Shown piece by piece: positions 1-64,000 of a stretch of DNA of 64,000 bases; position 1 is the first letter of the stretch; each line of letters starts with the position of its first letter. Location of the stretch: the NCBI GenBank assembly GCA_020852965.1, contig JADYZV010000140.1, positions 1-64,000 on the forward strand, read 5' to 3'. The notes beneath the pieces were generated by a model. That model did no database searches. It had not been told where the DNA came from and saw only the letters and a program-made list of their open reading frames with translations. A program made the position numbers and the translations under genes. This DNA comes from Pirellulaceae bacterium (lineage in GTDB: Bacteria > Planctomycetota > Planctomycetia > Pirellulales > Pirellulaceae).

Positions 1-127
1 ATGCAACGTCATTGCTTTGGACCCCCGTGAGCTTGCCTCACAAATGCAACGTCATTGCTTTGGACCCCCGTGAGCTTGCCTCACAAATGCAACGTCATTG
101 CTTTGGACCCCCGTGAGCTTGCCTCAC
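1..127. repeat. 43-bp tandem repeat, three copies
   Basis: Three near-identical units begin at 1, 44 and 87, with period 43. The last unit ends at about 127 and the array may continue to the left of the window. Each unit carries a hairpin around a central AGCTTGCCT. In the third copy the arms CCCGTGAG and CTCACGGG are perfect. The same loop with different stems recurs elsewhere (30364-30592, 34983-35010, 60645-60680), so this belongs to a dispersed hairpin family. No gene is seen between 1 and 331. Confidence 0.9.
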
Positions 128-173
128 GGGTGAATGAGTTTTGCAAATAGATCGGGTTTGCAACGAGTAAAGT

Positions 174-220
174 GTTTTCCCGCCGAATCGCCGCCCCGGG
201 CGGCGATTCGGCGGGAAAAC
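174..220. repeat. Perfect 47-bp palindrome
   Basis: Two 23-bp arms are exact inverted copies separated by one base. The left arm starts GTTTTCCCGCCGAATCGCC. It lies 112 bp beyond the stop of the leftward PLP-enzyme gene. It could form a long GC-rich hairpin in RNA or a cruciform in DNA. Each arm ends in AAAAC/GTTTT, so on either strand the stem is followed by A-rich or mixed bases rather than a run of T. A classical intrinsic terminator is therefore possible but not clear. Confidence 0.85.
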
Positions 221-296
221 AATGCGTGGCATGGCGATATACTCACTTAAAACTTTGCTTCCTGCCAGGCAATCTAGCGGGGGAGCCGACGCGAAA

Positions 297-323
297 TCCG
301 ACGGCGGAGCGTCGGGCCACATT
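297..323 (+). repeat. Dispersed REP-like hairpin (CCGACG..CGTCGG family)
   Basis: One copy of a hairpin element with inner arms CCGACG and CGTCGG around GCGGAG, followed by GCCACATT. Other copies lie at 5190-5241 (two, inverted), 9668-9857 (five in tandem), 18162-18188, 60361-60387 (inverted) and 60718-60745. All copies are intergenic. Confidence 0.85.
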
Positions 324-331
324 AGACGACA

Positions 332-1594
332 CTATGAAAGGGCTTTGCGAAAGCATTCGAGCAGCCATTCGGTTGGCTCGATGCCGCATGACACGCGCAG
401 GGTTCCCATCGTGATCCCCAGAGCCGCCAGTACCTGAGGCGATGAGTCGCGATGGCTGGTCGAAAGCGGATGCGAGACGGTAGTGCATACGTCACCTAGA
501 GACGGAACAAATCGAATCTCGGGCCGCAAGGCAGACAACAAACGCTCGACACCGGAACGATCCATGTCGACGCGGAAGGTTACCATCCAACCGAATCCGC
601 CTGTGAACTGTTGCCGCGCGATGTCGTGATCGGTATGTTGGGGCAAACCGGGATAGTCGACTTCACGCACGATGGGCAGCTTGGCCAGCAACTGAGCCAG
701 CGCCATGGAGTTGGCGCAGACGCGTTCCATGCGGACGGCCAAGGACATCAGCCCGCGATGAGTCAAGTAGCAATCGAGTGGACTGCTGGTCAAGCCGAAA
801 GTCTTAACAACATTGGCCACTTCTACCATGCGTTTCGTGTCGCGACCACCGACGAAGCCTAACATGCCATCGCTGTGACCGTTGACTTGCTTTCCCAGAC
901 TTTCAATGACGAAGTCGGCACCGAGTCGGAGTGGTTGACAGAGCAAGTGAGTTGCAAAAGTATTGTCGACAACTAGCAGGCCACCAGCTTGCTGGGTAGC
1001 TTGGGCTAGACGAGCGATATCACACACATGCAATCGAGGGTTGGTGATCGTCTCGACGACGACCATGTCGACCGACGCATCGGCAAGTTTTCGCACATGC
1101 TCAGCACTGGTCGGATCGAATACTTCGGTTTCGACTTGCCAACGGCGAAGGCTACTCGCAAAAAGCTGACTGGTCTCTCCATACAGTTCTTTCGACAACC
1201 ATACTCGAGCGCCAGGATGTAGGTTAGCCAGCGCCACCGCAGCCACACTACTCATGCCTTGCGCGGTCACTACCGTACGCTCGGCTGCATGCAACTGGGC
1301 CAGCTTGACAGCTAGCGTTCGAGCGTTGGGATGCTCCACTCGACGATAGCCGTACGATTTACTTGTGGCGGCGAGTGCGGCGTCGGCGGCAGCCAACGAT
1401 TCCATCTGCCAGACGCTGGACATCGATAGGGCTTCCGCCTGCGGCGCGTTCCCCAAGTCTGATTCTGCCGCTATCTCTGCTGATGTTCCTCCGCAAGGAT
1501 CCGCCGCGCTTCGCAGCGCTTCGATCTCCAACTCAGGTTGCCAGCCGACTTGCGGCGGCTGCGAAGCAGATTCTTCGAATGATTCGTGTTTCAT
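332..1594 (-). CDS. Cys/Met-metabolism PLP-dependent enzyme (cystathionine gamma-synthase/lyase family)
   Basis: A 420-residue protein of the trans-sulfuration branch of fold-type I PLP enzymes, which make or cleave cystathionine, homocysteine or related sulfur amino acids. The core motif is visible: VVDNTFATHLL (the PLP-ring aspartate) is followed by ESLGKQVNGHSDG, where the lysine should form the Schiff base. Family members more often have SxTKxxxGHSD, so the SLGKQ variant is slightly unusual. About 60 residues precede the conserved domain and look low in conservation, so a later start is possible. No clear ribosome-binding site is seen before the ATG at 1594. The gene is divergent from the permease gene at 1674, sharing about 80 bp of upstream DNA. 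The exact substrate (CGS, CBL, CGL or methionine gamma-lyase) cannot be told by eye. Confidence 0.85.
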   Translation of the reverse strand: MKHESFEESASQPPQVGWQPELEIEALRSAADPCGGTSAEIAAESDLGNAPQAEALSMSSVWQMESLAAADAALAATSKSYGYRRVEHPNARTLAVKLAQLHAAERTVVTAQGMSSVAAVALANLHPGARVWLSKELYGETSQLFASSLRRWQVETEVFDPTSAEHVRKLADASVDMVVVETITNPRLHVCDIARLAQATQQAGGLLVVDNTFATHLLCQPLRLGADFVIESLGKQVNGHSDGMLGFVGGRDTKRMVEVANVVKTFGLTSSPLDCYLTHRGLMSLAVRMERVCANSMALAQLLAKLPIVREVDYPGLPQHTDHDIARQQFTGGFGWMVTFRVDMDRSGVERLLSALRPEIRFVPSLGDVCTTVSHPLSTSHRDSSPQVLAALGITMGTLRVSCGIEPTEWLLECFRKALS

Positions 1595-1673
1595 AGCGGC
1601 TGTTCAGCCTATCGTAAAATGTGTTATTGTATGAAAAACTGAAAAATACCGAAGCCAGTGGAGAGTTGACTTG

Positions 1674-3350
1674 ATGGCAGGTAAATATCGTTGGGCTGCA
1701 TTGGGCGACATCAATGCCTACTTCGGTTTGATGCTCGACAATGTAGCGGGTTTGTTGTTGATTGTCAGCCTGCTCAGCCATAACTTTAACTTCCCAGTTG
1801 ACTTCGTGCTGCAGTCAATGATCCCAGGAACTGCATTGGGAGTATTGATCGGCGATTTGGCATTCTTTGTAATCGCCTTCCGCTTGGCCAAGAAGACGGG
1901 TAGCGATTCGGTGACCGCCATGCCGCTGGGTTTGGACACGCCGAGCACTTTTGGGATGGTGTTCTTTGTGTTGGGGCCTGCCTACCAATCAGCCTTGAGC
2001 AGTGGCTTGGCCGTAGGAACCGAGCCGAGCGCCGAGCAGATACGGACGGCGGCCGAGACGGCTTGGCAAATTGGAATTTGTAGTATCTTTGTCAGCGGCC
2101 TCATCAAGGTCATCTGCTCGTTTGGCAGTGGCTGGGTCAGACGCATGGTTCCGCGAGCGGGTCTGCTGGGGTCATTGGCGGCCATTGCGCTCGTGCTGAT
2201 CAGTTTCTTGCCCCTGCTCGAAATCTTGCGCTTTCCAGTAGTAGGACTGGTTGGACTGGCGGTGATCCTTACCGCCCTGGTCGGCCGTGTGCCACTGCCA
2301 TTCAAGTTGCCAGGTGCAGTGGGTGGACTAGTGGTGGCGGGAACGATTTATGCACTGATGAACGCGCTAGGTATGTTGGGAGAACGCTCGCCTGCCTTGT
2401 TCAATCCATCCGATGCTTTGTTTCCCACACATTGGATCCAAGCCTTTTCGTTCAGTTGGCTCAGCGCCATGGGTGAGACCGTGAAGTACTTGCCAGTCGT
2501 CATTCCGTTTGCGATTGCGACCGTCGTCGGCGGGATCGATTGCACGGAGAGCGCGGCAGCCGTGGGTGACGAATACGATACCAATACCGTCATCGGTGTC
2601 GAAGCCTTGGCTACTCTGTTGGCAAGCTTGTGCGGTGCAGTGATTCAGACGACGCCCTACATTGGGCATCCCGCTTATAAGGCGATGGGAGGCCGCGCTG
2701 CTTACACTTTGGCCACCGCACTGACGATGGGCCTGCTCGGGCTGAGCGGCCTTTTCGGTTACTTCTACGAATTCATCCCCAAGGCTGCCGTCTATCCGAT
2801 TCTGGTCTTCGTAGGATTGGAAATTGCGGCCCAAAGTTTCCTAGCCACGCCACGCCGGCACTATCCGGCTGTCGCGCTGGCCTGCATTCCCGCCCTGGCA
2901 ACTTTGGCAGTGTTCTTCGTCAACCAACTCTTCGGCGATAGTGCGCTGCTAATCCATGGGATCAACCCAGGGACATTGCATAACAGCGAACTGAAAACAA
3001 ACTTGTCGACCACGTATTTGTTGGCCAATGGTTTTATCGTCACTAGTATCATTTGGGCATCGGCACTGGCCATGGCAATCGATCGACGGCTTATGGCTGC
3101 GGCTGCTTTTTATCTGCTGGCTGCTGTCTGCACTTTGTTCGGGTTGATGCACTCGCCACTTCCCACTTCCCCAATTCTATTTCCGTGGCAGATTGCGGGC
3201 TTGCCAACTGAGATTGTCTTGCCGAGCGAGCACCTGCCGACGGTACTGGCTTGGGCACAAGGCTACGCGATAGTTGCTCTGCTGCTCGCATTGTGGGCTG
3301 GCTATTTAACAGCCAGCCGACAGACGCAGAGCGCGTTTGAACCCGAATAG
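1674..3350 (+). CDS. Polytopic permease, NCS2 (xanthine/uracil) type
   Basis: A 558-residue integral membrane protein with about a dozen hydrophobic segments spread over the full length. The overall layout and the segment MPLGLDTPSTFGMVFFVLGP resemble the nucleobase/cation symporter-2 (xanthine/uracil/AzgA-like) permeases. The substrate is not deducible. The ATG at 1674 is preferred over the TTG directly before it, because a GGAG lies about 9 bases upstream in GTGGAGAGTTGACTTG. A conserved-looking charged segment, VVGGIDCTESAAAVGDEYD, sits mid-protein in the position where such carriers place substrate-binding acidic residues. The gene stands alone; its neighbour to the right is convergent. 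An alternative is another 12-14 TM family, such as SulP-like carriers. Confidence 0.7.
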   Translation: MAGKYRWAALGDINAYFGLMLDNVAGLLLIVSLLSHNFNFPVDFVLQSMIPGTALGVLIGDLAFFVIAFRLAKKTGSDSVTAMPLGLDTPSTFGMVFFVLGPAYQSALSSGLAVGTEPSAEQIRTAAETAWQIGICSIFVSGLIKVICSFGSGWVRRMVPRAGLLGSLAAIALVLISFLPLLEILRFPVVGLVGLAVILTALVGRVPLPFKLPGAVGGLVVAGTIYALMNALGMLGERSPALFNPSDALFPTHWIQAFSFSWLSAMGETVKYLPVVIPFAIATVVGGIDCTESAAAVGDEYDTNTVIGVEALATLLASLCGAVIQTTPYIGHPAYKAMGGRAAYTLATALTMGLLGLSGLFGYFYEFIPKAAVYPILVFVGLEIAAQSFLATPRRHYPAVALACIPALATLAVFFVNQLFGDSALLIHGINPGTLHNSELKTNLSTTYLLANGFIVTSIIWASALAMAIDRRLMAAAAFYLLAAVCTLFGLMHSPLPTSPILFPWQIAGLPTEIVLPSEHLPTVLAWAQGYAIVALLLALWAGYLTASRQTQSAFEPE

Positions 3351-3483
3351 CAGAAACTGCTGCTGCAGTCGCCAAACCGCACGGATACGTCGTTTACCAT
3401 CCACCCTCTGGCAGTGGAAGCCATGGCATCTTTAAGATGCAAAAGCTATCTGATTCCGTGAAATGCACCGGTTACCTCAAAAC

Positions 3484-4035
3484 TTAGCTATTGCTGAGAG
3501 TGTCGACCGTTTCTTTTTCTGGGACCGAATCGGCCGAAACAGTTTTGAACTTGCTCAAATTTGCCCCGGTGGCGATCGGCTGCGAACGCGGCAGAAAGGA
3601 ATGACTGGAAACGAGCGTAATGATTCTTCCTGACTGAACACACTCATCGCGCTGGTTTACCAATTTCCGAAACCAGACGACCTCGCCGCTACGTCGGCCG
3701 CGCGGCGTGATCGACTCAACCTGTGTAACTGTGTGCACGGTGTCGCCGACGTAGACGGGGCGCTGGAACTGCCAGTCGGAAACTTTGACCAAGGCCAGCG
3801 TCCGTACTCGAGGCGCATTGCTACTCAAACCAGCCATCAATGACAGTCCCAATAAACCGTGAGCGATCGGCTTACCGTAGGGGGTCTGCCTCGCATATTC
3901 ATGATCGACATGCAGTGGATCGTAGTCGCCTGTCATACCGGCAAACGAGACAATATCAGATTCCGTTATGGTCCGCGCAGGACTCGTCCACAGCCTGCCA
4001 ACTGCGAGGTCTTCCAGATATAAGCTTTGGGGCAT
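3484..4035 (-). CDS. MaoC-like (R)-enoyl-CoA hydratase/dehydratase
   Basis: A 183-residue hot-dog-fold protein of the MaoC dehydratase family, acting on acyl-CoA thioesters. The family signature is present near residues 28-60: SFAGMTGDYDPLHVDHEYA, then GKPIAHGLLGLSL. The D-x(4)-H pattern supplies the catalytic Asp and His. The C-terminal 40 residues (after RSQPIATG) are rich in Ser and Val and look like a disordered tail. The start at 4035 is supported by GGAG 9 bases upstream. The gene is convergent with the permease and divergent from msrB across 428 bp, so it is probably transcribed alone. Confidence 0.88.
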   Translation of the reverse strand: MPQSLYLEDLAVGRLWTSPARTITESDIVSFAGMTGDYDPLHVDHEYARQTPYGKPIAHGLLGLSLMAGLSSNAPRVRTLALVKVSDWQFQRPVYVGDTVHTVTQVESITPRGRRSGEVVWFRKLVNQRDECVQSGRIITLVSSHSFLPRSQPIATGANLSKFKTVSADSVPEKETVDTLSNS

Positions 4036-4463
4036 GTGGGGGAGCTCCTACACAGGTTTGGGGGCGGCGCTTTCCGACCTCGAATTTTAAGGCGAGCGGT
4101 TTGCCGATTAACTGCAAACAGTTGCAGAATAGACAGCTATCGAGTTAAACTCAACTAATGACACCAATATTTTCGGTATTTGGGGTAAGGTTTAAGCAGA
4201 AAATCTAGCGTAAAAGGTAGTTCTTACCGCAATTCGGTCTGCAATGGCTTTGACGTGGCTTGGAAGATGCTCTACCAGCAGACGTGAGATCTGCTTAAAA
4301 TCGACTGTTCGCTATAGGATTATATGAATTGGGATTACGAAACATCTCTGTTGAGTACCGTTAAGTTCGTGTCGTCCTGCTTCCGCCCAACTTACGAAGT
4401 ATGGTGGACTGAACACAGCGCTTCGAACATTTTGTTAAGAATTCATTTTTGGCGGAGGGTGTT
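4036..4463. other. Divergent intergenic region, maoC-like/msrB
   Basis: 428 bp without a convincing gene, AT-richer than its surroundings. It should hold the promoters of both flanking genes. A 10-bp sequence TTTAAGCAGA (4191-4200) has an exact inverted copy at 4290-4299, and GAGTTAAACTC at 4142-4152 is a short palindrome. Either could be a regulator site, but nothing in the sequence links them to a known factor. Confidence 0.4.
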
Positions 4464-5111
4464 ATGACGCAGACACGTATTTTATTGTTGCTGTTAGTTT
4501 GTGGTCCGGTCAGTGGTTGTCTCGATCCACTGTCTGCACCGGTTGACCTTCCAGGGCAGACCCCTGAAGCGACCCAAACTTCGTTGCCAAGTGGCGGAGG
4601 AAATAATAGCGTAAAGAACTCGCTTGAGGACGCTGCTCCAATTGCCACCGATAATCCCTCCAAAGGAAACGCGAAGATGTCTGAGAGTTACAACAAGCTG
4701 ACCGCCGAAGAGGCGAAGGTGCTGCTATACAAAGGTACCGAGCGCGCATGGACTGGTGAGTACGAGTTCAACAAGGCAAAAGGGACTTATATCTGCCGAC
4801 AATGCAATGCTCCGCTGTACAAGAGCGACGATAAATTCGACAGCGGTTGTGGTTGGCCAAGCTTTGACGACGAAATCAAAGGTGCGGTCGAACGTCACCC
4901 CGATGCCGACGGGTCACGCACCGAGATCGTCTGCAAAAATTGCAAAGGGCATTTAGGTCATGTCTTTTTGGGCGAAGCTCATACTGCCAAAAATACTCGC
5001 CACTGCGTCAACTCCATTTCAATGAAGTTCATCGCCGAAGGCGAAAAGCTCCCACCGACTATCAAGCTCGTCAAAAAAGATAGTCCAGACGAAACGCCTT
5101 CCAAGCATTAA
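4464..5111 (+). CDS. msrB: Peptide-methionine (R)-S-oxide reductase MsrB, lipoprotein form
   Basis: Reduces the R-epimer of methionine sulfoxide in damaged proteins. The MsrB domain fills the C-terminal two thirds. It has two zinc-binding CxxC pairs (CRQC and CKNC), the motif [17 protein letters not shown], and the catalytic cysteine in RHCVNS. Unlike cytoplasmic MsrB it begins with a short hydrophobic segment and a lipobox, VSGC (Cys19), so it should be a lipid-anchored envelope protein with a linker of about 60 residues rich in Pro, Ser and Thr. The ATG at 4464 is chosen because GGAGG ends 5 bases upstream. No MsrA neighbour is present. Confidence 0.92.
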
Positions 5112-5189
5112 ACGTTTCGGCCTGCGCCACCGAAACCTTCGATGTTCCTAGGAGATAGTTGCACGCGATAGGATAGCTCGGCGATTGCA

Positions 5190-5241
5190 CTGTAGCCCGA
5201 CGCTCCGCATCGAACAATGTAGCCCGACGCTCCGCGTCGGA
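5190..5241 (-). repeat. Two REP-like hairpins (CCGACG..CGTCGG family)
   Basis: Two inverted copies of the dispersed element, each reading GTAGCCCGACGCTCCGC on the plus strand, spaced 27 bp apart. They lie between the convergent msrB and XRE-regulator genes. Confidence 0.8.
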
Positions 5242-5257
5242 TCTGGTTGAACATCAT

Positions 5258-5866
5258 TCACTCGGGGAATCCTAGGTCTGCAGTCGAGATAGGTTGCGAG
5301 AGCGCTTTGCCAAGAGCCGATCTGCCGCGGCGGCTTCCGTATTGCGGCCAGCCGCTGACTTCGGCCAACTCCGGCATAACATCGATCAACTGAGCGCATA
5401 GGGTATGCACCATCCGTTCGACGCGGGCGTTGCTGTGTGTTTCGCGCATGGCTGCGGCCGTCTTCATGACCTTGATCATTTTGGCCCGCTCCGCCACCGG
5501 GCGCGAGAGCGCTTGGGAGTCTTCCAAAAGATCAACCAACGGCACATCCAAGGCGACTTGCAGAGCGGCCAACTGACTGAGTAGAAGGTCTGCGTCGGGG
5601 GCTTCGAGCGCCTGATAGGCTTTCAGGTCGAGCCCCATACGGCGCGCCATCGTCCGCTGACTAATCCCCTGCTGCTCGCGCACCAACGCCACGCGATTTC
5701 TCGAGATTGGGGAAGCGCAGGCTCTCGTTCCAACGCACCCATTCGTATTGGGGAGCTCAGCGGTCGGAGCACATTCCGGTTCCATCGCTTTCGATGGAGT
5801 CGCACTGCACATAAATCCGAACGGCACTACATGCGGTTCGCCTGACACGGGAAGAGCTGTAGACAT
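5258..5866 (-). CDS. XRE-family helix-turn-helix protein
   Basis: A 202-residue protein with a Cro/C1-type HTH at about residues 57-115 (RVALVREQQGISQRTMARRM, then LKAYQALE). A basic, helix-rich C-terminal half follows, probably for dimerisation. It is expected to be a DNA-binding transcription regulator. The N-terminal 50 residues contain several cysteines and look unstructured. The ATG at 5866 has AGGAA a few bases upstream. The next gene in the same direction, the M28 peptidase, ends 263 bp upstream and is not clearly in the same unit. No target or ligand can be inferred from the sequence. Confidence 0.75.
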   Translation of the reverse strand: MSTALPVSGEPHVVPFGFMCSATPSKAMEPECAPTAELPNTNGCVGTRACASPISRNRVALVREQQGISQRTMARRMGLDLKAYQALEAPDADLLLSQLAALQVALDVPLVDLLEDSQALSRPVAERAKMIKVMKTAAAMRETHSNARVERMVHTLCAQLIDVMPELAEVSGWPQYGSRRGRSALGKALSQPISTADLGFPE

Positions 5867-6128
5867 GTTTCCTATTTCTTTATTGCGTCAGGGACTCTCT
5901 CACCGCATAGAGTGAATCGTCGACGCAGAGCGATCCAAGTAAAGTTAGTAGCGACAACGCTCAGATGGTTCCGCGAAATATTTCGCATTCCCCATTTCGC
6001 GGTCGTCCGCATACAAAGCGGAAGAACCGTCTGGCGCAATCGCCGCCGAATCTTGGATACAGCGATTGGTTTCTTCTCGCGTACTCAGCTCGATTGAGTT
6101 TTCCCGTTGAATTAACCGAGCCGACCCA

Positions 6129-8024
6129 CTACCCCCCCTGCAGAGTTGTGGTTAGCCGCAGGTTCTCATCCCCGCGCAGAATGGTAATCGTGACATTGCC
6201 GCCAACGATGCGTAACTCGAGCTGCCGATGGAGCTCGCTCACATGCGAAATGGGCTGCTCATCGATAGCGCTGATGATGTCGCCCGCTCGGATACCAGCT
6301 AGCGACGCGGCCCCACCCGGCGAAACATCAACCACCGTAGGCACCGATCTCTGGGCGTCCAACCTGACCCCCAATATGGCTCGCTGGGACGGCACCGGTC
6401 GACCTATATGCGCAACGGCTGAAGTCTGCAATAGTTCCGGCGAATAAGGGCTACTTACTAACTCCGATGCGATGCTTGTGACTATGTCAGTGACCATTGC
6501 CATTCCTGGAAAATTGATTTTGTCGTAGTCATCGCTGGGTCGATGGTAGTCGTTGTGCAGACCGGTAAAGAAGTGCAGTACCGGAATGTTCGCCTCGTAG
6601 AAGCTCGCATGGTCACTGGGACCAAAGCCGGCCGGCTGTTTATCGATGGCCAACCCCAACGGTGCTGAAGTGCGATCGACTAGACTATCAAACTGCTCTG
6701 CGGTTCCAGTGCCGTAGACGGTTAACGAATTTCCCTCCATCCTTCCGACCATATCCATATTGAGCATCGCAACGGTTCTTTCCAATGGCCATCGTGGATT
6801 GCGCACGAAGTACTTGCTCCCCAGCAAGCCGCGTTCCTCACCGGTGAAGGCAATGAAGATGATACTGCGACGGCCAGCGGCCTGGACCTTTTTTTCGGCT
6901 GCCTCGGCAGCACTTGCACTGGCTTCATTAGCCAGGCGGCGAGCAACCTCCAATAGCACCGCCGTCCCAGAGGCGTTATCATCGGCGCCATTGTGAATTT
7001 CGATGGTGCCAGGCGCGAGTGATCCCACACCGCCTGTTCCCACATGATCGTAGTGAGCCCCGATGACCACGTACTGAACGGCCAAACTTCCATGGCCGGG
7101 CAGCAGTCCTACTACATTGCGCACTGGGGTTTGCGATTGCACGATGTGGGTTTCCCCGCTGGCGTGAATGCCCGCCAAAGCATAGCTGTGCGGCGCGATG
7201 TCGCGATCGATTGCCATCTCGAGGGCGTGCAGCGACTCGCCCCCGGCAGATTGCAGCAGTTTGTCCACTGTCGAGCGCAGGCAATACAAGGTGGGAATCT
7301 GCTGGTCATTGATTGCACTGCCCGCCGCTGTCAACTTCGGAAGTTGATCTGCGCCGCTGCGCGCCACGGTAGTCTGATCATTGACAAAGATCAGTGCGGC
7401 TGCGCCATGCATGGCAGCATTTAATTCTTTCGACGAAAAAAATGCATGTTGCGACGGCTGCGTACCATCAAAGGGACTGCTGGGGTCATTCTGTCTGGGT
7501 TCTTTGCGTAGCACAATGACAACTTTTCCGCGAACGTCCATATTGGCATAGTCGTCGTAGTTCAACTCGGGAGCCGTGATCCCGTAGCCCACAAACACAA
7601 CTTCTCCCGAGAATGCACCATTTCTTCCTAGTGAGACGGGAGTAAACTCATCTTCCAACGACAACTGGCTCGTCCCCGCTGCCCCCTCAAATCGCAAACT
7701 GTTTCTTTCGGGAGCGCCCAGAGTTGCCGGACCAGGAATTTTGAAATCTTGGTAGGGGCCACCATCGAATAGATCGGTCACCAGCCCCAACCGTTGAAAA
7801 CGCCCTGCGATATACTCACCCGCCAGTGCGATACCAGGACTTCCCACATCGCGCCCAGCCAACTCGTCTGAGGCCAAGAACATCAGATCGGCGGCCAAAC
7901 GCGAAGTGGTCGTAGTCACGCGATCCTCAGCGCGAAGTGGTTCGCGCTCACTTAATAAATTGCCAGTGGCTAACAACATGCTGCCAAGGCAGACTATCAC
8001 GCTCCAACGACGAGAGTTTGGCAT
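6129..8024 (-). CDS. Exported M28 aminopeptidase with PA and PDZ domains
   Basis: A zinc-dependent exopeptidase predicted to act outside the cytoplasm. From the ATG at 8024 the protein is 631 residues. A signal peptide (WSVIVCLGSMLLATG) comes first, then a protease-associated (PA) insert around EVVFVGYGI, then the M28 catalytic domain. The metal and catalytic residues are all visible: GAHYDHVG, GADDNASG, FTGEERG, NMDMVG and GLHNDYHRPSDD. A C-terminal PDZ domain (ILGVRLD to ILRGDENL) probably binds peptide tails. The open frame runs on to a TTG at 8135, but the extra 37 codons fall in repeat DNA (CCACGAAACACAGGAAGG), so 8024 is preferred. The stop is followed at once by a stretch of C residues. 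Confidence 0.92.
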   Translation of the reverse strand: MPNSRRWSVIVCLGSMLLATGNLLSEREPLRAEDRVTTTTSRLAADLMFLASDELAGRDVGSPGIALAGEYIAGRFQRLGLVTDLFDGGPYQDFKIPGPATLGAPERNSLRFEGAAGTSQLSLEDEFTPVSLGRNGAFSGEVVFVGYGITAPELNYDDYANMDVRGKVVIVLRKEPRQNDPSSPFDGTQPSQHAFFSSKELNAAMHGAAALIFVNDQTTVARSGADQLPKLTAAGSAINDQQIPTLYCLRSTVDKLLQSAGGESLHALEMAIDRDIAPHSYALAGIHASGETHIVQSQTPVRNVVGLLPGHGSLAVQYVVIGAHYDHVGTGGVGSLAPGTIEIHNGADDNASGTAVLLEVARRLANEASASAAEAAEKKVQAAGRRSIIFIAFTGEERGLLGSKYFVRNPRWPLERTVAMLNMDMVGRMEGNSLTVYGTGTAEQFDSLVDRTSAPLGLAIDKQPAGFGPSDHASFYEANIPVLHFFTGLHNDYHRPSDDYDKINFPGMAMVTDIVTSIASELVSSPYSPELLQTSAVAHIGRPVPSQRAILGVRLDAQRSVPTVVDVSPGGAASLAGIRAGDIISAIDEQPISHVSELHRQLELRIVGGNVTITILRGDENLRLTTTLQGG

Positions 8025-8071
8025 GAATGGTTTTATCCGAGGGGCTAGACTACTTGAAGGATTTAAGAGTT

Positions 8072-8355
8072 GCATTAACCACGAAACACAGGAAGGACAC
8101 GAAAATAATCGCTGCTGGGGTCCTTGGAGGGCCAACGCCGAGGTAACGATGTAACGAGCAGCGCTAAAATAAAATACTGATCAAAGTTGAAAGTTGCAAA
8201 GTCATGGGAGCGATGTTCGAAGTTTGCCCAAAAGCAATTATGAACGAATCATCCACTAAAAGATTTTAAGGATGAAATCGCGAGGGTGTACGATACAATT
8301 TGATAAAGAGCTGGGCCAGTTTTTCGTGTTCCTCGTGTGTTTCGTGGTCAATTGA
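8072..8355. repeat. Inverted pair of CCACGAAACAC repeats around about 200 bp
   Basis: TTAACCACGAAACACAGGAA near 8077 and its diverged reverse complement near 8318-8355 (TTCGTGTTCCTCGTGTGTTT) flank about 200 bp with no gene. Sequences of this type are common intergenic repeats in planctomycetes. The enclosed DNA is AT-rich and holds a promoter-like site at 8171-8199. Confidence 0.6.
8171..8199 (-). promoter_or_regulatory. Candidate sigma70-type promoter for the M28 peptidase gene
   Basis: On the minus strand TTGCAA (8194-8199) and TATTTT (8171-8176) are separated by 17 bases. This would start transcription near 8164, about 140 bp before the ATG at 8024. The match to consensus is only moderate. 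Confidence 0.3.
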
Positions 8356-8381
8356 GCGAACTAACTCGTGAACGATTGCAA

Positions 8382-9473
8382 TTAAACACTGAAAAGAAAG
8401 TGGCAAATATCTCCGTCTTGTAGTATGTACGTTTTTCCCTCGGTGCGCAGTTTCCCCGCGCTGCGGATCTCCTTTTCGCTCTTGTACTTCTCCAAATCGT
8501 CGAGAGTATACACTTCACAGCGAATGAATCCGCGCTCAAAGTCGGTGTGGATCACTCCGGCACCTTGCGGCGCAGTGGCTCCCACGGGAACCGGCCAAGC
8601 GCGCACCTCTTTCTCACCCGCCGTAAAATAGCTTTGCAGCCCCAATGTACGATAGGCCTCGCGAGCCACAGTGGCCAGCGCTGGCTCCGTCAGTCCGACC
8701 GACTCGAGCATTTCACTGCGGTCTGGTTCCTCCAGCTCGGCCAACTCGGCTTCCAGCTTGGCACATACTGGTACTACGGTCGCACCGATCTGTTCCGCAA
8801 ATTTTCTGAGGGCTTGAGCTTTCTCCCCCGTGCCATGCAGATCGCTTTCATCGACGTTGGCGATATACAGTACAGGTTTGGCCGTCATGAGCCCAAAGCT
8901 AGCAATTTCGTTGGCTTCCGCCTCCGGCAATTCCAGCTTACGCAACGGCAAATCCTGCCCCAAATGAGCTTGGCATTTCTGGATTGCCGCTACACGCAGC
9001 TTGGCTTCCTTATCACCACTCTTGGCGGAACGCTCCGCTTTGGGAAGCGCGTTTTCCAGCGTTTGCATGTCGGCAATCATCAACTCCGTTTCGATGATCT
9101 CCACGTCAGCCGCTGGATCGACTTGGCCACTCACATGGATCACATCAGGGTCTTCAAAACAGCGCACCACCTGGAGAATCGCGTCAACCTGCCGAATATG
9201 GCTCAGAAATTTATTCCCTAAGCCTTGGCCCTCGCTGGCCCCTTTGACGATTCCCGCGATGTCAACGAGCTTCAGGTAGGCTGGCAGCAGCTTCTTCGGC
9301 TTGATCAGGGCCGAGATCCTAGCCAGACGATCATCCGGAACGCTGACAATCCCCTCGTTGGGCTCGATCGTGCAGAATGGATAATTTGCAGCCTGAGCTC
9401 CCTGAGTGCTCGTCAGCGCGTTAAACAACGTACTTTTGCCGACATTCGGCAATCCTACAATTCCAGCTTCCAT
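8382..9473 (-). CDS. ychF: Ribosome-associated ATPase/GTPase YchF (Obg/OLA1 family)
   Basis: A 363-residue, full-length member of the universally conserved YchF/OLA1 family, which binds ATP and associates with ribosomes and stress responses. The N-terminal P-loop reads [15 protein letters not shown]. The family-specific switch region is present ([12 protein letters not shown]), as is [20 protein letters not shown]. The G4-equivalent position is NVDE, fitting the relaxed nucleotide specificity of the family. The C-terminal TGS domain ends with [19 protein letters not shown]. It is monocistronic as far as can be seen, with repeat DNA on both sides. Confidence 0.97.
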
Positions 9474-9667
9474 GGATGTCGTCAGTCTTCCAGCGGTTGA
9501 GTATAAGGTGTGGGGCGATATGGTTGGTTAGAGCGAATATGGTAACTTCCAACACGCAATGCGGCTACTCAGGTGACTTTCTTCCTGGACCTTAAGCGCT
9601 GGAGTCTAGGCTTTAGCCGATCCTCGTCCCGTTCAAATCGCCTAGAGGCTACACTACAACCGTTGGT

Positions 9668-9857
9668 GGGAGGGAATTCCGACGACGGAGCGTCGGGCCA
9701 CATTAGGGAGGGAATTCCGACGACGGAGCGTCGGGCCACATTAAGGAGGGAATTCCGACGACGGAGCGTCGGGCCACATTAAGGAGGGGATTCCGACGGC
9801 AGAGCGTCGGGCCACATTAAGGAGGGGATTCCGACGGCAGAGCGTCGGGCCACAATA
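9668..9857 (+). repeat. Five-copy tandem array of the REP-like hairpin (38-bp unit)
   Basis: Units start at 9668, 9706, 9744, 9782 and 9820. Each is GGAGGGRATTCCGACG followed by the hairpin and GCCACATTA. Units 1-3 and units 4-5 differ from each other at shared positions (GACGACGG versus GACGGCAG), so the array grew by local duplication. It ends 33 bp before the DUF1552 start codon. The rest of 9474-9890 shows no gene. Confidence 0.95.
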
Positions 9858-9890
9858 AGGCGGCCACACTAAATTGCTTGGGGGACTATA

Positions 9891-11351
9891 ATGGAAGAGA
9901 AACCTGCTCCAATTCCAACAGGGGATCGTCTCGTGGCCCGCCCAACACAACTATCTCGCCGAGCCGTTTTGCGCGGTGTGGGTGCCAGCGTCGCGTTGCC
10001 CTGGTTGGAACTAATGTCTCCAACGCGAGCGTGGGGTGCCAGCGGCACGCCCCCCGTTCGCGTGGCCTATTTCTATGTCCCCAACGGGGTCCACATGCCC
10101 GCTTGGCGCCCAAGTGACCAACAACTCGACGGCGACCAACTCGGCCAGCTCTCCCCCACGCTCGCACCTCTCCAATCCCTCTCCGATTATGTGACCGTCA
10201 TCAGCAACTTGGCCGCCGATCATTGTAATGGCGAAGGAGCCGCACATGAGCCGGCCGGTGGCGGATTTCTAGTCGGTGCGCGCTGCAAACATTCCGAACA
10301 ACCCGAAGTTGGCGGCAAGTCGATCGACCAGACAATTGCCCAAGAAATCGGCCTAGCGACCCCCATCGACTCACTGGCGCTCGGAATCGATCCTGGTCAT
10401 CGTGGAGACCACGGTTATAGCGGAACGTATATGTCTCACATATCGTGGCGCAGCCCCACCACTCCGGTACCGCTCGAGCTCAACCCGCGGCAGCTTTACG
10501 ATCGTCTGTTCCGCGGCAAACGCATCGTCGCTCCCGACTGGAACCAAGCTCCTAACGCGCAGGCTCCAAGTGCAGTCGAATCGGTCGAAGCGAGTGTGCT
10601 GGATTTAGTGAGAGAGGAGACCAAGTCGCTCCAACGTCAGCTCGGCTTCAACGATCGTCGCAAACTGGAAGAGTACCTCGAAGGACTGCATGACATCGAG
10701 CGGCGCATGGCCCTCAGCGAACGGGACTCGCACTCGCACCACCAGGATGCCTTTGATCAAGATCCACTCCAGCACGCCGACGAAGTCGAAATTCCGCCGC
10801 TTATCATTCCGCAAGGCAAAGGGATACCCAGCGTTTATGCAGAGCACGTGAACCTGATGCTCGATATACTTACCCTGGCCTTCCAGTCCGACACGACACG
10901 CGTGGCTAGTTTCATGTTCTCGTATGAAAAGTCGGGGCGCGCCTATCGAGAAGTCGGCGCACCTGGCGCGCACCATTCGACCTCGCACCACTTGCAAAAG
11001 CCTGAAAATTTCGACCAACTTTCCAAGATCAACTTGCATCACATGTCGCTCTTCGCGCGGATGCTCGAACGCATGTCGAGTATTGCGGAAGGTGAGTCAA
11101 CGTTGCTCGACAATGTATGCATCCTTTATGGTTCTGGTATCAGCGATGGTAACCAACACAATCATGACGACTTGCCCGTACTAGTAGCCGGTGGAGCTGG
11201 TGGTGCGCTACGCGGTGGTCGACATCTGAAGCTCGAACAATCGACGCCGATCTGCAATCTTTATCTCGACATGCTCGCCGCTGCTGGAGTCCAGCGCGAA
11301 CATTTCGGCGATAGTACCGCTCCGCTCGGCTTAATCCACCCGACTGCATGA
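9891..11351 (+). CDS. DUF1552 family exported protein
   Basis: A 486-residue member of DUF1552, a family found mainly in planctomycetes and relatives. Members are routinely encoded next to DUF1592/DUF1588 cytochrome-domain proteins; the function is unknown. A twin-arginine signal, LSRRAVLRGVGASVALPWLE, lies at residues 22-41, so the protein should be exported folded. The body includes FYVPNGVHMPAW and a C-terminal YGSGISDGNQHNHDDLPVLV, resembling the metal-binding alkaline-phosphatase-like fold of the related DUF1501 group. Its stop overlaps the start of the next gene (ATGA), so the two are translationally coupled. The REP array sits directly upstream, where the promoter would be expected. 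Confidence 0.9.
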   Translation: MEEKPAPIPTGDRLVARPTQLSRRAVLRGVGASVALPWLELMSPTRAWGASGTPPVRVAYFYVPNGVHMPAWRPSDQQLDGDQLGQLSPTLAPLQSLSDYVTVISNLAADHCNGEGAAHEPAGGGFLVGARCKHSEQPEVGGKSIDQTIAQEIGLATPIDSLALGIDPGHRGDHGYSGTYMSHISWRSPTTPVPLELNPRQLYDRLFRGKRIVAPDWNQAPNAQAPSAVESVEASVLDLVREETKSLQRQLGFNDRRKLEEYLEGLHDIERRMALSERDSHSHHQDAFDQDPLQHADEVEIPPLIIPQGKGIPSVYAEHVNLMLDILTLAFQSDTTRVASFMFSYEKSGRAYREVGAPGAHHSTSHHLQKPENFDQLSKINLHHMSLFARMLERMSSIAEGESTLLDNVCILYGSGISDGNQHNHDDLPVLVAGGAGGALRGGRHLKLEQSTPICNLYLDMLAAAGVQREHFGDSTAPLGLIHPTA

Positions 11352-13318
11352 GCGGCTCGAAAGTTATGCCTCAGCCGACTCGCACGTGCGTCAACTGGCC
11401 GATCATTTGGTCTATCTCCCTTGTGCTACTGTGTGCGCCAGGCTCGGTTTACGCCCAACCTGGCCGCGACAAGGAAGAATTGTCGTGGGATCGCAACGTA
11501 GAACCCATGTTTCGGAGGTATTGTTATCGTTGTCATAACGCCGACGAGTCGAGTGGCGATGTCAATCTCGCGCAAGACGAAGACCCTGGTCGGATTTTGC
11601 AACACCAGCGTACTTGGTCCACTGCGTTGGATAGGCTGCAATCTGGGCAAATGCCCCCCCAAGATGAGCAGCAACCCAGCCACGACCAGCGACGTATCAT
11701 GCTCGCCTTCTTGCAAGAGACTTTTGCGTCGCGGGATTGCGATCGAGAACGCAATCCAGGTCGTCCGGTTCTCCGACGGCTCAACAACATCGAATACGAC
11801 AATGCTGTCTACGATTTGACTCGGCTGGATCTACATCTCGGCAAGAACTTTCCGCCCGACCCGACCGGCTACGGCTTTGACAACAACGCCGAAGCGCTTG
11901 CCCTGGCTCCCGCACAAGTAGACATATACTACTCGGCCGCACAACAGATTGTCTCGGCACTCCTAGCGGAGCGTGGTAAAAATCTCGAATCGGTCGATGC
12001 AATTTTTGATGTCGATGAAACCGGATTGCGAGAGTTCTCCACACAGCATGGCCTGGCAGCGGAAGAACCGCCCGATCGGCAACAGGCGCGTGTCGCTTTG
12101 AATCGCTTCGCATCGCATGCTTTCCGAAAACCTGTCGAAGAGTTCTATGTCAATCGCTTGTTGCAGATTTACGACCAAGGCCGGCAGCAGCAGGATAGCT
12201 ATGACGTGGCCCTTGGACATTGCCTGACAGCCATACTCATCTCGCCGAGTTTTCTACTCCGCATCGAGGACGATCAGCCGGGCGCGATCGGCCCTTATGG
12301 TGTGAGCGATTATGAACTGGCGACACGATTGAGCTTCTTCCTGTGGTCGCGCCCGCCCGACGAGGAGCTACTGAATGTTGCTGCCAACGGTCATTTGCAT
12401 GAGCCAGCTCAATTGCGTGCCCAGACGCTGCGCATGTTATCCGATCGACGCAATCGCGCTTTGGTCGACAACTTCTTCGCTCAGTGGCTCGACTTGCGCC
12501 GCTTAGAGACCCATCAACCCGATCCAGCGGTCTTTCCCGAGTACGATGCTCAATTACAGCGTGCGATGCGCGACGAAGCCAATTTGATTCTACTTGAGAT
12601 CATCAACGAGGATCGTCCACTGACCTGGCTCATCGACAGCGACCATACCTTCGCAAATGCACGCTTGGTCAACCATTACGGACTGCCGCCGATCGCTAGT
12701 GAAACACCGATACGCGTCGAGCTTCCCGACCGTCGGCGCGGTGGTCTGCTTTCGTCCGCAGCTTTGTTGATGTTGCAATCCGATCCAGCGCGCAGCAACA
12801 TACCGCGTCGCGGAAGCTTCATCGCCGGTCAATGGCTGGGCACGCCTCCGCCTCCTCCGCCGCCCGGTGTTCCCCCTTTGAACACGGAAGAACAAGGCCA
12901 AGCGCGTTCGCTGCGCGAATCGTTCGAATTGCATCGCAGCGCGCCCACCTGCTATGCTTGCCATGCCAAGATCGATCCGTTCGGCTTCAGCCTAGAGAAT
13001 TTCGATGCCATCGGACGCTGGCGCGATACCGAACTTGGCCTGCCTATCGACGCCTCGGCCAGCATGGAGTCAGGTGAGCAGTTCGATGGTATCGTAGGAC
13101 TCAAAGACTACATGTTGAGCAAGCGCGAAACCGTGTTGGAGGAGCTCTCCCGCCGTCTGATGATCTATTCGCTCGGTCGTGGACTTGAGGCCAGCGATCA
13201 GTGCGTAGTCGATCGCATGGTTCAAGCGGCTTCCAAATCCGAATATCGCTTCTCGGCTCTAGTGCTCGAACTCGTTACCAGCATTCCGTTTACCTATCGC
13301 CAAAATCCAGAGTATTAG
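11348..13318 (+). CDS. DUF1592/DUF1588 planctomycete cytochrome-domain protein
   Basis: A 656-residue exported protein with a signal peptide (WSISLVLLCAPGSVYAQ). In order it shows an N-terminal c-type-like haem site CYRCH within RYCYRCHNADESSGD, a DUF1587-like segment (RRLNNIEYDNAVYDL), DUF1595, DUF1592 (ATRLSFFLWSRPPDEELL), DUF1588 (RRGGLLSSAALLMLQSDPAR, then a poly-Pro loop), a second CxxCH (CYACH, in KIDPFGFSLENFDAIG), and a C-terminal DUF1585-like region. The family is presumed to act in the periplasm in electron transfer or polysaccharide or surface metabolism; the true function is unknown. The 4-bp overlap with the DUF1552 gene makes a two-gene operon, the standard pairing. Confidence 0.92.
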   Translation: MSGSKVMPQPTRTCVNWPIIWSISLVLLCAPGSVYAQPGRDKEELSWDRNVEPMFRRYCYRCHNADESSGDVNLAQDEDPGRILQHQRTWSTALDRLQSGQMPPQDEQQPSHDQRRIMLAFLQETFASRDCDRERNPGRPVLRRLNNIEYDNAVYDLTRLDLHLGKNFPPDPTGYGFDNNAEALALAPAQVDIYYSAAQQIVSALLAERGKNLESVDAIFDVDETGLREFSTQHGLAAEEPPDRQQARVALNRFASHAFRKPVEEFYVNRLLQIYDQGRQQQDSYDVALGHCLTAILISPSFLLRIEDDQPGAIGPYGVSDYELATRLSFFLWSRPPDEELLNVAANGHLHEPAQLRAQTLRMLSDRRNRALVDNFFAQWLDLRRLETHQPDPAVFPEYDAQLQRAMRDEANLILLEIINEDRPLTWLIDSDHTFANARLVNHYGLPPIASETPIRVELPDRRRGGLLSSAALLMLQSDPARSNIPRRGSFIAGQWLGTPPPPPPPGVPPLNTEEQGQARSLRESFELHRSAPTCYACHAKIDPFGFSLENFDAIGRWRDTELGLPIDASASMESGEQFDGIVGLKDYMLSKRETVLEELSRRLMIYSLGRGLEASDQCVVDRMVQAASKSEYRFSALVLELVTSIPFTYRQNPEY

Positions 13319-13376
13319 GACACTTCTCGCCGAACTCCACCATGGCTTGAACTTCAATCGACATTTCCTCACTGGT

Positions 13377-13456
13377 TAACATCACGCAAAGGCGCGAAGG
13401 CGCAAAGTGATTGACTGCGAATTCTTTGCGAGCGCTGCGCCTTTGCGTGAGATTTA
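13377..13456. repeat. Inverted-repeat element (CACGCAAAGGCGC family)
   Basis: CACGCAAAGGCGCGAAGGCG near 13382 is matched by an inverted, slightly diverged arm TGCGCCTTTGCGTGAG near 13437, with about 30 bp between. It could fold into a long stem after the DUF1592 gene. Similar sequences are widespread short intergenic repeats in planctomycetes. Confidence 0.65.
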
Positions 13457-13500
13457 TTTTCCCGACTCTCACCTTACAATAGCTCTGGAAGAACCAAGCT

Positions 13501-14070
13501 ATGACAACTACTCAAAAAGTATATGTCATGCTCGGCAACGAGTCGCTGTGGGAGGTGGCTGCGCACTGCCATGAAGTGCTAAGCCAAGCGAATTTTGCGC
13601 ATTCAATCTGTGGAGGTGCCGCCGTTTGCTTGCATGGTTACCACAGGAATACGACCGATGTGGACTTGATCATCCGCCCGGCCGTTAGAAATGAAGTGCG
13701 AGATTTGCTTGAGTCGGTCGGCTGTCGGTGGGATGCTGAGCGAAAGAAATTGGTTAGCCCAAATGGCGTTGCAATTCAGTTTTTGTTCAGTGGAGACAAG
13801 GCCGGCCGAGGCAGCGAAGTGGCCATTTCCGATCCGGAAGGCGATCTCAATGTCGAAGTCATTAAAGGCCTATCCGTCGTGCGATTGTCTCGACTAATTG
13901 AAATGAAAATCGCTTGCGGGATGGCCAATCAGAGACGCACTCACAAAGATTTTGCCGATGTCGTCGAACTGATTGTAGTGCGCAAGTTGGATGGCTCGTT
14001 CGCTCGATTCCTGCACAAAACCCTCCGTTCGACCTATCGCGAACTGGTCCGCAATGCGAGCCACGATTAA
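13501..14070 (+). CDS. Nucleotidyltransferase-fold protein, orphan
   Basis: A 189-residue protein with the minimal nucleotidyltransferase signature: ICGGAAVCLHGYHRNTTDVD at about residues 36-55, where the DVD carboxylates would bind metal, and a later acidic strand (GDLNVEVIKGL). A helix (IEMKIACGMANQRRTHKDFA) follows, as in AbiEii/DUF1814-like proteins. Such proteins are often toxins paired with a regulator, but no partner gene lies on either side. It may be a stand-alone housekeeping or degenerate relative. GGAAGA precedes the ATG at 13501; a second ATG at 13528 is also possible. Confidence 0.7.
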   Translation: MTTTQKVYVMLGNESLWEVAAHCHEVLSQANFAHSICGGAAVCLHGYHRNTTDVDLIIRPAVRNEVRDLLESVGCRWDAERKKLVSPNGVAIQFLFSGDKAGRGSEVAISDPEGDLNVEVIKGLSVVRLSRLIEMKIACGMANQRRTHKDFADVVELIVVRKLDGSFARFLHKTLRSTYRELVRNASHD

Positions 14071-14183
14071 CCTGCTTGCAGTAATGTAGCGTCCACATGT
14101 ATCAATATTTGCCGATTAGGCTAAATATGACGCCTGCAGTAGGACGATGACTAACCTGGGGGGCGGAGGAACTGCGCGCACTC

Positions 14184-15545
14184 ATGCGCGGGGTTTGCCG
14201 ATCGATGTTTGGGCTGCATCACCAACACAGGTTCTCACGCTACTTTGCTAGCAAACCCACGGGCGTTGCCTGCTCGTCGACGGCTGTCGATGCACAGCGG
14301 CTGGGGCTGATGTGCATGCTCTTTTTGGCCGTCCAGATCACGTGGATGGATGCCTGCTGGGCTCAAACTTCTAACCACAGTCACAATGGCTACGGTCCCG
14401 TTTCGCCGCGCTCTCCTGCGGCGGGAGCGCGTATGCGGCGACCGGCAGACTCGCCAGGTTCGCGCCGTCTACCAGCTCGCACCGCAGCGCGCCCGCCCGT
14501 GCGCACTGCTGCGATCGAGATCTACGAGGATGTGGGCGATTCGATCATCGACGACACCACCGACCAACAGTACTATCCAAGCGACGGCATCGACAATGGC
14601 TATACGGCGACACTGGCCCCTGGTGCTGTAGACTACGACTTACATGACAGCTCCGGTTTTCAGGCGGGGTGCGACAACTGCGGCGCAATGAATGGCGTTT
14701 GCATTTGCCAACCATTTGGTTGGCTGCTCGATTGGAGTCGAGGCGACTTGTGGTTGGGCAGCGTTGGTTTCTCAGGAGCCAGCAGTTCTCTTGGGGCTGC
14801 GGCTGGTGATGCAGGCCAAGTGGCTGGCAACTTTGGATTTCAAGAGGGCTTCAACTTCGGAACGCGGCTCCCAGGGCTGCTCTGCGGCCAGCTTGGTTCG
14901 CAGCTTGGCATGCGATTCACCCAATCGCAGCTCGATGGCAGCTCAGCCGGCGAGGATCATCGCACGCAGACCTTTGTCACTGCCGGTTTGTTTCGACGCG
15001 TTGACTATGGATTCCAAGGGGGCTTGGTAGTCGACTACTTGCATGACGATTGGATCTACCAAGCGGACTTGTTGCAGTTGCGTGGCGAGCTGAGTTTTCT
15101 ATTCACGCCATGCCACGATTTTGGTTTTCGTTTCAGCGACAGTCAACAGACCGACGACACGACAGCCCGAGTTCGCGGGAGCGCGATGCCCATTGATTTG
15201 CGGCTATCTGCACTCAACACCTACCGCTTCTTCTACCGCGCTCGCTTTGGGCACAATGCGGCTGGTCAAGCCGAACTGAACGCCGGCTTTAGCGAGGATT
15301 CTTCAGCGATCTTGGGTGCCAGTCTACGAGCACCACTACACAATCAACTCGGGCTCGACGTCAGTACGACCTACCTAATACCACCCAGCCAGACCGACAT
15401 GGCTTACACGCAAGACGGATGGAATCTCAACTTAGCGTTGGTTTGGACTCCTGGTCGAAGTTTTGGTAGCGACCGCGATTACTACCGCCCCTTGCTTTCC
15501 GTCGCCGATAATGGCAGTCTATTTACTCGGCATGTCCTGCGCTAG
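14184..15545 (+). CDS. Planctomycete outer-membrane beta-barrel-like protein
   Basis: A 453-residue protein not assigned to a known enzyme family. A signal-like segment (LGLMCMLFLAVQITWMDACW) follows a basic N-terminus. A low-complexity linker rich in Pro, Arg and Thr comes next, then a motif rich in Cys (CDNCGAMNGVCICQPFGW). The last 280 residues alternate polar and aromatic residues (FGFQEGFNFGTRLPG, GLFRRVDYGFQGGLVVDYL), typical of an outer-membrane beta-barrel. It resembles the DUF6666-type proteins I recall from planctomycetes, but this is from memory. GGAGGA lies about 13 bases before the ATG, and a start at 14205 is an alternative. It stands between two unrelated genes in the same direction. 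Confidence 0.65.
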   Translation: MRGVCRSMFGLHHQHRFSRYFASKPTGVACSSTAVDAQRLGLMCMLFLAVQITWMDACWAQTSNHSHNGYGPVSPRSPAAGARMRRPADSPGSRRLPARTAARPPVRTAAIEIYEDVGDSIIDDTTDQQYYPSDGIDNGYTATLAPGAVDYDLHDSSGFQAGCDNCGAMNGVCICQPFGWLLDWSRGDLWLGSVGFSGASSSLGAAAGDAGQVAGNFGFQEGFNFGTRLPGLLCGQLGSQLGMRFTQSQLDGSSAGEDHRTQTFVTAGLFRRVDYGFQGGLVVDYLHDDWIYQADLLQLRGELSFLFTPCHDFGFRFSDSQQTDDTTARVRGSAMPIDLRLSALNTYRFFYRARFGHNAAGQAELNAGFSEDSSAILGASLRAPLHNQLGLDVSTTYLIPPSQTDMAYTQDGWNLNLALVWTPGRSFGSDRDYYRPLLSVADNGSLFTRHVLR

Positions 15546-15605
15546 TCACGTTGGATTCCCAATCCTCCATGCCGAGAGTTCCCCGTAGCCTGGAAAGTAA
15601 CTAAG

Positions 15606-17204
15606 ATGCGTCGCAATCCCTCGAACCGATGGACGGATTCTATCCTGCCGAACCGCTGTTCACTTCGCTCCGGAACGTTGGGAGCAGTGGCTCTGTTGGT
15701 GAACGTTTTGATGACTCTTGGGTCGTTGACCGTGAGCGCGCAAGACAGCCTGCCGAATATCGTCGTCTTTCTCGTCGACGACATGGGAATCATGGATACT
15801 TCGGTTCCATTTTTGACGGACGCCAGTGGGGTGCCGACGCGTTATCCGTTGAACGATTTCTACCGTACACCAAGTATGCAACGCTTAGCGGAGAGAGGTA
15901 TTCGCTTCAATCAATTCTATGCGATGAGCGTCTGCTCACCGACGCGGATCTCGATCATGACAGGGCAGAATGCGGCTCGACATCACGCTACCAATTGGAT
16001 CAATCCAGATAGTAACAATCGCGGCCCCCATGGACCTCATGATTGGAATTGGGAGGGGCTCAAACGTGACGACTTGACCCTACCCGGGCAGTTGCACCAA
16101 GTCGGCTATCGCACGATTCATGTCGGTAAAGCACATTTCGGGGCTCGAAAATTCGAAGGAGCCGAACCACTCAACCTTGGCTTCGATGTCAATATCGCGG
16201 GCGCATCGTTTGGCGCACCAGGAAGCTACTATGGTGAGGAGGACTACGGATGGGGCACCAAAAATCAAAAACATGCAGTTCCTGGTTTGGAAAAATACCA
16301 CGGTTCCGAGACTTTTCTCAGCGAAGCGCTGACCATCGAAGCCAAAGTGGCCGTATCGTCGGCGGTGGCGGACAAGCAGCCGTTCTATCTGTACTTTTCG
16401 CACTATGCCGTACATGCGCCTTTTCAATCCGATCCTCGCTTTGCAGCTCACTATGAAAACTCGGGCAAGACGCCGCGCGCTCAAGCCTTCGCGACTTTGA
16501 TCGAAGGGATGGACAAGTCGCTGGGGGATACGCTTGATCAGTTGGATGAGTTGGGAGTAGCGAGCAACACCTTGGTCATTTTCCTTGGGGACAATGGGAG
16601 CGATGCTCCGCTGGGGCACGAGCATAGCGTGAGCAGCTCGGCACCGCTGCGTGGCAAGAAGGGCGCGCACTACGAAGGTGGAATGCGCGTTCCATTCATT
16701 GCCGCCTGGGCCAAGCACGATCCCAACAATCCGTGGCAAAACAAACTACCGATTCCCGCTGGAGCCGTTCAATCGCAAATGGCTTCGGTGTGCGATCTAC
16801 TGCCGACGATCGCCAAGCTGACGGGGGTACCACTCCCCGCCGACTATCCACTCGATGGCGCTGCTTTGGACAAGTTGCTCAGCGGCCAGCCCGATCCGAG
16901 TCATCCGCCGACTTTCTTGATGCACTACCCCCACTCACCACATCGCAGCGACTATTTTACCGTTTTTCGCGATGGCGATTGGAAAGTCATCTATCACTAC
17001 TATCCATCGCGAGCAACTGAGGATTCGCATTATCAACTTTACAATCTGGCCGATGATCCCTTTGAATCGACCAATCTGGCCGAGCAGCAGCCGGAACAAC
17101 TCAAACGCATGATGCTCGAGCTGATCGAAGGGTTGGACAAGTCGCACGCGCAGTATCCGCTCAGTGAGGATGGTACCCAAGAATTGCGCCCCCAAGTACC
17201 ATGA
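15606..17204 (+). CDS. Exported formylglycine sulfatase
   Basis: A 532-residue type I sulfatase. A signal peptide (ALLVNVLMTLGSLTVSAQ) is followed by the N-terminal metal motif FLVDDMGIMD and the signature CSPTRISIMTGQNAARH, whose cysteine becomes formylglycine. Later motifs include GYRTIHVGKAHFG, FLGDNGSDAPL and HYEGGMRVPF. It would remove sulfate esters from a sulfated polysaccharide outside the cytoplasm; the substrate is not deducible. Its stop codon overlaps the next start by 4 bases (ATGA), coupling it to a kinase-like gene, which is an unusual partner. Confidence 0.95.
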   Translation: MRRNPSNRWTDSILPNRCSLRSGTLGAVALLVNVLMTLGSLTVSAQDSLPNIVVFLVDDMGIMDTSVPFLTDASGVPTRYPLNDFYRTPSMQRLAERGIRFNQFYAMSVCSPTRISIMTGQNAARHHATNWINPDSNNRGPHGPHDWNWEGLKRDDLTLPGQLHQVGYRTIHVGKAHFGARKFEGAEPLNLGFDVNIAGASFGAPGSYYGEEDYGWGTKNQKHAVPGLEKYHGSETFLSEALTIEAKVAVSSAVADKQPFYLYFSHYAVHAPFQSDPRFAAHYENSGKTPRAQAFATLIEGMDKSLGDTLDQLDELGVASNTLVIFLGDNGSDAPLGHEHSVSSSAPLRGKKGAHYEGGMRVPFIAAWAKHDPNNPWQNKLPIPAGAVQSQMASVCDLLPTIAKLTGVPLPADYPLDGAALDKLLSGQPDPSHPPTFLMHYPHSPHRSDYFTVFRDGDWKVIYHYYPSRATEDSHYQLYNLADDPFESTNLAEQQPEQLKRMMLELIEGLDKSHAQYPLSEDGTQELRPQVP

Positions 17205-17995
17205 ACGATCACAAGGGTTCTATGCCACCCGTGCGCGTGCTCAAGCTAGGCGGTAGCCTGCTGCTGATCCCCGATTGGCCCCGGCGTCTACAAAGCTGGC
17301 TATCATCGCATCCAGCTCCGTTAGACCTGCTGCTGGTCGGCGGCGGTGAGATCGTCGAATCGGTGCGGCGTCTCGACGCCCAGCACGGTTTCCCAGCTTC
17401 ATTCAGCCACTGGTTGTGCATCGATCTACTCTCAGCTACTGCGCGCATTGCGGCTCAGCTATTACCCGAGTTTCCGATGATCGCTACTTCCGAAGCACTC
17501 TTCCAGATTGCACATGGCCAACGTCGTGTTGAATCGACGATCGGCAATCCATCCGATACGAAACCCAAGGTTGAGAACAGATCGACTTACCTGGTTGACG
17601 TTTCCAGTTTTTACAGCCGACCTTCACGGCAGGATACTTCCGCCGCACCCAGCCAGTCAGCGGCAAGGTCGACGTGCAACGATACTTCGTCGACTATCAC
17701 AGAACTTGATTCGACGCTAGTTGAGAATCGCACAGAAGATTGTCCTCTGCCAGAGAACTGGGACACAACTTCCGATTCACTCGCCGCCTGGTTGGCACAT
17801 GTTGTACGCGCGCGGGAGTTGATATTGTTCAAATCGATGACGCCTGCCATCGAGACCAATACTCCCCAAGCCTGGGTAGAGCAAGGCTTTGTCGATGCGG
17901 CTTTCGCCGATGCGCTGCCCGACAATGTGTCGGTTCATATCGTCAACTTGCTATCGGAAAACCGGGAGGTGAGCTTTGTCAAAGCCACGATTTAG
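17201..17995 (+). CDS. Amino-acid-kinase-fold protein (COG2054/MfnE-like)
   Basis: A 264-residue protein starting with the glycine-rich phosphate loop of the amino acid kinase superfamily (VLKLGGSLL, then LLLVGGGEIV) and ending with WDTTSDSLAAWLAHVVRARE and LILFKSM. That last region is characteristic of the COG2054 branch, which includes MfnE, the aminomethyl-furanmethanol phosphate kinase of methanofuran/H4MPT-linked C1 metabolism. Planctomycetes carry that pathway, so a role in methanofuran-type cofactor synthesis is plausible but inferred. Residues 100-185 are rich in Ser, Thr and Asp and look like an inserted loop. It overlaps the sulfatase gene by 4 bases. Alternative: an uncharacterised small-molecule kinase. 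Confidence 0.65.
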   Translation: MNDHKGSMPPVRVLKLGGSLLLIPDWPRRLQSWLSSHPAPLDLLLVGGGEIVESVRRLDAQHGFPASFSHWLCIDLLSATARIAAQLLPEFPMIATSEALFQIAHGQRRVESTIGNPSDTKPKVENRSTYLVDVSSFYSRPSRQDTSAAPSQSAARSTCNDTSSTITELDSTLVENRTEDCPLPENWDTTSDSLAAWLAHVVRARELILFKSMTPAIETNTPQAWVEQGFVDAAFADALPDNVSVHIVNLLSENREVSFVKATI

Positions 17996-18003
17996 CGTTG
18001 AAA

Positions 18004-18130
18004 GTAGTGGACGAGGTTACGAGTCCCTGATGTGTATCAAATCAAAAGGACTCGTGACCTCGTCCACTACATACACAGGACTCGTAACCTCGCCCACTAC
18101 GCCAATAGGACTCGCGACCTCGTTCATTAC
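18004..18130. repeat. 23-bp inverted/tandem repeat cluster (one + copy, three - copies)
   Basis: A copy of GTAGTGGACGAGGTTACGAG.. at 18004-18026 is followed after 21 bases by three inverted copies at 18048, 18078 and 18108, spaced exactly 30 bp. The first two form a hairpin with 23-bp arms. The same arrangement in reverse order is found at 31879-32006, a two-arm form at 52647-52711, and a single copy at 47312-47334. Confidence 0.92.
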
Positions 18131-18161
18131 GCCCAGAGGAATTCTGAGCCACGAGTCTTCG

Positions 18162-18188
18162 TTCCGACGCGGAGCGTCGGGCCACATT
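18162..18188 (+). repeat. REP-like hairpin (CCGACG..CGTCGG family)
   Basis: GTTCCGACGCGGAGCGTCGG followed by GCCACATT; one base shorter in the loop than the other plus-strand copies. It sits about 70 bp before the phosphoesterase gene. Confidence 0.8.
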
Positions 18189-18255
18189 GGCTATGAGAAC
18201 GTACCGAGTAGGTGGTAAACGGTTTCGATCAACAGAAGATGGCTGTGGTAAATAG

Positions 18256-18936
18256 ATGACGATAAAGATTTGGTTTATTTCCGATACGCACGGCGAGCAC
18301 GAAGGTCTGCAAGTGCCACAAGCAATGGATGCAGTCATCCACTGTGGCGATGAGTCGAATTCAGGCAACGCGTGGCTCAACGAACCCGAATCGCGTAAGT
18401 TCTTCGCTTGGTATTCCGAACTGGATATGCCCAAGAAGTTTTTTGTTCCAGGCAACCACTCGACGGCAATAGAACAGGGCTTGGTGCGTCCCGAAGACTA
18501 TCCAGACATCGAGTTCCTAATACATCAATCGACCCAATGGCGTGGGCTTGAGATCTTTGGCTCACCCTACACGCCGCGATTCTTTGACTGGGCCTACATG
18601 CGCGAGCGCGAAGACTTGGATGAAGTATGGCAGTCGATTCCGGCCGGTGTAGATATTCTCATTACCCATGGACCGCCTAAAGGGATCGGAGATGTCACCA
18701 AGGATGTGGATAGCCGCTTGCCCGTCCATGTGGGTTCCAAGTCGCTGATGCGTCAGGTCGTCGAGCGCATCAAGCCACGTATTCATGCCTTTGGGCATAT
18801 TCACGACGAGCGTGGGATCGACAACGTCGGTCGAGTAGTGAAGGGCCCAACTGAGTTTATCAACTGCGCCTGCTGCGACTTGCCCGGCCGTTTAAAGCAC
18901 CACGGTACCATCGTGGAAATTGCCGAGCAGAGTTAG
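18256..18936 (+). CDS. Calcineurin-like metallophosphoesterase
   Basis: A 226-residue, single-domain metallophosphoesterase that should bind two metal ions and hydrolyse a phosphoester. The five motifs are visible in order: SDTHGEH (residues 9-15), HCGDES, PGNHST, THGPPKG and FGHIHDE. The length and the GNH/THGPP spacing fit the MPPED1/2-like cytoplasmic branch. There is no signal peptide. The substrate is unknown. It is flanked by repeat DNA and is convergent with the DUF4465 gene. Confidence 0.9.
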   Translation: MTIKIWFISDTHGEHEGLQVPQAMDAVIHCGDESNSGNAWLNEPESRKFFAWYSELDMPKKFFVPGNHSTAIEQGLVRPEDYPDIEFLIHQSTQWRGLEIFGSPYTPRFFDWAYMREREDLDEVWQSIPAGVDILITHGPPKGIGDVTKDVDSRLPVHVGSKSLMRQVVERIKPRIHAFGHIHDERGIDNVGRVVKGPTEFINCACCDLPGRLKHHGTIVEIAEQS

Positions 18937-19005
18937 AGTAGCCCGTACAATGTCTTGTGCCGTCCGCACTCGATCCGAGCTCGACTTCAACGCGTTTTTT
19001 CGCAC

Positions 19006-19031
19006 GTATGGCAAGGCCGAAGCACGGATAA
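19006..19031. repeat. Half copy of the GCACGGATGGCAA repeat
   Basis: GCACGTATGGCAAGGCCGAA followed by GCACGGAT resembles one arm of the palindrome at 28041-28114. Here the opposite arm is not clearly present. Confidence 0.45.
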
Positions 19032-19064
19032 TTGCGACTTCCGATGTCACTAACTTAACGCTGC

Positions 19065-19084
19065 CTACCGTCTGTCGACGGTAG
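19065..19084. terminator. Short hairpin between convergent genes
   Basis: CTACCGTC and GACGGTAG form a perfect 8-bp stem with a 4-base loop. It lies between the convergent phosphoesterase and DUF4465 genes and could end both transcripts, but there is no T run. A related sequence (CTACCGC..GCGGTAGCTACGG) occurs at 22434-22459. Confidence 0.35.
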
Positions 19085-19095
19085 CTACGGAGACC

Positions 19096-19962
19096 TCAGG
19101 ACGGTGAATATCCGCGAGCTTTCGTTGACGCTGGGAATCGTTTTCGCCTTGAGCGATGTAGCGTTAGTGCGATGACCAAGCTGCCCACTAGAGCGAAACT
19201 ACCCGGTTCGGGAACCGCCGAGAAGACGATATTGTCAACGGCTGCGAATTTGGGAGTGTTCAATCCGAACTGAATATCCGCATCGCTCCCGTCAAAAGTG
19301 AGACTGATCGAGCGCGCGTTGCCCAGCCCAGTCAAGTCGACCGAACGCCAATCGTTGACGATATAGTTGGGGGTGTTGTTGATATTGCGAAAATCGGCCA
19401 AGTAGAAATCAGTGCTGCCCGTACTCGAACCCGCCGCGCCCAATTCGCTAAACCCATTGAATGTCACCTTGAAGAAGTCAGGTTCGCTACCGTTCGGCCC
19501 TCCGAATTTCTCTGAGAACTGGTTGCCGTCCCGCATGGTGAAATAGGTATAGGTGGTATTGGAGATCGACAGTGAGTCGATTCGCTGATCGGAAGGTAGA
19601 TTGAAATAGGCGCCGTCATCGTAGGCGATGGCGTAATTCCCCGATCCGCCAACACCAGTTCCAGTCGCAGATGCATATTGATTTGTATAGCTGGCCGTGG
19701 CGGGATCGTTGACATTCGAATAGGACCAACCCGACCAAAATCCGCCGTATTGCGGGTCAACACTGTAGGTATTGCCAAAAAATGCGCCTCTAGAAGTCCA
19801 GCCGTTGGCGTTGGCACCGCCACCCGAATTGCCGTTGAAGTAGCTTCCCGTGGCCGTGGTCTCGGTGTATGTGCTAAGCTCATCGAAGCTAACCGTGATC
19901 GCTGCGGAAGCGACATGGGCGAGTGGAAACAGAAGCAAACTTAATATCGTGATGGTTTTCAT
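19096..19962 (-). CDS. DUF4465 PEP-CTERM protein, B12-riboswitch regulated
   Basis: A 288-residue exported protein. A signal peptide (ILSLLLFPLAHVASAA) is followed by a DUF4465 domain rich in Gly, Ser, Tyr and Asn (SYFNGNSGGGANANGWTSRG, GFWSGWSYSNV). A PEP-CTERM sorting tail ends it: VPEPGSFALVGSLVIAL then the basic HRSRRKR. It should therefore be processed by an exosortase and displayed at the surface. It is the second gene after a cobalamin riboswitch (20988-21227), 66 bp behind the DUF1559 gene. From memory, and not verified here, DUF4465 proteins occur in B12-uptake loci of Bacteroidetes. A role in binding or capturing corrinoids outside the cell is a reasonable inference. Confidence 0.88.
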   Translation of the reverse strand: MKTITILSLLLFPLAHVASAAITVSFDELSTYTETTATGSYFNGNSGGGANANGWTSRGAFFGNTYSVDPQYGGFWSGWSYSNVNDPATASYTNQYASATGTGVGGSGNYAIAYDDGAYFNLPSDQRIDSLSISNTTYTYFTMRDGNQFSEKFGGPNGSEPDFFKVTFNGFSELGAAGSSTGSTDFYLADFRNINNTPNYIVNDWRSVDLTGLGNARSISLTFDGSDADIQFGLNTPKFAAVDNIVFSAVPEPGSFALVGSLVIALTLHRSRRKRFPASTKARGYSPS

Positions 19963-20028
19963 TTTTCGTCTTTAAAAGTTAAAAGTAGTGAAGCTTAGAT
20001 GCGGTCTGAAGACGGTGGTTACGGTTAG

Positions 20029-20835
20029 CTAATAGGAATCGTGATTGACGACTTCGCTTTTGGCGCGAGTGATCAAACTGCCTAGGACTTTTACATCGAT
20101 GGATTGGGTCATGAAGATGGTGCGCCCGTCGACAAACAGCACCATCGCCCCAGGGCCGTGACGGCTGCGGATTTCGTTGTCGCCAATCCAGGCATTGGGA
20201 TCGTTGATACCGCCCGACTGCACAAACACGTTGCGGCCATTGATCCACTCGCTATCGGGGCCGCCCACGTCTTCGGAGACTGCCAAGGTGTTCGATAGCC
20301 CGTCGGTCACGTCGCGAAAAGCGATGGAACGATCGTACAGAAACATACCATCGCTAGAATCTCGATCGACCATGCTCTCGCCATACAGTCCGCCGTAGTC
20401 GGTCTGCCCGCGCACCAACTGGCGATTGTCTGCCGAAGGGCATTCGTAAACGCTCAGTCGTGTGGCGGCGGCGGGGGCATTGATGGACGCATCAAAGGGA
20501 ACTCGGAAATCGATCTGCGCGTGCAGATTTTGCTGTTCCAAAAACGGTAACAGCAAAGCGGACCATGCGAATTGCCGGTTCGAAATGGGTGAACTGAAGC
20601 CGCGCCACTCGATACAACCTGTCGGTAGCGTGCGGTGCGTATCGTGATAGTTGTGCAGCGCGATGCCGATCTGATGCAAGTTGTTTTTGCAGGATGCCTT
20701 GCGCGCCGCTTCTCGCGCCGCTTGCACAGCAGGCAGCAGCAGACCAACCAGTATGGCGATAACGGCAATCACGACCAGCAATTCAACGAGCGTGAAGGCC
20801 GGCTTGCGACAGCGAGAATTTGTTGAGGCGACCAC
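20029..20835 (-). CDS. DUF1559 pseudopilin-like protein, first gene after the B12 riboswitch
   Basis: A type IV pilin-like N-terminus ([20 protein letters not shown]) with a typical prepilin-peptidase context is followed by [20 protein letters not shown] and the C-terminal [17 protein letters not shown], the signature of DUF1559, a family hugely expanded in planctomycetes. The open frame reaches a TTG at 20895, but a GTG at 20835 is preferred. It has GGAG seven bases upstream and leaves a short basic leader before the pilin helix. The protein probably sits in the inner membrane or assembles into a pseudopilus-like structure. It is the only member in this window and lies between the cobalamin riboswitch and the DUF4465 gene, so both should be induced by low B12. 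Confidence 0.85.
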
Positions 20836-20987
20836 CGAGCATCTCCGTTCAGAGCTACTGTGGAAATCCAATGCACCGAGCGTGAAAACACTCAAGCTAT
20901 ATCGAGTAGGGGCCGCGAGGGACTGCTACTGGTCGATAACATGCATTGCAACGTTCGCCTCAAACCTGGAAGGCACCAAAACGTCTT

Positions 20988-21227
20988 GCTCGAGGTAGGT
21001 CTTCTGACTTTCCACCTTTTCCAGCGCTCACAGCCTTCTCACTCGCAAAGTGCTCAGTAGGTATTAGCCTAGCACCATGGCAAGCAATGGCTCTTCCAAA
21101 GAAGGAGCGACGGATGCAATTGAGTTATCAACTGCGAGTGGCACACAGCGGCCGGACCGTCCCGGATTTTAACCGGAGTTCCCTGTTCATCCGCTCGGTA
21201 GACACCCAGCGAATCACCTCGAACGGG
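20988..21227 (-). ncRNA. Cobalamin (AdoCbl-type) riboswitch
   Basis: Read leftward, the RNA shows the conserved core in order: ACAGGGAACTCCGGTTAAAA, TCCGGGACGGTCCGGCCGCT, then a variable domain, GAGCCATTGCTTGCCATGG, and the 3' B12 box AAAGTCAGAAGACCTACC. The P1 stem is closed by CGAGGT near 21221 and ACCTCG near 20990. The pattern lines up by eye with the known E. coli btuB element (GGGAAT..GGTG..CCGAAGACCTGCC). It lies 150 bp before the DUF1559 start and directly after a promoter-like site. No downstream terminator with a U run is visible, so control may be at translation. Confidence 0.87.
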
Positions 21228-21231
21228 TCCC

Positions 21232-21259
21232 ATACTAGTGTAAGTATCCGATTCGTCAA
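21232..21259 (-). promoter_or_regulatory. Sigma70-type promoter of the riboswitch transcript
   Basis: On the minus strand TTGACG (21254-21259) and TAGTAT (21232-21237) are 16 bases apart. Transcription would begin near 21225, just where the riboswitch P1 stem begins. This agreement supports both calls. Confidence 0.6.
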
Positions 21260-21365
21260 GCCTCCCTTTATCGCAAGGGAGAAACGGGGAGAATTCTTCT
21301 CGAACGGTGCCGGACTCTTTTCGCTGTGATCGTTACCCGCCTACGACTCGCAATTGCCTCAGGGC

Positions 21366-21394
21366 TTCACTTGGGGGGCAGGAGCCGATAGAAT
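21366..21394 (+). promoter_or_regulatory. Candidate promoter of the ferritin-like gene
   Basis: TTCACT (21366-21371) and TAGAAT (21389-21394) are separated by 17 bases, about 65 bp before the ATG at 21460. The match to consensus is moderate. Confidence 0.35.
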
Positions 21395-21459
21395 CTAAAG
21401 CATATATTGAGCCCGAATACTGGGGCACCACTTCGAAGCCACCAACCGAAAGTAATACC

Positions 21460-21915
21460 ATGAGCAAGCAAGCCATTATCGATCATCTCAATGAGATCTT
21501 GAAGCACGAGTGGACCGGAGTTGCACAGTATTCTCAAGCGGGCTTCATCTGCGAAGGGGTGTGGCGCGAGGTCTATTCGGAGAAGTTCTTGGGGGACGCA
21601 AAAGAGTCGTTTGGTCACGCCCAAAAGGTTGGCAGCAAAATCGTCGCGATGGGCGGAGTTCCTGTGGCCACGCGCAACGAGATTAAGCAGTCACGCAACC
21701 TGCAAGAGGTTTTGCAATTCAGCCTCGAGTTCGAGGCCAAAGCGGTCGAGATGTACACCAAGGCACTCGAAATGGCTGAAGGGGATCGCCCGCTGGTCGT
21801 GTTCCTAGAAGACATCCTCATCGAAGAACAAGAAGGGGTCGAAGAGTACACCAAATTGCTCCGCAACTCCGAAGGCTCTGCAACCAGCAAGAAATCGCAA
21901 GGCAAGACAGCCTAA
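21460..21915 (+). CDS. Ferritin-like/bacterioferritin-type protein
   Basis: A 151-residue all-helical protein with spaced carboxylate and histidine ligands of a ferritin-type di-iron site: ILKHEWTGVAQY, FGHAQKVG, SLEFEAKAVEMY and LIEEQEGVEEY. It probably stores iron or oxidises Fe(II). The open frame continues upstream to 21307, but the extra residues look non-coding; the ATG at 21460 begins a protein of the usual length. The C-terminal tail (SEGSATSKKSQGKTA) is basic and flexible. It is divergent from the B12-riboswitch operon with about 230 bp between. Confidence 0.85.
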   Translation: MSKQAIIDHLNEILKHEWTGVAQYSQAGFICEGVWREVYSEKFLGDAKESFGHAQKVGSKIVAMGGVPVATRNEIKQSRNLQEVLQFSLEFEAKAVEMYTKALEMAEGDRPLVVFLEDILIEEQEGVEEYTKLLRNSEGSATSKKSQGKTA

Positions 21916-21973
21916 CGTAGCTCGGTCGTCCCCCACCGAGAGACACGTTGGGGACCAACGTGCTACGCTACCT
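21916..21973. terminator. Imperfect palindrome between convergent genes
   Basis: GTAGCTCGGTCG.. and ..ACGTGCTACGCTAC can pair around inner arms CACGTTGG and CCAACGTG. It lies between the ferritin-like gene and the small leftward gene and may serve as a bidirectional terminator. There is no T run. Confidence 0.3.
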
Positions 21974-22372
21974 TTAGCCTGCGGCTTCGAACTGTAATAT
22001 AACGGGCGAAGCGGCAGGCTGGTCGGTTCTGTTGCCGGTATTCAATCTGCGATTAGTCGCCGAATTCACAGATGCTGTGTTTCTATTGGCGTTTGCCGGC
22101 GAAAGAGTCATCTTGAGCGCAGCTACTTGCCCAGGCTCGATGACGACTTGATTCTGCACGAACCATCCGACGTCCGCAGAGTGCGTCTCTTGCCGTAGGA
22201 TCAAATGTTCCAAGCCGCACAGGGTCGTGCTGCGCACCAAAACCAAGCGATTCTGATCGCTGGCACCCGAAAAGACGTTTAAGATTGTCTCGTTTTGCAC
22301 GCAATTTCTGCCAAAAGTAGCTTGTTGAAAGTGAGTCTCAATTAATAATAGGCCGATTGAGAGCCTCGTCAA
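21974..22372 (-). CDS. Small conserved-looking hypothetical protein
   Basis: A 132-residue reading frame whose codon pattern and composition look coding. The core [40 protein letters not shown] and [12 protein letters not shown] reminds me of a short planctomycete-specific protein. The function is unknown. No TM segment or catalytic motif is seen. The only upstream start is TTG at 22372 with no ribosome-binding site, so the true start may be internal. Its 5' end runs to within 33 bp of the divergent [2Fe-2S] gene. Confidence 0.55.
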
Positions 22373-22404
22373 TCCGAAATTTTGGCAGAAATGGTCCGAT
22401 CCCT

Positions 22405-22845
22405 ATGGATTTATCCGAAAATATCGATCATCTACCGCTTGGCAGCGGTAGCTACGGTTCGTCAGCTGTAGCGTCTGCCGCCAGCCGGAAATGTGAAAAA
22501 CTCGGCCTCGAAAAGGCCCAACGCATGCTGCTGCTGTGCATGGACCGACGGAGGGCCAAATGTGCCAGTTCGAAGCATATGCTCGAATCTTGGAAGTATC
22601 TGAAACGGCGACTGAAGGAATTGAAGCTCGATGGGCGCGGCGGCACCATCCGCATCGAGATGGGATGTGTCGGCATCTGCAAAGGGGGACCGATCATGAC
22701 GGTCACACCCGACGGAACGTGGTACGGTCATTGCTCACCCAAAGTCATCGAGAGAATCATCCAAGAGCATCTACTAGGCGGCCAAGTCGTCGCTGAGTTT
22801 CAGATTGCCCAGTCGTTCGCAACGCATGGTGCCTCCGATTCGTGA
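22405..22845 (+). CDS. Thioredoxin-fold [2Fe-2S] ferredoxin-like protein
   Basis: A 146-residue protein with a C-terminal (2Fe-2S) ferredoxin domain. The cluster ligands are CMDRRRAKC early and [11 protein letters not shown] later, giving the C-x(8)-C ... C-x(3)-C spacing of thioredoxin-like [2Fe-2S] proteins. It is followed by [20 protein letters not shown]. It probably carries electrons in the cytoplasm. The first 20 codons after the ATG at 22405 run through a hairpin repeat (CTACCGC..GCGGTAGCTACGG), so the N-terminus may be repeat-derived or the start may lie downstream. Its stop overlaps the pseudogene start by 4 bp. Confidence 0.8.
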
Positions 22846-23606
22846 ATTTTGAAACAACACCATTCTTCTCGCTGCGCTATCGACTTCTGCTGCCACTGTG
22901 GGCCGCCTCGATCGCGGCTGCTATCGTCGTTGCCACGCTTTCGTTCTTTTTAGGGCGACAATGGGCCATACATGATGTTTTCGAGTTGGCTCACACGAGT
23001 ATCTTGTATTTGTTGTGGTACGCTCGAACCCACGACACAGTATCGATACGGTTCGCCGAGTTTTCGTGTTTTTCGACCAAGCCAAAGTCGCGGCGGCTAG
23101 CCGCCGAGCGGGGTTGCTGCCAATGGCCACCGGCCTATCAACCATTGCATTGCTGACGACATGGATGATGTGGATGACTGGACGACTAGCACGACGTCTC
23201 TCGCGACTGGAACAAGGTGTTCAGCCCGTCGCTCCTTGCAGACTTGCAAACACGGCAATGGCATGGCAACGTACGCGAGTTGAAAAACGCGGTGGAGCAC
23301 GCCGCAGTCGTCGCGCGCGGCCGGACATTGCAAATCTCAGATTTCCCGCTTCCCAATCAGAACAACGCCGGATTGCACGAAATATCTATAGAGCAAGTCA
23401 TCCGCTGCTGGGCGAAGGAGTCGCTCCAAAAAAAGCCAGCCGATAAGGAACCGCTGCATGCTCGCTTTTTGGCGACTGCCGAGCCAGCTTTACTACAATT
23501 TGCCATCGACCACACCGGTGGTAGTCGAATTGAAGCAGCCGAACTCCTCGGCATCCATCGCGGAACGTTGCGAGATCGACTGCGGCCGTATGGTATGGAC
23601 GACTAG
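22842..23606 (+). pseudogene. Remnant of a histidine kinase/NtrC-type regulator pair
   Basis: Three pieces are readable. In one frame (22842-23070) lies a kinase N-terminus with a TM segment (SLRYRLLLPLWAASIAAAIV). In a second frame (about 23068-23216) comes a second TM segment and the start of a HAMP-like linker (LLTTWMMWMTG, RLARRLSRLEQGV). Back in the first frame, from about 23217, is the C-terminus of a sigma54 response regulator: WHGNVRELKNAVEHAAVVAR, then a Fis-type HTH (GGSRIEAAELLGIHRGTLRD). The kinase catalytic core, the receiver and the AAA+ domain are gone. The kinase/regulator junction falls near 23216-23220. An internal deletion plus a frameshift in a former two-gene operon explains this. 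A 129-residue DNA-binding fragment from 23217 could still be made. Confidence 0.8.
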
Positions 23607-23949
23607 CCGAGCGCGAAGGGATGCCGGCAGCCTATCTAGTTGGCAAGTCCTACCATGTACCAGTGCTAAGCGGTCAAGATGTCGCCACTCAAGCTCCCGC
23701 TAATCGCCTCCGCAATGACTCTACGCACGAGGTACACTGCACGGGTACAGCATATCGCGCGGCAGTCTTGGCTTATTCGTGTTGATTCGCATGATTCGTG
23801 GGCAAGGCGGGGCGGGCTGAAATGTTAGCTTCCACCGATGCAACTCGCTAAACTATCACTAATTGTACGGTTACAATTGCGTGGTGAATTCACCGCAATG
23901 CCGTTACGCTAATGCACTCCATTCTCAGATATATTGCAGAAAGACAATC
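23607..23949. other. Intergenic region, no gene seen
   Basis: No supported gene. Near 23776 is a copy of the TTCGTGTTGATTCGCATGAT type intergenic repeat that also occurs in tandem at 26715. The promoter of the double sulfatase should lie here but no clear boxes were found. Confidence 0.4.
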
Positions 23950-26706
23950 GTGACTCTCAAGATCGACCCTAGCCACTATTGGATTTTGGCAACCAACATT
24001 TGTGCGTTGGCATTTAGCCAAGTTATTTTTCAGACGCTTCTCGTTCCGACAGATCAGGTCGCGGCTGACTCGGGTGAGAGGCCCAACATCGTCTTTTTCC
24101 TGTCCGACGATCATACCCGAGCCGATTCGTCCCTGTACGGAGCGACCGATATTCAAACTCCCAATATGGAGCGTTTGGCCAAAGCTGGTATGACCTTCAG
24201 TCAAGCCTTCGTTGTCTCCCCGTCTTGTGCACCGAGTCGCGCGGCGCTGCTTACCGGCATGACCCCCGCGCACAACGGGGCCGAAGCCAATCATGCGCGA
24301 CCCGATGCTCAGCTCAAAAAATTCCCAGCCTTTCTTCAAGAGCAAGGATATGAGGTCGTCGCGTTTGGCAAGGTGGGTCACTACGCGCAGACACCCGAGT
24401 ATGGTTTCGATTTGGCTAAGCACTTCACCTACCACGATGATGTCGCCGTGTCGGAAGCGGTTAAATGGCTCGATAATCGCAATAGTGAAAAACCGCTTTG
24501 CCTATTCGTCGGCACCAATTGGCCGCATGTCCCTTGGCCTCCCGCAACCGATGTGCCTTTGGAAAGTGTGACGATTCCATCGACCCATGTTCGCACTCCC
24601 GAGACAAAGCAAGCAAGGGCCAAATACTATCAGGCAATCAAGATCATGGATGGCGAGTTGGGGAGCGTTTTCGATGTTGCCTATCGCAAGCTCGGTTCCA
24701 ATACGCTTTTCATCCACACGAGTGACCATGGAGCGCAGTGGCCATTCGGAAAATGGAATCTGTACGACGATGGAATTCGTACTCCCCTGGTCGTATCCTG
24801 GCCAGGACGGATCGCAGCAGAATCGACCTCGGATGCGATGGTGTCTTGGATTGACCTACTCCCAACCGTGCTCGAAGCAGTCGGTGCGCCAGTGCCCGAA
24901 TCGCTCGACGGGAAATCGATCCTACCGGTATTGAGCGGTCAGAAAACCAGTCATCGCAGCGAGATCTTCACGACTCACAGCGGCGATGGGAATTTCAACG
25001 TCTATCCATCGCGCAGCGTGCGTACCGACCAATTCAAGTACATTCGCAACCTTTACCCCGAATTCCAATTTGATTCGCACGTCACCAAGGTGAAAAACGA
25101 GCACGCCTACTGGTCGAGCTGGGTGGAGAAGGGACGGTCCGTGCCTGCGGCTGCGCGCAAGGTCCAGAGATATCAGCAGCGCCCCGCCGAGGAGCTGTAT
25201 GACCTCAGCACCGATCCTCATGAAAAGCACAACCTAGCGCAAGAGTCCGCGTACGCGAATCAGTTGAAAGAATTGAGTGGCAAACTCGATGTATGGCTTC
25301 GCGAACAAAACGACAAACCGACCGTATTTGGCATGCCAACATTGCTGCCGCGTGAAGGAACCCCGCCGAACGTGATTACTGTTTTCATTGATGACATGGG
25401 CTGGCAAGATCTATCGTGCTTTGGAGGTCAAGCGGACCAGACCCCGCGTATCGATCAACTCGCGCAAGAAGGCTTGCGGTTCACCAACTTTTACGTCAAC
25501 TCCCCGATATGCTCGCCGTCTCGAACAGCGCTGACGACCGGCAATTTCCCAGCGCGGCATCGCATTACCTCGTATTTGGCCCGGCGGGAGTTGAATGAGC
25601 AGCGGGGGATGGCGCAGTGGTTGGACGCTAGTGTACCGACGCTCCCTCGCATGTTATCCCAAGCTGGCTATGCGACGGGGCATTTCGGCAAATGGCACAT
25701 GGGAGGGCAGCGAGACGTTGGTGAAGCTCCACTCATACCAGAGTATGGTTTTGATGCATCGCTGACGAACTTCGAGGGGCTGGGACCTCGCGTCTTGCCG
25801 CTGTGCGATGCGTTCGACGGTCAGGAGCCCAAGCGTCACGATCTCGGCAGTGCCAACTTGGGGCATGGGCCGATCGAATGGGAGGATCGTTCAAAGATCA
25901 CGCAGCGATATGTGGACCGAACGCTTGAGTTCATCGACGAAGCCACCGCCGAAAAGCGTCCTTTCTACGTGAATGTCTGGCCGGACGATGTCCACTCTCC
26001 ATTCTTTCCACCGAAAGCTATGCGCGGCGACGAAGCGAAGCGGACGCTCTATCTGGCTGTTCTTAAGACCATGGATCAACAATTGGGAGCGCTCTTCGAT
26101 CGAGTTCGCAACGATCCACAGCTACGAGACAACACTCTGATCATTCTCGCCAGCGACAACGGCCATGAACCAGGGGCGGGAAGTGGTGGACCATTGCGCG
26201 GAGCGAAGGGAAGCTTATACGAAGGGGGCATCCGAAGCCCGCTGATTGTATGGGGCCCCGGCTTGGTAGATGCTTCTGCTGTGGGTAATACCAATGATAC
26301 GACCATCGTTTCCAACGTCGACGTGGTTGCCTCACTGATGAACCTGTGCCAAGTGGAGTCACCCGAGGGCTATCAGTGCGATGGAGAAGACCTACTAGCG
26401 GCGCTATTGGGCAAATCGACTGCGCAGCGCAATGGCCCATTGTTCTGGCGGCGTCCACCCGATCACCCAGGTAAGCCCAACGCTCCGGCACCAGACCTCG
26501 CCGTTCGCGACAAGCAATGGAAGCTATTGTGCGACATTCATGGCAAGCACGCGCAGTTGTACGACCTGACCGAAGATATCGGAGAGGCCAACAATCTGGC
26601 AAAATCCAACCTTCAAATAACCAAACGACTCAAGCAAGCGGTCCTCAAGTGGAATGACACCTTGCCGGTCGACGGCGTGGGAGCTACCGATCCAATTCGT
26701 CAGTAG
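23950..26706 (+). CDS. Double-domain sulfatase (two complete sulfatase modules)
   Basis: One polypeptide of about 918 residues carries two sulfatase domains in tandem. The first begins PNIVFFLSDDHTRADS and has the signature CAPSRAALLTGM. The second begins PPNVITVFIDDMGWQDLSCF (from about 25366) and has CSPSRTALTTGNFPARH, with the cysteine codon at 25510. Both cysteines are in the C-x-P-S-R form that is matured to formylglycine. Both domains keep the downstream metal and substrate loops (HTSDHGAQWPFGKW; LASDNGHEPGAG). A hydrophobic leader (ILATNICALAFSQVIFQTLL) suggests export. The start is uncertain: TTG 23863 is the longest, GTG 23950 is preferred. It may cleave two different sulfate positions on one glycan. 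Confidence 0.9.
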   Translation: MTLKIDPSHYWILATNICALAFSQVIFQTLLVPTDQVAADSGERPNIVFFLSDDHTRADSSLYGATDIQTPNMERLAKAGMTFSQAFVVSPSCAPSRAALLTGMTPAHNGAEANHARPDAQLKKFPAFLQEQGYEVVAFGKVGHYAQTPEYGFDLAKHFTYHDDVAVSEAVKWLDNRNSEKPLCLFVGTNWPHVPWPPATDVPLESVTIPSTHVRTPETKQARAKYYQAIKIMDGELGSVFDVAYRKLGSNTLFIHTSDHGAQWPFGKWNLYDDGIRTPLVVSWPGRIAAESTSDAMVSWIDLLPTVLEAVGAPVPESLDGKSILPVLSGQKTSHRSEIFTTHSGDGNFNVYPSRSVRTDQFKYIRNLYPEFQFDSHVTKVKNEHAYWSSWVEKGRSVPAAARKVQRYQQRPAEELYDLSTDPHEKHNLAQESAYANQLKELSGKLDVWLREQNDKPTVFGMPTLLPREGTPPNVITVFIDDMGWQDLSCFGGQADQTPRIDQLAQEGLRFTNFYVNSPICSPSRTALTTGNFPARHRITSYLARRELNEQRGMAQWLDASVPTLPRMLSQAGYATGHFGKWHMGGQRDVGEAPLIPEYGFDASLTNFEGLGPRVLPLCDAFDGQEPKRHDLGSANLGHGPIEWEDRSKITQRYVDRTLEFIDEATAEKRPFYVNVWPDDVHSPFFPPKAMRGDEAKRTLYLAVLKTMDQQLGALFDRVRNDPQLRDNTLIILASDNGHEPGAGSGGPLRGAKGSLYEGGIRSPLIVWGPGLVDASAVGNTNDTTIVSNVDVVASLMNLCQVESPEGYQCDGEDLLAALLGKSTAQRNGPLFWRRPPDHPGKPNAPAPDLAVRDKQWKLLCDIHGKHAQLYDLTEDIGEANNLAKSNLQITKRLKQAVLKWNDTLPVDGVGATDPIRQ

Positions 26707-26714
26707 TCGTGCGA

Positions 26715-26790
26715 TATTCGCGTTCATTCACATGATATATTTGCGTTCATTCACATGATATATTCGCGTTCATTCGCGTGGTTCGTGGGC
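26715..26790. repeat. 23-bp tandem repeat, three copies
   Basis: Units TATTCGCGTTCATTCACATG begin at 26715, 26738 and 26761; the third diverges into TTCGCGTGGTTCGTGGG. It lies between the sulfatase and glycosyltransferase genes. Confidence 0.85.
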
Positions 26791-26904
26791 TTAACTCGGC
26801 CTGGGACAATCCCAGGCGCCACGGCGACACTATGCTAACGGCGACAGCCAAGCTGGCGTGGCAAATGACGACCGAAACTTTGAACTCCATCTCGCGGGCT
26901 TGAA

Positions 26905-28032
26905 TTGTTGACTGAGAATCTCAACCGTGGTTTGATCCACTTCGGAAAATACGTGGTTGCTCCAGCCACCTTGCTCCCCATCCGACGTGGCGCTAAGAAG
27001 CCTTACGAATTTCTAACCATCGACCAGCTTCAGGCTGAGTTCGGTGAACGCGTTACGATCACCCCGTTCGAAGAACCAAGCGATGCGGAACTGAGTGACG
27101 GCGAGTCTTTACCTGGCTTTGTGGCGGTGCTCAGAAACGGCTGGTGTCACGGGCGTTATTGCGACTGGGTCGGCATTGAAAATCGACCGCTGCGAGATTT
27201 TCGATTGTTCGACGGTGCTCGGCGGATGTCGGCTAGAAAATATCCCATGGGGCGTCTCAATCCGCGCTACTATCGTCAACTGCTAACCACGCCTGATAGA
27301 TTTCCCCGGCCAACGCGCGTCGCTGGACGTGTGCTGGTGCTCAATAAGGGGGCGGCGCACAACTATTATCACTGGATTACCGAAGTGTTACCTCGTCTGG
27401 AGCTAGCGCGCCGAGCGGGTTGGACGGAAGCGGATTACTATGTTGTCGATTGCTACAAACCTTTTCAACGACAAACGCTTCAGAGTTTGGGGATCCCACG
27501 CGAGAAGGTGATCGAGCCTCACAATGGATTGCTGATAGAAGCCGACGAGTTGATCGTTCCTTCGTTGGCAACTGCGCTAGCTCGCTCACGCACGGGCGAA
27601 ATGCTGCGTGAGGCATTTGGCGTACCTTCTCCGCCGCAGGTCGGCGGCACCCGTCGAATTTTCGTCTCACGTAAAAACGCGCGAACTCGGCGAATTGCCA
27701 ACGAAACGCAAATCGAAGAAGTGCTCACCCCATTGGGCTTCGAATTCCATTGCTTGGAGCAGTACACGCTGGCGAAGCAAATCCAGTTGTTCGGCGAGGC
27801 GGAGATGATTGTCGGCGGACATGGAGCGGGCTTGACCAATATGTTGTACGCTCAGGCTGGCACGCGCGTTATCGAGCTCGCGCCCAGCAACTATATTCGC
27901 AAATGTTACGCAATGTTGAGCGAAGAGTTAGGCCACCCTTATAGTCTCGTCGAAGCCCATCGCAGTCGGCGGTCTCGCAATTTGCATGTGCCGTGTGACG
28001 ATCTATTGGCTGCGGTGACCGGTAATTGGTAA
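26905..28032 (+). CDS. Glycosyltransferase family 61 (DUF563) protein
   Basis: A 375-residue GT61-type glycosyltransferase, predicted to transfer a sugar during polysaccharide or surface-glycan assembly. Typical motifs are present: NKGAAHNYYHWITEVLPRLE in the middle, RRIFVSRKNARTRRIANE, and the C-terminal GGHGAGLTNMLYA followed by VIELAPSNY. There is no signal peptide or TM segment, so it should be cytoplasmic. The start shown is TTG with a second TTG directly after; no strong ribosome-binding site is visible. Its neighbour, the double sulfatase, may act on the same class of sulfated glycan, but that link is only contextual. Confidence 0.88.
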   Translation: MLTENLNRGLIHFGKYVVAPATLLPIRRGAKKPYEFLTIDQLQAEFGERVTITPFEEPSDAELSDGESLPGFVAVLRNGWCHGRYCDWVGIENRPLRDFRLFDGARRMSARKYPMGRLNPRYYRQLLTTPDRFPRPTRVAGRVLVLNKGAAHNYYHWITEVLPRLELARRAGWTEADYYVVDCYKPFQRQTLQSLGIPREKVIEPHNGLLIEADELIVPSLATALARSRTGEMLREAFGVPSPPQVGGTRRIFVSRKNARTRRIANETQIEEVLTPLGFEFHCLEQYTLAKQIQLFGEAEMIVGGHGAGLTNMLYAQAGTRVIELAPSNYIRKCYAMLSEELGHPYSLVEAHRSRRSRNLHVPCDDLLAAVTGNW

Positions 28033-28040
28033 CCTAGCTA

Positions 28041-28114
28041 TCCGTGCTCCAGCCTTGCCATTCGTGCTAGCGAATGACACGAATTCTCGCACGGATGGCA
28101 AATCCGGAGCACGG
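28041..28114. repeat. Long imperfect palindrome
   Basis: CCGTGCTCCAGCCTTGCCAT and, inverted, ATGGCAAATCCGGAGCACGG form a stem of about 26 bp with five mismatches, with CGAATGACACG in the loop region. It follows the GT61 gene and may act as a terminator-like structure. A half copy lies at 19006-19031. Confidence 0.7.
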
Positions 28115-28209
28115 TTGACAGGGACTATCGCGCCTGTCAATTGGCGGCTTCAGCACGTATATTATAGAGTCACAGCGCGTTCTCCCAAAAAGAATGAGGT
28201 TTCAACAAT

Positions 28210-30351
28210 ATGCTTAAAGTTCTCAAGCTGACGCTTGTCGTGCAACTATGTCTCGCAATTGGAATTCTGAGCCGACAGGCTCTTGGACAAAATGGAGGTT
28301 CAAAAGTGGCGGATCAGTCATTGCTCAAACCGTGGTCGGGCCCCTACGGAGGAGTTCCGCCGTGGAATCTGGTACGCCCCGACGAATTCGTGGTTAACTT
28401 CGAGGCGGCGATCGCGGACGCAGAAAAGGAAGTTGACGCGATTGCAAACGATCCGGCACCGGCCACTTTCGAGAACACCATCGTCGCCTTGGAGACCGCC
28501 GGACGCCCGCTCGCTCGGCTGAGTGCGATGTTCGGAGTGCATTCATCGAATCTCAACGTGGGCGTCTTGCCAGACGTCGAACGCACCGTGGTTCCGATGT
28601 TGTCGAAGCATGAGGATAAGATCGTTCAAAACAGCAAGCTCTTTGCGCGCATCGATGCGGTTTTTCATGGCGAGGAGTTCAAGCAACTCGACGCCGCGCA
28701 GCAGCGTTTGGTCGACGATCGCTACAAGCAGTTCGTGCGACAAGGGGCCAAACTATCTCAGGCGGACAAAGATCGACTCTCCAAAATCAATCAACGCCTA
28801 GCCAGCCTTTTTACCGACTTTAGCCAGAATGTCCTGGCCGACGAGCAAGGCTATGTGACTTGGATCGAAGATCAAGCGGACTTGGCTGGGTTACCGACGA
28901 GTATCGTGGCGGGCATGGCTGCTGCCGCCAAAGAGAAAGGGAAGCCGAAGCAGTGGGCAGTTACCAATACGCGTTCCTCGGTCGATCCATTCCTGACGTA
29001 TGCCGAAAATCGCAGCCTGCGCGAACAAGTATGGCGCAACTTCTACAACCGAGGTGACAACGGCGATCAACATGACAACAACGCTATCATCAGCGAGATC
29101 CTCAAACTGCGCGCCGTGCGCGCCAAACTACTCGGCTACGAAACCCACGCTCACTGGCGCTTGGAACCGCAGATGGCCAAGAAACCCGAAGCGGCCATGG
29201 AACTAATGCTCAAGGTGTGGCCCAAAGCGGTTGCCCGAGTGGCTGAGGAAGTAGCCGATATGCAGGACATCGCCGTTCAAGCCGGCGATAAGATCACGAT
29301 CGAGCCGTGGGACTATCGCTTTTATGCCGAGAAAGTCCGCAAGCTCAAGTACGACCTCGACTTCAACGAGGTCAAACCCTACTTGCAATTGGAGAAGTTG
29401 CGAGAAGGCATGATGTGGGCCGCAAGCAAGCTTTACGGTTTCCAATTTACTCAGATTCATGACGTGCCCGTGTTTCATCCCGATGTGCGCGTGTGGCGAG
29501 TTGACGATGCAGAGGGCAAGTTGGTTGGGTTGTGGTATTTCGATCCCTACGCGCGCGAAGGGAAGCGCTCAGGTGCTTGGATGACGGACTACCGAGCACA
29601 AGAGAACATTGATGAGCCAATCACCACGCTGGTATCCAATAATTCGAACTTTGTCAAAGGTGCTGAAGGGACGCCCGCCCTCATTTCGTGGGATGACGCC
29701 GATACGCTGTTTCATGAATTTGGCCATGCGCTCCACGGACTGTGCTCTAAAGTTCGCTACCCGTCGCAGTCAGGAACGTCGGTCGCCAGAGACTACGTCG
29801 AGTTCCCGTCGCAGCTCAACGAACATTGGTTGATGACGCCCGAGATCCTCAATCAATTCGCGGTACACTACGAAACGGGCGAGGCTTTACCTAAGGAATT
29901 GATCGACAAGATCGAGAAGGCGGCGACTTTCAATCAGGGCTTCGCGACCGTCGAGTACTTGGCCAGCGCGCTAGTGGATATGAAATTGCATTTGGCCGGT
30001 GACGTGCCGATCGATCCCGATGCGTTCGAGAAGAGGACGCTGAGTGAATTGGGGATGCCACCGCAAATCCCCATGCGGCACCGCACGCCGCAGTTCATGC
30101 ATATTTTCTCCGACGACGGATATTCGGCGGGCTATTACAGCTATCTATGGTCTGACGCGCTGACCGCCGATGCGGCCAACGTGTTCGAAGAGGCGGGGAG
30201 CTACTACGATCCGGTCGTCGCCAAGAGCCTGCATGACCATATTATGTCGGTGGGGGATACCATCGATCCAGTCGAAGGATTCCGCGCATTTCGCGGCCGC
30301 GATGTGGACACGTCCGCACTACTACGCAAGCGCGGTTTTCCCGTCGAATAG
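28210..30351 (+). CDS. Exported M3-family oligopeptidase (Dcp/OpdA-like)
   Basis: A 713-residue zinc metallopeptidase of family M3, which cleaves short peptides. The catalytic motif HEFGHALHGL is present at about residues 500-509, with the third-ligand region (LNEHWLMTPEILNQF) about 25-30 residues later. PFLTYAENRSLREQVWRNFY and SDDGYSAGYYSYLWSDALTA are also typical of Dcp-like enzymes. Unlike cytoplasmic OpdA it begins with a signal peptide (LTLVVQLCLAIGILSRQALG), so it should act in the periplasm or outside. The ATG at 28210 has GAGG 10 bases upstream. It is followed by a hairpin repeat array. Confidence 0.95.
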   Translation: MLKVLKLTLVVQLCLAIGILSRQALGQNGGSKVADQSLLKPWSGPYGGVPPWNLVRPDEFVVNFEAAIADAEKEVDAIANDPAPATFENTIVALETAGRPLARLSAMFGVHSSNLNVGVLPDVERTVVPMLSKHEDKIVQNSKLFARIDAVFHGEEFKQLDAAQQRLVDDRYKQFVRQGAKLSQADKDRLSKINQRLASLFTDFSQNVLADEQGYVTWIEDQADLAGLPTSIVAGMAAAAKEKGKPKQWAVTNTRSSVDPFLTYAENRSLREQVWRNFYNRGDNGDQHDNNAIISEILKLRAVRAKLLGYETHAHWRLEPQMAKKPEAAMELMLKVWPKAVARVAEEVADMQDIAVQAGDKITIEPWDYRFYAEKVRKLKYDLDFNEVKPYLQLEKLREGMMWAASKLYGFQFTQIHDVPVFHPDVRVWRVDDAEGKLVGLWYFDPYAREGKRSGAWMTDYRAQENIDEPITTLVSNNSNFVKGAEGTPALISWDDADTLFHEFGHALHGLCSKVRYPSQSGTSVARDYVEFPSQLNEHWLMTPEILNQFAVHYETGEALPKELIDKIEKAATFNQGFATVEYLASALVDMKLHLAGDVPIDPDAFEKRTLSELGMPPQIPMRHRTPQFMHIFSDDGYSAGYYSYLWSDALTADAANVFEEAGSYYDPVVAKSLHDHIMSVGDTIDPVEGFRAFRGRDVDTSALLRKRGFPVE

Positions 30352-30363
30352 TTCGACATCTCT

Positions 30364-30592
30364 GCCCCTGCCAGCTTGTCTGGCAGGAAGGAGATTTTTT
30401 TGGTTAGATGAACTTGCTCCACGATTGATGCCCCCTGCCAGCTTGTCTGGCAGGAAGGATATTTTTTGGTTAGATGGACTTGCTCCGCGATTGATGCCCC
30501 CTGCCAGCTTGTCTAGCAGGAAGGATATTTTTTGGTTAGATGGACTTGCTCCGCGATTGATGCCCCCTGCCAGCTTGTCTGGCAGGGAGCAA
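30364..30592 (+). repeat. 66-bp tandem repeat array, about 3.5 copies, each with a hairpin and T run
   Basis: Units begin at 30364, 30430, 30496 and 30562; the last is partial. Each has CCTGCCAGCTTGTCTGGCAG (stem CTGCCAG/CTGGCAG) followed about eight bases later by TTTTTT. It sits immediately after the M3 peptidase stop, so it could work as a series of weak terminators. The AGCTTGYCT centre is shared with the arrays at 1-127 and 34983-35010. Confidence 0.9.
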
Positions 30593-30716
30593 AGTTTTGG
30601 AGTCAGAAAGACGAAGTACGCAGCGCGCCATTTGTTTCGCCAACACTAGAACCAAAACTCACGTTCCTGCCGGGCAAGCCAGCGAGGGAACGAAAGTAAA
30701 ACAAACTGGACTGCAA

Positions 30717-31853
30717 ATGCAATTCTCGACTTGTGAACGTCTAAAACACTCGGCATTTGTTTTTCGCACGTTGCTAATGGTTGCATTAGCAACTCAGGCA
30801 ACACATGCTGACGACTGGCCGTTGGGGCGGGGCGATGCAGCGGGAACTGGGGCGACGAGCCAATCGCTCCCGGCCGATATGGAACTTCTATGGGAAGTCG
30901 ACGTCGCAGGGTTAGGTTTCGACGCCGGGCCGATCATCGCACAGGGAAAGGTATATGCTGCTGATCACGATGGCCGCGTGTTGGCGATCGATCTGGTCAG
31001 TGGTGATGAGCTGTGGCGGATCGAGCTCGATACTGGTTTTGTCTCATCTCCCGCCTTCCGCGACGGAGTGTTGTTTGTCGGTGACTACGACGGCACTTTG
31101 CATGCTCTCGATGCGAGCAATGGTCAGGCGAAATGGCGCTACGAGACCGGAATGGAGATTGATGGCAACCCCAATTTCTTTCAAGATCGAGTGTTGTTCA
31201 CTTCGCAAAGCGGAGACCTCTATGCGGTGCGTGTTGCCGACGGCTCGTTGGCTTGGAAATACGAAACTGGAGATCAACTGCAATGTGGCCCAACTTTGGC
31301 TGGGGACAAAACTTTTCTGGGGGGCTGCGATGCAAACCTACACGTGATTGATGTCAACAATGGCCACGGGGTCGGCCAGCCGTTGCCGATCGACGCTCCC
31401 ACCGGTAGCACGCCCAGCGTATTGGGTGACCACGTCTTTGTGCCTACCTACGCAGGTGAGATCTTTTGCTTCAAGCTCCCTTCGTTTGAGTTACATTGGC
31501 GTTTCAAGAACCCACAGTTGGCCGATGAGTTCAAAAATTCAGTAGCCGTGGCCGATGGACTGGCGGTAGCAGCCAGTCGCAACAAGCGAGTGTTTGCCAT
31601 CGATGTCAATACCGGTTCCGTCGTCTGGGAGCAAACGTTGCGCAAACGCTGTGATGCCTCGCCAGTCATTGCCGGAGAACAAGTCGTGGTGGCTTCAGCC
31701 GATGGCCGCATCTTGCTTTTCGACCTGAAATCGGGAAAACCTCAGTGGATGTTCGAGGTGAAACCAGGCTTTCTGGGCGCGCCCGCCGTCGCAGATGGTA
31801 GACTAGTAGTAGCCAACGATCGGGGGACCATTTTCTGCTTTGGAAAGAAATAG
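30717..31853 (+). CDS. PQQ-type beta-propeller repeat protein (BamB-like)
   Basis: A 378-residue exported protein. The signal peptide (AFVFRTLLMVALATQATHAD) is followed by about seven beta-propeller blades, seen as repeated GxVYAADHDGRVLAIDLVSG, GTLHALDASNGQAKWRYETG and GRILLFDLKSGKPQWMFEV units. Such repeats occur in PQQ-dependent dehydrogenases and in the BamB outer-membrane assembly lipoprotein. There is no dehydrogenase active-site Asp/Cys-Cys motif, so it is probably a scaffold or binding protein. The frame is open upstream to 30597, but those codons lie in repeat DNA; the ATG at 30717 gives a clean signal peptide. Confidence 0.85.
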   Translation: MQFSTCERLKHSAFVFRTLLMVALATQATHADDWPLGRGDAAGTGATSQSLPADMELLWEVDVAGLGFDAGPIIAQGKVYAADHDGRVLAIDLVSGDELWRIELDTGFVSSPAFRDGVLFVGDYDGTLHALDASNGQAKWRYETGMEIDGNPNFFQDRVLFTSQSGDLYAVRVADGSLAWKYETGDQLQCGPTLAGDKTFLGGCDANLHVIDVNNGHGVGQPLPIDAPTGSTPSVLGDHVFVPTYAGEIFCFKLPSFELHWRFKNPQLADEFKNSVAVADGLAVAASRNKRVFAIDVNTGSVVWEQTLRKRCDASPVIAGEQVVVASADGRILLFDLKSGKPQWMFEVKPGFLGAPAVADGRLVVANDRGTIFCFGKK

Positions 31854-31878
31854 GGGACGGTCAAGATTCAGATTTAGG

Positions 31879-32006
31879 GTAGTGGGCGAGGATACGAGTC
31901 CCTGTGACGTAGTGGACGAGGTTACGAGTCCCTGTGACGTAGTGGACGAGGATACGAGTCCGTATGATTCTGCATGCGAAAAGAGACTCGTATCCTCGTC
32001 CACTAC
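31879..32006. repeat. 23-bp inverted/tandem repeat cluster (three + copies, one - copy)
   Basis: Plus copies of GTAGTGGRCGAGGWTACGAG.. start at 31879, 31909 and 31939 (period 30). After a 21-base spacer an inverted copy ends at 32006. This is the mirror image of the cluster at 18004-18130, with the same period and spacer length. It lies just upstream of the radical SAM operon. Confidence 0.92.
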
Positions 32007-32073
32007 CATTTCTTCGTGGCGTTCGTCGAGAAATATTGAACATACCGCAATATCGTGTGAGATAGACTTAACC

Positions 32074-33378
32074 ATGCCAATTGATGCCACCACGACGGAA
32101 GTCGGTAGTTACTTCATTTCCAACTACCCTCCCTACTCACAATGGAAACCCGAGTTTCTACCGGAGGTCGAGCGCGCGATGGCCGACCCGCCGCGCCCCG
32201 TGCCGCTCGGGCTGTACTTGCACATTCCCTTCTGTCGCAAGCGCTGCAAGTTCTGTTACTTCAAAGTGTTCACGGGCAAGAACTCAGGCGAGATCGAAAC
32301 CTACGTCGAAGCGCTGTGCCGCGAGATTGAGCTGGTCAGCCAACAAGCGGTGATGGGAGATCGACCGTTTCGCTTCGTCTATTTTGGCGGTGGCACACCA
32401 AGCTTTCTATCGCCCAAGCAATTGACCAGTTTGGTCGATCGTTTGCGAGCCAATATAAGTTGGGACAAGGCGGAGGAGGTCACCTTCGAATGCGAGCCTG
32501 GTACGCTGAGCGAATCGAAAGTACATACGCTGCGCGAGCTCGGTGTGACGCGTCTGAGCCTTGGTATCGAGAATTTTGATGATGCGATCTTGGAGGAGAA
32601 CGGTCGAGCCCACTTGTCGAAGGAAGTTTTCCGCGTGTGGGACTGGATCGTGGCAGCTAAGTTTCCGAACGTCAATATAGATCTCATATCGGGTATGGTC
32701 GGTGAGACATGGGATAACTGGAAGGTGAACGTCGCTAAGACGCTCGAGCTATCCCCTGAGAGCGTGACGATCTATCAAATGGAGCTCCCCTTCAATACCG
32801 TTTACTCGGAAGGGATACTGAGACAGGCGCAGCAGTCGCCTGTGGCCGATTGGCAGACAAAACGCGATTGGGTCCAATATGCATTTGAGGCCTTTGCCGA
32901 TGCGGGCTATGCGCAAAGTTCCGCCTACACGATGATCAAAGACCCAAAAAAGATCAGCTTCAGCTATCGCGATAATTTGTGGAAGGGATCCGACCTCATC
33001 GCAACTGGCATCGCCTCGTTCGGGCATGTTACTGGCGTACACTATCAGAATCTACCTGAGTGGCATCAATACATCGGTGCGGTCAATGAAGGGCGTCTAC
33101 CGCTGGGGCGAGCCTTCACGCCGACGGCCCAACAAGCCATGATCCGTGAGATGATCCTATTGCTCAAACGCGGATACCTTGAGATCGACTACTTCCAAGA
33201 AAAATTTGGAACTGATATTTGGTCGGAGTTTCAAGAGGTGTGGGAGCAGTACGTCAGCGATGGCTACGTCATCCGCGATGGCGATCGCATCGAATTGACG
33301 ATGGAAGGGCTACTGCGTGCTGACGGACTATTGCCGCCATTCTTCGAACCGGAATTTCGTGGAGTGCGTTATACATGA
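32074..33378 (+). CDS. HemN/HemW-like radical SAM protein, first gene of a lipoyl-carrier/ferredoxin operon
   Basis: A 434-residue radical SAM enzyme. The cluster motif CRKRCKFC (Cys54, 58, 61) sits in LYLHIPFCRKRCKFCYFKV, the HemN/HemW-type context, and is followed by YFGGGTPSFLSPKQ and RLSLGIENFDD. The C-terminal third matches the HemN-type C-terminal domain (MIREMILLLKRGYLEI, IELTMEGLLRADGL). True HemN has a longer N-terminus; this protein is not recognisable as one of the characterised branches. The start at 32074 is chosen because the frame upstream runs through repeat DNA. The stop overlaps the GcvH-like gene by 4 bp (ATGA), so the two are translationally coupled. The reaction is unknown. 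Confidence 0.85.
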   Translation: MPIDATTTEVGSYFISNYPPYSQWKPEFLPEVERAMADPPRPVPLGLYLHIPFCRKRCKFCYFKVFTGKNSGEIETYVEALCREIELVSQQAVMGDRPFRFVYFGGGTPSFLSPKQLTSLVDRLRANISWDKAEEVTFECEPGTLSESKVHTLRELGVTRLSLGIENFDDAILEENGRAHLSKEVFRVWDWIVAAKFPNVNIDLISGMVGETWDNWKVNVAKTLELSPESVTIYQMELPFNTVYSEGILRQAQQSPVADWQTKRDWVQYAFEAFADAGYAQSSAYTMIKDPKKISFSYRDNLWKGSDLIATGIASFGHVTGVHYQNLPEWHQYIGAVNEGRLPLGRAFTPTAQQAMIREMILLLKRGYLEIDYFQEKFGTDIWSEFQEVWEQYVSDGYVIRDGDRIELTMEGLLRADGLLPPFFEPEFRGVRYT

Positions 33379-33848
33379 GCGCCGAACTGGTGTTCAAAAT
33401 GGGGGAGTACTCGGCCACTTTCCCGACCGATAGAATGTACGCCAAGAATCACATGTGGGTGCAGCCGCAGATCAATGGGGAACTCCGGTTCGGGTTATCC
33501 AGTTATGCGGTGCGACTGCTGCAAGATGTCTACTTTCTCGATTTAGTAATCGAGCCGGGAATGGTGCTCGCCGCGCGACAGGAGATCGGTTCCATCGAAA
33601 GTAAGAAAGCCGAAAGCAGTTTGTATAGTCCGATCGCGGGTGCCGTCACGCAACTGAACGATGCCTTGTTGCAAGATCCGACTGGCATCAATTTGGACAA
33701 GTATGGTGAGGGTTGGATGTTCGAGCTGAAAACGAAATCGACGGCAGACGCCCCACCAGCTCTACTCGAACCGGCGCAGTATATGGAGCATTTGACAACA
33801 GCCTGGGAGGTCGCGCAGCGAACGATCAAAGGACAAGCTAATGCGTAA
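33375..33848 (+). CDS. GcvH-like lipoyl-carrier protein
   Basis: A 157-residue protein with the H-protein fold. The lipoyl-lysine site reads EIGSIESKKAESSLYSPIAG (Lys78 the likely modified residue), followed by LNDALLQDPTGINLDKYGEG, as in glycine cleavage H protein. The N-terminal 20 residues and the C-terminal 30 extend beyond the usual H protein. No glycine-cleavage P or T gene is nearby. Instead it lies between a radical SAM gene (4-bp overlap) and a ferredoxin gene (8-bp overlap). It is therefore likely a dedicated lipoyl or dithiol carrier for a different reaction, as with the LbpA-type carriers known in other pathways. Alternative: a displaced ordinary GcvH. Confidence 0.87.
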   Translation: MSAELVFKMGEYSATFPTDRMYAKNHMWVQPQINGELRFGLSSYAVRLLQDVYFLDLVIEPGMVLAARQEIGSIESKKAESSLYSPIAGAVTQLNDALLQDPTGINLDKYGEGWMFELKTKSTADAPPALLEPAQYMEHLTTAWEVAQRTIKGQANA

Positions 33849-34956
33849 TGGCCAATTGACAGTTATCGTTTCAGCGGGGCAAAGCCGCAATCCGGAGAAA
33901 CGCGAGCTCGAACAAGCGATCGCCGAGCGGGCCGGCGCGCTGGAAGGGGTGCGGGTATTATGTATTCCGCACCTATACGACTTGGCCAAAGACGGTGAGA
34001 CCTACCAGGCGCTGCGACAACTCGACGGCGATCTAGTGCTCATCACCTGGTTGTTTACCCGAGCCGCCCACTGGATTCTCGATCGCAATGGCCTACGAGG
34101 TCAGTTTGGTACGGTCGAACTGGTGCAGGAGGTGGACGACGACGATGAGGACAACCAGCTCGAGCCGCACGACGAACGCGTAACGCTCGCGCAACCACGC
34201 CCCGAGCGTACCATTTATACGCTCGATTTTCGCGCAAGCTCACAGCCGCAAGCCTTCGTCGATGAAATCCAGCGAATCGCGATTCTCTCCAAGGCAACGG
34301 CAGCGGCGCGTAACCCTGCCACTCCCCTGACGCTGGAAATGCTAGGGCACTTCGAACAACCAACCAACGATACTTTCGTGGGATCGAGTAACCTCACAGG
34401 CACCGGCAGCACGGACGATGGCCACTCATCCTCCGCAGCGCCTGCCCTGTCAACTTTGTTCGGTACGTCGAGCGTAGCATCGATCGAGGAGCACCCGGCG
34501 CGGCGCTGGTATCCAGTGATCGACTTCAGCCGCTGTACCAATTGCATGGAGTGCATCGACTTTTGTCTGTTTGGCGTCTACGGAATCGATACGCTGGAAA
34601 CGATCGTCGTCGAGCAAGCTGACAATTGTCGCAAGGGCTGTCCCGCTTGCAGTCGTGTCTGCCCACAGAACGCTATTATTTTTCCGCAGCATAAAACGCC
34701 CGCCATCGCCGGTGCACCGGTCGACGCTGGCGGCCTCAAGATCGATTTGTCAAAACTGTTTGGCGCACCCGACGATGGGGAGGATGCAGCGGCAGCCGCC
34801 ATTCGCGAGCGGGACGAGCAGCTGTTGCTGGCAGGAAGAAGTGCCGTCGGCAAGTCGACGGGAGTTAGTGAACGATTGCTCAATCCAGCAGACGGACCGC
34901 GCGTAGCCGATCAGCTCGATGCGTTGATCGATCAGCTCGATGCACTCGATTTGTAA
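33841..34956 (+). CDS. Two-[4Fe-4S] ferredoxin-domain protein with a novel N-terminal domain
   Basis: A 371-residue protein. The N-terminal 110 residues begin TVIVSAGQSRNPEKRELEQA and form an unrecognised alpha/beta domain. A variable Ser/Thr/Asp-rich linker (about 170-215) follows. The ferredoxin domain has CTNCMECIDFC (about Cys232-242) and CRKGCPACSRVCP (about Cys263-274). These eight cysteines could hold two [4Fe-4S] clusters, the first lacking the usual proline after its last cysteine. A helix-rich tail ends the protein. Overlap with the GcvH-like gene means co-translation. It probably delivers electrons to the radical SAM partner or to the lipoyl carrier; this is inference from context. 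Confidence 0.82.
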   Translation: MRNGQLTVIVSAGQSRNPEKRELEQAIAERAGALEGVRVLCIPHLYDLAKDGETYQALRQLDGDLVLITWLFTRAAHWILDRNGLRGQFGTVELVQEVDDDDEDNQLEPHDERVTLAQPRPERTIYTLDFRASSQPQAFVDEIQRIAILSKATAAARNPATPLTLEMLGHFEQPTNDTFVGSSNLTGTGSTDDGHSSSAAPALSTLFGTSSVASIEEHPARRWYPVIDFSRCTNCMECIDFCLFGVYGIDTLETIVVEQADNCRKGCPACSRVCPQNAIIFPQHKTPAIAGAPVDAGGLKIDLSKLFGAPDDGEDAAAAAIRERDEQLLLAGRSAVGKSTGVSERLLNPADGPRVADQLDALIDQLDALDL

Positions 34957-34982
34957 GCAGCTCGGCTTTTTGTTAGGCATTG

Positions 34983-35010
34983 ATGCCCCAGGTTAGCTTG
35001 CCTGGCATGA
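34983..35010 (+). repeat. Hairpin repeat with AGCTTGCCT loop
   Basis: ATGCCCCAGGTTAGCTTGCC followed by TGGCAT. The CCAGG/CCTGG stem differs from those at 1-127 and 30364-30592, but the loop core is the same. It lies just after the ferredoxin-protein stop. Confidence 0.7.
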
Positions 35011-35054
35011 GAAAAAGTTGTGAAATTAAAAACAATCGGAAGAATGGCTATCCC

Positions 35055-35975
35055 ATGAAACGTCGCATTTTTTTGAAGTATGGTTCTCTCAGCGCGCTAG
35101 CCTGTGGCAGCGCGGCCACGTGGGGACGCTCATCAACTTCTTGGTCCATGGAGCCGATCAAGCGCCCCCAGCCGAGTCGATTGCGACTTAGTCTGGCCGC
35201 CTACTCGTTTCGCAAATACCTGCAGCCCAGTGGTGACAAGCCAGCCCAAATGGACTTATTCGAGTTCGTTGACTTTTGTCATCAACAGGGTTTGGCGGGG
35301 GCCGAACTGACGTCTTACTACTTCCCATCTTCGGTTGACGATGCCTACCTATTGAAGCTCAAGAGGCACTGCCATCTTCGCGGTGTTAGCATCTCAGGTG
35401 GGGCTATACGCAATGATTTCTGCCAGTCGGACCCGGTTGAGGTTGCCCGCGATTTGGCGCACACGCGTCTGTGGATCGATCACTATGCCATGCTCGGGGC
35501 ACCGGCCATCCGCATCTTCGCAGGACAAACGGTCGCCGGTGAAGAACCGAGCATGACGTTAGCCCGTTGCGCAAAGATCTGCCAAATAGCTTGCAACGAT
35601 GCTGCCAAGCAAGGCGTGATGTTGGCTCTCGAGAATCATGGCGGCGTCACGACTCGACCGCAAGGATTGCTCGAAATCGTCGACCAAGTTGACTCGCCAG
35701 CCTTTGGCGTCAACTTCGATTCTGGGAATTTCAGTTCGACCGACGATCCTTACGCTGAACTAGAAATGATCGCCCCTTATGCGGTTAATGCCCAAATCAA
35801 AGTTGAAATGCAGGTGAAGGGCGAAAAGCAACCGGCCGATTTGACTCGTATCACACAGATTCTTCGAGAGGCCAACTACAGTGGCTGGTTAGCACTGGAG
35901 TACGAAGCCGCGCCCGATCCGTTCGAGGCCGTTCCCAAATGGCTGGAACAACTCAAGCCACTCGTTGACGGTTAG
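35055..35975 (+). CDS. Exported sugar phosphate isomerase/epimerase-like TIM-barrel protein
   Basis: A 306-residue protein of the xylose-isomerase-like/AP-endonuclease-2 TIM-barrel superfamily. A twin-arginine-like signal (MKRRIFLKYGSLSALACG) starts it, so it is predicted to be exported. The body shows LAAYSFRKYLQ, YYFPSSVDDAYLLKLK, MLALENHGGVTTRPQGL and FGVNFDSGNF, with acidic and histidine residues at the metal site (E..NHG, D.GN, E at LEYEA). The substrate is unknown. The frame is open to 34980, but those codons run through a hairpin repeat. The paralogous gene at 51718 has the same design. Confidence 0.85.
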   Translation: MKRRIFLKYGSLSALACGSAATWGRSSTSWSMEPIKRPQPSRLRLSLAAYSFRKYLQPSGDKPAQMDLFEFVDFCHQQGLAGAELTSYYFPSSVDDAYLLKLKRHCHLRGVSISGGAIRNDFCQSDPVEVARDLAHTRLWIDHYAMLGAPAIRIFAGQTVAGEEPSMTLARCAKICQIACNDAAKQGVMLALENHGGVTTRPQGLLEIVDQVDSPAFGVNFDSGNFSSTDDPYAELEMIAPYAVNAQIKVEMQVKGEKQPADLTRITQILREANYSGWLALEYEAAPDPFEAVPKWLEQLKPLVDG

Positions 35976-36135
35976 GTTACAATAAGTAACTATTCCTAGG
36001 CAACCCAATTTAGTCGTGGGTCGATCCATCGCTTCCGCGACATGTACAACGCTACCGTCGACTATAGGGACGCCTGCAAAGCAATTGAATGGCGGAGTGA
36101 ACCGCGACTATCGCCTAGATGGTTTCTCAATAAAG

Positions 36136-36492
36136 ATGAATCAAGTGAACTCACTGACGCTCTCGGATGCACAGCAGCAAGTCGACGAGTGGATACGCAG
36201 TTTTGGAGTCCGCTATTTTTCTGAGCTGACCAACTTGGCTCAGTTGATGGAGGAGGTGGGAGAGCTATCGCGGGTGATCTCGCGCACCTACGGTGAGCAG
36301 AGCTTTAAAGCGGGCGAGAGAGCCACCGACTTGAGTGATGAACTATCCGACGTACTGTTTGTGCTGATTTGTCTCGCCAATCAAACAGGCGTCGATCTTG
36401 AACAGGCTTTGCGGAATAATCTGCAAAAGAAGACCCAGCGCGATGCCACTCGGCATCACAACAATCCCAAACTAAACTTGGATAGTGATTGA
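36136..36492 (+). CDS. MazG-like nucleotide pyrophosphohydrolase
   Basis: A 118-residue all-alpha MazG-fold protein that should hydrolyse nucleoside triphosphates to monophosphates. The metal-binding ExxE..D pattern is visible: LMEEVGELSRVISRTY and LSDELSDVLFVLICLANQTG. The size fits single-domain MazG-like enzymes of bacteria rather than full-length MazG. The ATG at 36136 begins the conserved part; the upstream open frame shows no coding features. It is followed after 50 bp by a QueD-like gene in the same direction. Confidence 0.85.
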   Translation: MNQVNSLTLSDAQQQVDEWIRSFGVRYFSELTNLAQLMEEVGELSRVISRTYGEQSFKAGERATDLSDELSDVLFVLICLANQTGVDLEQALRNNLQKKTQRDATRHHNNPKLNLDSD

Positions 36493-36542
36493 GTCGTGAT
36501 GGGTGGCGAAGTTAACAATCCGATTTATGGAATGAGCGATCG

Positions 36543-36971
36543 ATGAGTTTGACAATTATGCGACGAATCAAATTTTGTGCTGGACATCGGCTCTTCGAGC
36601 ATGGTGGAAAGTGCGAGCACTTCCATGGACACAATTATGTGGCGGACATTTTTGTGACGGGCGACACGGTCGATTCCGTCGGACGCGTGTTAGACTTCGC
36701 GGATCTCAAAGCGCGCACCAAGGGCTGGATCGACGAGCATTGGGATCACAGTTTTTTGGTATACGAAAAAGACCAAAACGCGATTACTGCCTTGAAAGCG
36801 GTTCTGCCATGCCGCCTGTTTAAAATGCCCTACAATCCGACTGCCGAAAACATGGCTCGCTATTTGCTTGAAGAGATGTGCCCTCAGGTGCTTGAAGGAA
36901 CTGGTGCCCGAGCGACCAGCGTGCGCATTTGGGAGACTGACGAGGCCTACGCAGAAGCAAGTGTTTTGTAA
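36543..36971 (+). CDS. queD: 6-pyruvoyl-tetrahydropterin/6-carboxy-tetrahydropterin synthase family (QueD-like)
   Basis: A 142-residue T-fold enzyme acting on dihydroneopterin triphosphate. Zinc ligands are in FCAGHRLF and HFHGHNY, and the nucleophilic cysteine is in GGKCEHFHG. The catalytic Asp-His pair is in EHWDHSFL, and the substrate-binding PTAENMARYL and WETDEAYAE close the protein. Family members make 6-carboxytetrahydropterin (queuosine) or pyruvoyl-tetrahydropterin; which one applies here cannot be told. No other queuosine gene is in the window. It probably forms an operon with the MazG-like gene before it and possibly the ligase gene after it (66 bp). Confidence 0.88.
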   Translation: MSLTIMRRIKFCAGHRLFEHGGKCEHFHGHNYVADIFVTGDTVDSVGRVLDFADLKARTKGWIDEHWDHSFLVYEKDQNAITALKAVLPCRLFKMPYNPTAENMARYLLEEMCPQVLEGTGARATSVRIWETDEAYAEASVL

Positions 36972-37037
36972 CTGCGGTTGACAGTGTGCAGTAAACTACG
37001 TCTGGCGACGGTAGCCATGTTCAAGTAGGAGCGGCCA

Positions 37038-38456
37038 ATGGGAGTTGAAATCGAGTCGACTCAATTCACCGATGCGGACTTGGATAATTTTCGCAATCGC
37101 TTACTGGCTGAGATGGAATTGTTGCGGAGCTGGTTCGCGGGCAATAAGTTCTGTGATGACCAATTGCAAAGCGGTCTAGAGCTCGAAGCCTGGTTGGTCG
37201 ATCCGGCGGGACTTCCAGTTCCTGATAACACTCGCTTTCTATCGGCGCTCGATCGTCGCTCGGTGGTTCCTGAGTTATCGAAGTTCAATTTTGAGTTCAA
37301 CGTCTCACCGCAATACATTGCCGGCAGCGGCCTGTCGGACATGCAATCGGAACTGCGTGCTACTTGGTTGCGTTGTGAAGAGGTAGCTCGGACGCTGGGG
37401 CACCGCATCGTATCCATCGGTATTTTGCCAACGGTTGCGGACCACATGCTGTGCCCCGAGAACATGTCGCCATTAAAGCGTTACGCTGCAATTAACCAGC
37501 GAGTGCTGCGGTTGCGCGGCGGTCGGCCGCTGCTGCTAGAGATTGATGGGATCGATTCGCTGAGGACATCGCACAATGATGTTATGCTTGAGTCGGCCGC
37601 TACGTCGGTCCAAGTCCATTTGAAAGTTCCGCAAGTCGATTCAATTCGCTACTACAATGCCTCGCTGATTGCCTCTGCCTTTACCGTGGCTTTGGCCGCG
37701 AATGCACCGTTGTTTCTCGGACGCCGGTTATGGGACGATACTCGAATTGCCGTGTTCGAACAGGCCGTCGATACCGCAGGACCGCTACGGCGAGTCTCCT
37801 TTGGAAACCGCTATCTCGAACAGTCGCTGATGGAACTGTTCGAGGACAATATAAACTACCATCGCGTCTTGCTGCCGGCTCTAGTCGACGAGGCTCCGGC
37901 GCGAATGCCGCATGTTCGCATGCATGGTGGTACGATCTGGAATTGGAATCGTCCATTGATCGGCTTCGAACCGGGCGGGCAGCCCCATTTGCGAATCGAG
38001 CATCGCCCGATGTCCGCCAGCCCAAGTTTGATCGACTTGTTCGCCGACTTGCAGTTCTATCTCGGTCTGGTCCACTACCTGGCTCGATTACCTCAGGCTC
38101 CCGAATCGCAATTGGCATTTACGCAGGCCAGCCAAAACTTTTATTCTGCCGCCAAGTTCGGATTGACGGCAGAGGTGGTTTGGTTGGGCGGACAAAAGCT
38201 GCCGATGGCGGCGTTGCTACGAGATACATTGTTGCCGCAGGCGCTGGGAGCCATGTCTGAGCTGGGGATTCCTGAATTGCAGATCCAAGAGACGGGCGAA
38301 GTATTGCGTGGACGTATCGAAACTCGGCAGAATGGAGCGACTTGGCAGCGACAGGTATTTTCCGCTTGCCATGGCGATCTCGCACAGTTGTTGGCGGTCT
38401 ACCAAGCTCGGCAGCAGACGAGTCAACCGGTGCATACTTGGTCGACGCAGATTTAG
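37038..38456 (+). CDS. Glutamate-cysteine ligase family 2 (GCS2/YbdK-like) protein
   Basis: A 472-residue ATP-dependent carboxylate-amine ligase-like protein. Recognisable features are LQSGLELEAWLVDPAG near the N-terminus, ELSKFNFEFNVSP, CPENMSPLKRY, a middle SVQVHLKVP strand, and the C-terminal HLRIEHRPMSASPSLIDLFA. These match the GCS2 family, whose members make gamma-glutamylcysteine or unrelated amides. The exact product is unknown. A GGAGCGG sequence precedes the ATG. The gene is convergent with a small leftward gene. Confidence 0.8.
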   Translation: MGVEIESTQFTDADLDNFRNRLLAEMELLRSWFAGNKFCDDQLQSGLELEAWLVDPAGLPVPDNTRFLSALDRRSVVPELSKFNFEFNVSPQYIAGSGLSDMQSELRATWLRCEEVARTLGHRIVSIGILPTVADHMLCPENMSPLKRYAAINQRVLRLRGGRPLLLEIDGIDSLRTSHNDVMLESAATSVQVHLKVPQVDSIRYYNASLIASAFTVALAANAPLFLGRRLWDDTRIAVFEQAVDTAGPLRRVSFGNRYLEQSLMELFEDNINYHRVLLPALVDEAPARMPHVRMHGGTIWNWNRPLIGFEPGGQPHLRIEHRPMSASPSLIDLFADLQFYLGLVHYLARLPQAPESQLAFTQASQNFYSAAKFGLTAEVVWLGGQKLPMAALLRDTLLPQALGAMSELGIPELQIQETGEVLRGRIETRQNGATWQRQVFSACHGDLAQLLAVYQARQQTSQPVHTWSTQI

Positions 38457-38486
38457 CAGCGCGATGCGGCTGCACCAAGTTACTGT

Positions 38487-38780
38487 TCAGAACAAAGCTC
38501 TTGACGAAACGTTTGGCATCTTCTGTTCCACAAGCTTCGCAATCTCCTCATCCATTTTGCGTTGGAGACGCCAGCGATGCAGCAAACCAGATGCATTCCA
38601 CTCATCGGCGTATTTTTCTTCAACGATACGTCGCGCCTCCAACTCAACTCCGCAGACAAGATTTGTGAATCCCCCATCAACAATTCCTGACGACTGGGCT
38701 GAATGGGTCTTCCCGACCTTTGCCGGAGCAATTCGCGAATCCGATGGAATCGAAACGTGCGGGTTCTGGTCATCTTCCAT
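38487..38780 (-). CDS. Small helical hypothetical protein
   Basis: A 97-residue frame whose C-terminal half is strongly helical and charged (VELEARRIVEEKYADEWNAS, LLHRWRLQRKMDEEIAKLVE). That composition looks coding, and it reminds me of short planctomycete proteins ending in a MPNVS..ALF motif. The function is unknown. The ATG at 38780 is preferred (AGGA about 10 bases upstream), although the frame stays open to 38975. It lies 30 bp from the convergent ligase gene and 170 bp downstream of the leftward PPC gene, perhaps on the same transcript. Confidence 0.5.
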   Translation of the reverse strand: MEDDQNPHVSIPSDSRIAPAKVGKTHSAQSSGIVDGGFTNLVCGVELEARRIVEEKYADEWNASGLLHRWRLQRKMDEEIAKLVEQKMPNVSSRALF

Positions 38781-38953
38781 CACGATTATCGTCCTTGCTG
38801 AGCATGCGAATGATCCACCGTGCGAGAGCATAAGCATCAGCCGACTCAGACGCATTGTGTCGCGGAGACGCGGTACCAAAGTCACTTGCTTCGGTCTGCC
38901 GTAACTCGCAGGACTCGTTACGAGCCTACACAAGAACAGACGGTATGAGGTTA

Positions 38954-40441
38954 CTAGGGAGTGATGCTCAGCCATATAGGTTTATGATCGCTGGTGCCTG
39001 CCTGTCGTGTCTGAGTTGTCGCTTCGACGTCCGAGCTCGCCACGATGTTCAGCGGCCCTTGAAATGGCTCCGACCCCGTGAGCTTGAGCGTAACTTTAGC
39101 CGCTGAGTCGGTGCCGTGCGTCGACTCAACCGCTGGGCATGAGACGCTGCTGGGCAACCCCTCGATACTGACTTTTATGATTCCTGTGTAGTCGAGCTCA
39201 CGCACTACATTGACTACGATCTCTAACTCCTTCCCGACGCTGGTGGTCAATCGATCACTAGCCACGTTTGCGCTAAAATCGGGCTTGCGCTCTTCAAGCT
39301 GCAAAAGATACGCGAAGCGCTCACCACCTTGATGATGAAAATCGCTGATCGATACGACAAATTGGCCATCGGCGGGGGCCTTCCACGCGAGCATTGGATC
39401 GCGATCTTGCCCCACATCATCCATTTGTATCAACTGTTTCCCGTCGGCATCGAGGACCGAGAGTGTAGCGTCCAAGGGAGATCCGCAATCGCGCGCCAAC
39501 ACACGGAACCGATAGTTGGCACCGCTGCGTGCTGAGAAGCTAACAAAGTTGGCTTGTTTCGCCTCAGCAATGGTCCCACTCACGTACACTGGTAATTCAA
39601 CTGGCAAGGCTTGTTCACGCGTCGTATGTGCGCCCTTTTCCAATTGAGTCGCTGGCGCGGTCAATTCGGCTTGTCGCGAGAATTCGAACGCCGAACTCAT
39701 GGGAGCTGCTGTCGTTTCGAGTCGCAAGCGGTAGACCCAATCACTGCCACCACTAAAAGCAATCGTGCTATCGGGTGCGGCCGGAAAACCAAACAACCGC
39801 ACTAGGTACTTGCCTGCGCGCGGCGCTGTAAATTCCAGATAGGGATCGAGGCCTACATGGTCTAAGTTTTCAGACAACACGAAGCCGCGCGAGTCCATGA
39901 TTTGCAAACTGATATCCGCCGGGCTTGTCAGCCATTTGGCCGAATCGATGGTAGCGGCGAGCAATTGTCCCTCGCTCAACTCTACGGCGAACAGGTCGAC
40001 ATCCGCCGTTTTATTCAGTACACCTTGGATGGTGAATGGTAGTTGGTCAACGGCTTGTGGTTCGTCGGCGCGATCGTTGGATTCTACTTCACTCGCTTCG
40101 GGGCTACTGCCGATCAAGTAGGGGCGCAATTCCGTCGCACCATTGGGCTCGTACAGCCGCAACCAGTGCAGACCGAGCTCGGCATCGAGGCCGATCTCGG
40201 CTCGCAATTTCCCCGACTCCTCCAGACAGCTCCACTGGACATGAGGACTGTCGGTCCAAATTTTTAGTGGCCACACTGGGAATTTACCCTGAGCCAGGAT
40301 ATCGACACTCGTTCCAACCTGCCCACCTGGGGGAAACAGCATCGTCAATTCAGGCTTATCAGCAGCCGATGCTGTATGGCTGGCGGCGAGCATTCCAACG
40401 AGCGCTAGGCAGGCTGCCAGAAATCGATCACGTTGCGACAT
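38954..40441 (-). CDS. Exported PPC-domain protein
   Basis: A 495-residue exported protein with a signal peptide (FLAACLALVGMLAASHTASA). Two beta-rich pre-peptidase C-terminal (PPC) domains are visible, each with the DVDLFAVELSEGQ / NFVSFSARSGANYRF type start and an acidic DMDD-like loop (QMDDVGQDRDPMLAW). It is the third gene of the DUF1549/DUF1553-DUF1501-PPC operon, starting 2 bp after the DUF1501 stop. That grouping recurs in planctomycetes and is thought to concern cell-surface carbohydrate or electron-transfer functions; the function is unproven. Confidence 0.85.
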   Translation of the reverse strand: MSQRDRFLAACLALVGMLAASHTASAADKPELTMLFPPGGQVGTSVDILAQGKFPVWPLKIWTDSPHVQWSCLEESGKLRAEIGLDAELGLHWLRLYEPNGATELRPYLIGSSPEASEVESNDRADEPQAVDQLPFTIQGVLNKTADVDLFAVELSEGQLLAATIDSAKWLTSPADISLQIMDSRGFVLSENLDHVGLDPYLEFTAPRAGKYLVRLFGFPAAPDSTIAFSGGSDWVYRLRLETTAAPMSSAFEFSRQAELTAPATQLEKGAHTTREQALPVELPVYVSGTIAEAKQANFVSFSARSGANYRFRVLARDCGSPLDATLSVLDADGKQLIQMDDVGQDRDPMLAWKAPADGQFVVSISDFHHQGGERFAYLLQLEERKPDFSANVASDRLTTSVGKELEIVVNVVRELDYTGIIKVSIEGLPSSVSCPAVESTHGTDSAAKVTLKLTGSEPFQGPLNIVASSDVEATTQTRQAGTSDHKPIWLSITP

Positions 40442-40443
40442 GC

Positions 40444-41760
40444 TTACATCAACTCGTCGATAGGTGTTGGATCGCTTACCAAGTGGGCAGGACGACCGGC
40501 CGGTGTGTGGTACGTCATGTCAGGATCGATTCCCAACTTGCGATAGACGGTCGACACGTAATTCTCCGGTGACAAGACGCGCTCGACGGCTGAGTGGCCG
40601 AGTCGATCTGTGGCCCCAATGACTTGGCCACCACGACTTCCACCACCGGCAAATAGAATGGACATGGCGTTGGCCCAGTGGTCCCGGCCTGCTTTGGATT
40701 GTCCAGCGAGCGTGCTGATTTTGGGAGTGCGCCCAAACTCACCCAGCGCGATAACCATGGTCGTCTCCAACAGACCACGCTGGTCCAAATCGTTGATTAG
40801 CGTGGCAACGGTTTGATCCCAAGTCGGCAGTCGTTTGCGGAGTGCATCAAACAAATTGGCGTGATGATCCCAGCCGCCATCGACGATGGTTACAAATGGC
40901 ACGCCCGCTTCGACCAACCTGCGCGCCATCAGCGCTCGTTGTCCAAAGCCATTGCGTCCGTAAGCCTCGCGAACTTCATCGGGTTCGCTGTGGATATCAA
41001 AAGCCTTTTGCGCTTCGGGAGTCGTCACCAAGTTGTAACCTTGCGCGACATTCTCATCATAGCCGGCCACAGGATCGGCAACTTGGGGATCACTGTAGCG
41101 TGGCAGGCGGTCGATTAACTGTCGCAAATCGCGTCTGGATTGAAAGTGAGGCTCTGTCAGCTCGGGCGGCAACTCAACATCGCGCACGCGAAAGTCTTTG
41201 TTGTTGGGATCGTTGGCAACGACAAACGGGGCGTACTTGGCCCCCAAAAAGTTTGGTCCCCCAGAGCGCGTCATGCTCGGCAGTGAAAAGTAGCTCGGCA
41301 AACCGTGTGGAGCAGGGCGTTCGTGAGCGGTTACGGAACCAAGGCTTGGATGGAAGCTGACAAACGCTCCGCAACCCACTGGAATACGCGGTGGCGCCCC
41401 GGTCATCATGTAGTGGTTGCCCGCGCCATGATTTCCTTGATTGTGTTGGACCGAGCGAATAATCGAATACTTGTCGGCGATCTTAGCCAACTTGGGCATG
41501 TACTCACAAATGCGCATGCCAGATACATTGGTTTCGATGGGACGGAACTCGCCACGAATTTCCACCGGTGCCTCCGGCTTGAGATCAAACGTCTCCAGGT
41601 GAGTTGGGCCGCCGTCCATCCAAATCAAGATACAATTTGTTTGCCGTCTGCGAGGCGCATGTGCTTCGTTGGCCGAAGCCCGCCGCATGGCCAACAGATC
41701 GACGAAACTACCTCCCGCCAAGCCGGCTAATCCAAGCTGCAAACAATTCCTGCGATGCAT
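40444..41760 (-). CDS. DUF1501 family Tat-exported protein
   Basis: A 438-residue DUF1501 protein with an alkaline-phosphatase/sulfatase-like fold. Family motifs are clear: CILIWMDGGPTHLETFDLKP, HNQGNHGAGNHYMMTGAPP, FVTIVDGGWDHHANLFDALR and MVIALGEFGRTP, with His and Asp residues that would bind metal. The signal MHRRNCLQLGLAGLAGG is twin-arginine-like. The ATG at 41760 is preferred over the longer frame to 41817 because GAGG lies 8 bases upstream and it removes an overlap with the upstream gene. It is middle gene of the operon. The function is unknown. Confidence 0.9.
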   Translation of the reverse strand: MHRRNCLQLGLAGLAGGSFVDLLAMRRASANEAHAPRRRQTNCILIWMDGGPTHLETFDLKPEAPVEIRGEFRPIETNVSGMRICEYMPKLAKIADKYSIIRSVQHNQGNHGAGNHYMMTGAPPRIPVGCGAFVSFHPSLGSVTAHERPAPHGLPSYFSLPSMTRSGGPNFLGAKYAPFVVANDPNNKDFRVRDVELPPELTEPHFQSRRDLRQLIDRLPRYSDPQVADPVAGYDENVAQGYNLVTTPEAQKAFDIHSEPDEVREAYGRNGFGQRALMARRLVEAGVPFVTIVDGGWDHHANLFDALRKRLPTWDQTVATLINDLDQRGLLETTMVIALGEFGRTPKISTLAGQSKAGRDHWANAMSILFAGGGSRGGQVIGATDRLGHSAVERVLSPENYVSTVYRKLGIDPDMTYHTPAGRPAHLVSDPTPIDELM

Positions 41761-41774
41761 GGCGTGATCCTCTG

Positions 41775-44027
41775 CTAATCCAAGTATAGAAATTCTGGCG
41801 AATTGACCATCGCCCACACAATATCCTCGATCAGCTTGCGGCGATCGGTTTCCGGCTTGTCGAATTCGGCGGTCAACGATTCCAACTCAGCCGTCGTCGG
41901 TGGCCTCGAGAAAATCGTTAGGTAGAGTTCGCTCACGATGTCGCTCGGTTCTCTTGTCGACTCGGCCAACTGGTGGCAGCGCCCTTCGTCGGCTGAGATA
42001 CGTTGCTGAATGTGCCCCGCGTTCATCAGGTGTAGGGTCTGCGCCATCGTGGCAGCAGTGGCGCGCTCGCAGGGCGGGTCTTGATTGGGGTCGGGGCGAC
42101 CGAAGGCATCGAGCAGGTCGGAGCGTGCGCGCACGGTCCACAATTCCATGGCTCGTGTTCCGCGCGGCAGTCCGCTGAACTCTTCGGGTTGTCCGGTGAT
42201 GTCGGTTAGCGCATCGGAGACGACTTCGGCGCGCAGACGTTTTCGATAGTGCCGAGAGAAATTCCGATAGTCCCCTTGGTTGCTCGCGTTGGGCTCAGAC
42301 GACAGCGCATAGGTATGACTGGTAAGAATCATGAACAGTAGCCGCTTATTGTCGTAGCCCAATTCGCGAAAATGCTCCGCTAGCGCTGTCAACAGCGGCT
42401 GGTTGCTGGCTGGATTGGTCACTCGCAAATCGTCGACCGGATCGACCAGGCCGATGCCCATCAATTCCGCCCACAAGCGATTGACGGCTACTTGAGCAAA
42501 AGTTGGATTGTCGGCGGATGTCATCCAATCGGCAAAGGCCACGCGTGGATCTTCTCCCGCCGGGATCTCTCGCTCGGCCCCGAACAACGGTTTGGGAAGC
42601 AGCACTTGATTGGTCAATGGATGTCGAACTTCACCCTTGTCCTTAACGAAGATGATCTCTTCGCTTCCCGATATAGGGGGAGAAAGACCTGTCCCTTTGG
42701 TTCCAATGCGCGCGAAGTGGGCGGCCATGCCGTAGAAGTCGGCTTGACCATAGACTTCGAACGGATGCTGATGGCACTTAGCGCACTCGAGCCGCAGACC
42801 TAAGAACAATTGGCTAACCAGCGTAGTGATTTCCTCAGGCTGTCGGCGATCGCGAAAGATGGTCGTCGCCCCATTGCGCCAGGTGCTTCCCTGGGCCGTT
42901 ACCAATTGGCGCGCGAATTCGTCATGCGGCATATTTTGGCGAAAGGCGTTTCTTAGCCAAGCATCCAAGCTATAGGTGGTTTTGATACCTACGCGATAGG
43001 GATTGGGACGGACTAGGTCGGCCCACTTGTTCGCCCAAAAATCTGCGTACTCGGGTCGTTCCAATACACGAGTGACCAGAGCCTCGCGACGGTCGGGTGC
43101 TGTGTCATTAATAAACTCGAGCACTTCGTCGGCTGTCGGCAAGCGACCGATCGTATCCAGGAAGACGCGCCGCACATACTGCGTGTCACTGCAAGGGGCG
43201 CTGGGCTCGATGTTCAACATGGCGAGTTTGCGGTAGACCAGCTCATCGATAAAGTTTTTGCTTGGCAATTCGGCGTAGCGTTCCGCCGCAACCGTTTCCG
43301 CACGCGGTACTGCTGTGCTCCAGGTTGCGATCATTCCCATATATCGAGCCATGATCGTCGCTTCACCAGGCAGCACGTCCGCTTTCAATTGCCCCGACGC
43401 ATCAACCGAGACGACCGCCGCTTCGTTCGATTGAAAGGCACACATCCCCGTTACGTCTCGGGTCGAGCCATCGCTATATGTCGCTTCGACGGTCAACTTC
43501 TCTGTCTGACCGGCTGCCAACGAGTGAGGCGCGGGGGAAATAGCGATATTTGTCAGCGTCGGATCACTAGCGGTTGTACGTTGAGCTCCCGAAGCAATCC
43601 AATCGAGTAGCAAGCGATACTCTTCGTCCGGCTCGCCAAAGCGAATCCCACCGCCATGCGGGCTTTGGCCCGTGGCCTTCATCAGTAACAAACTTTCACG
43701 CGGTGCAGCCGGAGAAAGTCGTCGACCGCGCGAGTTCTTAACGATGGCGTCGTAATCCATGTTGGCATCGAAGCCCAACAGAGATAGCGCAAAACCGTTT
43801 TGTCCGCGCGCCTTGCCGTGGCACGCGCCCGCATTGCAGCCGCGCGCAGTCAAAATCGGCTGGATGTCCAGCTCAAATTTTAAGGCATCTTTGGCGATTG
43901 ACGCCTCCGCCACGGCCGTCGGCTCAACTCCCGGCAAAAATCTTGCCAAGCCGAAACAGAGCATCCAAGCCGTTGCGCCAATCAGCGCGCCATTTCGACA
44001 GCAGAGAAAACAGTGGAGCCGAGACAT
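41775..44027 (-). CDS. PSCyt1/Big2/DUF1549/DUF1553 exported protein
   Basis: A 750-residue planctomycete surface protein. The signal (GATAWMLCFGLARFLPG) is followed by a PSCyt1-type domain with a degenerate haem-like site CNAGACHG, a bacterial Ig-like Big2 domain (about 160-235), DUF1549 (FIDELVYRKLAMLNI, RRVFLDTIGRLPTADEVLEF) and DUF1553 in the C-terminal half (ADNPTFAQVAVNRLWAELMG). It is the first gene of the operon with DUF1501 and PPC genes. A promoter-like site lies 107 bp upstream. Confidence 0.92.
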   Translation of the reverse strand: MSRLHCFLCCRNGALIGATAWMLCFGLARFLPGVEPTAVAEASIAKDALKFELDIQPILTARGCNAGACHGKARGQNGFALSLLGFDANMDYDAIVKNSRGRRLSPAAPRESLLLMKATGQSPHGGGIRFGEPDEEYRLLLDWIASGAQRTTASDPTLTNIAISPAPHSLAAGQTEKLTVEATYSDGSTRDVTGMCAFQSNEAAVVSVDASGQLKADVLPGEATIMARYMGMIATWSTAVPRAETVAAERYAELPSKNFIDELVYRKLAMLNIEPSAPCSDTQYVRRVFLDTIGRLPTADEVLEFINDTAPDRREALVTRVLERPEYADFWANKWADLVRPNPYRVGIKTTYSLDAWLRNAFRQNMPHDEFARQLVTAQGSTWRNGATTIFRDRRQPEEITTLVSQLFLGLRLECAKCHQHPFEVYGQADFYGMAAHFARIGTKGTGLSPPISGSEEIIFVKDKGEVRHPLTNQVLLPKPLFGAEREIPAGEDPRVAFADWMTSADNPTFAQVAVNRLWAELMGIGLVDPVDDLRVTNPASNQPLLTALAEHFRELGYDNKRLLFMILTSHTYALSSEPNASNQGDYRNFSRHYRKRLRAEVVSDALTDITGQPEEFSGLPRGTRAMELWTVRARSDLLDAFGRPDPNQDPPCERATAATMAQTLHLMNAGHIQQRISADEGRCHQLAESTREPSDIVSELYLTIFSRPPTTAELESLTAEFDKPETDRRKLIEDIVWAMVNSPEFLYLD

Positions 44028-44140
44028 ATCAGGCCACTCAGCGAGCTCGGGTTAGGTAGGCGGGAGGGAGTGTCAGTTCGATGATCGGTGGGAATCAATG
44101 CCAAGCGGTAGCGGAGCTCAGCCGCCAGCCCGACGCCTTT

Positions 44141-44169
44141 ATTATAGGCTAGTTTCACTTTTGATGCAA
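44141..44169 (-). promoter_or_regulatory. Sigma70-type promoter of the DUF1549/DUF1501/PPC operon
   Basis: On the minus strand TTGCAT (44164-44169) and a perfect TATAAT (44141-44146) are separated by 17 bases. Transcription would start near 44134, giving a leader of about 107 nt. Confidence 0.6.
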
Positions 44170-44227
44170 TTAAGGCCCGTTGAACGGACCCTAAGGCAAA
44201 ACCTGCCATCTGGCGACCGTAGCGACG

Positions 44228-45487
44228 CTAGGGCGCTGGCAATTCGACGAAGGTTAACATGGATGGATTGCCGACAGCCGCGTAGAGACCCGTGAACTCC
44301 AGGCGGCCTGTCGAACGGTCCACTCGAAAAATAGCGATATTGTCGCTGCGCTGATTACAGCAGTACAAGAAATTTCCGCTGGGATCGAAACTAAAACTGC
44401 GTGGATAATTACCGCGTGTCCACTGCTCCTCGACGTAGGTCAGCCTACCATCGGCGGCTATCGCAAACAGTGCTATGCTGTCATGGAGTCGATTGCCCGC
44501 GTAGAGGAACTTGCCATCGGCCGAGACCAAAATCCCCGAGCAAAAATTGCTGCCGACAAATCCCTCGGGAAGCGTTGAGATCGTCTGGCGCGAGGTCAAC
44601 CGTCCCGAATTAGCGGCGTAGTCGAACAGCGTTACCGTCGAGCCCTCTTCCTCGATCGAATATAGCCAGCGACCATTGGGGTGAAAATCAAAATGGCGTG
44701 GTCCATCACCTGCCGGCAATGCAACCGAGGCTGGATCGTTCGCAGACAGTTTGCCTTCCTGCTGATCGAACCGCCACACAAAGATCTTATCCAGTCCCAA
44801 ATCGACATGCAGCACGAAGTCCCCCGACGGGTCCGACTCGATCATGTGCGCATGCGTCCGATCATGACCGCTGAAGGCAAAACTGCCTGGCGGCGCGTGG
44901 GTAGCTCGCGTCGGGCCGATCTCTCCGGTGTCCACTTGGATATCGCTGGCGTCTGCCAAGCGACCATCGTCCAAGACGGGCAACACCGCTACCGAGCCAC
45001 CGAAGTAGTTGGCGACCAATAGATGTTTGCCTGAAGGGTGGAAGCTGATGTAGGTCGGCCCTGCGCCGCCAGAAAGCACGGAATTGAGGTGCGTCAGTTG
45101 TCCCTGCTTGGGATCGATACTGAATGCGCTCACCGTCCCCTGTTTGTCCGGTCCGACACGAGCGGTTTCATTGGCAGAGTACAAATGTGTACCCGACGGA
45201 CCGACGGCCAAACAGCTCGGACTGGTTCCCAATTCCAACACGCCCGCATCAGTGAGTTTGCCCGTCTCACGGTCGACGTGGAAAATATGAATGCCCCGAC
45301 CATTGCCCGGCGGCAGATCAACTTGGGTCGGCAACATATCCTTCAACGGCGCGCTGAAAGTGCCAACGTAAGCCAGCAATTTCGTGTGGCCGCCTCGCTC
45401 GGCCAATGGCGGTTGCTCTTGGGCACTGAGTGCTTCCACAGAAGTGGCCGTCAATGCAACCATCAGGCATACCAACACCAGCGGCAT
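44228..45487 (-). CDS. Exported lactonase-type seven-bladed beta-propeller (Pgl family)
   Basis: A 419-residue protein of the bacterial 6-phosphogluconolactonase-like propeller family. The motifs LLAYVGTFSAPLKDMLPTQ, TSPSCLAVGPSGTHLYSANE, GAGPTYISFHPSGKHLLVAN and GDGPRHFDFHPNGRWLYSIE mark successive blades. A signal peptide (MPLVLVCLMVALTATSVEA) means it acts outside the cytoplasm, so its lactone substrate is probably not the phosphogluconolactone of the oxidative pentose route. The frame is open to 45580; the ATG at 45487 gives the cleaner signal peptide. It lies 11 bp after the leftward DUF1080 gene when the longer frame is used, so it may be co-transcribed with it. Confidence 0.88.
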   Translation of the reverse strand: MPLVLVCLMVALTATSVEALSAQEQPPLAERGGHTKLLAYVGTFSAPLKDMLPTQVDLPPGNGRGIHIFHVDRETGKLTDAGVLELGTSPSCLAVGPSGTHLYSANETARVGPDKQGTVSAFSIDPKQGQLTHLNSVLSGGAGPTYISFHPSGKHLLVANYFGGSVAVLPVLDDGRLADASDIQVDTGEIGPTRATHAPPGSFAFSGHDRTHAHMIESDPSGDFVLHVDLGLDKIFVWRFDQQEGKLSANDPASVALPAGDGPRHFDFHPNGRWLYSIEEEGSTVTLFDYAANSGRLTSRQTISTLPEGFVGSNFCSGILVSADGKFLYAGNRLHDSIALFAIAADGRLTYVEEQWTRGNYPRSFSFDPSGNFLYCCNQRSDNIAIFRVDRSTGRLEFTGLYAAVGNPSMLTFVELPAP

Positions 45488-45591
45488 GGGCCTACGATTC
45501 GAGTGCCGCTGCGTCGGATGCCAAACTTGCACCCCGGAGATGCAAGTTGGTCGAAGGGCGTGTTGAAAACAGAGTCTCATGTTGGCGTGCT

Positions 45592-47115
45592 CTACAATCG
45601 TTTAACTTGGAAACTGCGAAATGCCACCGGGTCATTGTGGCCCGCCAGCCCGATTCGACCCGTGCGGCGATCGAGGCCACCGGGCGGATGCGCTATTTGG
45701 CTGCGGTCGAACTGGTCGATGTCCACGTCGAGAATCTTCGTACCGTTGAGCGTAACCTTGATCTTCTGACCTCGCACCTCCACCTCTTGAAAGTTCCACT
45801 CGCCAACCGGACGCAAGTAGCCGTGCTTCGCTCCCACACAGTGATAGAGCGAGCCATGATATTGGTAGGGTTCAAGCGGTGCATTGGGGTGCGCCGCATT
45901 GTAACCGTCACTGTCGATGACTTGCAGTTCAAAACCATCGCCTGCCGGATGTCCTCCGGGTGGCACGCGTAGTGCCAAACCATTGTTGCCCGCTGGGGGT
46001 AATTTGAATTCGCAGCGCAACACAAAGTCGGTGTACTCGTCCGGTGTGAGCAAATCTCCACCCTGACCTGCGCGACATACAATGGCTCCATCGATCATCT
46101 CGTACGAATCGACGTCCCCCTGCCAATTGCTCAAATCGCGTCCGTTGTTCAACTCGACAAACCCATCAGAATCCTGCCCCGACAATTGCTTGTTCGCTTG
46201 TTCGGCGCTGATTTCTCGAAGGGATATATTGCGCCAGCGGATTTCGCTACCATGCGTTTGCAATTGAATCGGTCCCTTGGGGTAGACCGGATCGATCATA
46301 AAGCCATTGGGCAGTTTGGGCTTGTCTTTGTCCGTGTCGCCTTCCTTAGGCTTCCCATATGCTAGGTAGCCACTTTTCTGATTGGCGAAGAAGTTTTCGA
46401 GCGGGGCTCGGTCGACGACTTTTTCGCCATTGAAGATAACGGTGACTTGTTCACCGATCATGGTGATATCCATGCTGTTCCACTCGCCCAGCGGTTTGTC
46501 CATCTTCTTTAGAGGGAACTTTCCGGGAGCGCCTTTGCGATTGTTCCAAAGCCCTCCGGAGCCATAAGCGTTGCCCAGTCCATTTGGGTCAGGAGCATCG
46601 GGATCCCAAATCTGAACTTGCGGAGTGCCACGCAAGTAGACTCCGCTATCTCCGAGCGGAAGCGCTTTGTACTCCAGTTGAAGTTGGAAGTCACCGTAGT
46701 CTTTATCTGTAGTCAGATACAAACCATGGCCATCGTTGACCAGTTCCGCGTTCTCGACCCGCCAATGCGCGTTGATGTTATCCTTACTGGGTTCTCCATC
46801 GGCATTGAGCAGTCCCCCCTCCACCGATTTGCGTTTGTATTCGGCCCGTTCCTCAGCAGACATCGCCCATAGTTCTTGCGGGTCGCGAGTCGACCAGCCA
46901 TACCAACCACTCAGGTCAGTCCCGTTGAACAGGGGCGTTAAATCTGACTCCTCCGACGCGGATTGAGCTTGAGCGGGCAGCAGCGTTGTCAAGAACATCA
47001 CCCCAACGGCAGCCGTGAGCGCAGTCAGAGTCGCTAGCCGTTGGACGACCGAATTCCCGTGCGACGTGGGTCTATTCAAATAGTCATCAACTAGTTGCCG
47101 GGCCGTATGATTCAT
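45592..47115 (-). CDS. Exported protein with two DUF1080 (3-keto-disaccharide hydrolase-type) domains
   Basis: A 507-residue exported protein with tandem DUF1080 concanavalin-like domains. The first starts LTPLFNGTDLSGWYGWSTRD and contains GDSGVYLRGTPQVQIWDPD; the second starts GFVELNNGRDLSNWQGD and contains GNNGLALRVPPGG and FELQVIDSDG. Some DUF1080 proteins hydrolyse 3-keto-glycosides; here the role is only inferred. The signal peptide follows a long basic leader (LATLTALTAAVGVMFLTTLL). GAGG lies 8 bases upstream of the ATG at 47115. It is probably co-transcribed with the lactonase-type gene downstream, a logical pair for sugar catabolism. Confidence 0.9.
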   Translation of the reverse strand: MNHTARQLVDDYLNRPTSHGNSVVQRLATLTALTAAVGVMFLTTLLPAQAQSASEESDLTPLFNGTDLSGWYGWSTRDPQELWAMSAEERAEYKRKSVEGGLLNADGEPSKDNINAHWRVENAELVNDGHGLYLTTDKDYGDFQLQLEYKALPLGDSGVYLRGTPQVQIWDPDAPDPNGLGNAYGSGGLWNNRKGAPGKFPLKKMDKPLGEWNSMDITMIGEQVTVIFNGEKVVDRAPLENFFANQKSGYLAYGKPKEGDTDKDKPKLPNGFMIDPVYPKGPIQLQTHGSEIRWRNISLREISAEQANKQLSGQDSDGFVELNNGRDLSNWQGDVDSYEMIDGAIVCRAGQGGDLLTPDEYTDFVLRCEFKLPPAGNNGLALRVPPGGHPAGDGFELQVIDSDGYNAAHPNAPLEPYQYHGSLYHCVGAKHGYLRPVGEWNFQEVEVRGQKIKVTLNGTKILDVDIDQFDRSQIAHPPGGLDRRTGRIGLAGHNDPVAFRSFQVKRL

Positions 47116-47511
47116 TATTCTGCCTCATATCTTTGTTGAAGTTTAGCGGTATCGACGAGAGCGTCTCAGGTAGTCCGCAACCTGGAATTGTACTCAGTAG
47201 AGTATATACAGAATTGGCTGTTGGCGAATTCGACTGTTCCAAGTTCGTCGAAATCTCGATACCTCTGGTCGACCATCACTCGGCCGACTGAAAAATGGGG
47301 TCTTGCTTCAGGGACTCGTTGCCTCGTCCACTACGTGTCAGCAAGCATGTTTGAATCGGCTGCAAATGGGCAGGGTAAAACCAAGGGGATTCAAGCTATT
47401 AAGATTCGATTCCCAGCCAACCGTCCTTGCTGAGCTTGCGGGTTATGAACCATCCGGGCTCTACCGAGATACACTGCTCACTTCGCGTTGCCTTTTATTG
47501 GGTTCTTGCGT
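47116..47511. other. Intergenic region with one repeat copy
   Basis: 396 bp upstream of the DUF1080 gene and downstream of the anti-sigma gene. It contains one inverted copy of the 23-bp repeat at 47312-47334 and otherwise nothing recognisable. Confidence 0.5.
47312..47334 (-). repeat. Single copy of the 23-bp GTAGTGGACGAGG repeat
   Basis: On the plus strand it reads GGACTCGTTGCCTCGTCCAC followed by TAC. Unlike the other three loci, no partner arm is seen nearby. Confidence 0.85.
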
Positions 47512-48858
47512 TTACTGTCGCACCGCACTCCAGGGCATTACTGGGGGGGGTGGCTGAGTGGTCGGCTGAGAGTTTGGCAGGCTGGTTGACTGGGAATTCG
47601 GCTGGGGGGTGGTCGGCTGTTGCAATTGTTTTCGCACTTCTTCTTCCGGCAAAAATTCGAGTTCGTTTTGTCGCCGCTCGTCGAGCTTGTAGAAGCGTTG
47701 TTGCAAGTCAACGTTACCGTTAGTGCCGCTCACGGGCGTGCCCGCAAAAAGTGGCGCCATCCATAGACCCAAATGATAGCGCAGCGCCGACTTATCTTTA
47801 ATTTCGATCAATCGCTCTCTGGCCTCTGGCGACAAGTCGGACTGTAGCAGACCGGTGAGATCATCGTGCGTCACGATGGAATTGTCTGGATCACCCCACA
47901 GCAATTCGTCGACGATCCGTTGCGCGTCGTAGTTGTAGTAGTAGAATAACTGCTCCGAGCCATCCTGTTTTTGGACGATGTCGTCGAGCCAATTGCGGAA
48001 CGCAGCCCGGTCCTGCGAGGAGGGGACATAGCTTAGCGCCATCAATACGGCCACGCGAGCTCGAATCGCTTCGATGCGTTTGGGTAAAGGATACCCCTGC
48101 AAAGTCGAGCGAGGCTTTGTGCCCCAGCGGTCCAGAATGGTGTTGTATGCGCGGATCACCTGCAAATAGTTTTCGGTTTTAGACGGATCGTGGTAGATCT
48201 CATCTGCGATGACGCGCATCGTTTCTTGCTGCGTTTCTGGACGGCGATACTCGTCCAGATTGCTTTCGAGCCGTCCGCGGCTATCTTCTTTGAGTTGTTC
48301 GACCCAACGGCGACGATCATCGATTGACAACGGTACGCAGCCATCACCAATCATTGCCCGCTCGGCTTGAGGCCCAGCGGCGGCAATTAGATTGTCGATT
48401 TGCGACAGTTCGTGCAGGAACTCAGGAGAATCGATATTCTGCAAGGCTGGAAAATCGACAATGCTCGGCAAATTGTCAAGGATCTGCCTCGTCATATAGT
48501 GCGTCAGAGCGCGCGAGGTCGCCGCACCAGCGATCAACATGGACGCTCCTGCCAGCGCCAACGTCAGCCAGCGATGTTCGGCGAACCAATCGCGCCAGGT
48601 TCGCGATTCTTGACTGATGGCCAAGGTGACCATTTCGATGGTTGACTGCGTCAGATCGCGTCGTGGCGAGGGGCAAGGCAATTCGCTTAGCAGACTCCAA
48701 CTTGCCTGCATGTCATTCACCCGCTTTTGCAATCCAGGCTCCGTATACAGGTTTTGTTCGAAGCGCAGCGTTTCTTCAGGCGAGAGTTCACCGTCCAGGT
48801 AAGCGACTAGAGTTTCGTCGTCGGTTGGCATGGGCATGGGAGTAGTCGGCTCGCTCAT
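47512..48858 (-). CDS. Membrane-anchored anti-sigma factor-like protein
   Basis: A 448-residue protein. The N-terminus, DDETLVAYLDGELSPEETLR, is the typical anti-sigma domain start, without a clear zinc-binding HxxxCxxC. A single TM segment (WLTLALAGASMLIAGAA) follows at about residues 95-112. A large extracytoplasmic part with many charged helices comes next, and a low-complexity tail of Gln, Pro, Thr and Ser ends it. Its ATG overlaps the stop of the ECF sigma gene (ATGA), so it is the partner that should hold that sigma factor at the membrane until a signal arrives. What it senses is unknown. Confidence 0.82.
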   Translation of the reverse strand: MSEPTTPMPMPTDDETLVAYLDGELSPEETLRFEQNLYTEPGLQKRVNDMQASWSLLSELPCPSPRRDLTQSTIEMVTLAISQESRTWRDWFAEHRWLTLALAGASMLIAGAATSRALTHYMTRQILDNLPSIVDFPALQNIDSPEFLHELSQIDNLIAAAGPQAERAMIGDGCVPLSIDDRRRWVEQLKEDSRGRLESNLDEYRRPETQQETMRVIADEIYHDPSKTENYLQVIRAYNTILDRWGTKPRSTLQGYPLPKRIEAIRARVAVLMALSYVPSSQDRAAFRNWLDDIVQKQDGSEQLFYYYNYDAQRIVDELLWGDPDNSIVTHDDLTGLLQSDLSPEARERLIEIKDKSALRYHLGLWMAPLFAGTPVSGTNGNVDLQQRFYKLDERRQNELEFLPEEEVRKQLQQPTTPQPNSQSTSLPNSQPTTQPPPPVMPWSAVRQ

Positions 48859-49529
48859 GGATTGGCCTCGATCGGGGAATCGCCCGGGGGCAACGAGCCA
48901 TCGTCGATATAGGGTTGGAGCAATGTTTTCAAGTTGACCCGGGCTCGACTCAGAAGCGACTTGACCGCTTGCACGCTCAAGTCCATCGTCTCGGCAATCT
49001 CTTGGTAGCTCAGTCTTTCGAAATTGCAAAGCAGTAGTGCCATGCGTTGCCGTTCGTTGAGTGCCTCGACCGCCGCGCGGACGATCGACGCGCGCTCGGC
49101 CAGGTCGAGCTTTCGCACTGGCATACCGCCGGAGGCGGCCAGCGCCATCTGCTCGAGCGACATGCCGGCAGACGATTCCGACGTATTCGATGTAATCTGA
49201 TATTCCTTGCGGCGTCGGCGATCGCGGAGCGCATTGCTGGCCACGTTGTGTCCAATATGAAACAGCCACGTCGCAAACTTGGCCGTCGGCTGGTAATTCT
49301 TCCGCGCCCGCCAGACTCGTAAGAATACTTCTTGAACCAAATCCTCGGCCACCGCCTCGGAGCCGACGAGGTGTTGGAGCACGCGCAGCAATCGGGTTTG
49401 GTAGGCTGCAATCAATTGCTCAAAGGCCACGGCATCCCCCTCTCCCTGCTGGACACGGAGCATGAGTTGAACGTCGGGATCGAGCTGCGCCGAAGCGGCT
49501 CCCATGGCTCTGTGTACACTCTCGCTCAA
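48855..49529 (-). CDS. ECF-type RNA polymerase sigma factor
   Basis: A 224-residue extracytoplasmic-function sigma factor. Region 2 (FEQLIAAYQTRLLRVLQHLV then EDLVQEVFLRVWRARKNYQ, WLFHIGHNVASNALRDRRRR) and region 4 (LNERQRMALLLCNFERLSYQ, VQAVKSLLSRARVNLK) are both complete. The linker between them is about 50 residues. It is the first gene of a two-gene operon with its presumed anti-sigma factor, overlapped by 4 bases. The divergent neighbour, 260 bp away, encodes an FHA-sigma54 activator. Confidence 0.93.
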   Translation of the reverse strand: MSESVHRAMGAASAQLDPDVQLMLRVQQGEGDAVAFEQLIAAYQTRLLRVLQHLVGSEAVAEDLVQEVFLRVWRARKNYQPTAKFATWLFHIGHNVASNALRDRRRRKEYQITSNTSESSAGMSLEQMALAASGGMPVRKLDLAERASIVRAAVEALNERQRMALLLCNFERLSYQEIAETMDLSVQAVKSLLSRARVNLKTLLQPYIDDGSLPPGDSPIEANP

Positions 49530-49790
49530 TCGTTCCCCTTGGGCCAGTTCCTGGCAAATGGTACCGGATACTTATTTCCCGCCCTCTACTTGACTTGGAA
49601 GCACTTGGCACACTTGGCTTAGAAGTGACGCACCCCATCAACGATCCGCTTATGCTAGAGTCTATGCTGAGCAGCCCAGAGAATCTAGCCACTTAGCGCT
49701 ACCCGCTGCACCTCTTAAACCCCTGATGTTATACTAGGTTTCTCTCATTGCCTGAGGGAAGATACCGAATGGAGTCTCCCTGGGCGATGC

Positions 49791-51638
49791 GTGAATACGC
49801 CCCGTATCTACGAAATTAGCGCACGAATGAAAGCACTTGCAACCGTCGTCCGAGGCTCGGCGTCCGAAAAAGCATACGACCTGGAGGCTACGCAGCCTAT
49901 CCGGATTGGCCGGGGGAGCGGTTGCCAAATATGCTTGTCGGATCCCCTCAGTTCGCGCACGCACGCCATCATCAGCTACGAGGATGGGCGTTGGATAGCC
50001 TCCGATGCAGATAGCCGCAATGGCACGCTGGTCAACGAGAAGAAGATCAGCCAGATCCGTTTGTCGAGTGGCGATCGCATTCGTATCGGATCGACCGAAT
50101 TGTTGTTCGAACTGCCTGTCGATCAGATCGACACCGATGGAGTCAGCCAAACCCTATTGGTTGAATCGCAAATATCGCATGACGCGAGCGGAGTTGACGC
50201 CGTCAGCCAACTGTTCATCAAACAACGTGAGCAGGACATGGTTGACCTATATCAATTGAGCATCTGCCTGATCCGCTGTAGTTCTCCCGACGAAGTGGCC
50301 AGCGTAGGGCTTGATATGCTGCGTGTGCGCACCAAAGCGACTGCCGTCGGTTTTTTGTGGATTGATGAGCAGCATGAGCTAAAGCCCCAGAGGATCCTAC
50401 CTCCGGAGCTAGCGGATCGCCTGAAACTCAATCGCAAGTTGACCGATCGCGTTAGCCAAGAAGGTCGTGCCATTTGGATCAAGAACGACATTTCGACCGG
50501 AGGCAAAGAGAAAGTCTATGCGGATGCAATCTGTGTGCCACTGATCAATGATACTGTAGTCATGGGGGCCATTCATTTGTATCGCGAACGCGAGCAGTTC
50601 GAGCAGTCGCATTTTGACTTTGCTATCTCGGCTGGCAACATGCTGGCCGTAGCTTTGGAAAGTAGTCGCGCACAAGCCAGTCTGTCCGCAGAGCACAATC
50701 GGCTGGTTCAACGTTCCGCCGATTTTTCAGAGTTGATCGGCCACTGCCCGCCGATGATGAAGCTCAAGGACCGCATCGGACGAGTGGCCAAAGCGAGCGG
50801 TTGCGCTCTGGTTCGCGGCGAGAGCGGCGTTGGTAAAGAACTCGTTTCTCGCGCCATCCATCGCCTCAGTCCACGCAAGGATCGACCGCTGCTGTGCGTC
50901 AATTGTGCAGCCATCCCGGCGGAACTGATGGAGAGTCAACTATTTGGCCACAAAAAGGGGGCCTTCACTGGCGCGGACAAGGACCATGCAGGTTGGTTTC
51001 AGCAAGCGCACACAGGGACCATCTTCCTGGACGAGGTTGGCGAATTGACCCTCGAAGGCCAAGCCAAATTGCTGCGCATCCTAGAAGGCCATCCCTTCAT
51101 GCCAGTCGGGGACAGCAAGGAAATAACGGTCGATGTGCGTTTGATCGCAGCCACCAATCGCGATTTGCGCGAGTACGTCCGAGACAAAAAGTTTCGAGAG
51201 GATTTGTACTATCGGCTGAGCGTGTTTGAATTGGATGTCCCACCGCTTCGCGAGCGTGGTGCCGATATCGAAGTGCTGTTGAACCATTTCTTGAACCACT
51301 TCCTAATTCAGCACGGTCGCCCCAATTTACAACTTTCACCCGCCGCCCGCAAAAAGATTCTAGAGTACGATTGGCCGGGCAACGTGCGTCAACTTCGCAA
51401 CGTGATCGATAGCTCCGTGGTTCTGGCGGCTGGAAGCATGATCGAACCGGGTGATTTGTCGCTTCGCGATGTGGGCTCGGATCGAATCGAAAGTCTACGC
51501 CTGGATGTGTGGGAAGAGCGACTGATTCGCGAAGCCTTGCAACGCACCGAAAACAATATTGTCGAAGCCACAAAACTATTGGGAGTCAGCCGTGCCACGC
51601 TCTATCGTAAACTAGAGCAGTATTCCATCGAACGCTAG
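49791..51638 (+). CDS. FHA-GAF-sigma54 transcriptional activator
   Basis: A 615-residue sigma54-dependent activator with no receiver domain. An FHA domain (about residues 25-110; IRIGRGSGCQICLSDPLSSR) would bind phosphothreonine. A GAF domain (about 145-300) follows, then the AAA+ core: Walker A GESGVGKE, the sigma54 loop GAFTGAD, Walker B FLDEVGEL, and NVRQLRNVI. A Fis-type HTH ends the protein (NNIVEATKLLGVSRATLYRK). It would switch on sigma54 promoters in response to Ser/Thr kinase signalling or a small ligand. The start used is GTG; an ATG at 49827 is equally plausible. Confidence 0.93.
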   Translation: MNTPRIYEISARMKALATVVRGSASEKAYDLEATQPIRIGRGSGCQICLSDPLSSRTHAIISYEDGRWIASDADSRNGTLVNEKKISQIRLSSGDRIRIGSTELLFELPVDQIDTDGVSQTLLVESQISHDASGVDAVSQLFIKQREQDMVDLYQLSICLIRCSSPDEVASVGLDMLRVRTKATAVGFLWIDEQHELKPQRILPPELADRLKLNRKLTDRVSQEGRAIWIKNDISTGGKEKVYADAICVPLINDTVVMGAIHLYREREQFEQSHFDFAISAGNMLAVALESSRAQASLSAEHNRLVQRSADFSELIGHCPPMMKLKDRIGRVAKASGCALVRGESGVGKELVSRAIHRLSPRKDRPLLCVNCAAIPAELMESQLFGHKKGAFTGADKDHAGWFQQAHTGTIFLDEVGELTLEGQAKLLRILEGHPFMPVGDSKEITVDVRLIAATNRDLREYVRDKKFREDLYYRLSVFELDVPPLRERGADIEVLLNHFLNHFLIQHGRPNLQLSPAARKKILEYDWPGNVRQLRNVIDSSVVLAAGSMIEPGDLSLRDVGSDRIESLRLDVWEERLIREALQRTENNIVEATKLLGVSRATLYRKLEQYSIER

Positions 51639-51717
51639 TCGGACACAACGTCGCAAACATGTATCTTCCTTGCTTCTATTTTCGCCTCACTATCACTTCA
51701 TTGAAAGTCTATGCAGC

Positions 51718-52581
51718 ATGACCGTATCGAATTCAAATCGCCGCAGATTCCTAGCCACTTCAGGAATCGCAGTGGCGGGGGTTGCGAGCCTTCGCACTTG
51801 CCCCGTCTGGGGAGCACCGCCGGCCGATACACCGCGATTGCAACTCGGAATCCAGCTCTATTCGTTGCGCGAGTTCCCTGTAGCTCAAGCCCTCGAGCAC
51901 GCCGCCAAGATTGGGTTTTCACAGGTCGAATTCTACAGTGGTATGCTTCCCACCGATGCCTCAGCCGAGACGATCGAGGAGACGCGCAAGGCGGTTGCCG
52001 ACTTGGGTATGACCATCTCGTCACATGGTGTGAACCATGTTGGTAGCGATACAAAGGCAAACGAAAAGCTGTTCGAATTCGGCAAGGCCCTGGGAGTTAA
52101 GTCAATCACCATCGATCCCGATCCCGATTCGTTCGACCAACTCGATGAGCTTGTGAAAGCCTTCGATATGCGTGTGGCCATTCATAATCACGGCCCCCAC
52201 CATCGCTACAACAAAGTGGTCGACGTGCTGCGCGCCATTGACAAGCACGATGTGCGCATTGGGGCCTGCGCCGACTTGGGGCATTATATTCGTTCTGGCG
52301 AAAAGCCCACCGAGGTAATACGGCTGCTCCAAGGCCGGCTGTATGGAATTCACTTGAAAGATTTTTCGGCCATGGAAGATAAAGCCAAAGGTGTGATTCT
52401 CGGCCAAGGCCATTTGAACGTTGACGCCGTGATGGATGCTTTGATCGCAGTAAATTTCCCAGCCGATGGCGCCCTGTCGCTCGAATATGAAGAGAACCCC
52501 CAAAACCCGATCAAGGATATCAAGGAATGTTTCATGGCCGCCGAATCGGCGGTCGCGCGCGTCAATAAAGCGGCCAGCTAG
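51718..52581 (+). CDS. Tat-exported sugar phosphate isomerase/epimerase-like protein
   Basis: A 287-residue TIM-barrel protein with a clear twin-arginine signal (NRRRFLATSGIAVAGVASLR). The metal-site pattern of the xylose-isomerase-like superfamily is present: GIQLYSLREF, SSHGVNHVG, VAIHNHGPHH, GACADLGHY, GIHLKDF and LSLEYEENP. The substrate is unknown. The ATG at 51718 is chosen because the earlier residues lack coding features. It is a relative of the protein at 35055. The next gene, folD, starts 171 bp on, with a hairpin repeat between. Confidence 0.88.
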   Translation: MTVSNSNRRRFLATSGIAVAGVASLRTCPVWGAPPADTPRLQLGIQLYSLREFPVAQALEHAAKIGFSQVEFYSGMLPTDASAETIEETRKAVADLGMTISSHGVNHVGSDTKANEKLFEFGKALGVKSITIDPDPDSFDQLDELVKAFDMRVAIHNHGPHHRYNKVVDVLRAIDKHDVRIGACADLGHYIRSGEKPTEVIRLLQGRLYGIHLKDFSAMEDKAKGVILGQGHLNVDAVMDALIAVNFPADGALSLEYEENPQNPIKDIKECFMAAESAVARVNKAAS

Positions 52582-52646
52582 CAATCGCTCGGTAGCCGTT
52601 TACCGATTCGCAATTCAGTCGCTGATCGGATACACAATTCGAGTTA

Positions 52647-52711
52647 GAAGTGGAGGAGGTTTCGAGTCCGGGAAGCACCGAATCAAACGGACTCGTTGCC
52701 TCGTCCACAGC
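52647..52711. repeat. Two-armed 23-bp hairpin repeat
   Basis: A plus arm GAAGTGGAGGAGGTTTCGAG.. at 52647-52669 and an inverted arm GGACTCGTTGCCTCGTCCAC.. at 52689-52711, with 19 bases between. It is a diverged two-arm form of the clusters at 18004 and 31879, located between the isomerase-like gene and folD. Confidence 0.85.
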
Positions 52712-52752
52712 ACAGGTTTAGTTCTTGACAGACACCTAGGAATTCAATCGCA

Positions 52753-53655
52753 ATGACTGCTCAAATTTTGGATGGAAAAGAAACGGCGCGGCTTCTGCGA
52801 GAAGAGCTAAGCGTCGAGGTCGAGAAGTGGCGTGCAGAGGGCGGTCCACAGCCCACGTTGGCTGCCGTCCTGGTTGGCGACGATCCAGCCAGCCAAGTTT
52901 ACGTACGCAACAAAGAGCGAGCGTGCGGACAAGTCGGCATGGCGAGTCGCTTAATTCGTAGATCGGATACGACTTCGACAAGCGAACTGCTCGATGTGCT
53001 GCACGAGTTGAACGAGGACAGTCAAGTCCACGGAATTTTGGTTCAGCTTCCTTTGCCGAAAGCGATCGACACCCATCGCGTGCTCGACGCGGTCGCCGCC
53101 AGCAAGGACGTCGACGCGTTTTGCCCAGAAAACGTGGGACTGCTCGTTCAGGGCCGGCCTCGATTTTTGCCTTGCACACCACACGGCGTGGTGAACCTGC
53201 TGGCACGCTACCGTATCGAACTGGCCGGTAGACATGTGGTGATAGTCGGTCGCAGCGAGATCGTCGGCAAGCCGTTGGCCAACATGCTCGTGCAGCGCGA
53301 TATCGGCTTTGGGCCAAAGTATGCCAATGCGACCGTGACCATCTGCCATTCGCAGAGTGCGGACCTTGCCAGCATGACGCGACAGGCCGATGTGCTGGTC
53401 GCCGCCGTTGGTCGCCCGTGCCTAATTACGGTGGATATGGTCAAACCGGGAGCGGTAGTTGTCGATGTGGGGATCAATCGCGTCGACGAAAAGCTAGTAG
53501 GGGATGTCGACTTTGCCGCCGTAAGGGAAGTAGCCAGTTTCATCACTCCCGTGCCCGGCGGTGTCGGCCCGCTGACGATCGCCATGCTTCTGCGCAATAA
53601 CTTTACCGCCTGCGAGCTACAACAGGCGGTCGGAGATGCTACAATCGCGAATTGA
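52753..53655 (+). CDS. folD: Bifunctional methylenetetrahydrofolate dehydrogenase/cyclohydrolase
   Basis: A full-length 300-residue FolD, interconverting 5,10-methylene-, methenyl- and 10-formyl-tetrahydrofolate. The signatures PTLAAVLVGDDPASQVYVRN, the catalytic Lys region (VYVRNKERAC), VHGILVQLPLPKAID, and the NADP-binding VVIVGRSEIVGKPLANMLVQ are all present, as is the C-terminal PVPGGVGPLTIAML. A small insertion after LVQRD (IGFGPKYANA) relative to the common form is visible. The gene is followed 40 bp later by the flotillin gene but with no functional link apparent. Confidence 0.97.
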   Translation: MTAQILDGKETARLLREELSVEVEKWRAEGGPQPTLAAVLVGDDPASQVYVRNKERACGQVGMASRLIRRSDTTSTSELLDVLHELNEDSQVHGILVQLPLPKAIDTHRVLDAVAASKDVDAFCPENVGLLVQGRPRFLPCTPHGVVNLLARYRIELAGRHVVIVGRSEIVGKPLANMLVQRDIGFGPKYANATVTICHSQSADLASMTRQADVLVAAVGRPCLITVDMVKPGAVVVDVGINRVDEKLVGDVDFAAVREVASFITPVPGGVGPLTIAMLLRNNFTACELQQAVGDATIAN

Positions 53656-53695
53656 CCTCGGCTTCCACTAGATCTTTTCCAACGAGTAATCAAGC

Positions 53696-54772
53696 ATGAT
53701 GAATTTCTCACCACTCTTGGCCCAGCAGGGCCCCAATGATACTGCCGCGATTATGATGATTTTGGCGGCAGTTGCGATCATTATTGTGATGATCGGATTG
53801 TTTGCCATCGTGGCGAATTTCTTTTGGCTGTGGGCGCAGTCGTTCACCACGGGGGCCGGAATCGGCCTGAGCGATCTAATCGGCATGTGGTTTCGACGCG
53901 TCGACGCGAGAACCATCGTCCGATCGAAGATCATGAGCGTGCAAGCGGGGTTGGGGAACAACGAAATCACCAGCGCTGAGCTCGAAGCACACTACTTGGC
54001 TGGAGGCAATGTGCCGCAGGTCATCCGCGCCATGATAGCGGCGCGAAAATCAAAGATGATCAACCTCGAATTTCGTCAGGCGGCAGCCATCGACCTGGCC
54101 GGACGTGACATCTTGGAGGCCGTGCAAACCAGCGTTTATCCTAAAGTGATCGACTGTCCTCCCAAAGGCGCCGCGCGTTCTTCTCTCGATGCCGTAGCCA
54201 AGGATGGGATTCAGCTCAAGGTCAAAGCGCGCGTAACGGTCCGAGCCAACTTGGCGCAGTTGATCGGTGGTGCGGGTGAAGAGACGATCATTGCCCGAGT
54301 CGGAGAAGGGATTGTTAGTGCGATTGGTTCAGCCGGTCAACACAAGATTGTGCTCGAAAATCCAGACGTGATCTCCAAAGCTGTCTTGGCCAAACGTCTC
54401 GATTCGCAAACCGCCTTCGAGATTGTCTCGATCGATATCGCAGACATCGACGTGGGGGAGAATATCGGTGCACGCTTGCAGGCCGATACGGCCGAGGCGG
54501 ATATGCGAGTCGCGCGAGCTCGGGCCGAGAGCCGCCGGGCCGCTGCGGTTGCAGTCGAACAAGAAATGAACGCAAATATCGAAATGAGCCGCGCCAAATT
54601 GGTCGAGGCCGAAGCGGATGTTCCCAAGGCGATGGCAGAGGCATTCGCGTCGGGCACTTTATCAATTATGGACTACTATCGTCTCAAGAACGTCGACGCG
54701 GACACCAAGATGCGCACGAGCATCGCCGACGTGGGTGATCGCGATAAACCAGCAATACAGGCTGTTAGTTAA
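53696..54772 (+). CDS. floA: Flotillin-like membrane protein FloA
   Basis: A 358-residue FloA/UPF0365 protein, which forms membrane microdomains. An N-terminal hydrophobic hairpin ([20 protein letters not shown]) is followed by [20 protein letters not shown], then the band-7/SPFH region ([32 protein letters not shown]-like [13 protein letters not shown]). The C-terminal part has the Ala/Glu-rich repeats ([19 protein letters not shown]). It is the usual length for the family. ATG at 53696 or 53699 is possible. It is immediately followed (11 bp) by a small partner-like gene, so the two probably share a transcript. Confidence 0.95.
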
Positions 54773-54783
54773 GGGACCACGAC

Positions 54784-55293
54784 ATGCCCAGCGATTTGGA
54801 GAAATTCCTACAACAGGCGGCCGAGCGACTAGCGCAGAAAGTCAATGAAGCTCAGAGACCGCCTCCCAAAAAACCGCCCATAGCGCCGCGCGCTGCGCAA
54901 TCGCAGCGCCCACCCAAATCGATTCGCTCCTCCGAACGCCGTCCCATGGCCATCGAGGACGAGATCGTGGAAGCGGAAGTCATCGAAACCTCTCGCCGTG
55001 AAGATGGCCCCAATCCGTTGAGTAGCATCGATACTCGGCCCGGTCTCGCGCAAGCCATCTCACAGACCGATGAGCGTATGGCTGGACATATGCACGATGT
55101 GTTCGACCATGATGTTAGCAAACTGCGCAAGCCTTCGGCAGCTCTCAAATCATCAGTCAAAGGTGAAACCGAAAAGAGTATCGATCTTCACCGCCGCGAA
55201 CAACAGGTAAGTCCATTTATCCAGATGCTGCGACAACCCGATTCTCTAAAAGCAGCCTTTATCGCCAGCGAGGTTTTCAAACGTAAGTTCTAG
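54784..55293 (+). CDS. Hypothetical protein cotranscribed with floA
   Basis: A 169-residue protein of unknown function. The N-terminal 25 residues form a charged helix (PSDLEKFLQQAAERLAQKVN). A long Pro/Arg/Ser-rich stretch follows and is probably disordered. The C-terminus (SPFIQMLRQPDSLKAAFIAS, EVFKRKF) looks conserved and helical. There is no signal peptide, TM segment or enzyme motif. Position directly after floA suggests a cytosolic partner of the flotillin assembly; this rests on context alone. Confidence 0.7.
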   Translation: MPSDLEKFLQQAAERLAQKVNEAQRPPPKKPPIAPRAAQSQRPPKSIRSSERRPMAIEDEIVEAEVIETSRREDGPNPLSSIDTRPGLAQAISQTDERMAGHMHDVFDHDVSKLRKPSAALKSSVKGETEKSIDLHRREQQVSPFIQMLRQPDSLKAAFIASEVFKRKF

Positions 55294-55425
55294 CCAATTC
55301 CCAAACGACTAAGTATGCAATGGAACTCTTGCTTGGAGGCTTCTAGCGAACTGGCACTCTATCTAAAGCCGCCTCATCGGCGATAGCTATTTCAATTCTT
55401 GCATCAGAATCCTTGAAAATCTTCC

Positions 55426-56595
55426 ATGGGACGAGTGAACTGCATCCAATCGTCGCAAATGGAGTTCCACGCGTTGAAAACAGAGCGAACCCTGGTGCTG
55501 TTGGGAATCGGCCACACCAACGCACACATTGTTCGGCAGTGGGCAATCCATCCAATCCCCAACTGCCGGCTCGTGTGTATCTCGAAGTTCCCAATGGCAA
55601 CCTATTCAGGCATGCTTCCGGGGACGCTAGCGAAGCAGTTTGCGTCCAACGAAATGGAAATCGAACTGGCTCCATTAGCCCAACGTGCGGCTGCCGAACT
55701 GATTCTTGGCGACGTGGTTGGTTTGGATGTCGATAGGCAAACGCTGAAATTTGCAAACCGAGAACCGCTTCACTACGACACCTTGTCAATCGGCGTAGGA
55801 TCCATGCCGGCTGGCTGGGACGAATTCGACTCCCCGGCGTTAATCCCCATCAAGCCGATGCAAACCTTCGTGGATCGGCTCGAAAAGCGGCTTGAACTAT
55901 GTGGCACTTCGGCGCGATGCGTGGTCGTCGGTGGCGGAGTCGCAGGTGTCGAAATCGCACTGTGCTTGCGCGCAAGATTGTCTTCACCTTCGTCGCGGAA
56001 ATCCCATTCCATTTCCATCGTCACAAGTGGCGATGAGATTGCTGGCGGGATGTGTCAGAGAAGCCAACGTAGATTGTTGCATCTGTTGAACGAGCGATCT
56101 ATCGAAGTGGTGAAGGGTTTTCGAGTTACCCAAGTTGAAGAATCCGCCATCGCCGACGCGGAGGGCAAGTGGCAGGCGGCAGATGTAGTCATTTGGGCAA
56201 CCGGGGCCGTTCCACCGCCGATTCTAACACAATTTGGGCTACCGACGGACGAACGAGGTTTCTTGACTACCACGTCGACTCTACTCACGACGGCGGGATA
56301 TCCAATTTTTGTCGTTGGCGATTCGGGAACCATCGAATCCGATCCCGCCCCTAAGGCTGGCGTGACTGCCGTTCGACAGGCACCTGTCCTATGGCACAAT
56401 CTGCAAGCGACCTTTGATACGTCCCGATCGATGAAAGCGTTTCATCCGCAAGCTGACTTTCTGAAAATCGTCAACACGGGTGATGGGAAGGCGCTGCTCG
56501 AATATCACGGATGGACGTTTCATGCTCGCTGGTGCTGGCGGCTCAAGTGTTGGATCGATCGGAGCTTTGTGCGTAAGTATCAGACTAGTCGCTAA
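55426..56595 (+). CDS. FAD-dependent pyridine-nucleotide oxidoreductase (SelD-associated type)
   Basis: A 389-residue flavoprotein of the NDH-2/disulfide-reductase superfamily. The FAD dinucleotide fold reads LVLLGIGHTNAHIVRQW; the NAD(P) site reads RCVVVGGGVAGVEIALCL; FVVGDSG marks the second FAD contact. The motif PYSGMLPG-like ATYSGMLPGTLAKQF and the C-terminal INTGDG-like IVNTGDGKALLEYHGW match the oxidoreductase domain fused to or paired with selenophosphate synthase (SelD). No SelD gene is in the window, so here it stands alone. Physiological donor and acceptor are unknown. The start is uncertain; an ATG at 55459 is another option. Confidence 0.82.
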   Translation: MGRVNCIQSSQMEFHALKTERTLVLLGIGHTNAHIVRQWAIHPIPNCRLVCISKFPMATYSGMLPGTLAKQFASNEMEIELAPLAQRAAAELILGDVVGLDVDRQTLKFANREPLHYDTLSIGVGSMPAGWDEFDSPALIPIKPMQTFVDRLEKRLELCGTSARCVVVGGGVAGVEIALCLRARLSSPSSRKSHSISIVTSGDEIAGGMCQRSQRRLLHLLNERSIEVVKGFRVTQVEESAIADAEGKWQAADVVIWATGAVPPPILTQFGLPTDERGFLTTTSTLLTTAGYPIFVVGDSGTIESDPAPKAGVTAVRQAPVLWHNLQATFDTSRSMKAFHPQADFLKIVNTGDGKALLEYHGWTFHARWCWRLKCWIDRSFVRKYQTSR

Positions 56596-56664
56596 ACAAT
56601 TTGCGTCGATTCGCCGATTTCGTATAAGCAGGTTACTGATCCTCTGCCTTAATTCCCGAAATAC

Positions 56665-57993
56665 TCACACCACGGAGTAGCCGCGTTTTTCCAGTTCTGC
56701 CTTGAGCACTGCCTTGGCATCGTCTTCACCATGTACCAAGCGAATTGCTTTGGGAGGCTCGGACATGCCCTCCACGAATCGCAGCAGATCGGATTGATCG
56801 GCGTGGGCCGAGTAGCCGCTGAGCTGATGCACTTGGGCTCTGATGTCGTACCGCTTGCCATCCAATTTGACCCAATCGGTATCCTGGATATAACGTCCGG
56901 GCGTGCCGTAAGCCTGGTAGCCTACAAAGATCACGTCGCAGGTAGGATCTCCCAAGAATTCCTTCAAATAGTTGACTACACGTCCACCAGCACACATGCC
57001 ACTGGCGGCAATCACGATCGCGGGAAGCTTAGAATCTTTTAAGTACTGAATCGTATCGCGATGTTCGTTGTGATCACCGATCTGCACCAAGTTGTTGAAC
57101 ACCAGCGGTTGATCGTCGTAGGTCAACACCTGCTTGGCTTCATCGTCCCAGTACTCGCGCATGTCGTCATAGATTTCGGTGAAACGCGAAGCGAGTGGCG
57201 AATCGACGAGCACATCGACGGCGCGCATCAGCGAACAGCCCTGGCGTTTTTCCACCCGTGCAAAAATCCCATTCAACTCATAGAGCAGTTCTTGCGTGCG
57301 CCCGACGCTAAAGGCTGGAATGATCGTCACCCCCTTGTTCTCGAGCGTCCGACAGATAATTTTTTCAAGTTGCTCTACACGTTCTTCGCGACCAACGTGA
57401 TTGCGATTGCCATAAGTGCTTTCCAATACAAGGAAATCTGCTCGCTCTGGGCTCTGCGGATCTTTTAGCAACGGTTGATGGCGACTGCCAAGGTCACCAC
57501 TGAACACAAATCGTTCCCCCTCGTGCTCGACTTCCACAATCGCCGAGCCGAGCACGTGCCCTGCGGGCATAAGGCGCAATTCGACTCCACCGTCCAAATG
57601 GTGCCACTTGGCAAAAGCCAGCGGACGAATGTGCTTGCGAAGGTCGCTCAGGAATCGCTCGATCAAACGCTTGTTGCGCGTGACTCCCACGCGGATCGCG
57701 TCTTCCAACATCAACGGCAATAGCTTGGCCGTCGGCGGTGTACAATAGATGGGCCCATTAAAGCCGGCAGCAATCAAATATGGGATGCGTCCCACGTGGT
57801 CCAAGTGAACGTGCGTGACAATCAACCCATCGACGCCATCGAGCGAAAATTCGATCTTCTCTTGATCGCGATCTTTGGCGTCGGCCCCTTGGAACATGCC
57901 GCAGTCGACCAGCATCGAACGGGTTGAGCTAATGAATAACTGGTGACACGAACCTGTTACTCCCGTGAGCGCTCCATGGTGAACAACGTGCAT
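56665..57993 (-). CDS. Beta-CASP metallo-beta-lactamase nuclease
   Basis: A 442-residue MBL-fold/beta-CASP protein, the family of RNA-processing nucleases related to CPSF73. The metal motif HVHLDHVGRIP, AGHVLGSA and VFSGDLG lie in the N-terminal MBL domain. The beta-CASP part has STYGNR and PAFSVGRTQELLYELN. The last part has AASGMCAGGR, GYQAYGTPGR and the final SGYSAHADQSDL. It probably cleaves RNA. The ATG at 57993 has GGAG six bases upstream; the frame stays open to 58107, but that part lies in intergenic repeat-like DNA. It is convergent with the FAD oxidoreductase gene. Confidence 0.92.
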   Translation of the reverse strand: MHVVHHGALTGVTGSCHQLFISSTRSMLVDCGMFQGADAKDRDQEKIEFSLDGVDGLIVTHVHLDHVGRIPYLIAAGFNGPIYCTPPTAKLLPLMLEDAIRVGVTRNKRLIERFLSDLRKHIRPLAFAKWHHLDGGVELRLMPAGHVLGSAIVEVEHEGERFVFSGDLGSRHQPLLKDPQSPERADFLVLESTYGNRNHVGREERVEQLEKIICRTLENKGVTIIPAFSVGRTQELLYELNGIFARVEKRQGCSLMRAVDVLVDSPLASRFTEIYDDMREYWDDEAKQVLTYDDQPLVFNNLVQIGDHNEHRDTIQYLKDSKLPAIVIAASGMCAGGRVVNYLKEFLGDPTCDVIFVGYQAYGTPGRYIQDTDWVKLDGKRYDIRAQVHQLSGYSAHADQSDLLRFVEGMSEPPKAIRLVHGEDDAKAVLKAELEKRGYSVV

Positions 57994-58155
57994 CGATGGC
58001 TCCATATAGTTAGTCGTGGATCGCTCCACCGGTCCATGTTGGGATAGTCGTGGGTCGCCCTGCCGGACCATGCATTCGGCGATCGGCCAATCCGTGCTCA
58101 ACTCCAAAGGTGGCTATAAAGCAACTGATCGGCGGAGCGATCAGCGACTGTTTCC

Positions 58156-58713
58156 TCACCCCACCATCAGCTCGATCAAACTGCGACAAAAATCGGGCAG
58201 ATCCTCGGGGCGGCGACTGCTGACCGAATTGCGATCCACGACGACCGAGCTATCTTCATAAATGGCACCCGCGTTAATCAAATCATCCTTGATTCCAGGA
58301 GAACCAGTCACGCGCACTCCACGATAGATTCCAGCAGAAATGGGAATCCAACCTCCGTGGCAAATTGCCGCAACAGGTTTTCCGTCCGTAAAGAACTCGC
58401 GAACGATTTCGAGCACCCGTGGTAGACGACGCAAGCGATCGGGCATAAAGCCACCAGGGACCACCAACGCTTGAAACTCGCGAGTCTCTACGCTGTCAAT
58501 TGCGATATCAGAACGGCTCGGGTAGCCATGCTTGCCTGCATACTCGGTAGCCGCCTGCTCGCCGGCGACGACTACCGTGGCTCCAGCTTCTATCAGTCGT
58601 AGTTTGGGATACCACAGCTCGAGGTCTTCGTACACTTCGCCGGTGAACATCAGCACTCGTTGGCCCGCCAAAGGAAGCGGCGACAGGCTGGATTTATCGC
58701 GACTATTGGCCAT
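58156..58713 (-). CDS. DJ-1/PfpI family protein
   Basis: A 185-residue class I glutamine-amidotransferase-like fold of the PfpI/DJ-1 group. VLMFTGEVYEDLELWYPKLR starts the domain, followed by ALVVPGGFMPDRLRR, and the nucleophile elbow AICHGGW with Cys and His. Family members are reported as deglycases, proteases or chaperones; no specific activity is claimed. It begins 2 bp after the stop of the TPR gene, so it is the last gene of a YjbQ-TPR-PfpI operon. Confidence 0.9.
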   Translation of the reverse strand: MANSRDKSSLSPLPLAGQRVLMFTGEVYEDLELWYPKLRLIEAGATVVVAGEQAATEYAGKHGYPSRSDIAIDSVETREFQALVVPGGFMPDRLRRLPRVLEIVREFFTDGKPVAAICHGGWIPISAGIYRGVRVTGSPGIKDDLINAGAIYEDSSVVVDRNSVSSRRPEDLPDFCRSLIELMVG

Positions 58714-58715
58714 GG

Positions 58716-59054
58716 CTACTTCATCGCCTCCAACCGCCGCGATTCGGCCATCGCGTCTTCGGCGAGCTGGATGTATTGGTGCTCTTGCGTCCCAGCGAAC
58801 GCGCGTTGGTAGGTAACGCTCATGGCCGTGAAGTTGAATGGCTCATTGGGTTCGATCTGACAAGCTTTCTGACCGTGTGAGATCGCCTGATCGTATTTAC
58901 CCTGCACGGTGTAAATGCGTCCCAGCGTCAAGTGCGTCAACACATGATTGGGATCCTCCGCAAGGATCTCATTGAGCAACAGGGCAGCTTCGTCGAGCTT
59001 TCCTTCGTCCTTGAGCTTTTCAGCCGCATTATACTTTTGCATCGTTTCGGTCAT
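58716..59054 (-). CDS. Small TPR-repeat protein
   Basis: A 112-residue all-helical protein with about three tetratricopeptide repeats (AEKLKDEGKLDEAALLLNEI, HLTLGRIYTVQGKYDQAISH). Such repeats bind other proteins. The frame extends to 59126, but the ATG at 59054 begins the conserved part and has AGGAG about 12 bases upstream. It sits between yjbQ and the PfpI gene in the same direction. Its partner is unknown. Confidence 0.85.
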   Translation of the reverse strand: MTETMQKYNAAEKLKDEGKLDEAALLLNEILAEDPNHVLTHLTLGRIYTVQGKYDQAISHGQKACQIEPNEPFNFTAMSVTYQRAFAGTQEHQYIQLAEDAMAESRRLEAMK

Positions 59055-59168
59055 GGTTATATCTATATCTCCTGTACTTGGTATTCGAGTTCGTACCCGC
59101 GACCTTTTCGCAGCGGCACGTAACATACCACATGTTCGATCCTCAAACAGCCATAAGCGATTGCTAGA

Positions 59169-59594
59169 TCACTTGGCTTGTCCCTGAATTGTGACGATCA
59201 GTCGCCGAGCTCCAGCCTGATTGCGATGCTCGCACAGGTAGATCCCTTGCCAAGTTCCCAGCGCCAACCGACCGTTGCGAATGGGAGCCGACACCGAAGC
59301 CCCCAACAGGGACGATTTTACGTGAGCTGGCATGTCGTCAGCACCTTCGATCGTGTGGTTCAACGGCATACCTCGCTCGGGAACCATATGATTGAAGTAA
59401 GTTTCCATGTCGACGCGCACATCCGGATCCGCATTCTCGTTGATCGTGAGGCTGGCGGAGGTATGCAGGATAAACAGATGAAACAGGCCGATTGTGATTT
59501 GTTGGAGCTGCGGAACCTGCTCTAGCACTTCGCCGGTTACTAGGTGAAAACCGCGACGACGAGGCGACAAACTAAACTCGTGCTGCAACCACAT
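59169..59594 (-). CDS. yjbQ: YjbQ family (UPF0047) protein
   Basis: A 141-residue YjbQ/UPF0047 protein. The conserved stretch LHTSASLTINENADPDVRVD and the metal-like GTWQGIYLCEHR are both present. Members have weak thiamine-phosphate synthase activity in some reports; the real role is unsettled. It is the first gene of the YjbQ-TPR-PfpI operon. The gap to the TPR gene is about 110 bp. Confidence 0.93.
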   Translation of the reverse strand: MWLQHEFSLSPRRRGFHLVTGEVLEQVPQLQQITIGLFHLFILHTSASLTINENADPDVRVDMETYFNHMVPERGMPLNHTIEGADDMPAHVKSSLLGASVSAPIRNGRLALGTWQGIYLCEHRNQAGARRLIVTIQGQAK

Positions 59595-60123
59595 GGCTCG
59601 TTCCTTTCGCTTTTGCTGATTCCAAAGTGTCCAATGTTATCCTTCCGCGCAGTGCGCTCGCAAAATTATTTTTGCACTGCCAACACCTGATTCTCGCTTT
59701 GCGTCTACCCACATTGTGGCTCATCGACGACAATCAACGGGGCTATTCTACCCAAACTAACGGATTCTGATGATGGTGAGAAACACACCATAAACAAACG
59801 ATCAGGGGACCAGCAACAACCTCACGCACAATTGGGCTTGACAGCACTTTCCAAAACTCGCATTCGCACTGCAAACTCAAGCTGATTGGACCAGTTGGAT
59901 TTGTGCGACCAAGAGTAAACACTGCAATGCCTGCATCGACGCAATGCCCGAAAAATATAAAATATTTTCTTGACTTCGGTCCATAGACGTGAATAATCGC
60001 ATCTGTGGATTGAACCATCTCTGATGCGACCGCTTTCGTTTCCAGCCAAATTCGTGTTGCACACAATTCGATACAAATAAAAATCCAACTTGCTGTTTCA
60101 AATATTTAGTTGAGGACCCCGTT
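59595..60123. other. AT-rich non-coding leader region
   Basis: 529 bp without a convincing gene, lower in GC than its surroundings. It contains an A/T tract near 59951-59968 and a promoter-like site at 59970-59997 reading rightward into the small gene at 60124, leaving a leader of about 120 nt. Confidence 0.5.
59970..59997 (+). promoter_or_regulatory. Sigma70-type promoter for the 75-residue gene
   Basis: TTGACT (59970-59975) and AATAAT (59992-59997) are 16 bases apart, five of six matches each, with an A/T tract just upstream resembling an UP element. Transcription would begin near 60004. Confidence 0.5.
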
Positions 60124-60351
60124 ATGAGCGACGTTTGCAAGAATGTCTTCGAAGCCATCTTGAAGTATGGACATGATGAAGACTTCGATCCCGAGATCAA
60201 CGATAACTTCCAGCCGACGGACGCCCCTGCGGGATCGGCGGAAAAGATCGAAATTTTGCGTCAACGAGTCGGCTGTGGCCAGCCGCTGTGGCACCGCGAT
60301 GACCGGGTTGACTATGCAGGCCTAACCGGTGTCATCCGCCCCCGTGAGTAG
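60124..60351 (+). CDS. Small conserved-looking protein, 75 residues
   Basis: A compact acidic protein: DEDFDPEINDNFQPTDAP in the middle and EKIEILRQRVGCGQPLWHRD, then YAGLTGVIRPRE at the end. No enzyme motif or TM segment is seen, and I cannot assign it to a named family. It looks highly expressed: a clear GAGGA seven bases before the ATG, a good promoter and a strong terminator. One cysteine is followed by a tryptophan-rich segment. Alternatively it may act as a small regulatory or ribosome-associated protein. Confidence 0.75.
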   Translation: MSDVCKNVFEAILKYGHDEDFDPEINDNFQPTDAPAGSAEKIEILRQRVGCGQPLWHRDDRVDYAGLTGVIRPRE

Positions 60352-60360
60352 TTGCCTCTA

Positions 60361-60387
60361 ATGTAGCCCGACGCTCCGCCGTCGGAA
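60361..60387 (-). repeat. REP-like hairpin (CCGACG..CGTCGG family)
   Basis: Inverted copy reading TGTAGCCCGACGCTCCGCCG on the plus strand, between the small gene and its terminator. Confidence 0.85.
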
Positions 60388-60457
60388 CTCCCACCTACAA
60401 CACACACACCCGCCCTGGCAAATCTCCCTGAGCAACTCGCTCGCGAAACTATAAAGA

Positions 60458-60492
60458 AAGCGGCCTGAGTCCCAACTCAGGCCGCTTTTTTT
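60458..60492 (+). terminator. Strong rho-independent terminator
   Basis: Perfect 12-bp stem AAGCGGCCTGAG/CTCAGGCCGCTT with loop TCCCAA, followed directly by a T run. It lies 107 bp after the small gene at 60124 and should end its transcript. Confidence 0.93.
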
Positions 60493-60644
60493 GCGTCTCC
60501 ATCACACGCGGCCGAAGGGGTAATCTGTTTGACCGCGTCAGCGCTGTCGCGTGGTTTCAACGCTACGAATGAGGACCTTTAGTGACGCATTGTTTCCATG
60601 GGCATCCTGGAATAGGCTCGTAGCAACCGCTGCGCAGTACAGGC

Positions 60645-60680
60645 ATAGACCCCAGCTAGCTTGTCTCGCTGGTGAAACAG
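60645..60680 (+). repeat. Hairpin repeat with AGCTTGTCT loop
   Basis: ACCCCAGCTAGCTTGTCTCG followed by CTGG. The CCAGC/GCTGG stem again differs from the other members of the family (1-127, 30364, 34983) while the loop core is kept. Confidence 0.6.
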
Positions 60681-60717
60681 TTTTGGCGCTAGCCGATCTC
60701 TCGCCGTCCCAGGAGGT

Positions 60718-60745
60718 TCCGACGGCGGAGCGTCGGGCCACATTG
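60718..60745 (+). repeat. REP-like hairpin (CCGACG..CGTCGG family)
   Basis: TTCCGACGGCGGAGCGTCGG followed by GCCACATT, lying about 35 bp upstream of a TATAAT box. Confidence 0.85.
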
Positions 60746-60779
60746 AAGAACCGCCACTCAACTGGCACGGCGTTTCGGT

Positions 60780-60785
60780 TATAAT
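60780..60785 (+). promoter_or_regulatory. Perfect TATAAT -10 box before the PSCyt1 gene
   Basis: TATAAT sits 51 bp before the ATG at 60837. A -35 box at the right distance is poor, so this is a partial promoter call. Confidence 0.35.
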
Positions 60786-60836
60786 AGAGGTCCAAGCCTT
60801 GCCTCGCTTTGTCCCACCTTAGCTTTTGAGCTCCCC

Positions 60837-63479
60837 ATGGGAACGCCCCCGTCCAGGAATTCTATCGTGATCGATTGTCGCCGCATCAAACCCCTACCAA
60901 TGCAAGCCGCACTAGTGTGCTGCTGGTTACTAGGTGCTGCGCTCGCAATCAGCGACGATCAAATTGGCGCGGGGCACGCGCGCTTCGAAACGAAGGTTCG
61001 CCCGGTGCTGGTCGAGCACTGCATCGAGTGCCACGGGGCGAACAAACAAGAGGGGGGACTGCGACTCGATTCTGCGGAGGCATTACACATTGGCGGTGAT
61101 AGCGGACCTGCCCTACTCGCTGGTCAGCCGTCCAAGAGTTTGCTAGTCGAAGCGCTCAAATACGAAAGCTTCGAAATGCCCCCTTCGGGGCCATTGGCTG
61201 AGCGTACCGTCGAGCAATTTGAAACATGGATTGCTGAAGGAGCCCTATGGCCTGAGGATTCTCCGCTACTGCGCCCTACCACCGAAAAAATCTCGCCCGA
61301 GGATCGACAATGGTGGGCCTTTCAACCACTGGTGCGACCCGATCGTCCGTCGGTTGCCAACGGTTCTTGGTCGGCAAACGATATCGACACTTTTGTTCTA
61401 GCCCGGATGGAATCGGCACAGTTAACTCCGGCACCTAGGGGCGAAGTTCATGTGCTAGTGCGAAGACTGTTCTTCGATCTACTTGGCATGCCCCCCACTC
61501 CCGAGGAGCTGGACGAGGCATGCCGCGCGCTAAATGTGGCCGCAGATGCCCCCTCGTCCCAAGACACCGCCTGGAGCTCGCTCGTCGATCGCCTGTTGGA
61601 TGATCCACGCTACGGAGAACACTGGGCTCGACATTGGCTCGACCTAGTGCGCTACAGTGAATCGGACGGATGGAATTTAGACGCCTATCGCCCCGAGATT
61701 TGGCGTTACCGTGATTATGTTGTCAATTCGTTTAACAGCGATAAGCCCTATCCCGATTTTGTCCGCGAGCAATTAGCCGGGGATGAAATCGATGCGGACA
61801 ATCCCGAGTACCTCGTCGCGGCCGGCTTTCTTAGGCTCGGGATCTACGAATACAATCAACGCGACGCACGGGCGCATTGGAATGACATTATGAATGAGAT
61901 CACCGACGTCGCCGGTGATGTCTTTCTGGGCATGAGCTTCGCTTGCGCTCGTTGCCACGACCACAAATTCGACCCGCTTCCGCAACGCGACTACTTCCAG
62001 CTTCGCGCATTTTTCGAACCGCTGATTTGGCGGGATGATCTCGTTGCCGCCACGGCTGAGCAGCGCGCACAGTACGAGCAGCAGTTGTCCAAATGGCAGG
62101 CAGCCACGGTTGCCGTACAATCGCAGATCGATGCGCTCCTCAACCCGTACTATGAACGCAAGTGGCAGAGTACCGTCGAGAAGTTCCCGCTTGATATCCA
62201 GGCCTGCTACAACAAGCCCAGTGCCCAGCGCCGCAGTTGGGAAGAGCAGATGTATTACCTGATCGGGCGACAATTCTGGGAGGAAGCTGGCGGGCCACTG
62301 AAAAAGCTTACCGCCGAGGACAAAAAGCGACTCGATGAGCTGCAAACCGAATTGGCGGCATGGGACGAGCTCAAACCGGCTCCACTCCCTAAAGTCATGA
62401 CGGTCAGCAATCATAGCGGACCATACTCGGCTACGTCGATTCCGGCTGATCCCGATCAACTTCCGATCGAACCGGGCTTCCCAGCGGTAATGTCGCAGCT
62501 CGAACTCCCCACCTTTGCTGAGAATGACCATCGAATCGGCCATCAACTCGAAGGGTTGTCGGCTACGGCTCAGACGACAGACCCGGCGAACGCAATCAGG
62601 CTGGTAAGCAATCAAAGCCAAAGTGTTGCCCATGGACCACGACGACTGCAATTGGCGGAGTGGATCGGTGATGCCCACAATCCTCTGACCTCGCGTGTGA
62701 TCGTCAATCGCATTTGGCAACAGCACTTTGGTCGCGGCCTTGTGTCGACTTCAAACGACTTTGGACGCGCAGGTGCGGAGCCTTCGCATCCAGAGCTGCT
62801 CGACTGGCTAACGGACGAATTCATCGCGCAGGGTTGGAGTTTTAAGAAACTGCACAAACAAATCCTAATGTCTTCGACTTGGCGACAATCCGCACATCAT
62901 TCGCGATTCCTTGAGTTCGAGAGCATTGACCCCGACGATCAATTGCTTTGGAGAGCGCCCATCCGACGCTTACAAGCCGAACAGATTCGCGACGCGATGT
63001 TAGTTGCCAGCGGCGAATTAGTCAGTCAAGTCGGTGGGCCGGCGGTAGACGAGCAGTCTTCCCGCCGCGCTTTGTATGTGAAGAGCTTTCGCAATAACTT
63101 GGAGAGCTTCTTGAGCAGTTTCGATCGGGCAGGGGGTCTCAGGAGTGTCTCCGTACGCGATATCACGACCACGCCTACGCAAGCACTCATGTTAATCAAT
63201 GGCCAGTACACGTTAGCCCGTGCCGAAAAGATGGCCGAGCGTCTACTCGAAAAGCCCGACCTGACGATTGAAGAACGTGTGGCGAGCGCGGTTTTGATTG
63301 CGTGGGGACGCCCAGCTCGGCCCGATGAAGTTACCCGATGCCTAGATTTTCTGCGCAGCCCCATTCAGGTTTCAGACGAAGCACTTGCAGCCCAGGCTGC
63401 CGGTGCAGCCGATGCTCGGCGATGGATCGATCTGTGTCACGTGCTGCTCAATTCCAACGAATTCCTGTATGTCGAGTAG
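60837..63479 (+). CDS. PSCyt1/DUF1549/DUF1553 exported cytochrome-domain protein
   Basis: An 880-residue exported protein. The signal ([18 protein letters not shown]) is followed by a PSCyt1 haem-like domain ([20 protein letters not shown]), DUF1549 ([31 protein letters not shown]) and DUF1553 in the C-terminal half ([36 protein letters not shown]). The second CARCHDH motif in the middle ([18 protein letters not shown]) is a second haem-type CxxCH. The family is taken to act in the periplasm on an electron-transfer or polysaccharide reaction; the function is unknown. Its 3' end overlaps the next gene by 11 bp. Confidence 0.93.
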
Positions 63480-64000
63480 CACGCTGAAGACGCACCTGCT
63501 GCATGATATCGCCGAAGCGGCCGAGTTCTTGAAACGTGGCAAGCTGGTCGCCTTTCCCACGGAAACCGTCTTCGGATTGGGTGCCGACGCGCGCAATGCA
63601 CGGGCTATCGAGCGCTTGTTCCTGGCCAAAGGGCGCCCGGCGGATAACCCGCTCATAGTGCATTTGGCCGACTTGGCGAACTGGCCCTTAGCTGCCGCCG
63701 AGCTACCGGAACTGGCGCGGTGCATCCTCGAACGCTATTGCCCCGGCCCCGTAACCGTCGTGGTCCCCAAAGCAACCAACATTTGTAGCCGAGTCACCGC
63801 GGGTTTGGATACCGTCGGCCTGCGCATTCCCGCTGCTTCCGAGGCTCGAGCGCTCCTGAGCGCAGCAGGTATCCCGATCGCAGCCCCGTCAGCCAATTTA
63901 TCGGGGCGCCCCAGCGGAACTTCATGGCAGAGCGTGCTGGAAGATCTCGATGGCCGTATCGATGCGATCCTGTGCATCAGCGTGGAACATGTTGGGCTCG
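63469..64000 (+). CDS. Threonylcarbamoyl-AMP synthase (Sua5/TsaC/YciO), 3'-truncated by the window end
   Basis: Reading from the ATG at 63469: [20 protein letters not shown], then VAFPTETVFGLGADARN, FLAKGRPADNPLIVHLADL, ERYCPGPVTVVVPK and GLRIPAASEARALLSAAG, ending with IAAPSANLSGRPSGTSW before the window closes. These are the Sua5/YrdC motifs (K-x-R-P, PGP, SANxSG) of the enzyme that makes threonylcarbamoyl-AMP for the t6A tRNA modification at position 37. At least 177 residues are present; whether a Sua5 C-terminal domain follows is not visible. It overlaps the PSCyt1 gene by 11 bp in another frame, so it is probably co-transcribed. Confidence 0.9.
   Translation, partial: MSSSTLKTHLLHDIAEAAEFLKRGKLVAFPTETVFGLGADARNARAIERLFLAKGRPADNPLIVHLADLANWPLAAAELPELARCILERYCPGPVTVVVPKATNICSRVTAGLDTVGLRIPAASEARALLSAAGIPIAAPSANLSGRPSGTSWQSVLEDLDGRIDAILCISVEHVGL

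Follow-up and report, generated by a model that had tools for sequence, protein, structure and literature searches.

Three overlapping genes lie on the plus strand of the 64,000-nucleotide stretch of Pirellulaceae DNA analyzed here (the window), and encode a HemN-like radical SAM protein, a GcvH-like lipoyl carrier, and a two-cluster ferredoxin (Table 1). An earlier reading of the bare sequence (the sequence-only reading) had described three overlapping genes, and the ORF coordinates agree, with 4 bp shared between the radical SAM and GcvH-like genes and 8 bp between the GcvH-like and ferredoxin genes. The beta-propeller ORF upstream is open from 30597, and its likely start at 30717 was judged by a signal-like N terminus.

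Table 1. Features of the triad locus, in window coordinates.
Feature	Position	Strand	Remarks
PQQ/BamB-like beta-propeller protein	30717..31853	+	Pfam PF13360/PF13570; usual neighbor upstream of the radical SAM gene
HemN-superfamily radical SAM protein, 434 aa, own subfamily	32074..33378	+	Under all NCBIfam cut-offs: HemN, HemW, HutW, STM4012
CxxxCxxC codons C54, C58, C61, radical SAM [4Fe-4S] site	32233..32256	+	Invariant, 12/12 aligned relatives
GcvH-like lipoyl-carrier paralog, 157 aa	33375..33848	+	PF01597, 84 bits; under NCBIfam GcvH cut-offs; separate branch
Lys78 codon, predicted lipoylation site in ESKKA	33606..33608	+	Invariant, 24/24 aligned rows
Two-cluster ferredoxin, 371 aa: N-terminal alpha/beta domain and conserved C-terminal extension	33841..34956	+	
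Ferredoxin N-terminal alpha/beta domain, residues 1-170	33841..34350	+	AF2 block
Eight cysteine codons C232-C242, C263-C274 (2 x [4Fe-4S])	34534..34662	+	Invariant

The radical SAM protein matches Pfam Radical_SAM (PF04055) with 74.6 bits (cut-off 29.5 bits) and HemN_C barely above the Pfam cut-off, and its CxxxCxxC motif, noted from the sequence, is kept in every aligned relative. It shares this motif and a HemN-type domain with the HemN/HutW/HemW/NocN superfamily, and its best solved relatives are HemN (1olt, E 2e-46) and NocN (9p2u, E 7e-33). However, the protein scores well under both curated cut-offs, with 177.3 vs. 324.95 bits for the oxygen-independent coproporphyrinogen oxidase HemN (TIGR00538) and 190 vs. 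400 bits for HutW.

The GcvH-like protein has the fold and lipoyl-lysine motif of GcvH (PF01597, TIGR00527). Solved GcvH structures match its profile (best E 9e-31), it passes Pfam's broader GCV_H cut-off, and the lipoyl motif, which had been read as intact, is ExxKA with Lys78 in all 62 extracted proteins (a set that includes overlapping loci from the same genome). On the other hand, it misses the curated NCBIfam GcvH cut-offs (98.4 vs. 117 and 89.7 vs. 115.85 bits), has a conserved C-terminal tail, and coexists with an ordinary GcvH, from which the GcvH-like group is fully separated on one branch of the tree (support 100/99). As the sequence-only reading had remarked, gcvT and gcvP are not adjacent; in the genome of the window, the ordinary gcvT, gcvH, and two gcvP halves are located on another contig (C28) together with an LplA-like gene. 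Two GcvH-like genes per genome were found in 11 out of 11 further genomes probed. The possibility that the protein is simply the glycine-cleavage H protein, raised in that reading as the outcome that would count against it, was rejected because of the sub-cut-off scores, the separate tree group, and the ordinary gcvT-gcvH-gcvP genes elsewhere, and the protein is a distinct paralog.

Lipoyl relay is a role that GcvH paralogs can take, and an LplA-type gene comes after the ordinary gcv operon, so the GcvH-like protein could be such a relay, or else a redundant H protein, with no catalytic role in the cluster. We consider this very unlikely, as the protein forms its own deep group in the tree, is encoded beside the ferredoxin at 61 loci besides the window (duplicates included), and, in 13 of 40 phylum regions, heads a consecutive, same-strand run that also contains the genes for a CobW GTPase, a small Cys-rich protein, and the ferredoxin.

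In the ferredoxin, the eight cysteines proposed for two [4Fe-4S] clusters are present as CxxCxxCxxxC and CxxxCxxCxxxC in all 81 extracted proteins (overlapping loci from the same genome included). Fer4 (PF00037) is matched with 21.8 bits against a cut-off of 21.1, and other Fer4 models lie slightly under theirs. The N-terminal domain, which had been called unrecognized, is likewise blank in Pfam across ~200 residues, and the predicted alpha/beta block has a pLDDT of 75-97, with residues 101-120 at 54-65. A PDB fold search with this model gave no match at E ≤ 0.001; the list consisted mainly of flavodoxin-like/Rossmann-type folds, and a CbiX-like chelatase was unsupported. The domain weakly resembles a ~118-aa Cys-rich protein (hhalign E 2.4e-5, probability 75%) that is encoded by a separate gene beside the ferredoxin gene in other lineages and carries invariant cysteines in CxC, DxC, and AC.

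A lipoyl carrier next to Fe-S proteins and a small protein with such cysteines may also suggest sulfur/heterodisulfide chemistry, in which the GcvH-like protein would act as the LbpA of the sHdr system, likewise a GcvH-derived lipoyl carrier taken up by a pathway with Fe-S proteins, and the ferredoxin and its Cys-rich partner would be Hdr-like electron carriers. We presumed some likeness of the small protein to the N-terminal part of HdrA, but its profile retrieved only four PDB sequences at E ≤ 10, none of them HdrA, and the two best matches (E ~2e-8) were repeat proteins, each with several weak stretches. The fused domain in the window lacks the CxC and AC cysteines. Moreover, most LbpA proteins are marked by two conserved cysteines, with some archaeal LbpA excepted (PMC6067878). 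This pair is not kept among the GcvH-like proteins, which have 0-2 cysteines each and none in the window's copy. The genes noticed around them are terpenoid rather than sulfur genes, with no hdr-like genes noticed on reading through the loci. This explanation has only a slim chance of being right.

Conservation of the triad was examined in the best 80 of at least 577 confirmed relatives from a scan of named genomes, a closely related sample in which every title naming a group names planctomycetes; in viral contigs, no relative was confirmed. Among these 80 loci, 49 have the three genes in the same order and strand with steps within ~1.5 kb, and the arrangement is not due to chance. The same 4-bp radical SAM/GcvH-like overlap is readable in 32 of the 49 triads, although taking the in-frame start codon nearest the stop favors an overlap reading. 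Among the 39 triads having more than 1.5 kb of room, 35 have the beta-propeller gene upstream of the radical SAM gene (38/49 overall). The ferredoxin gene stands alone despite room in 20 of the 80 loci, mostly Rhodopirellula-/Rubripirellula-like, and is also solitary in a locus from a genus-mate (L026).

The triad belongs to a larger, recurrent set of ~14 genes common to many planctomycetes. In some relatives, the long set encodes an AMP-ligase, ALDH, Fe-ADH, the beta-propeller protein, the HemN-like radical SAM, GcvH-like, and ferredoxin proteins, followed by a second radical SAM protein, a squalene-cyclase-like protein, a DUF116::polyprenyl synthase fusion, a distant chorismate-lyase-like protein, a glycosyltransferase or FAD enzyme, a thioesterase, and a prenyltransferase-fold protein. 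Nine of these (Fe-ADH, beta-propeller, radical SAM, GcvH-like, ferredoxin, second radical SAM, cyclase, DUF116::synthase, and chorismate-lyase-like) occur in one locus in six distinct genomes (7 of 120 loci examined, L060 and L176 being from one genome). In other lineages, the genes for the GcvH-like protein, CobW GTPase, small Cys-rich protein, and ferredoxin are grouped beside terpenoid genes, and the GcvH-like, CobW, ferredoxin, and DUF116::synthase genes are found together in 14 of 40 phylum regions. The HemN-like gene is present in only one of the 13 regions with a CobW run (L075), ~7 kb away. ORF calls are crude at GC-rich loci, and the conclusions rest on tblastn.

The genome of the window holds all seven partners searched for, which are mostly dispersed: the cyclase, DUF116::synthase, and chorismate-lyase-like genes are consecutive on C94, and the others are on C63 (second radical SAM), C18 (CobW), C48 (prenyltransferase-fold), and C180 (AMP-ligase). 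Partners were found in all genomes probed (second radical SAM and cyclase, 10/10 each; CobW and prenyltransferase-fold, 12/12; chorismate-lyase-like and AMP-ligase, 15/15), every one of these genomes having been chosen because it has the ferredoxin (or, for G382, the HemN-like gene).

Across 392 genomes, the ferredoxin and the DUF116::synthase were both found in 93, only one in 6, and neither in 293, at author-chosen E-value thresholds of 1e-15 for the ferredoxin and 1e-30 for the synthase (both set after the tables were inspected) and 1e-60 for the radical SAM protein. In one of the two ferredoxin-only genomes (G369), the contig stops within the synthase gene (L088). Among the 95 ferredoxin genomes, 25 gave no HemN-like gene, and among the 88 HemN-like genomes, 18 gave no ferredoxin, although such negatives may be false because at most five candidates were scored per genome and many genomes are incomplete. 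This looseness, compared to the tight ferredoxin-DUF116::synthase pairing, suggests that the triad is a meeting point of two pathway parts.

The same counts bear on another explanation, in which the triad is self-contained, with the ferredoxin feeding the HemN-like center and the lipoyl (or octanoyl) arm of the GcvH-like protein carrying the HemN-like substrate. The frequent retention of order and strand is consistent with it, as is the radical SAM gene still lying within 1.5 kb of gcvH-like in 8 of 10 lone-ferredoxin genomes probed. However, the partners part in the genomes counted above, and the HemN-like gene keeps neighbors of its own: in 7 of 11 regions from other lineages it occurs with AMP-ligase, ALDH, Fe-ADH, FAD-enzyme, and thioesterase genes, and in these seven the carrier and ferredoxin genes are absent from the surrounding 12 kb. 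A self-contained triad is unlikely. The dedicated module proposed in the sequence-only reading stands insofar as the three genes are often conserved together across genomes and the carrier is a distinct paralog, but not as a closed unit of three, and that reading did not anticipate the terpenoid setting.

The terpenoid partners are recognizable to different degrees. The DxDD proton-donor motif of the cyclase is present in all 61 matches covering it (overlapping/partial loci included), and PF13243 and PF13249 are above their cut-offs, also in the copy from the window's genome. Two relatives' cyclases score 82 and 105 bits, far below the cut-off of 431 for the curated squalene-hopene cyclase model. 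The first Asp-rich motif of the DUF116::synthase, with Ala at -5, occurs in 49 of 51 matches (again including overlapping/partial loci); the second reads NDxxD in the window's genome and in one further locus (L061), so synthase activity itself is only putative. The DUF116 part has seven invariant cysteines here, and its confidently predicted model (pLDDT 87) resembled no PDB fold with E ≤ 0.001. The second radical SAM protein carries CxxxCxxC in 47 of 51 matches (overlapping/partial loci included) and is replaced in some loci by a B12-type radical SAM-family protein. The chorismate-lyase-like profile matches PDB 2nwi weakly (whole-profile E 1.2e-4; i-E 0.0045 in the best stretch), one of 18 members matches Pfam Rv2949c-like (E 0.008), and the copy in the window's genome matches no Pfam family.

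The nearest named families of the radical SAM proteins (HutW, STM4012, and HemN for one; NirJ2 and SPASM-type for the second) and the CobW-family GTPase may instead point to a tetrapyrrole pathway, in which HemN-like and NirJ/AhbC-like radical SAM proteins, CobW, and the carriers modify heme or a corrinoid. This is highly improbable, with an even slimmer chance than sulfur chemistry, since every score is far under the curated cut-offs, peptide maturases and other enzymes among 46 families equal the NirJ/AhbC-like scores, and it is a polyprenyl synthase and a squalene-cyclase-like protein that constantly recur as partners.

Our preferred explanation, tentative but given a nearly even chance, is that the triad joins two parts of a single biosynthetic pathway of Planctomycetota, whose product is probably a cyclized polyprenyl lipid. 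One part comprises the GcvH-like protein, CobW GTPase, Cys-rich small protein or fused domain, ferredoxin, second radical SAM protein, DUF116::polyprenyl-diphosphate synthase, prenyltransferase-fold protein, and the squalene-cyclase-like protein with DxDD; the other comprises the AMP-ligase, ALDH, Fe-ADH, beta-propeller, HemN-like radical SAM protein, distant chorismate-lyase-like protein, glycosyltransferase, FAD enzyme, and thioesterase. The polyprenyl synthase may produce a C20-or-longer diphosphate, from which the cyclase would form rings via proton-initiated chemistry, while the second part would supply or modify an aromatic or acyl head group, and the product would be a cyclic polyprenyl lipid that is possibly also glycosylated and aromatic. 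The redox arm would consist of the ferredoxin and the lipoyl carrier, the ferredoxin supplying the radical SAM enzymes with low-potential electrons and potentially reducing the lipoyl disulfide on the GcvH-like protein. The latter may be a dithiol/electron (or group) carrier dedicated to this pathway, outside glycine cleavage.

Two known kinds of pathway resemble the set in part. Like hopanoid biosynthesis, it has a DxDD cyclase with QW repeats and a radical SAM partner weakly matching HpnH (34 vs. 225 bits), but it adds the lipoyl carrier, CobW, DUF116::synthase, and ligase genes, and its cyclase and HpnH scores are far under the cut-offs. We also assume a likeness of the whole cluster to those for phenolic lipids, aryl-polyenes, and flexirubin, shared features being a PaaK/FlxY-like ligase, halogenase-type FAD protein, 4HBT thioesterase, glycosyltransferase, and the distant chorismate-lyase-like protein. 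In contrast to those clusters, the set has a polyprenyl synthase and cyclase, and no ketosynthase or acyl carrier protein was noticed in the loci read.

In an open-access literature search, a description of the gene set was not found among the matches listed, and the titles listed for DUF116 concern other subjects. The main text of a Planctopirus limnophila essential-gene paper contains no mention of squalene, radical SAM, prenyl, terpen, ferredoxin, or glycine cleavage (PMC10632474). Isolates including Rhodopirellula baltica and Blastopirellula marina carry genes of the set, which makes knock-outs and lipidomics possible. The farthest-reaching form of our explanation, which we rate as rather unlikely, is that a former glycine-cleavage H protein became a dedicated lipoyl electron/group carrier in terpenoid chemistry, charged by the ferredoxin and serving one or two radical SAM enzymes and the DUF116 fusion to give a new class of cyclic meroterpenoid-like membrane lipids. 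Planctomycetota are known for unusual membranes, and if the pathway is as proposed, an unknown cyclic lipid would be predicted in many of them. Lipoic-acid carriers would then take part in terpenoid biosynthesis, and the functionally uncharacterized family DUF116 would gain a testable place in a pathway.

The sequence-only reading described three overlapping genes at 32074-34956, encoding a HemN-like radical SAM protein, a GcvH-like protein and a ferredoxin (the triad), and both coordinates and overlaps were confirmed on the window sequence. The window is contig C140 of an 8.37-Mb genome (199 contigs). A PQQ/BamB-like beta-propeller gene lies upstream of the triad, and genes for TIM-barrel isomerase, MazG, PTPS/QueD-like and GCS2-like proteins lie 3' of it; none of these downstream genes matched anything (E ≤ 1e-8) within the 11 genus-mate regions fetched. 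A 22-nt REP-like element occurs in eight copies in the window (≤3 mismatches; 0 expected by shuffling), including three tandem copies and one inverted copy directly 5' of the radical SAM gene. There is also a 66-bp tandem repeat (3.3 copies) directly beyond the end of an M3-peptidase gene.

Locations of the triad, repeats and partner genes
Feature	Contig or locus	Positions	Remark
HemN-like radical SAM protein	window	32074-33378	
GcvH-like protein	window	33375-33848	overlaps radical SAM gene
Ferredoxin	window	33841-34956	overlaps gcvH-like
REP-like element sites	window	31879-32007, 18004-18100, 47313-47334	
66-bp tandem repeat	window	30365-30586	
43-nt tandem array	window	1-127	
38-nt tandem array	window	9669-9860	
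Cyclase-like protein	C94 of window's genome (L217)	6859-9042	
HemN-like paralog	C110 of window's genome (L241)	22916-24211	
Second radical SAM protein	C63 of window's genome		scattered partner
CobW	C18 of window's genome		scattered partner
Prenyltransferase-fold protein	C48 of window's genome		scattered partner
AMP-ligase	C180 of window's genome		scattered partner
Second gene set	L230-L232, L234, L240		AMP-ligase, ALDH, Fe-ADH, beta-propeller, radical SAM, chorismate-lyase-like, FAD protein, glycosyltransferase, thioesterase, PaaK-like

A ferredoxin match was found in 12 of 15 genomes of the genus, counting the window's. The order beta-propeller, radical SAM, GcvH-like and ferredoxin occurs in 7 of the 11 genus-mate regions and, as far as the contig end permits, in three more (L025, L027, and L028), while L026 has a lone ferredoxin with more than 6 kb upstream lacking the other three. 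Among the 80 top-ranking loci of named genomes, the triad is complete in 49, only gcvH-like adjoins the ferredoxin in five, both genes are close but on the opposite strand in two, the ferredoxin is solitary despite room in 20, and room is insufficient in four. A beta-propeller gene precedes 35 of the 39 triads having room. When the start codon nearest the stop is taken, the radical SAM and gcvH-like genes overlap by 4 bp in 32 of the 49 triads and by a different length in five, and are separated by a gap of 0-50 bp in five and by more than 50 bp in seven. The triad, although conserved, is not itself the unit.

Identity of the GcvH-like protein with the glycine-cleavage H protein was rejected, as an ordinary operon (GCV_T, GCV_H, two GDC-P-type genes, and an LplA-type ligase gene) is located on C28 of the same genome and, in a tree, one branch (support 100/99) separates 23 GcvH-like from 10 ordinary GcvH proteins. 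All 11 further genomes searched have two GcvH-like genes, one a strong and one a weak match. The lipoyl-lysine motif, described as intact in the window, is kept in 62 of 62 GcvH-like proteins.

In 13 of 40 regions from the wider phylum, four genes follow one another on the same strand: gcvH-like, a CobW-family GTPase gene, the gene of a protein of about 118 aa whose CxC, DxC and AC motifs are invariant, and the ferredoxin gene. Next typically come genes for a second radical SAM protein (NirJ-, SPASM-, and weakly HpnH-like), a fusion of DUF116 to polyprenyl-diphosphate synthase, a prenyltransferase-fold protein and a squalene-cyclase-like protein. The fusion lies beside the ferredoxin in 30 of the 40 regions and the cyclase in 27. 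In eight regions (L071, L076, L079-L083, and L094) a radical SAM-family protein of the B12 type, which matches TIGR04013 best but scores under that model's cut-off, is encoded near the ferredoxin, and the NirJ/SPASM-like protein was seen in none of them; with the B12-type protein in place of the NirJ/SPASM-like protein of other loci, the two may be alternatives for a single step. Four loci (L084, L093, L094, and L098) encode the 118-aa protein and the ferredoxin as a single fusion. In hhalign the 118-aa protein weakly matches (E 2.4e-5, probability 75%) the N-terminal domain that the ferredoxin has in the window's relatives, where the CxC/DxC/AC cysteines are lost; the fusions and this match indicate that the domain, unrecognised in the sequence-only reading, likely originated as a fused partner protein. 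AlphaFold2 modelled the domain as alpha/beta, with no significant match in a PDB fold search.

Around the HemN-like gene, 11 regions from the window's class and other lineages were read. Seven contain, in full or almost in full, an AMP-ligase, ALDH, Fe-ADH, beta-propeller, radical SAM, distant chorismate-lyase-like protein, halogenase-type FAD protein, glycosyltransferase, 4HBT thioesterase, family-less small protein and PaaK-like ligase. Three have the chorismate-lyase-like gene, one of them adding the FAD protein, beta-propeller and Fe-ADH, and in L235 none of this set was seen. In L230, L231, L232, L234, and L240 the set is complete within 12 kb, without carrier or ferredoxin genes. The window's genome also encodes a second, more distant HemN-like paralog, which scores 464 bits with the family profile; in the surrounding 8 kb, none of the pathway genes searched for was found.

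Across 392 phylum genomes, the ferredoxin occurs in 95 and the synthase fusion in 97, with both in 93 and neither in 293 (Fisher p about 2e-82, uncorrected for relatedness of genomes); G024 and G369 have only the ferredoxin, and G042, G101, G316, and G379 only the synthase. The HemN-like protein is encoded in 88 genomes, of which 71 share the synthase and 70 the ferredoxin. Either side is therefore found without the other, and the idea that ferredoxin and GcvH-like protein exist for this HemN-like protein is unsupported. What stands of the proposed dedicated redox module is the recurrence of ferredoxin and GcvH-like protein together, with or without the HemN-like gene. A direct HemN-like/GcvH-like link is possible, since the radical SAM gene is still near gcvH-like in 8 of 10 lone-ferredoxin genomes probed.

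In some genomes the two sets form a single locus. L163 and L176 run from AMP-ligase, ALDH, Fe-ADH, beta-propeller, radical SAM, gcvH-like, ferredoxin and second radical SAM through cyclase, DUF116::synthase, chorismate-lyase-like, glycosyltransferase, thioesterase and prenyltransferase-fold genes, and similar joined loci are L158, L196, L138, L154, and L060 (the last from the same genome as L176). Every part with a known family belongs to a known superfamily. No description of this gene set, its combination of genes or a GcvH paralog within the terpenoid set was found in the open-access papers searched.

The likeliest product would be a cyclised polyprenyl compound, as judged from the synthase and cyclase motifs. 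The first Asp-rich motif of the synthase is preceded five residues earlier by Ala in 49 of 51 hits, and Ala at this position is associated with a C20-or-longer product; the window's genome has NDLAD as the second motif. The cyclase aligns with squalene-hopene cyclase across DxDD, which is present in all 61 hits spanning the motif. The ligases, reductases, thioesterase and, by a weak link, the distant chorismate-lyase-like protein suggest an aromatic or acyl head group. The seven cysteines invariant in DUF116 (38 rows) would fit a site binding metal or an Fe-S cluster. From these motifs, cysteines and the gene set, we infer that the ferredoxin may supply electrons to both radical SAM enzymes, perhaps also to DUF116, and that the GcvH-like protein may be a dedicated lipoyl carrier, reduced by the ferredoxin or working alongside it.

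In the window's genome, the cyclase, DUF116::synthase and chorismate-lyase-like genes adjoin one another on C94, and the other partners searched for, namely the second radical SAM protein, CobW, the prenyltransferase-fold protein and the AMP-ligase, are present but scattered over C63, C18, C48, and C180, respectively. The cyclase-like protein on C94 has near-identical short peptide repeats inserted between its two halves, an insert missing from a 603-aa relative in L061. Because the genes are retained though dispersed, they are more likely to belong to a core pathway than to an accessory cluster.
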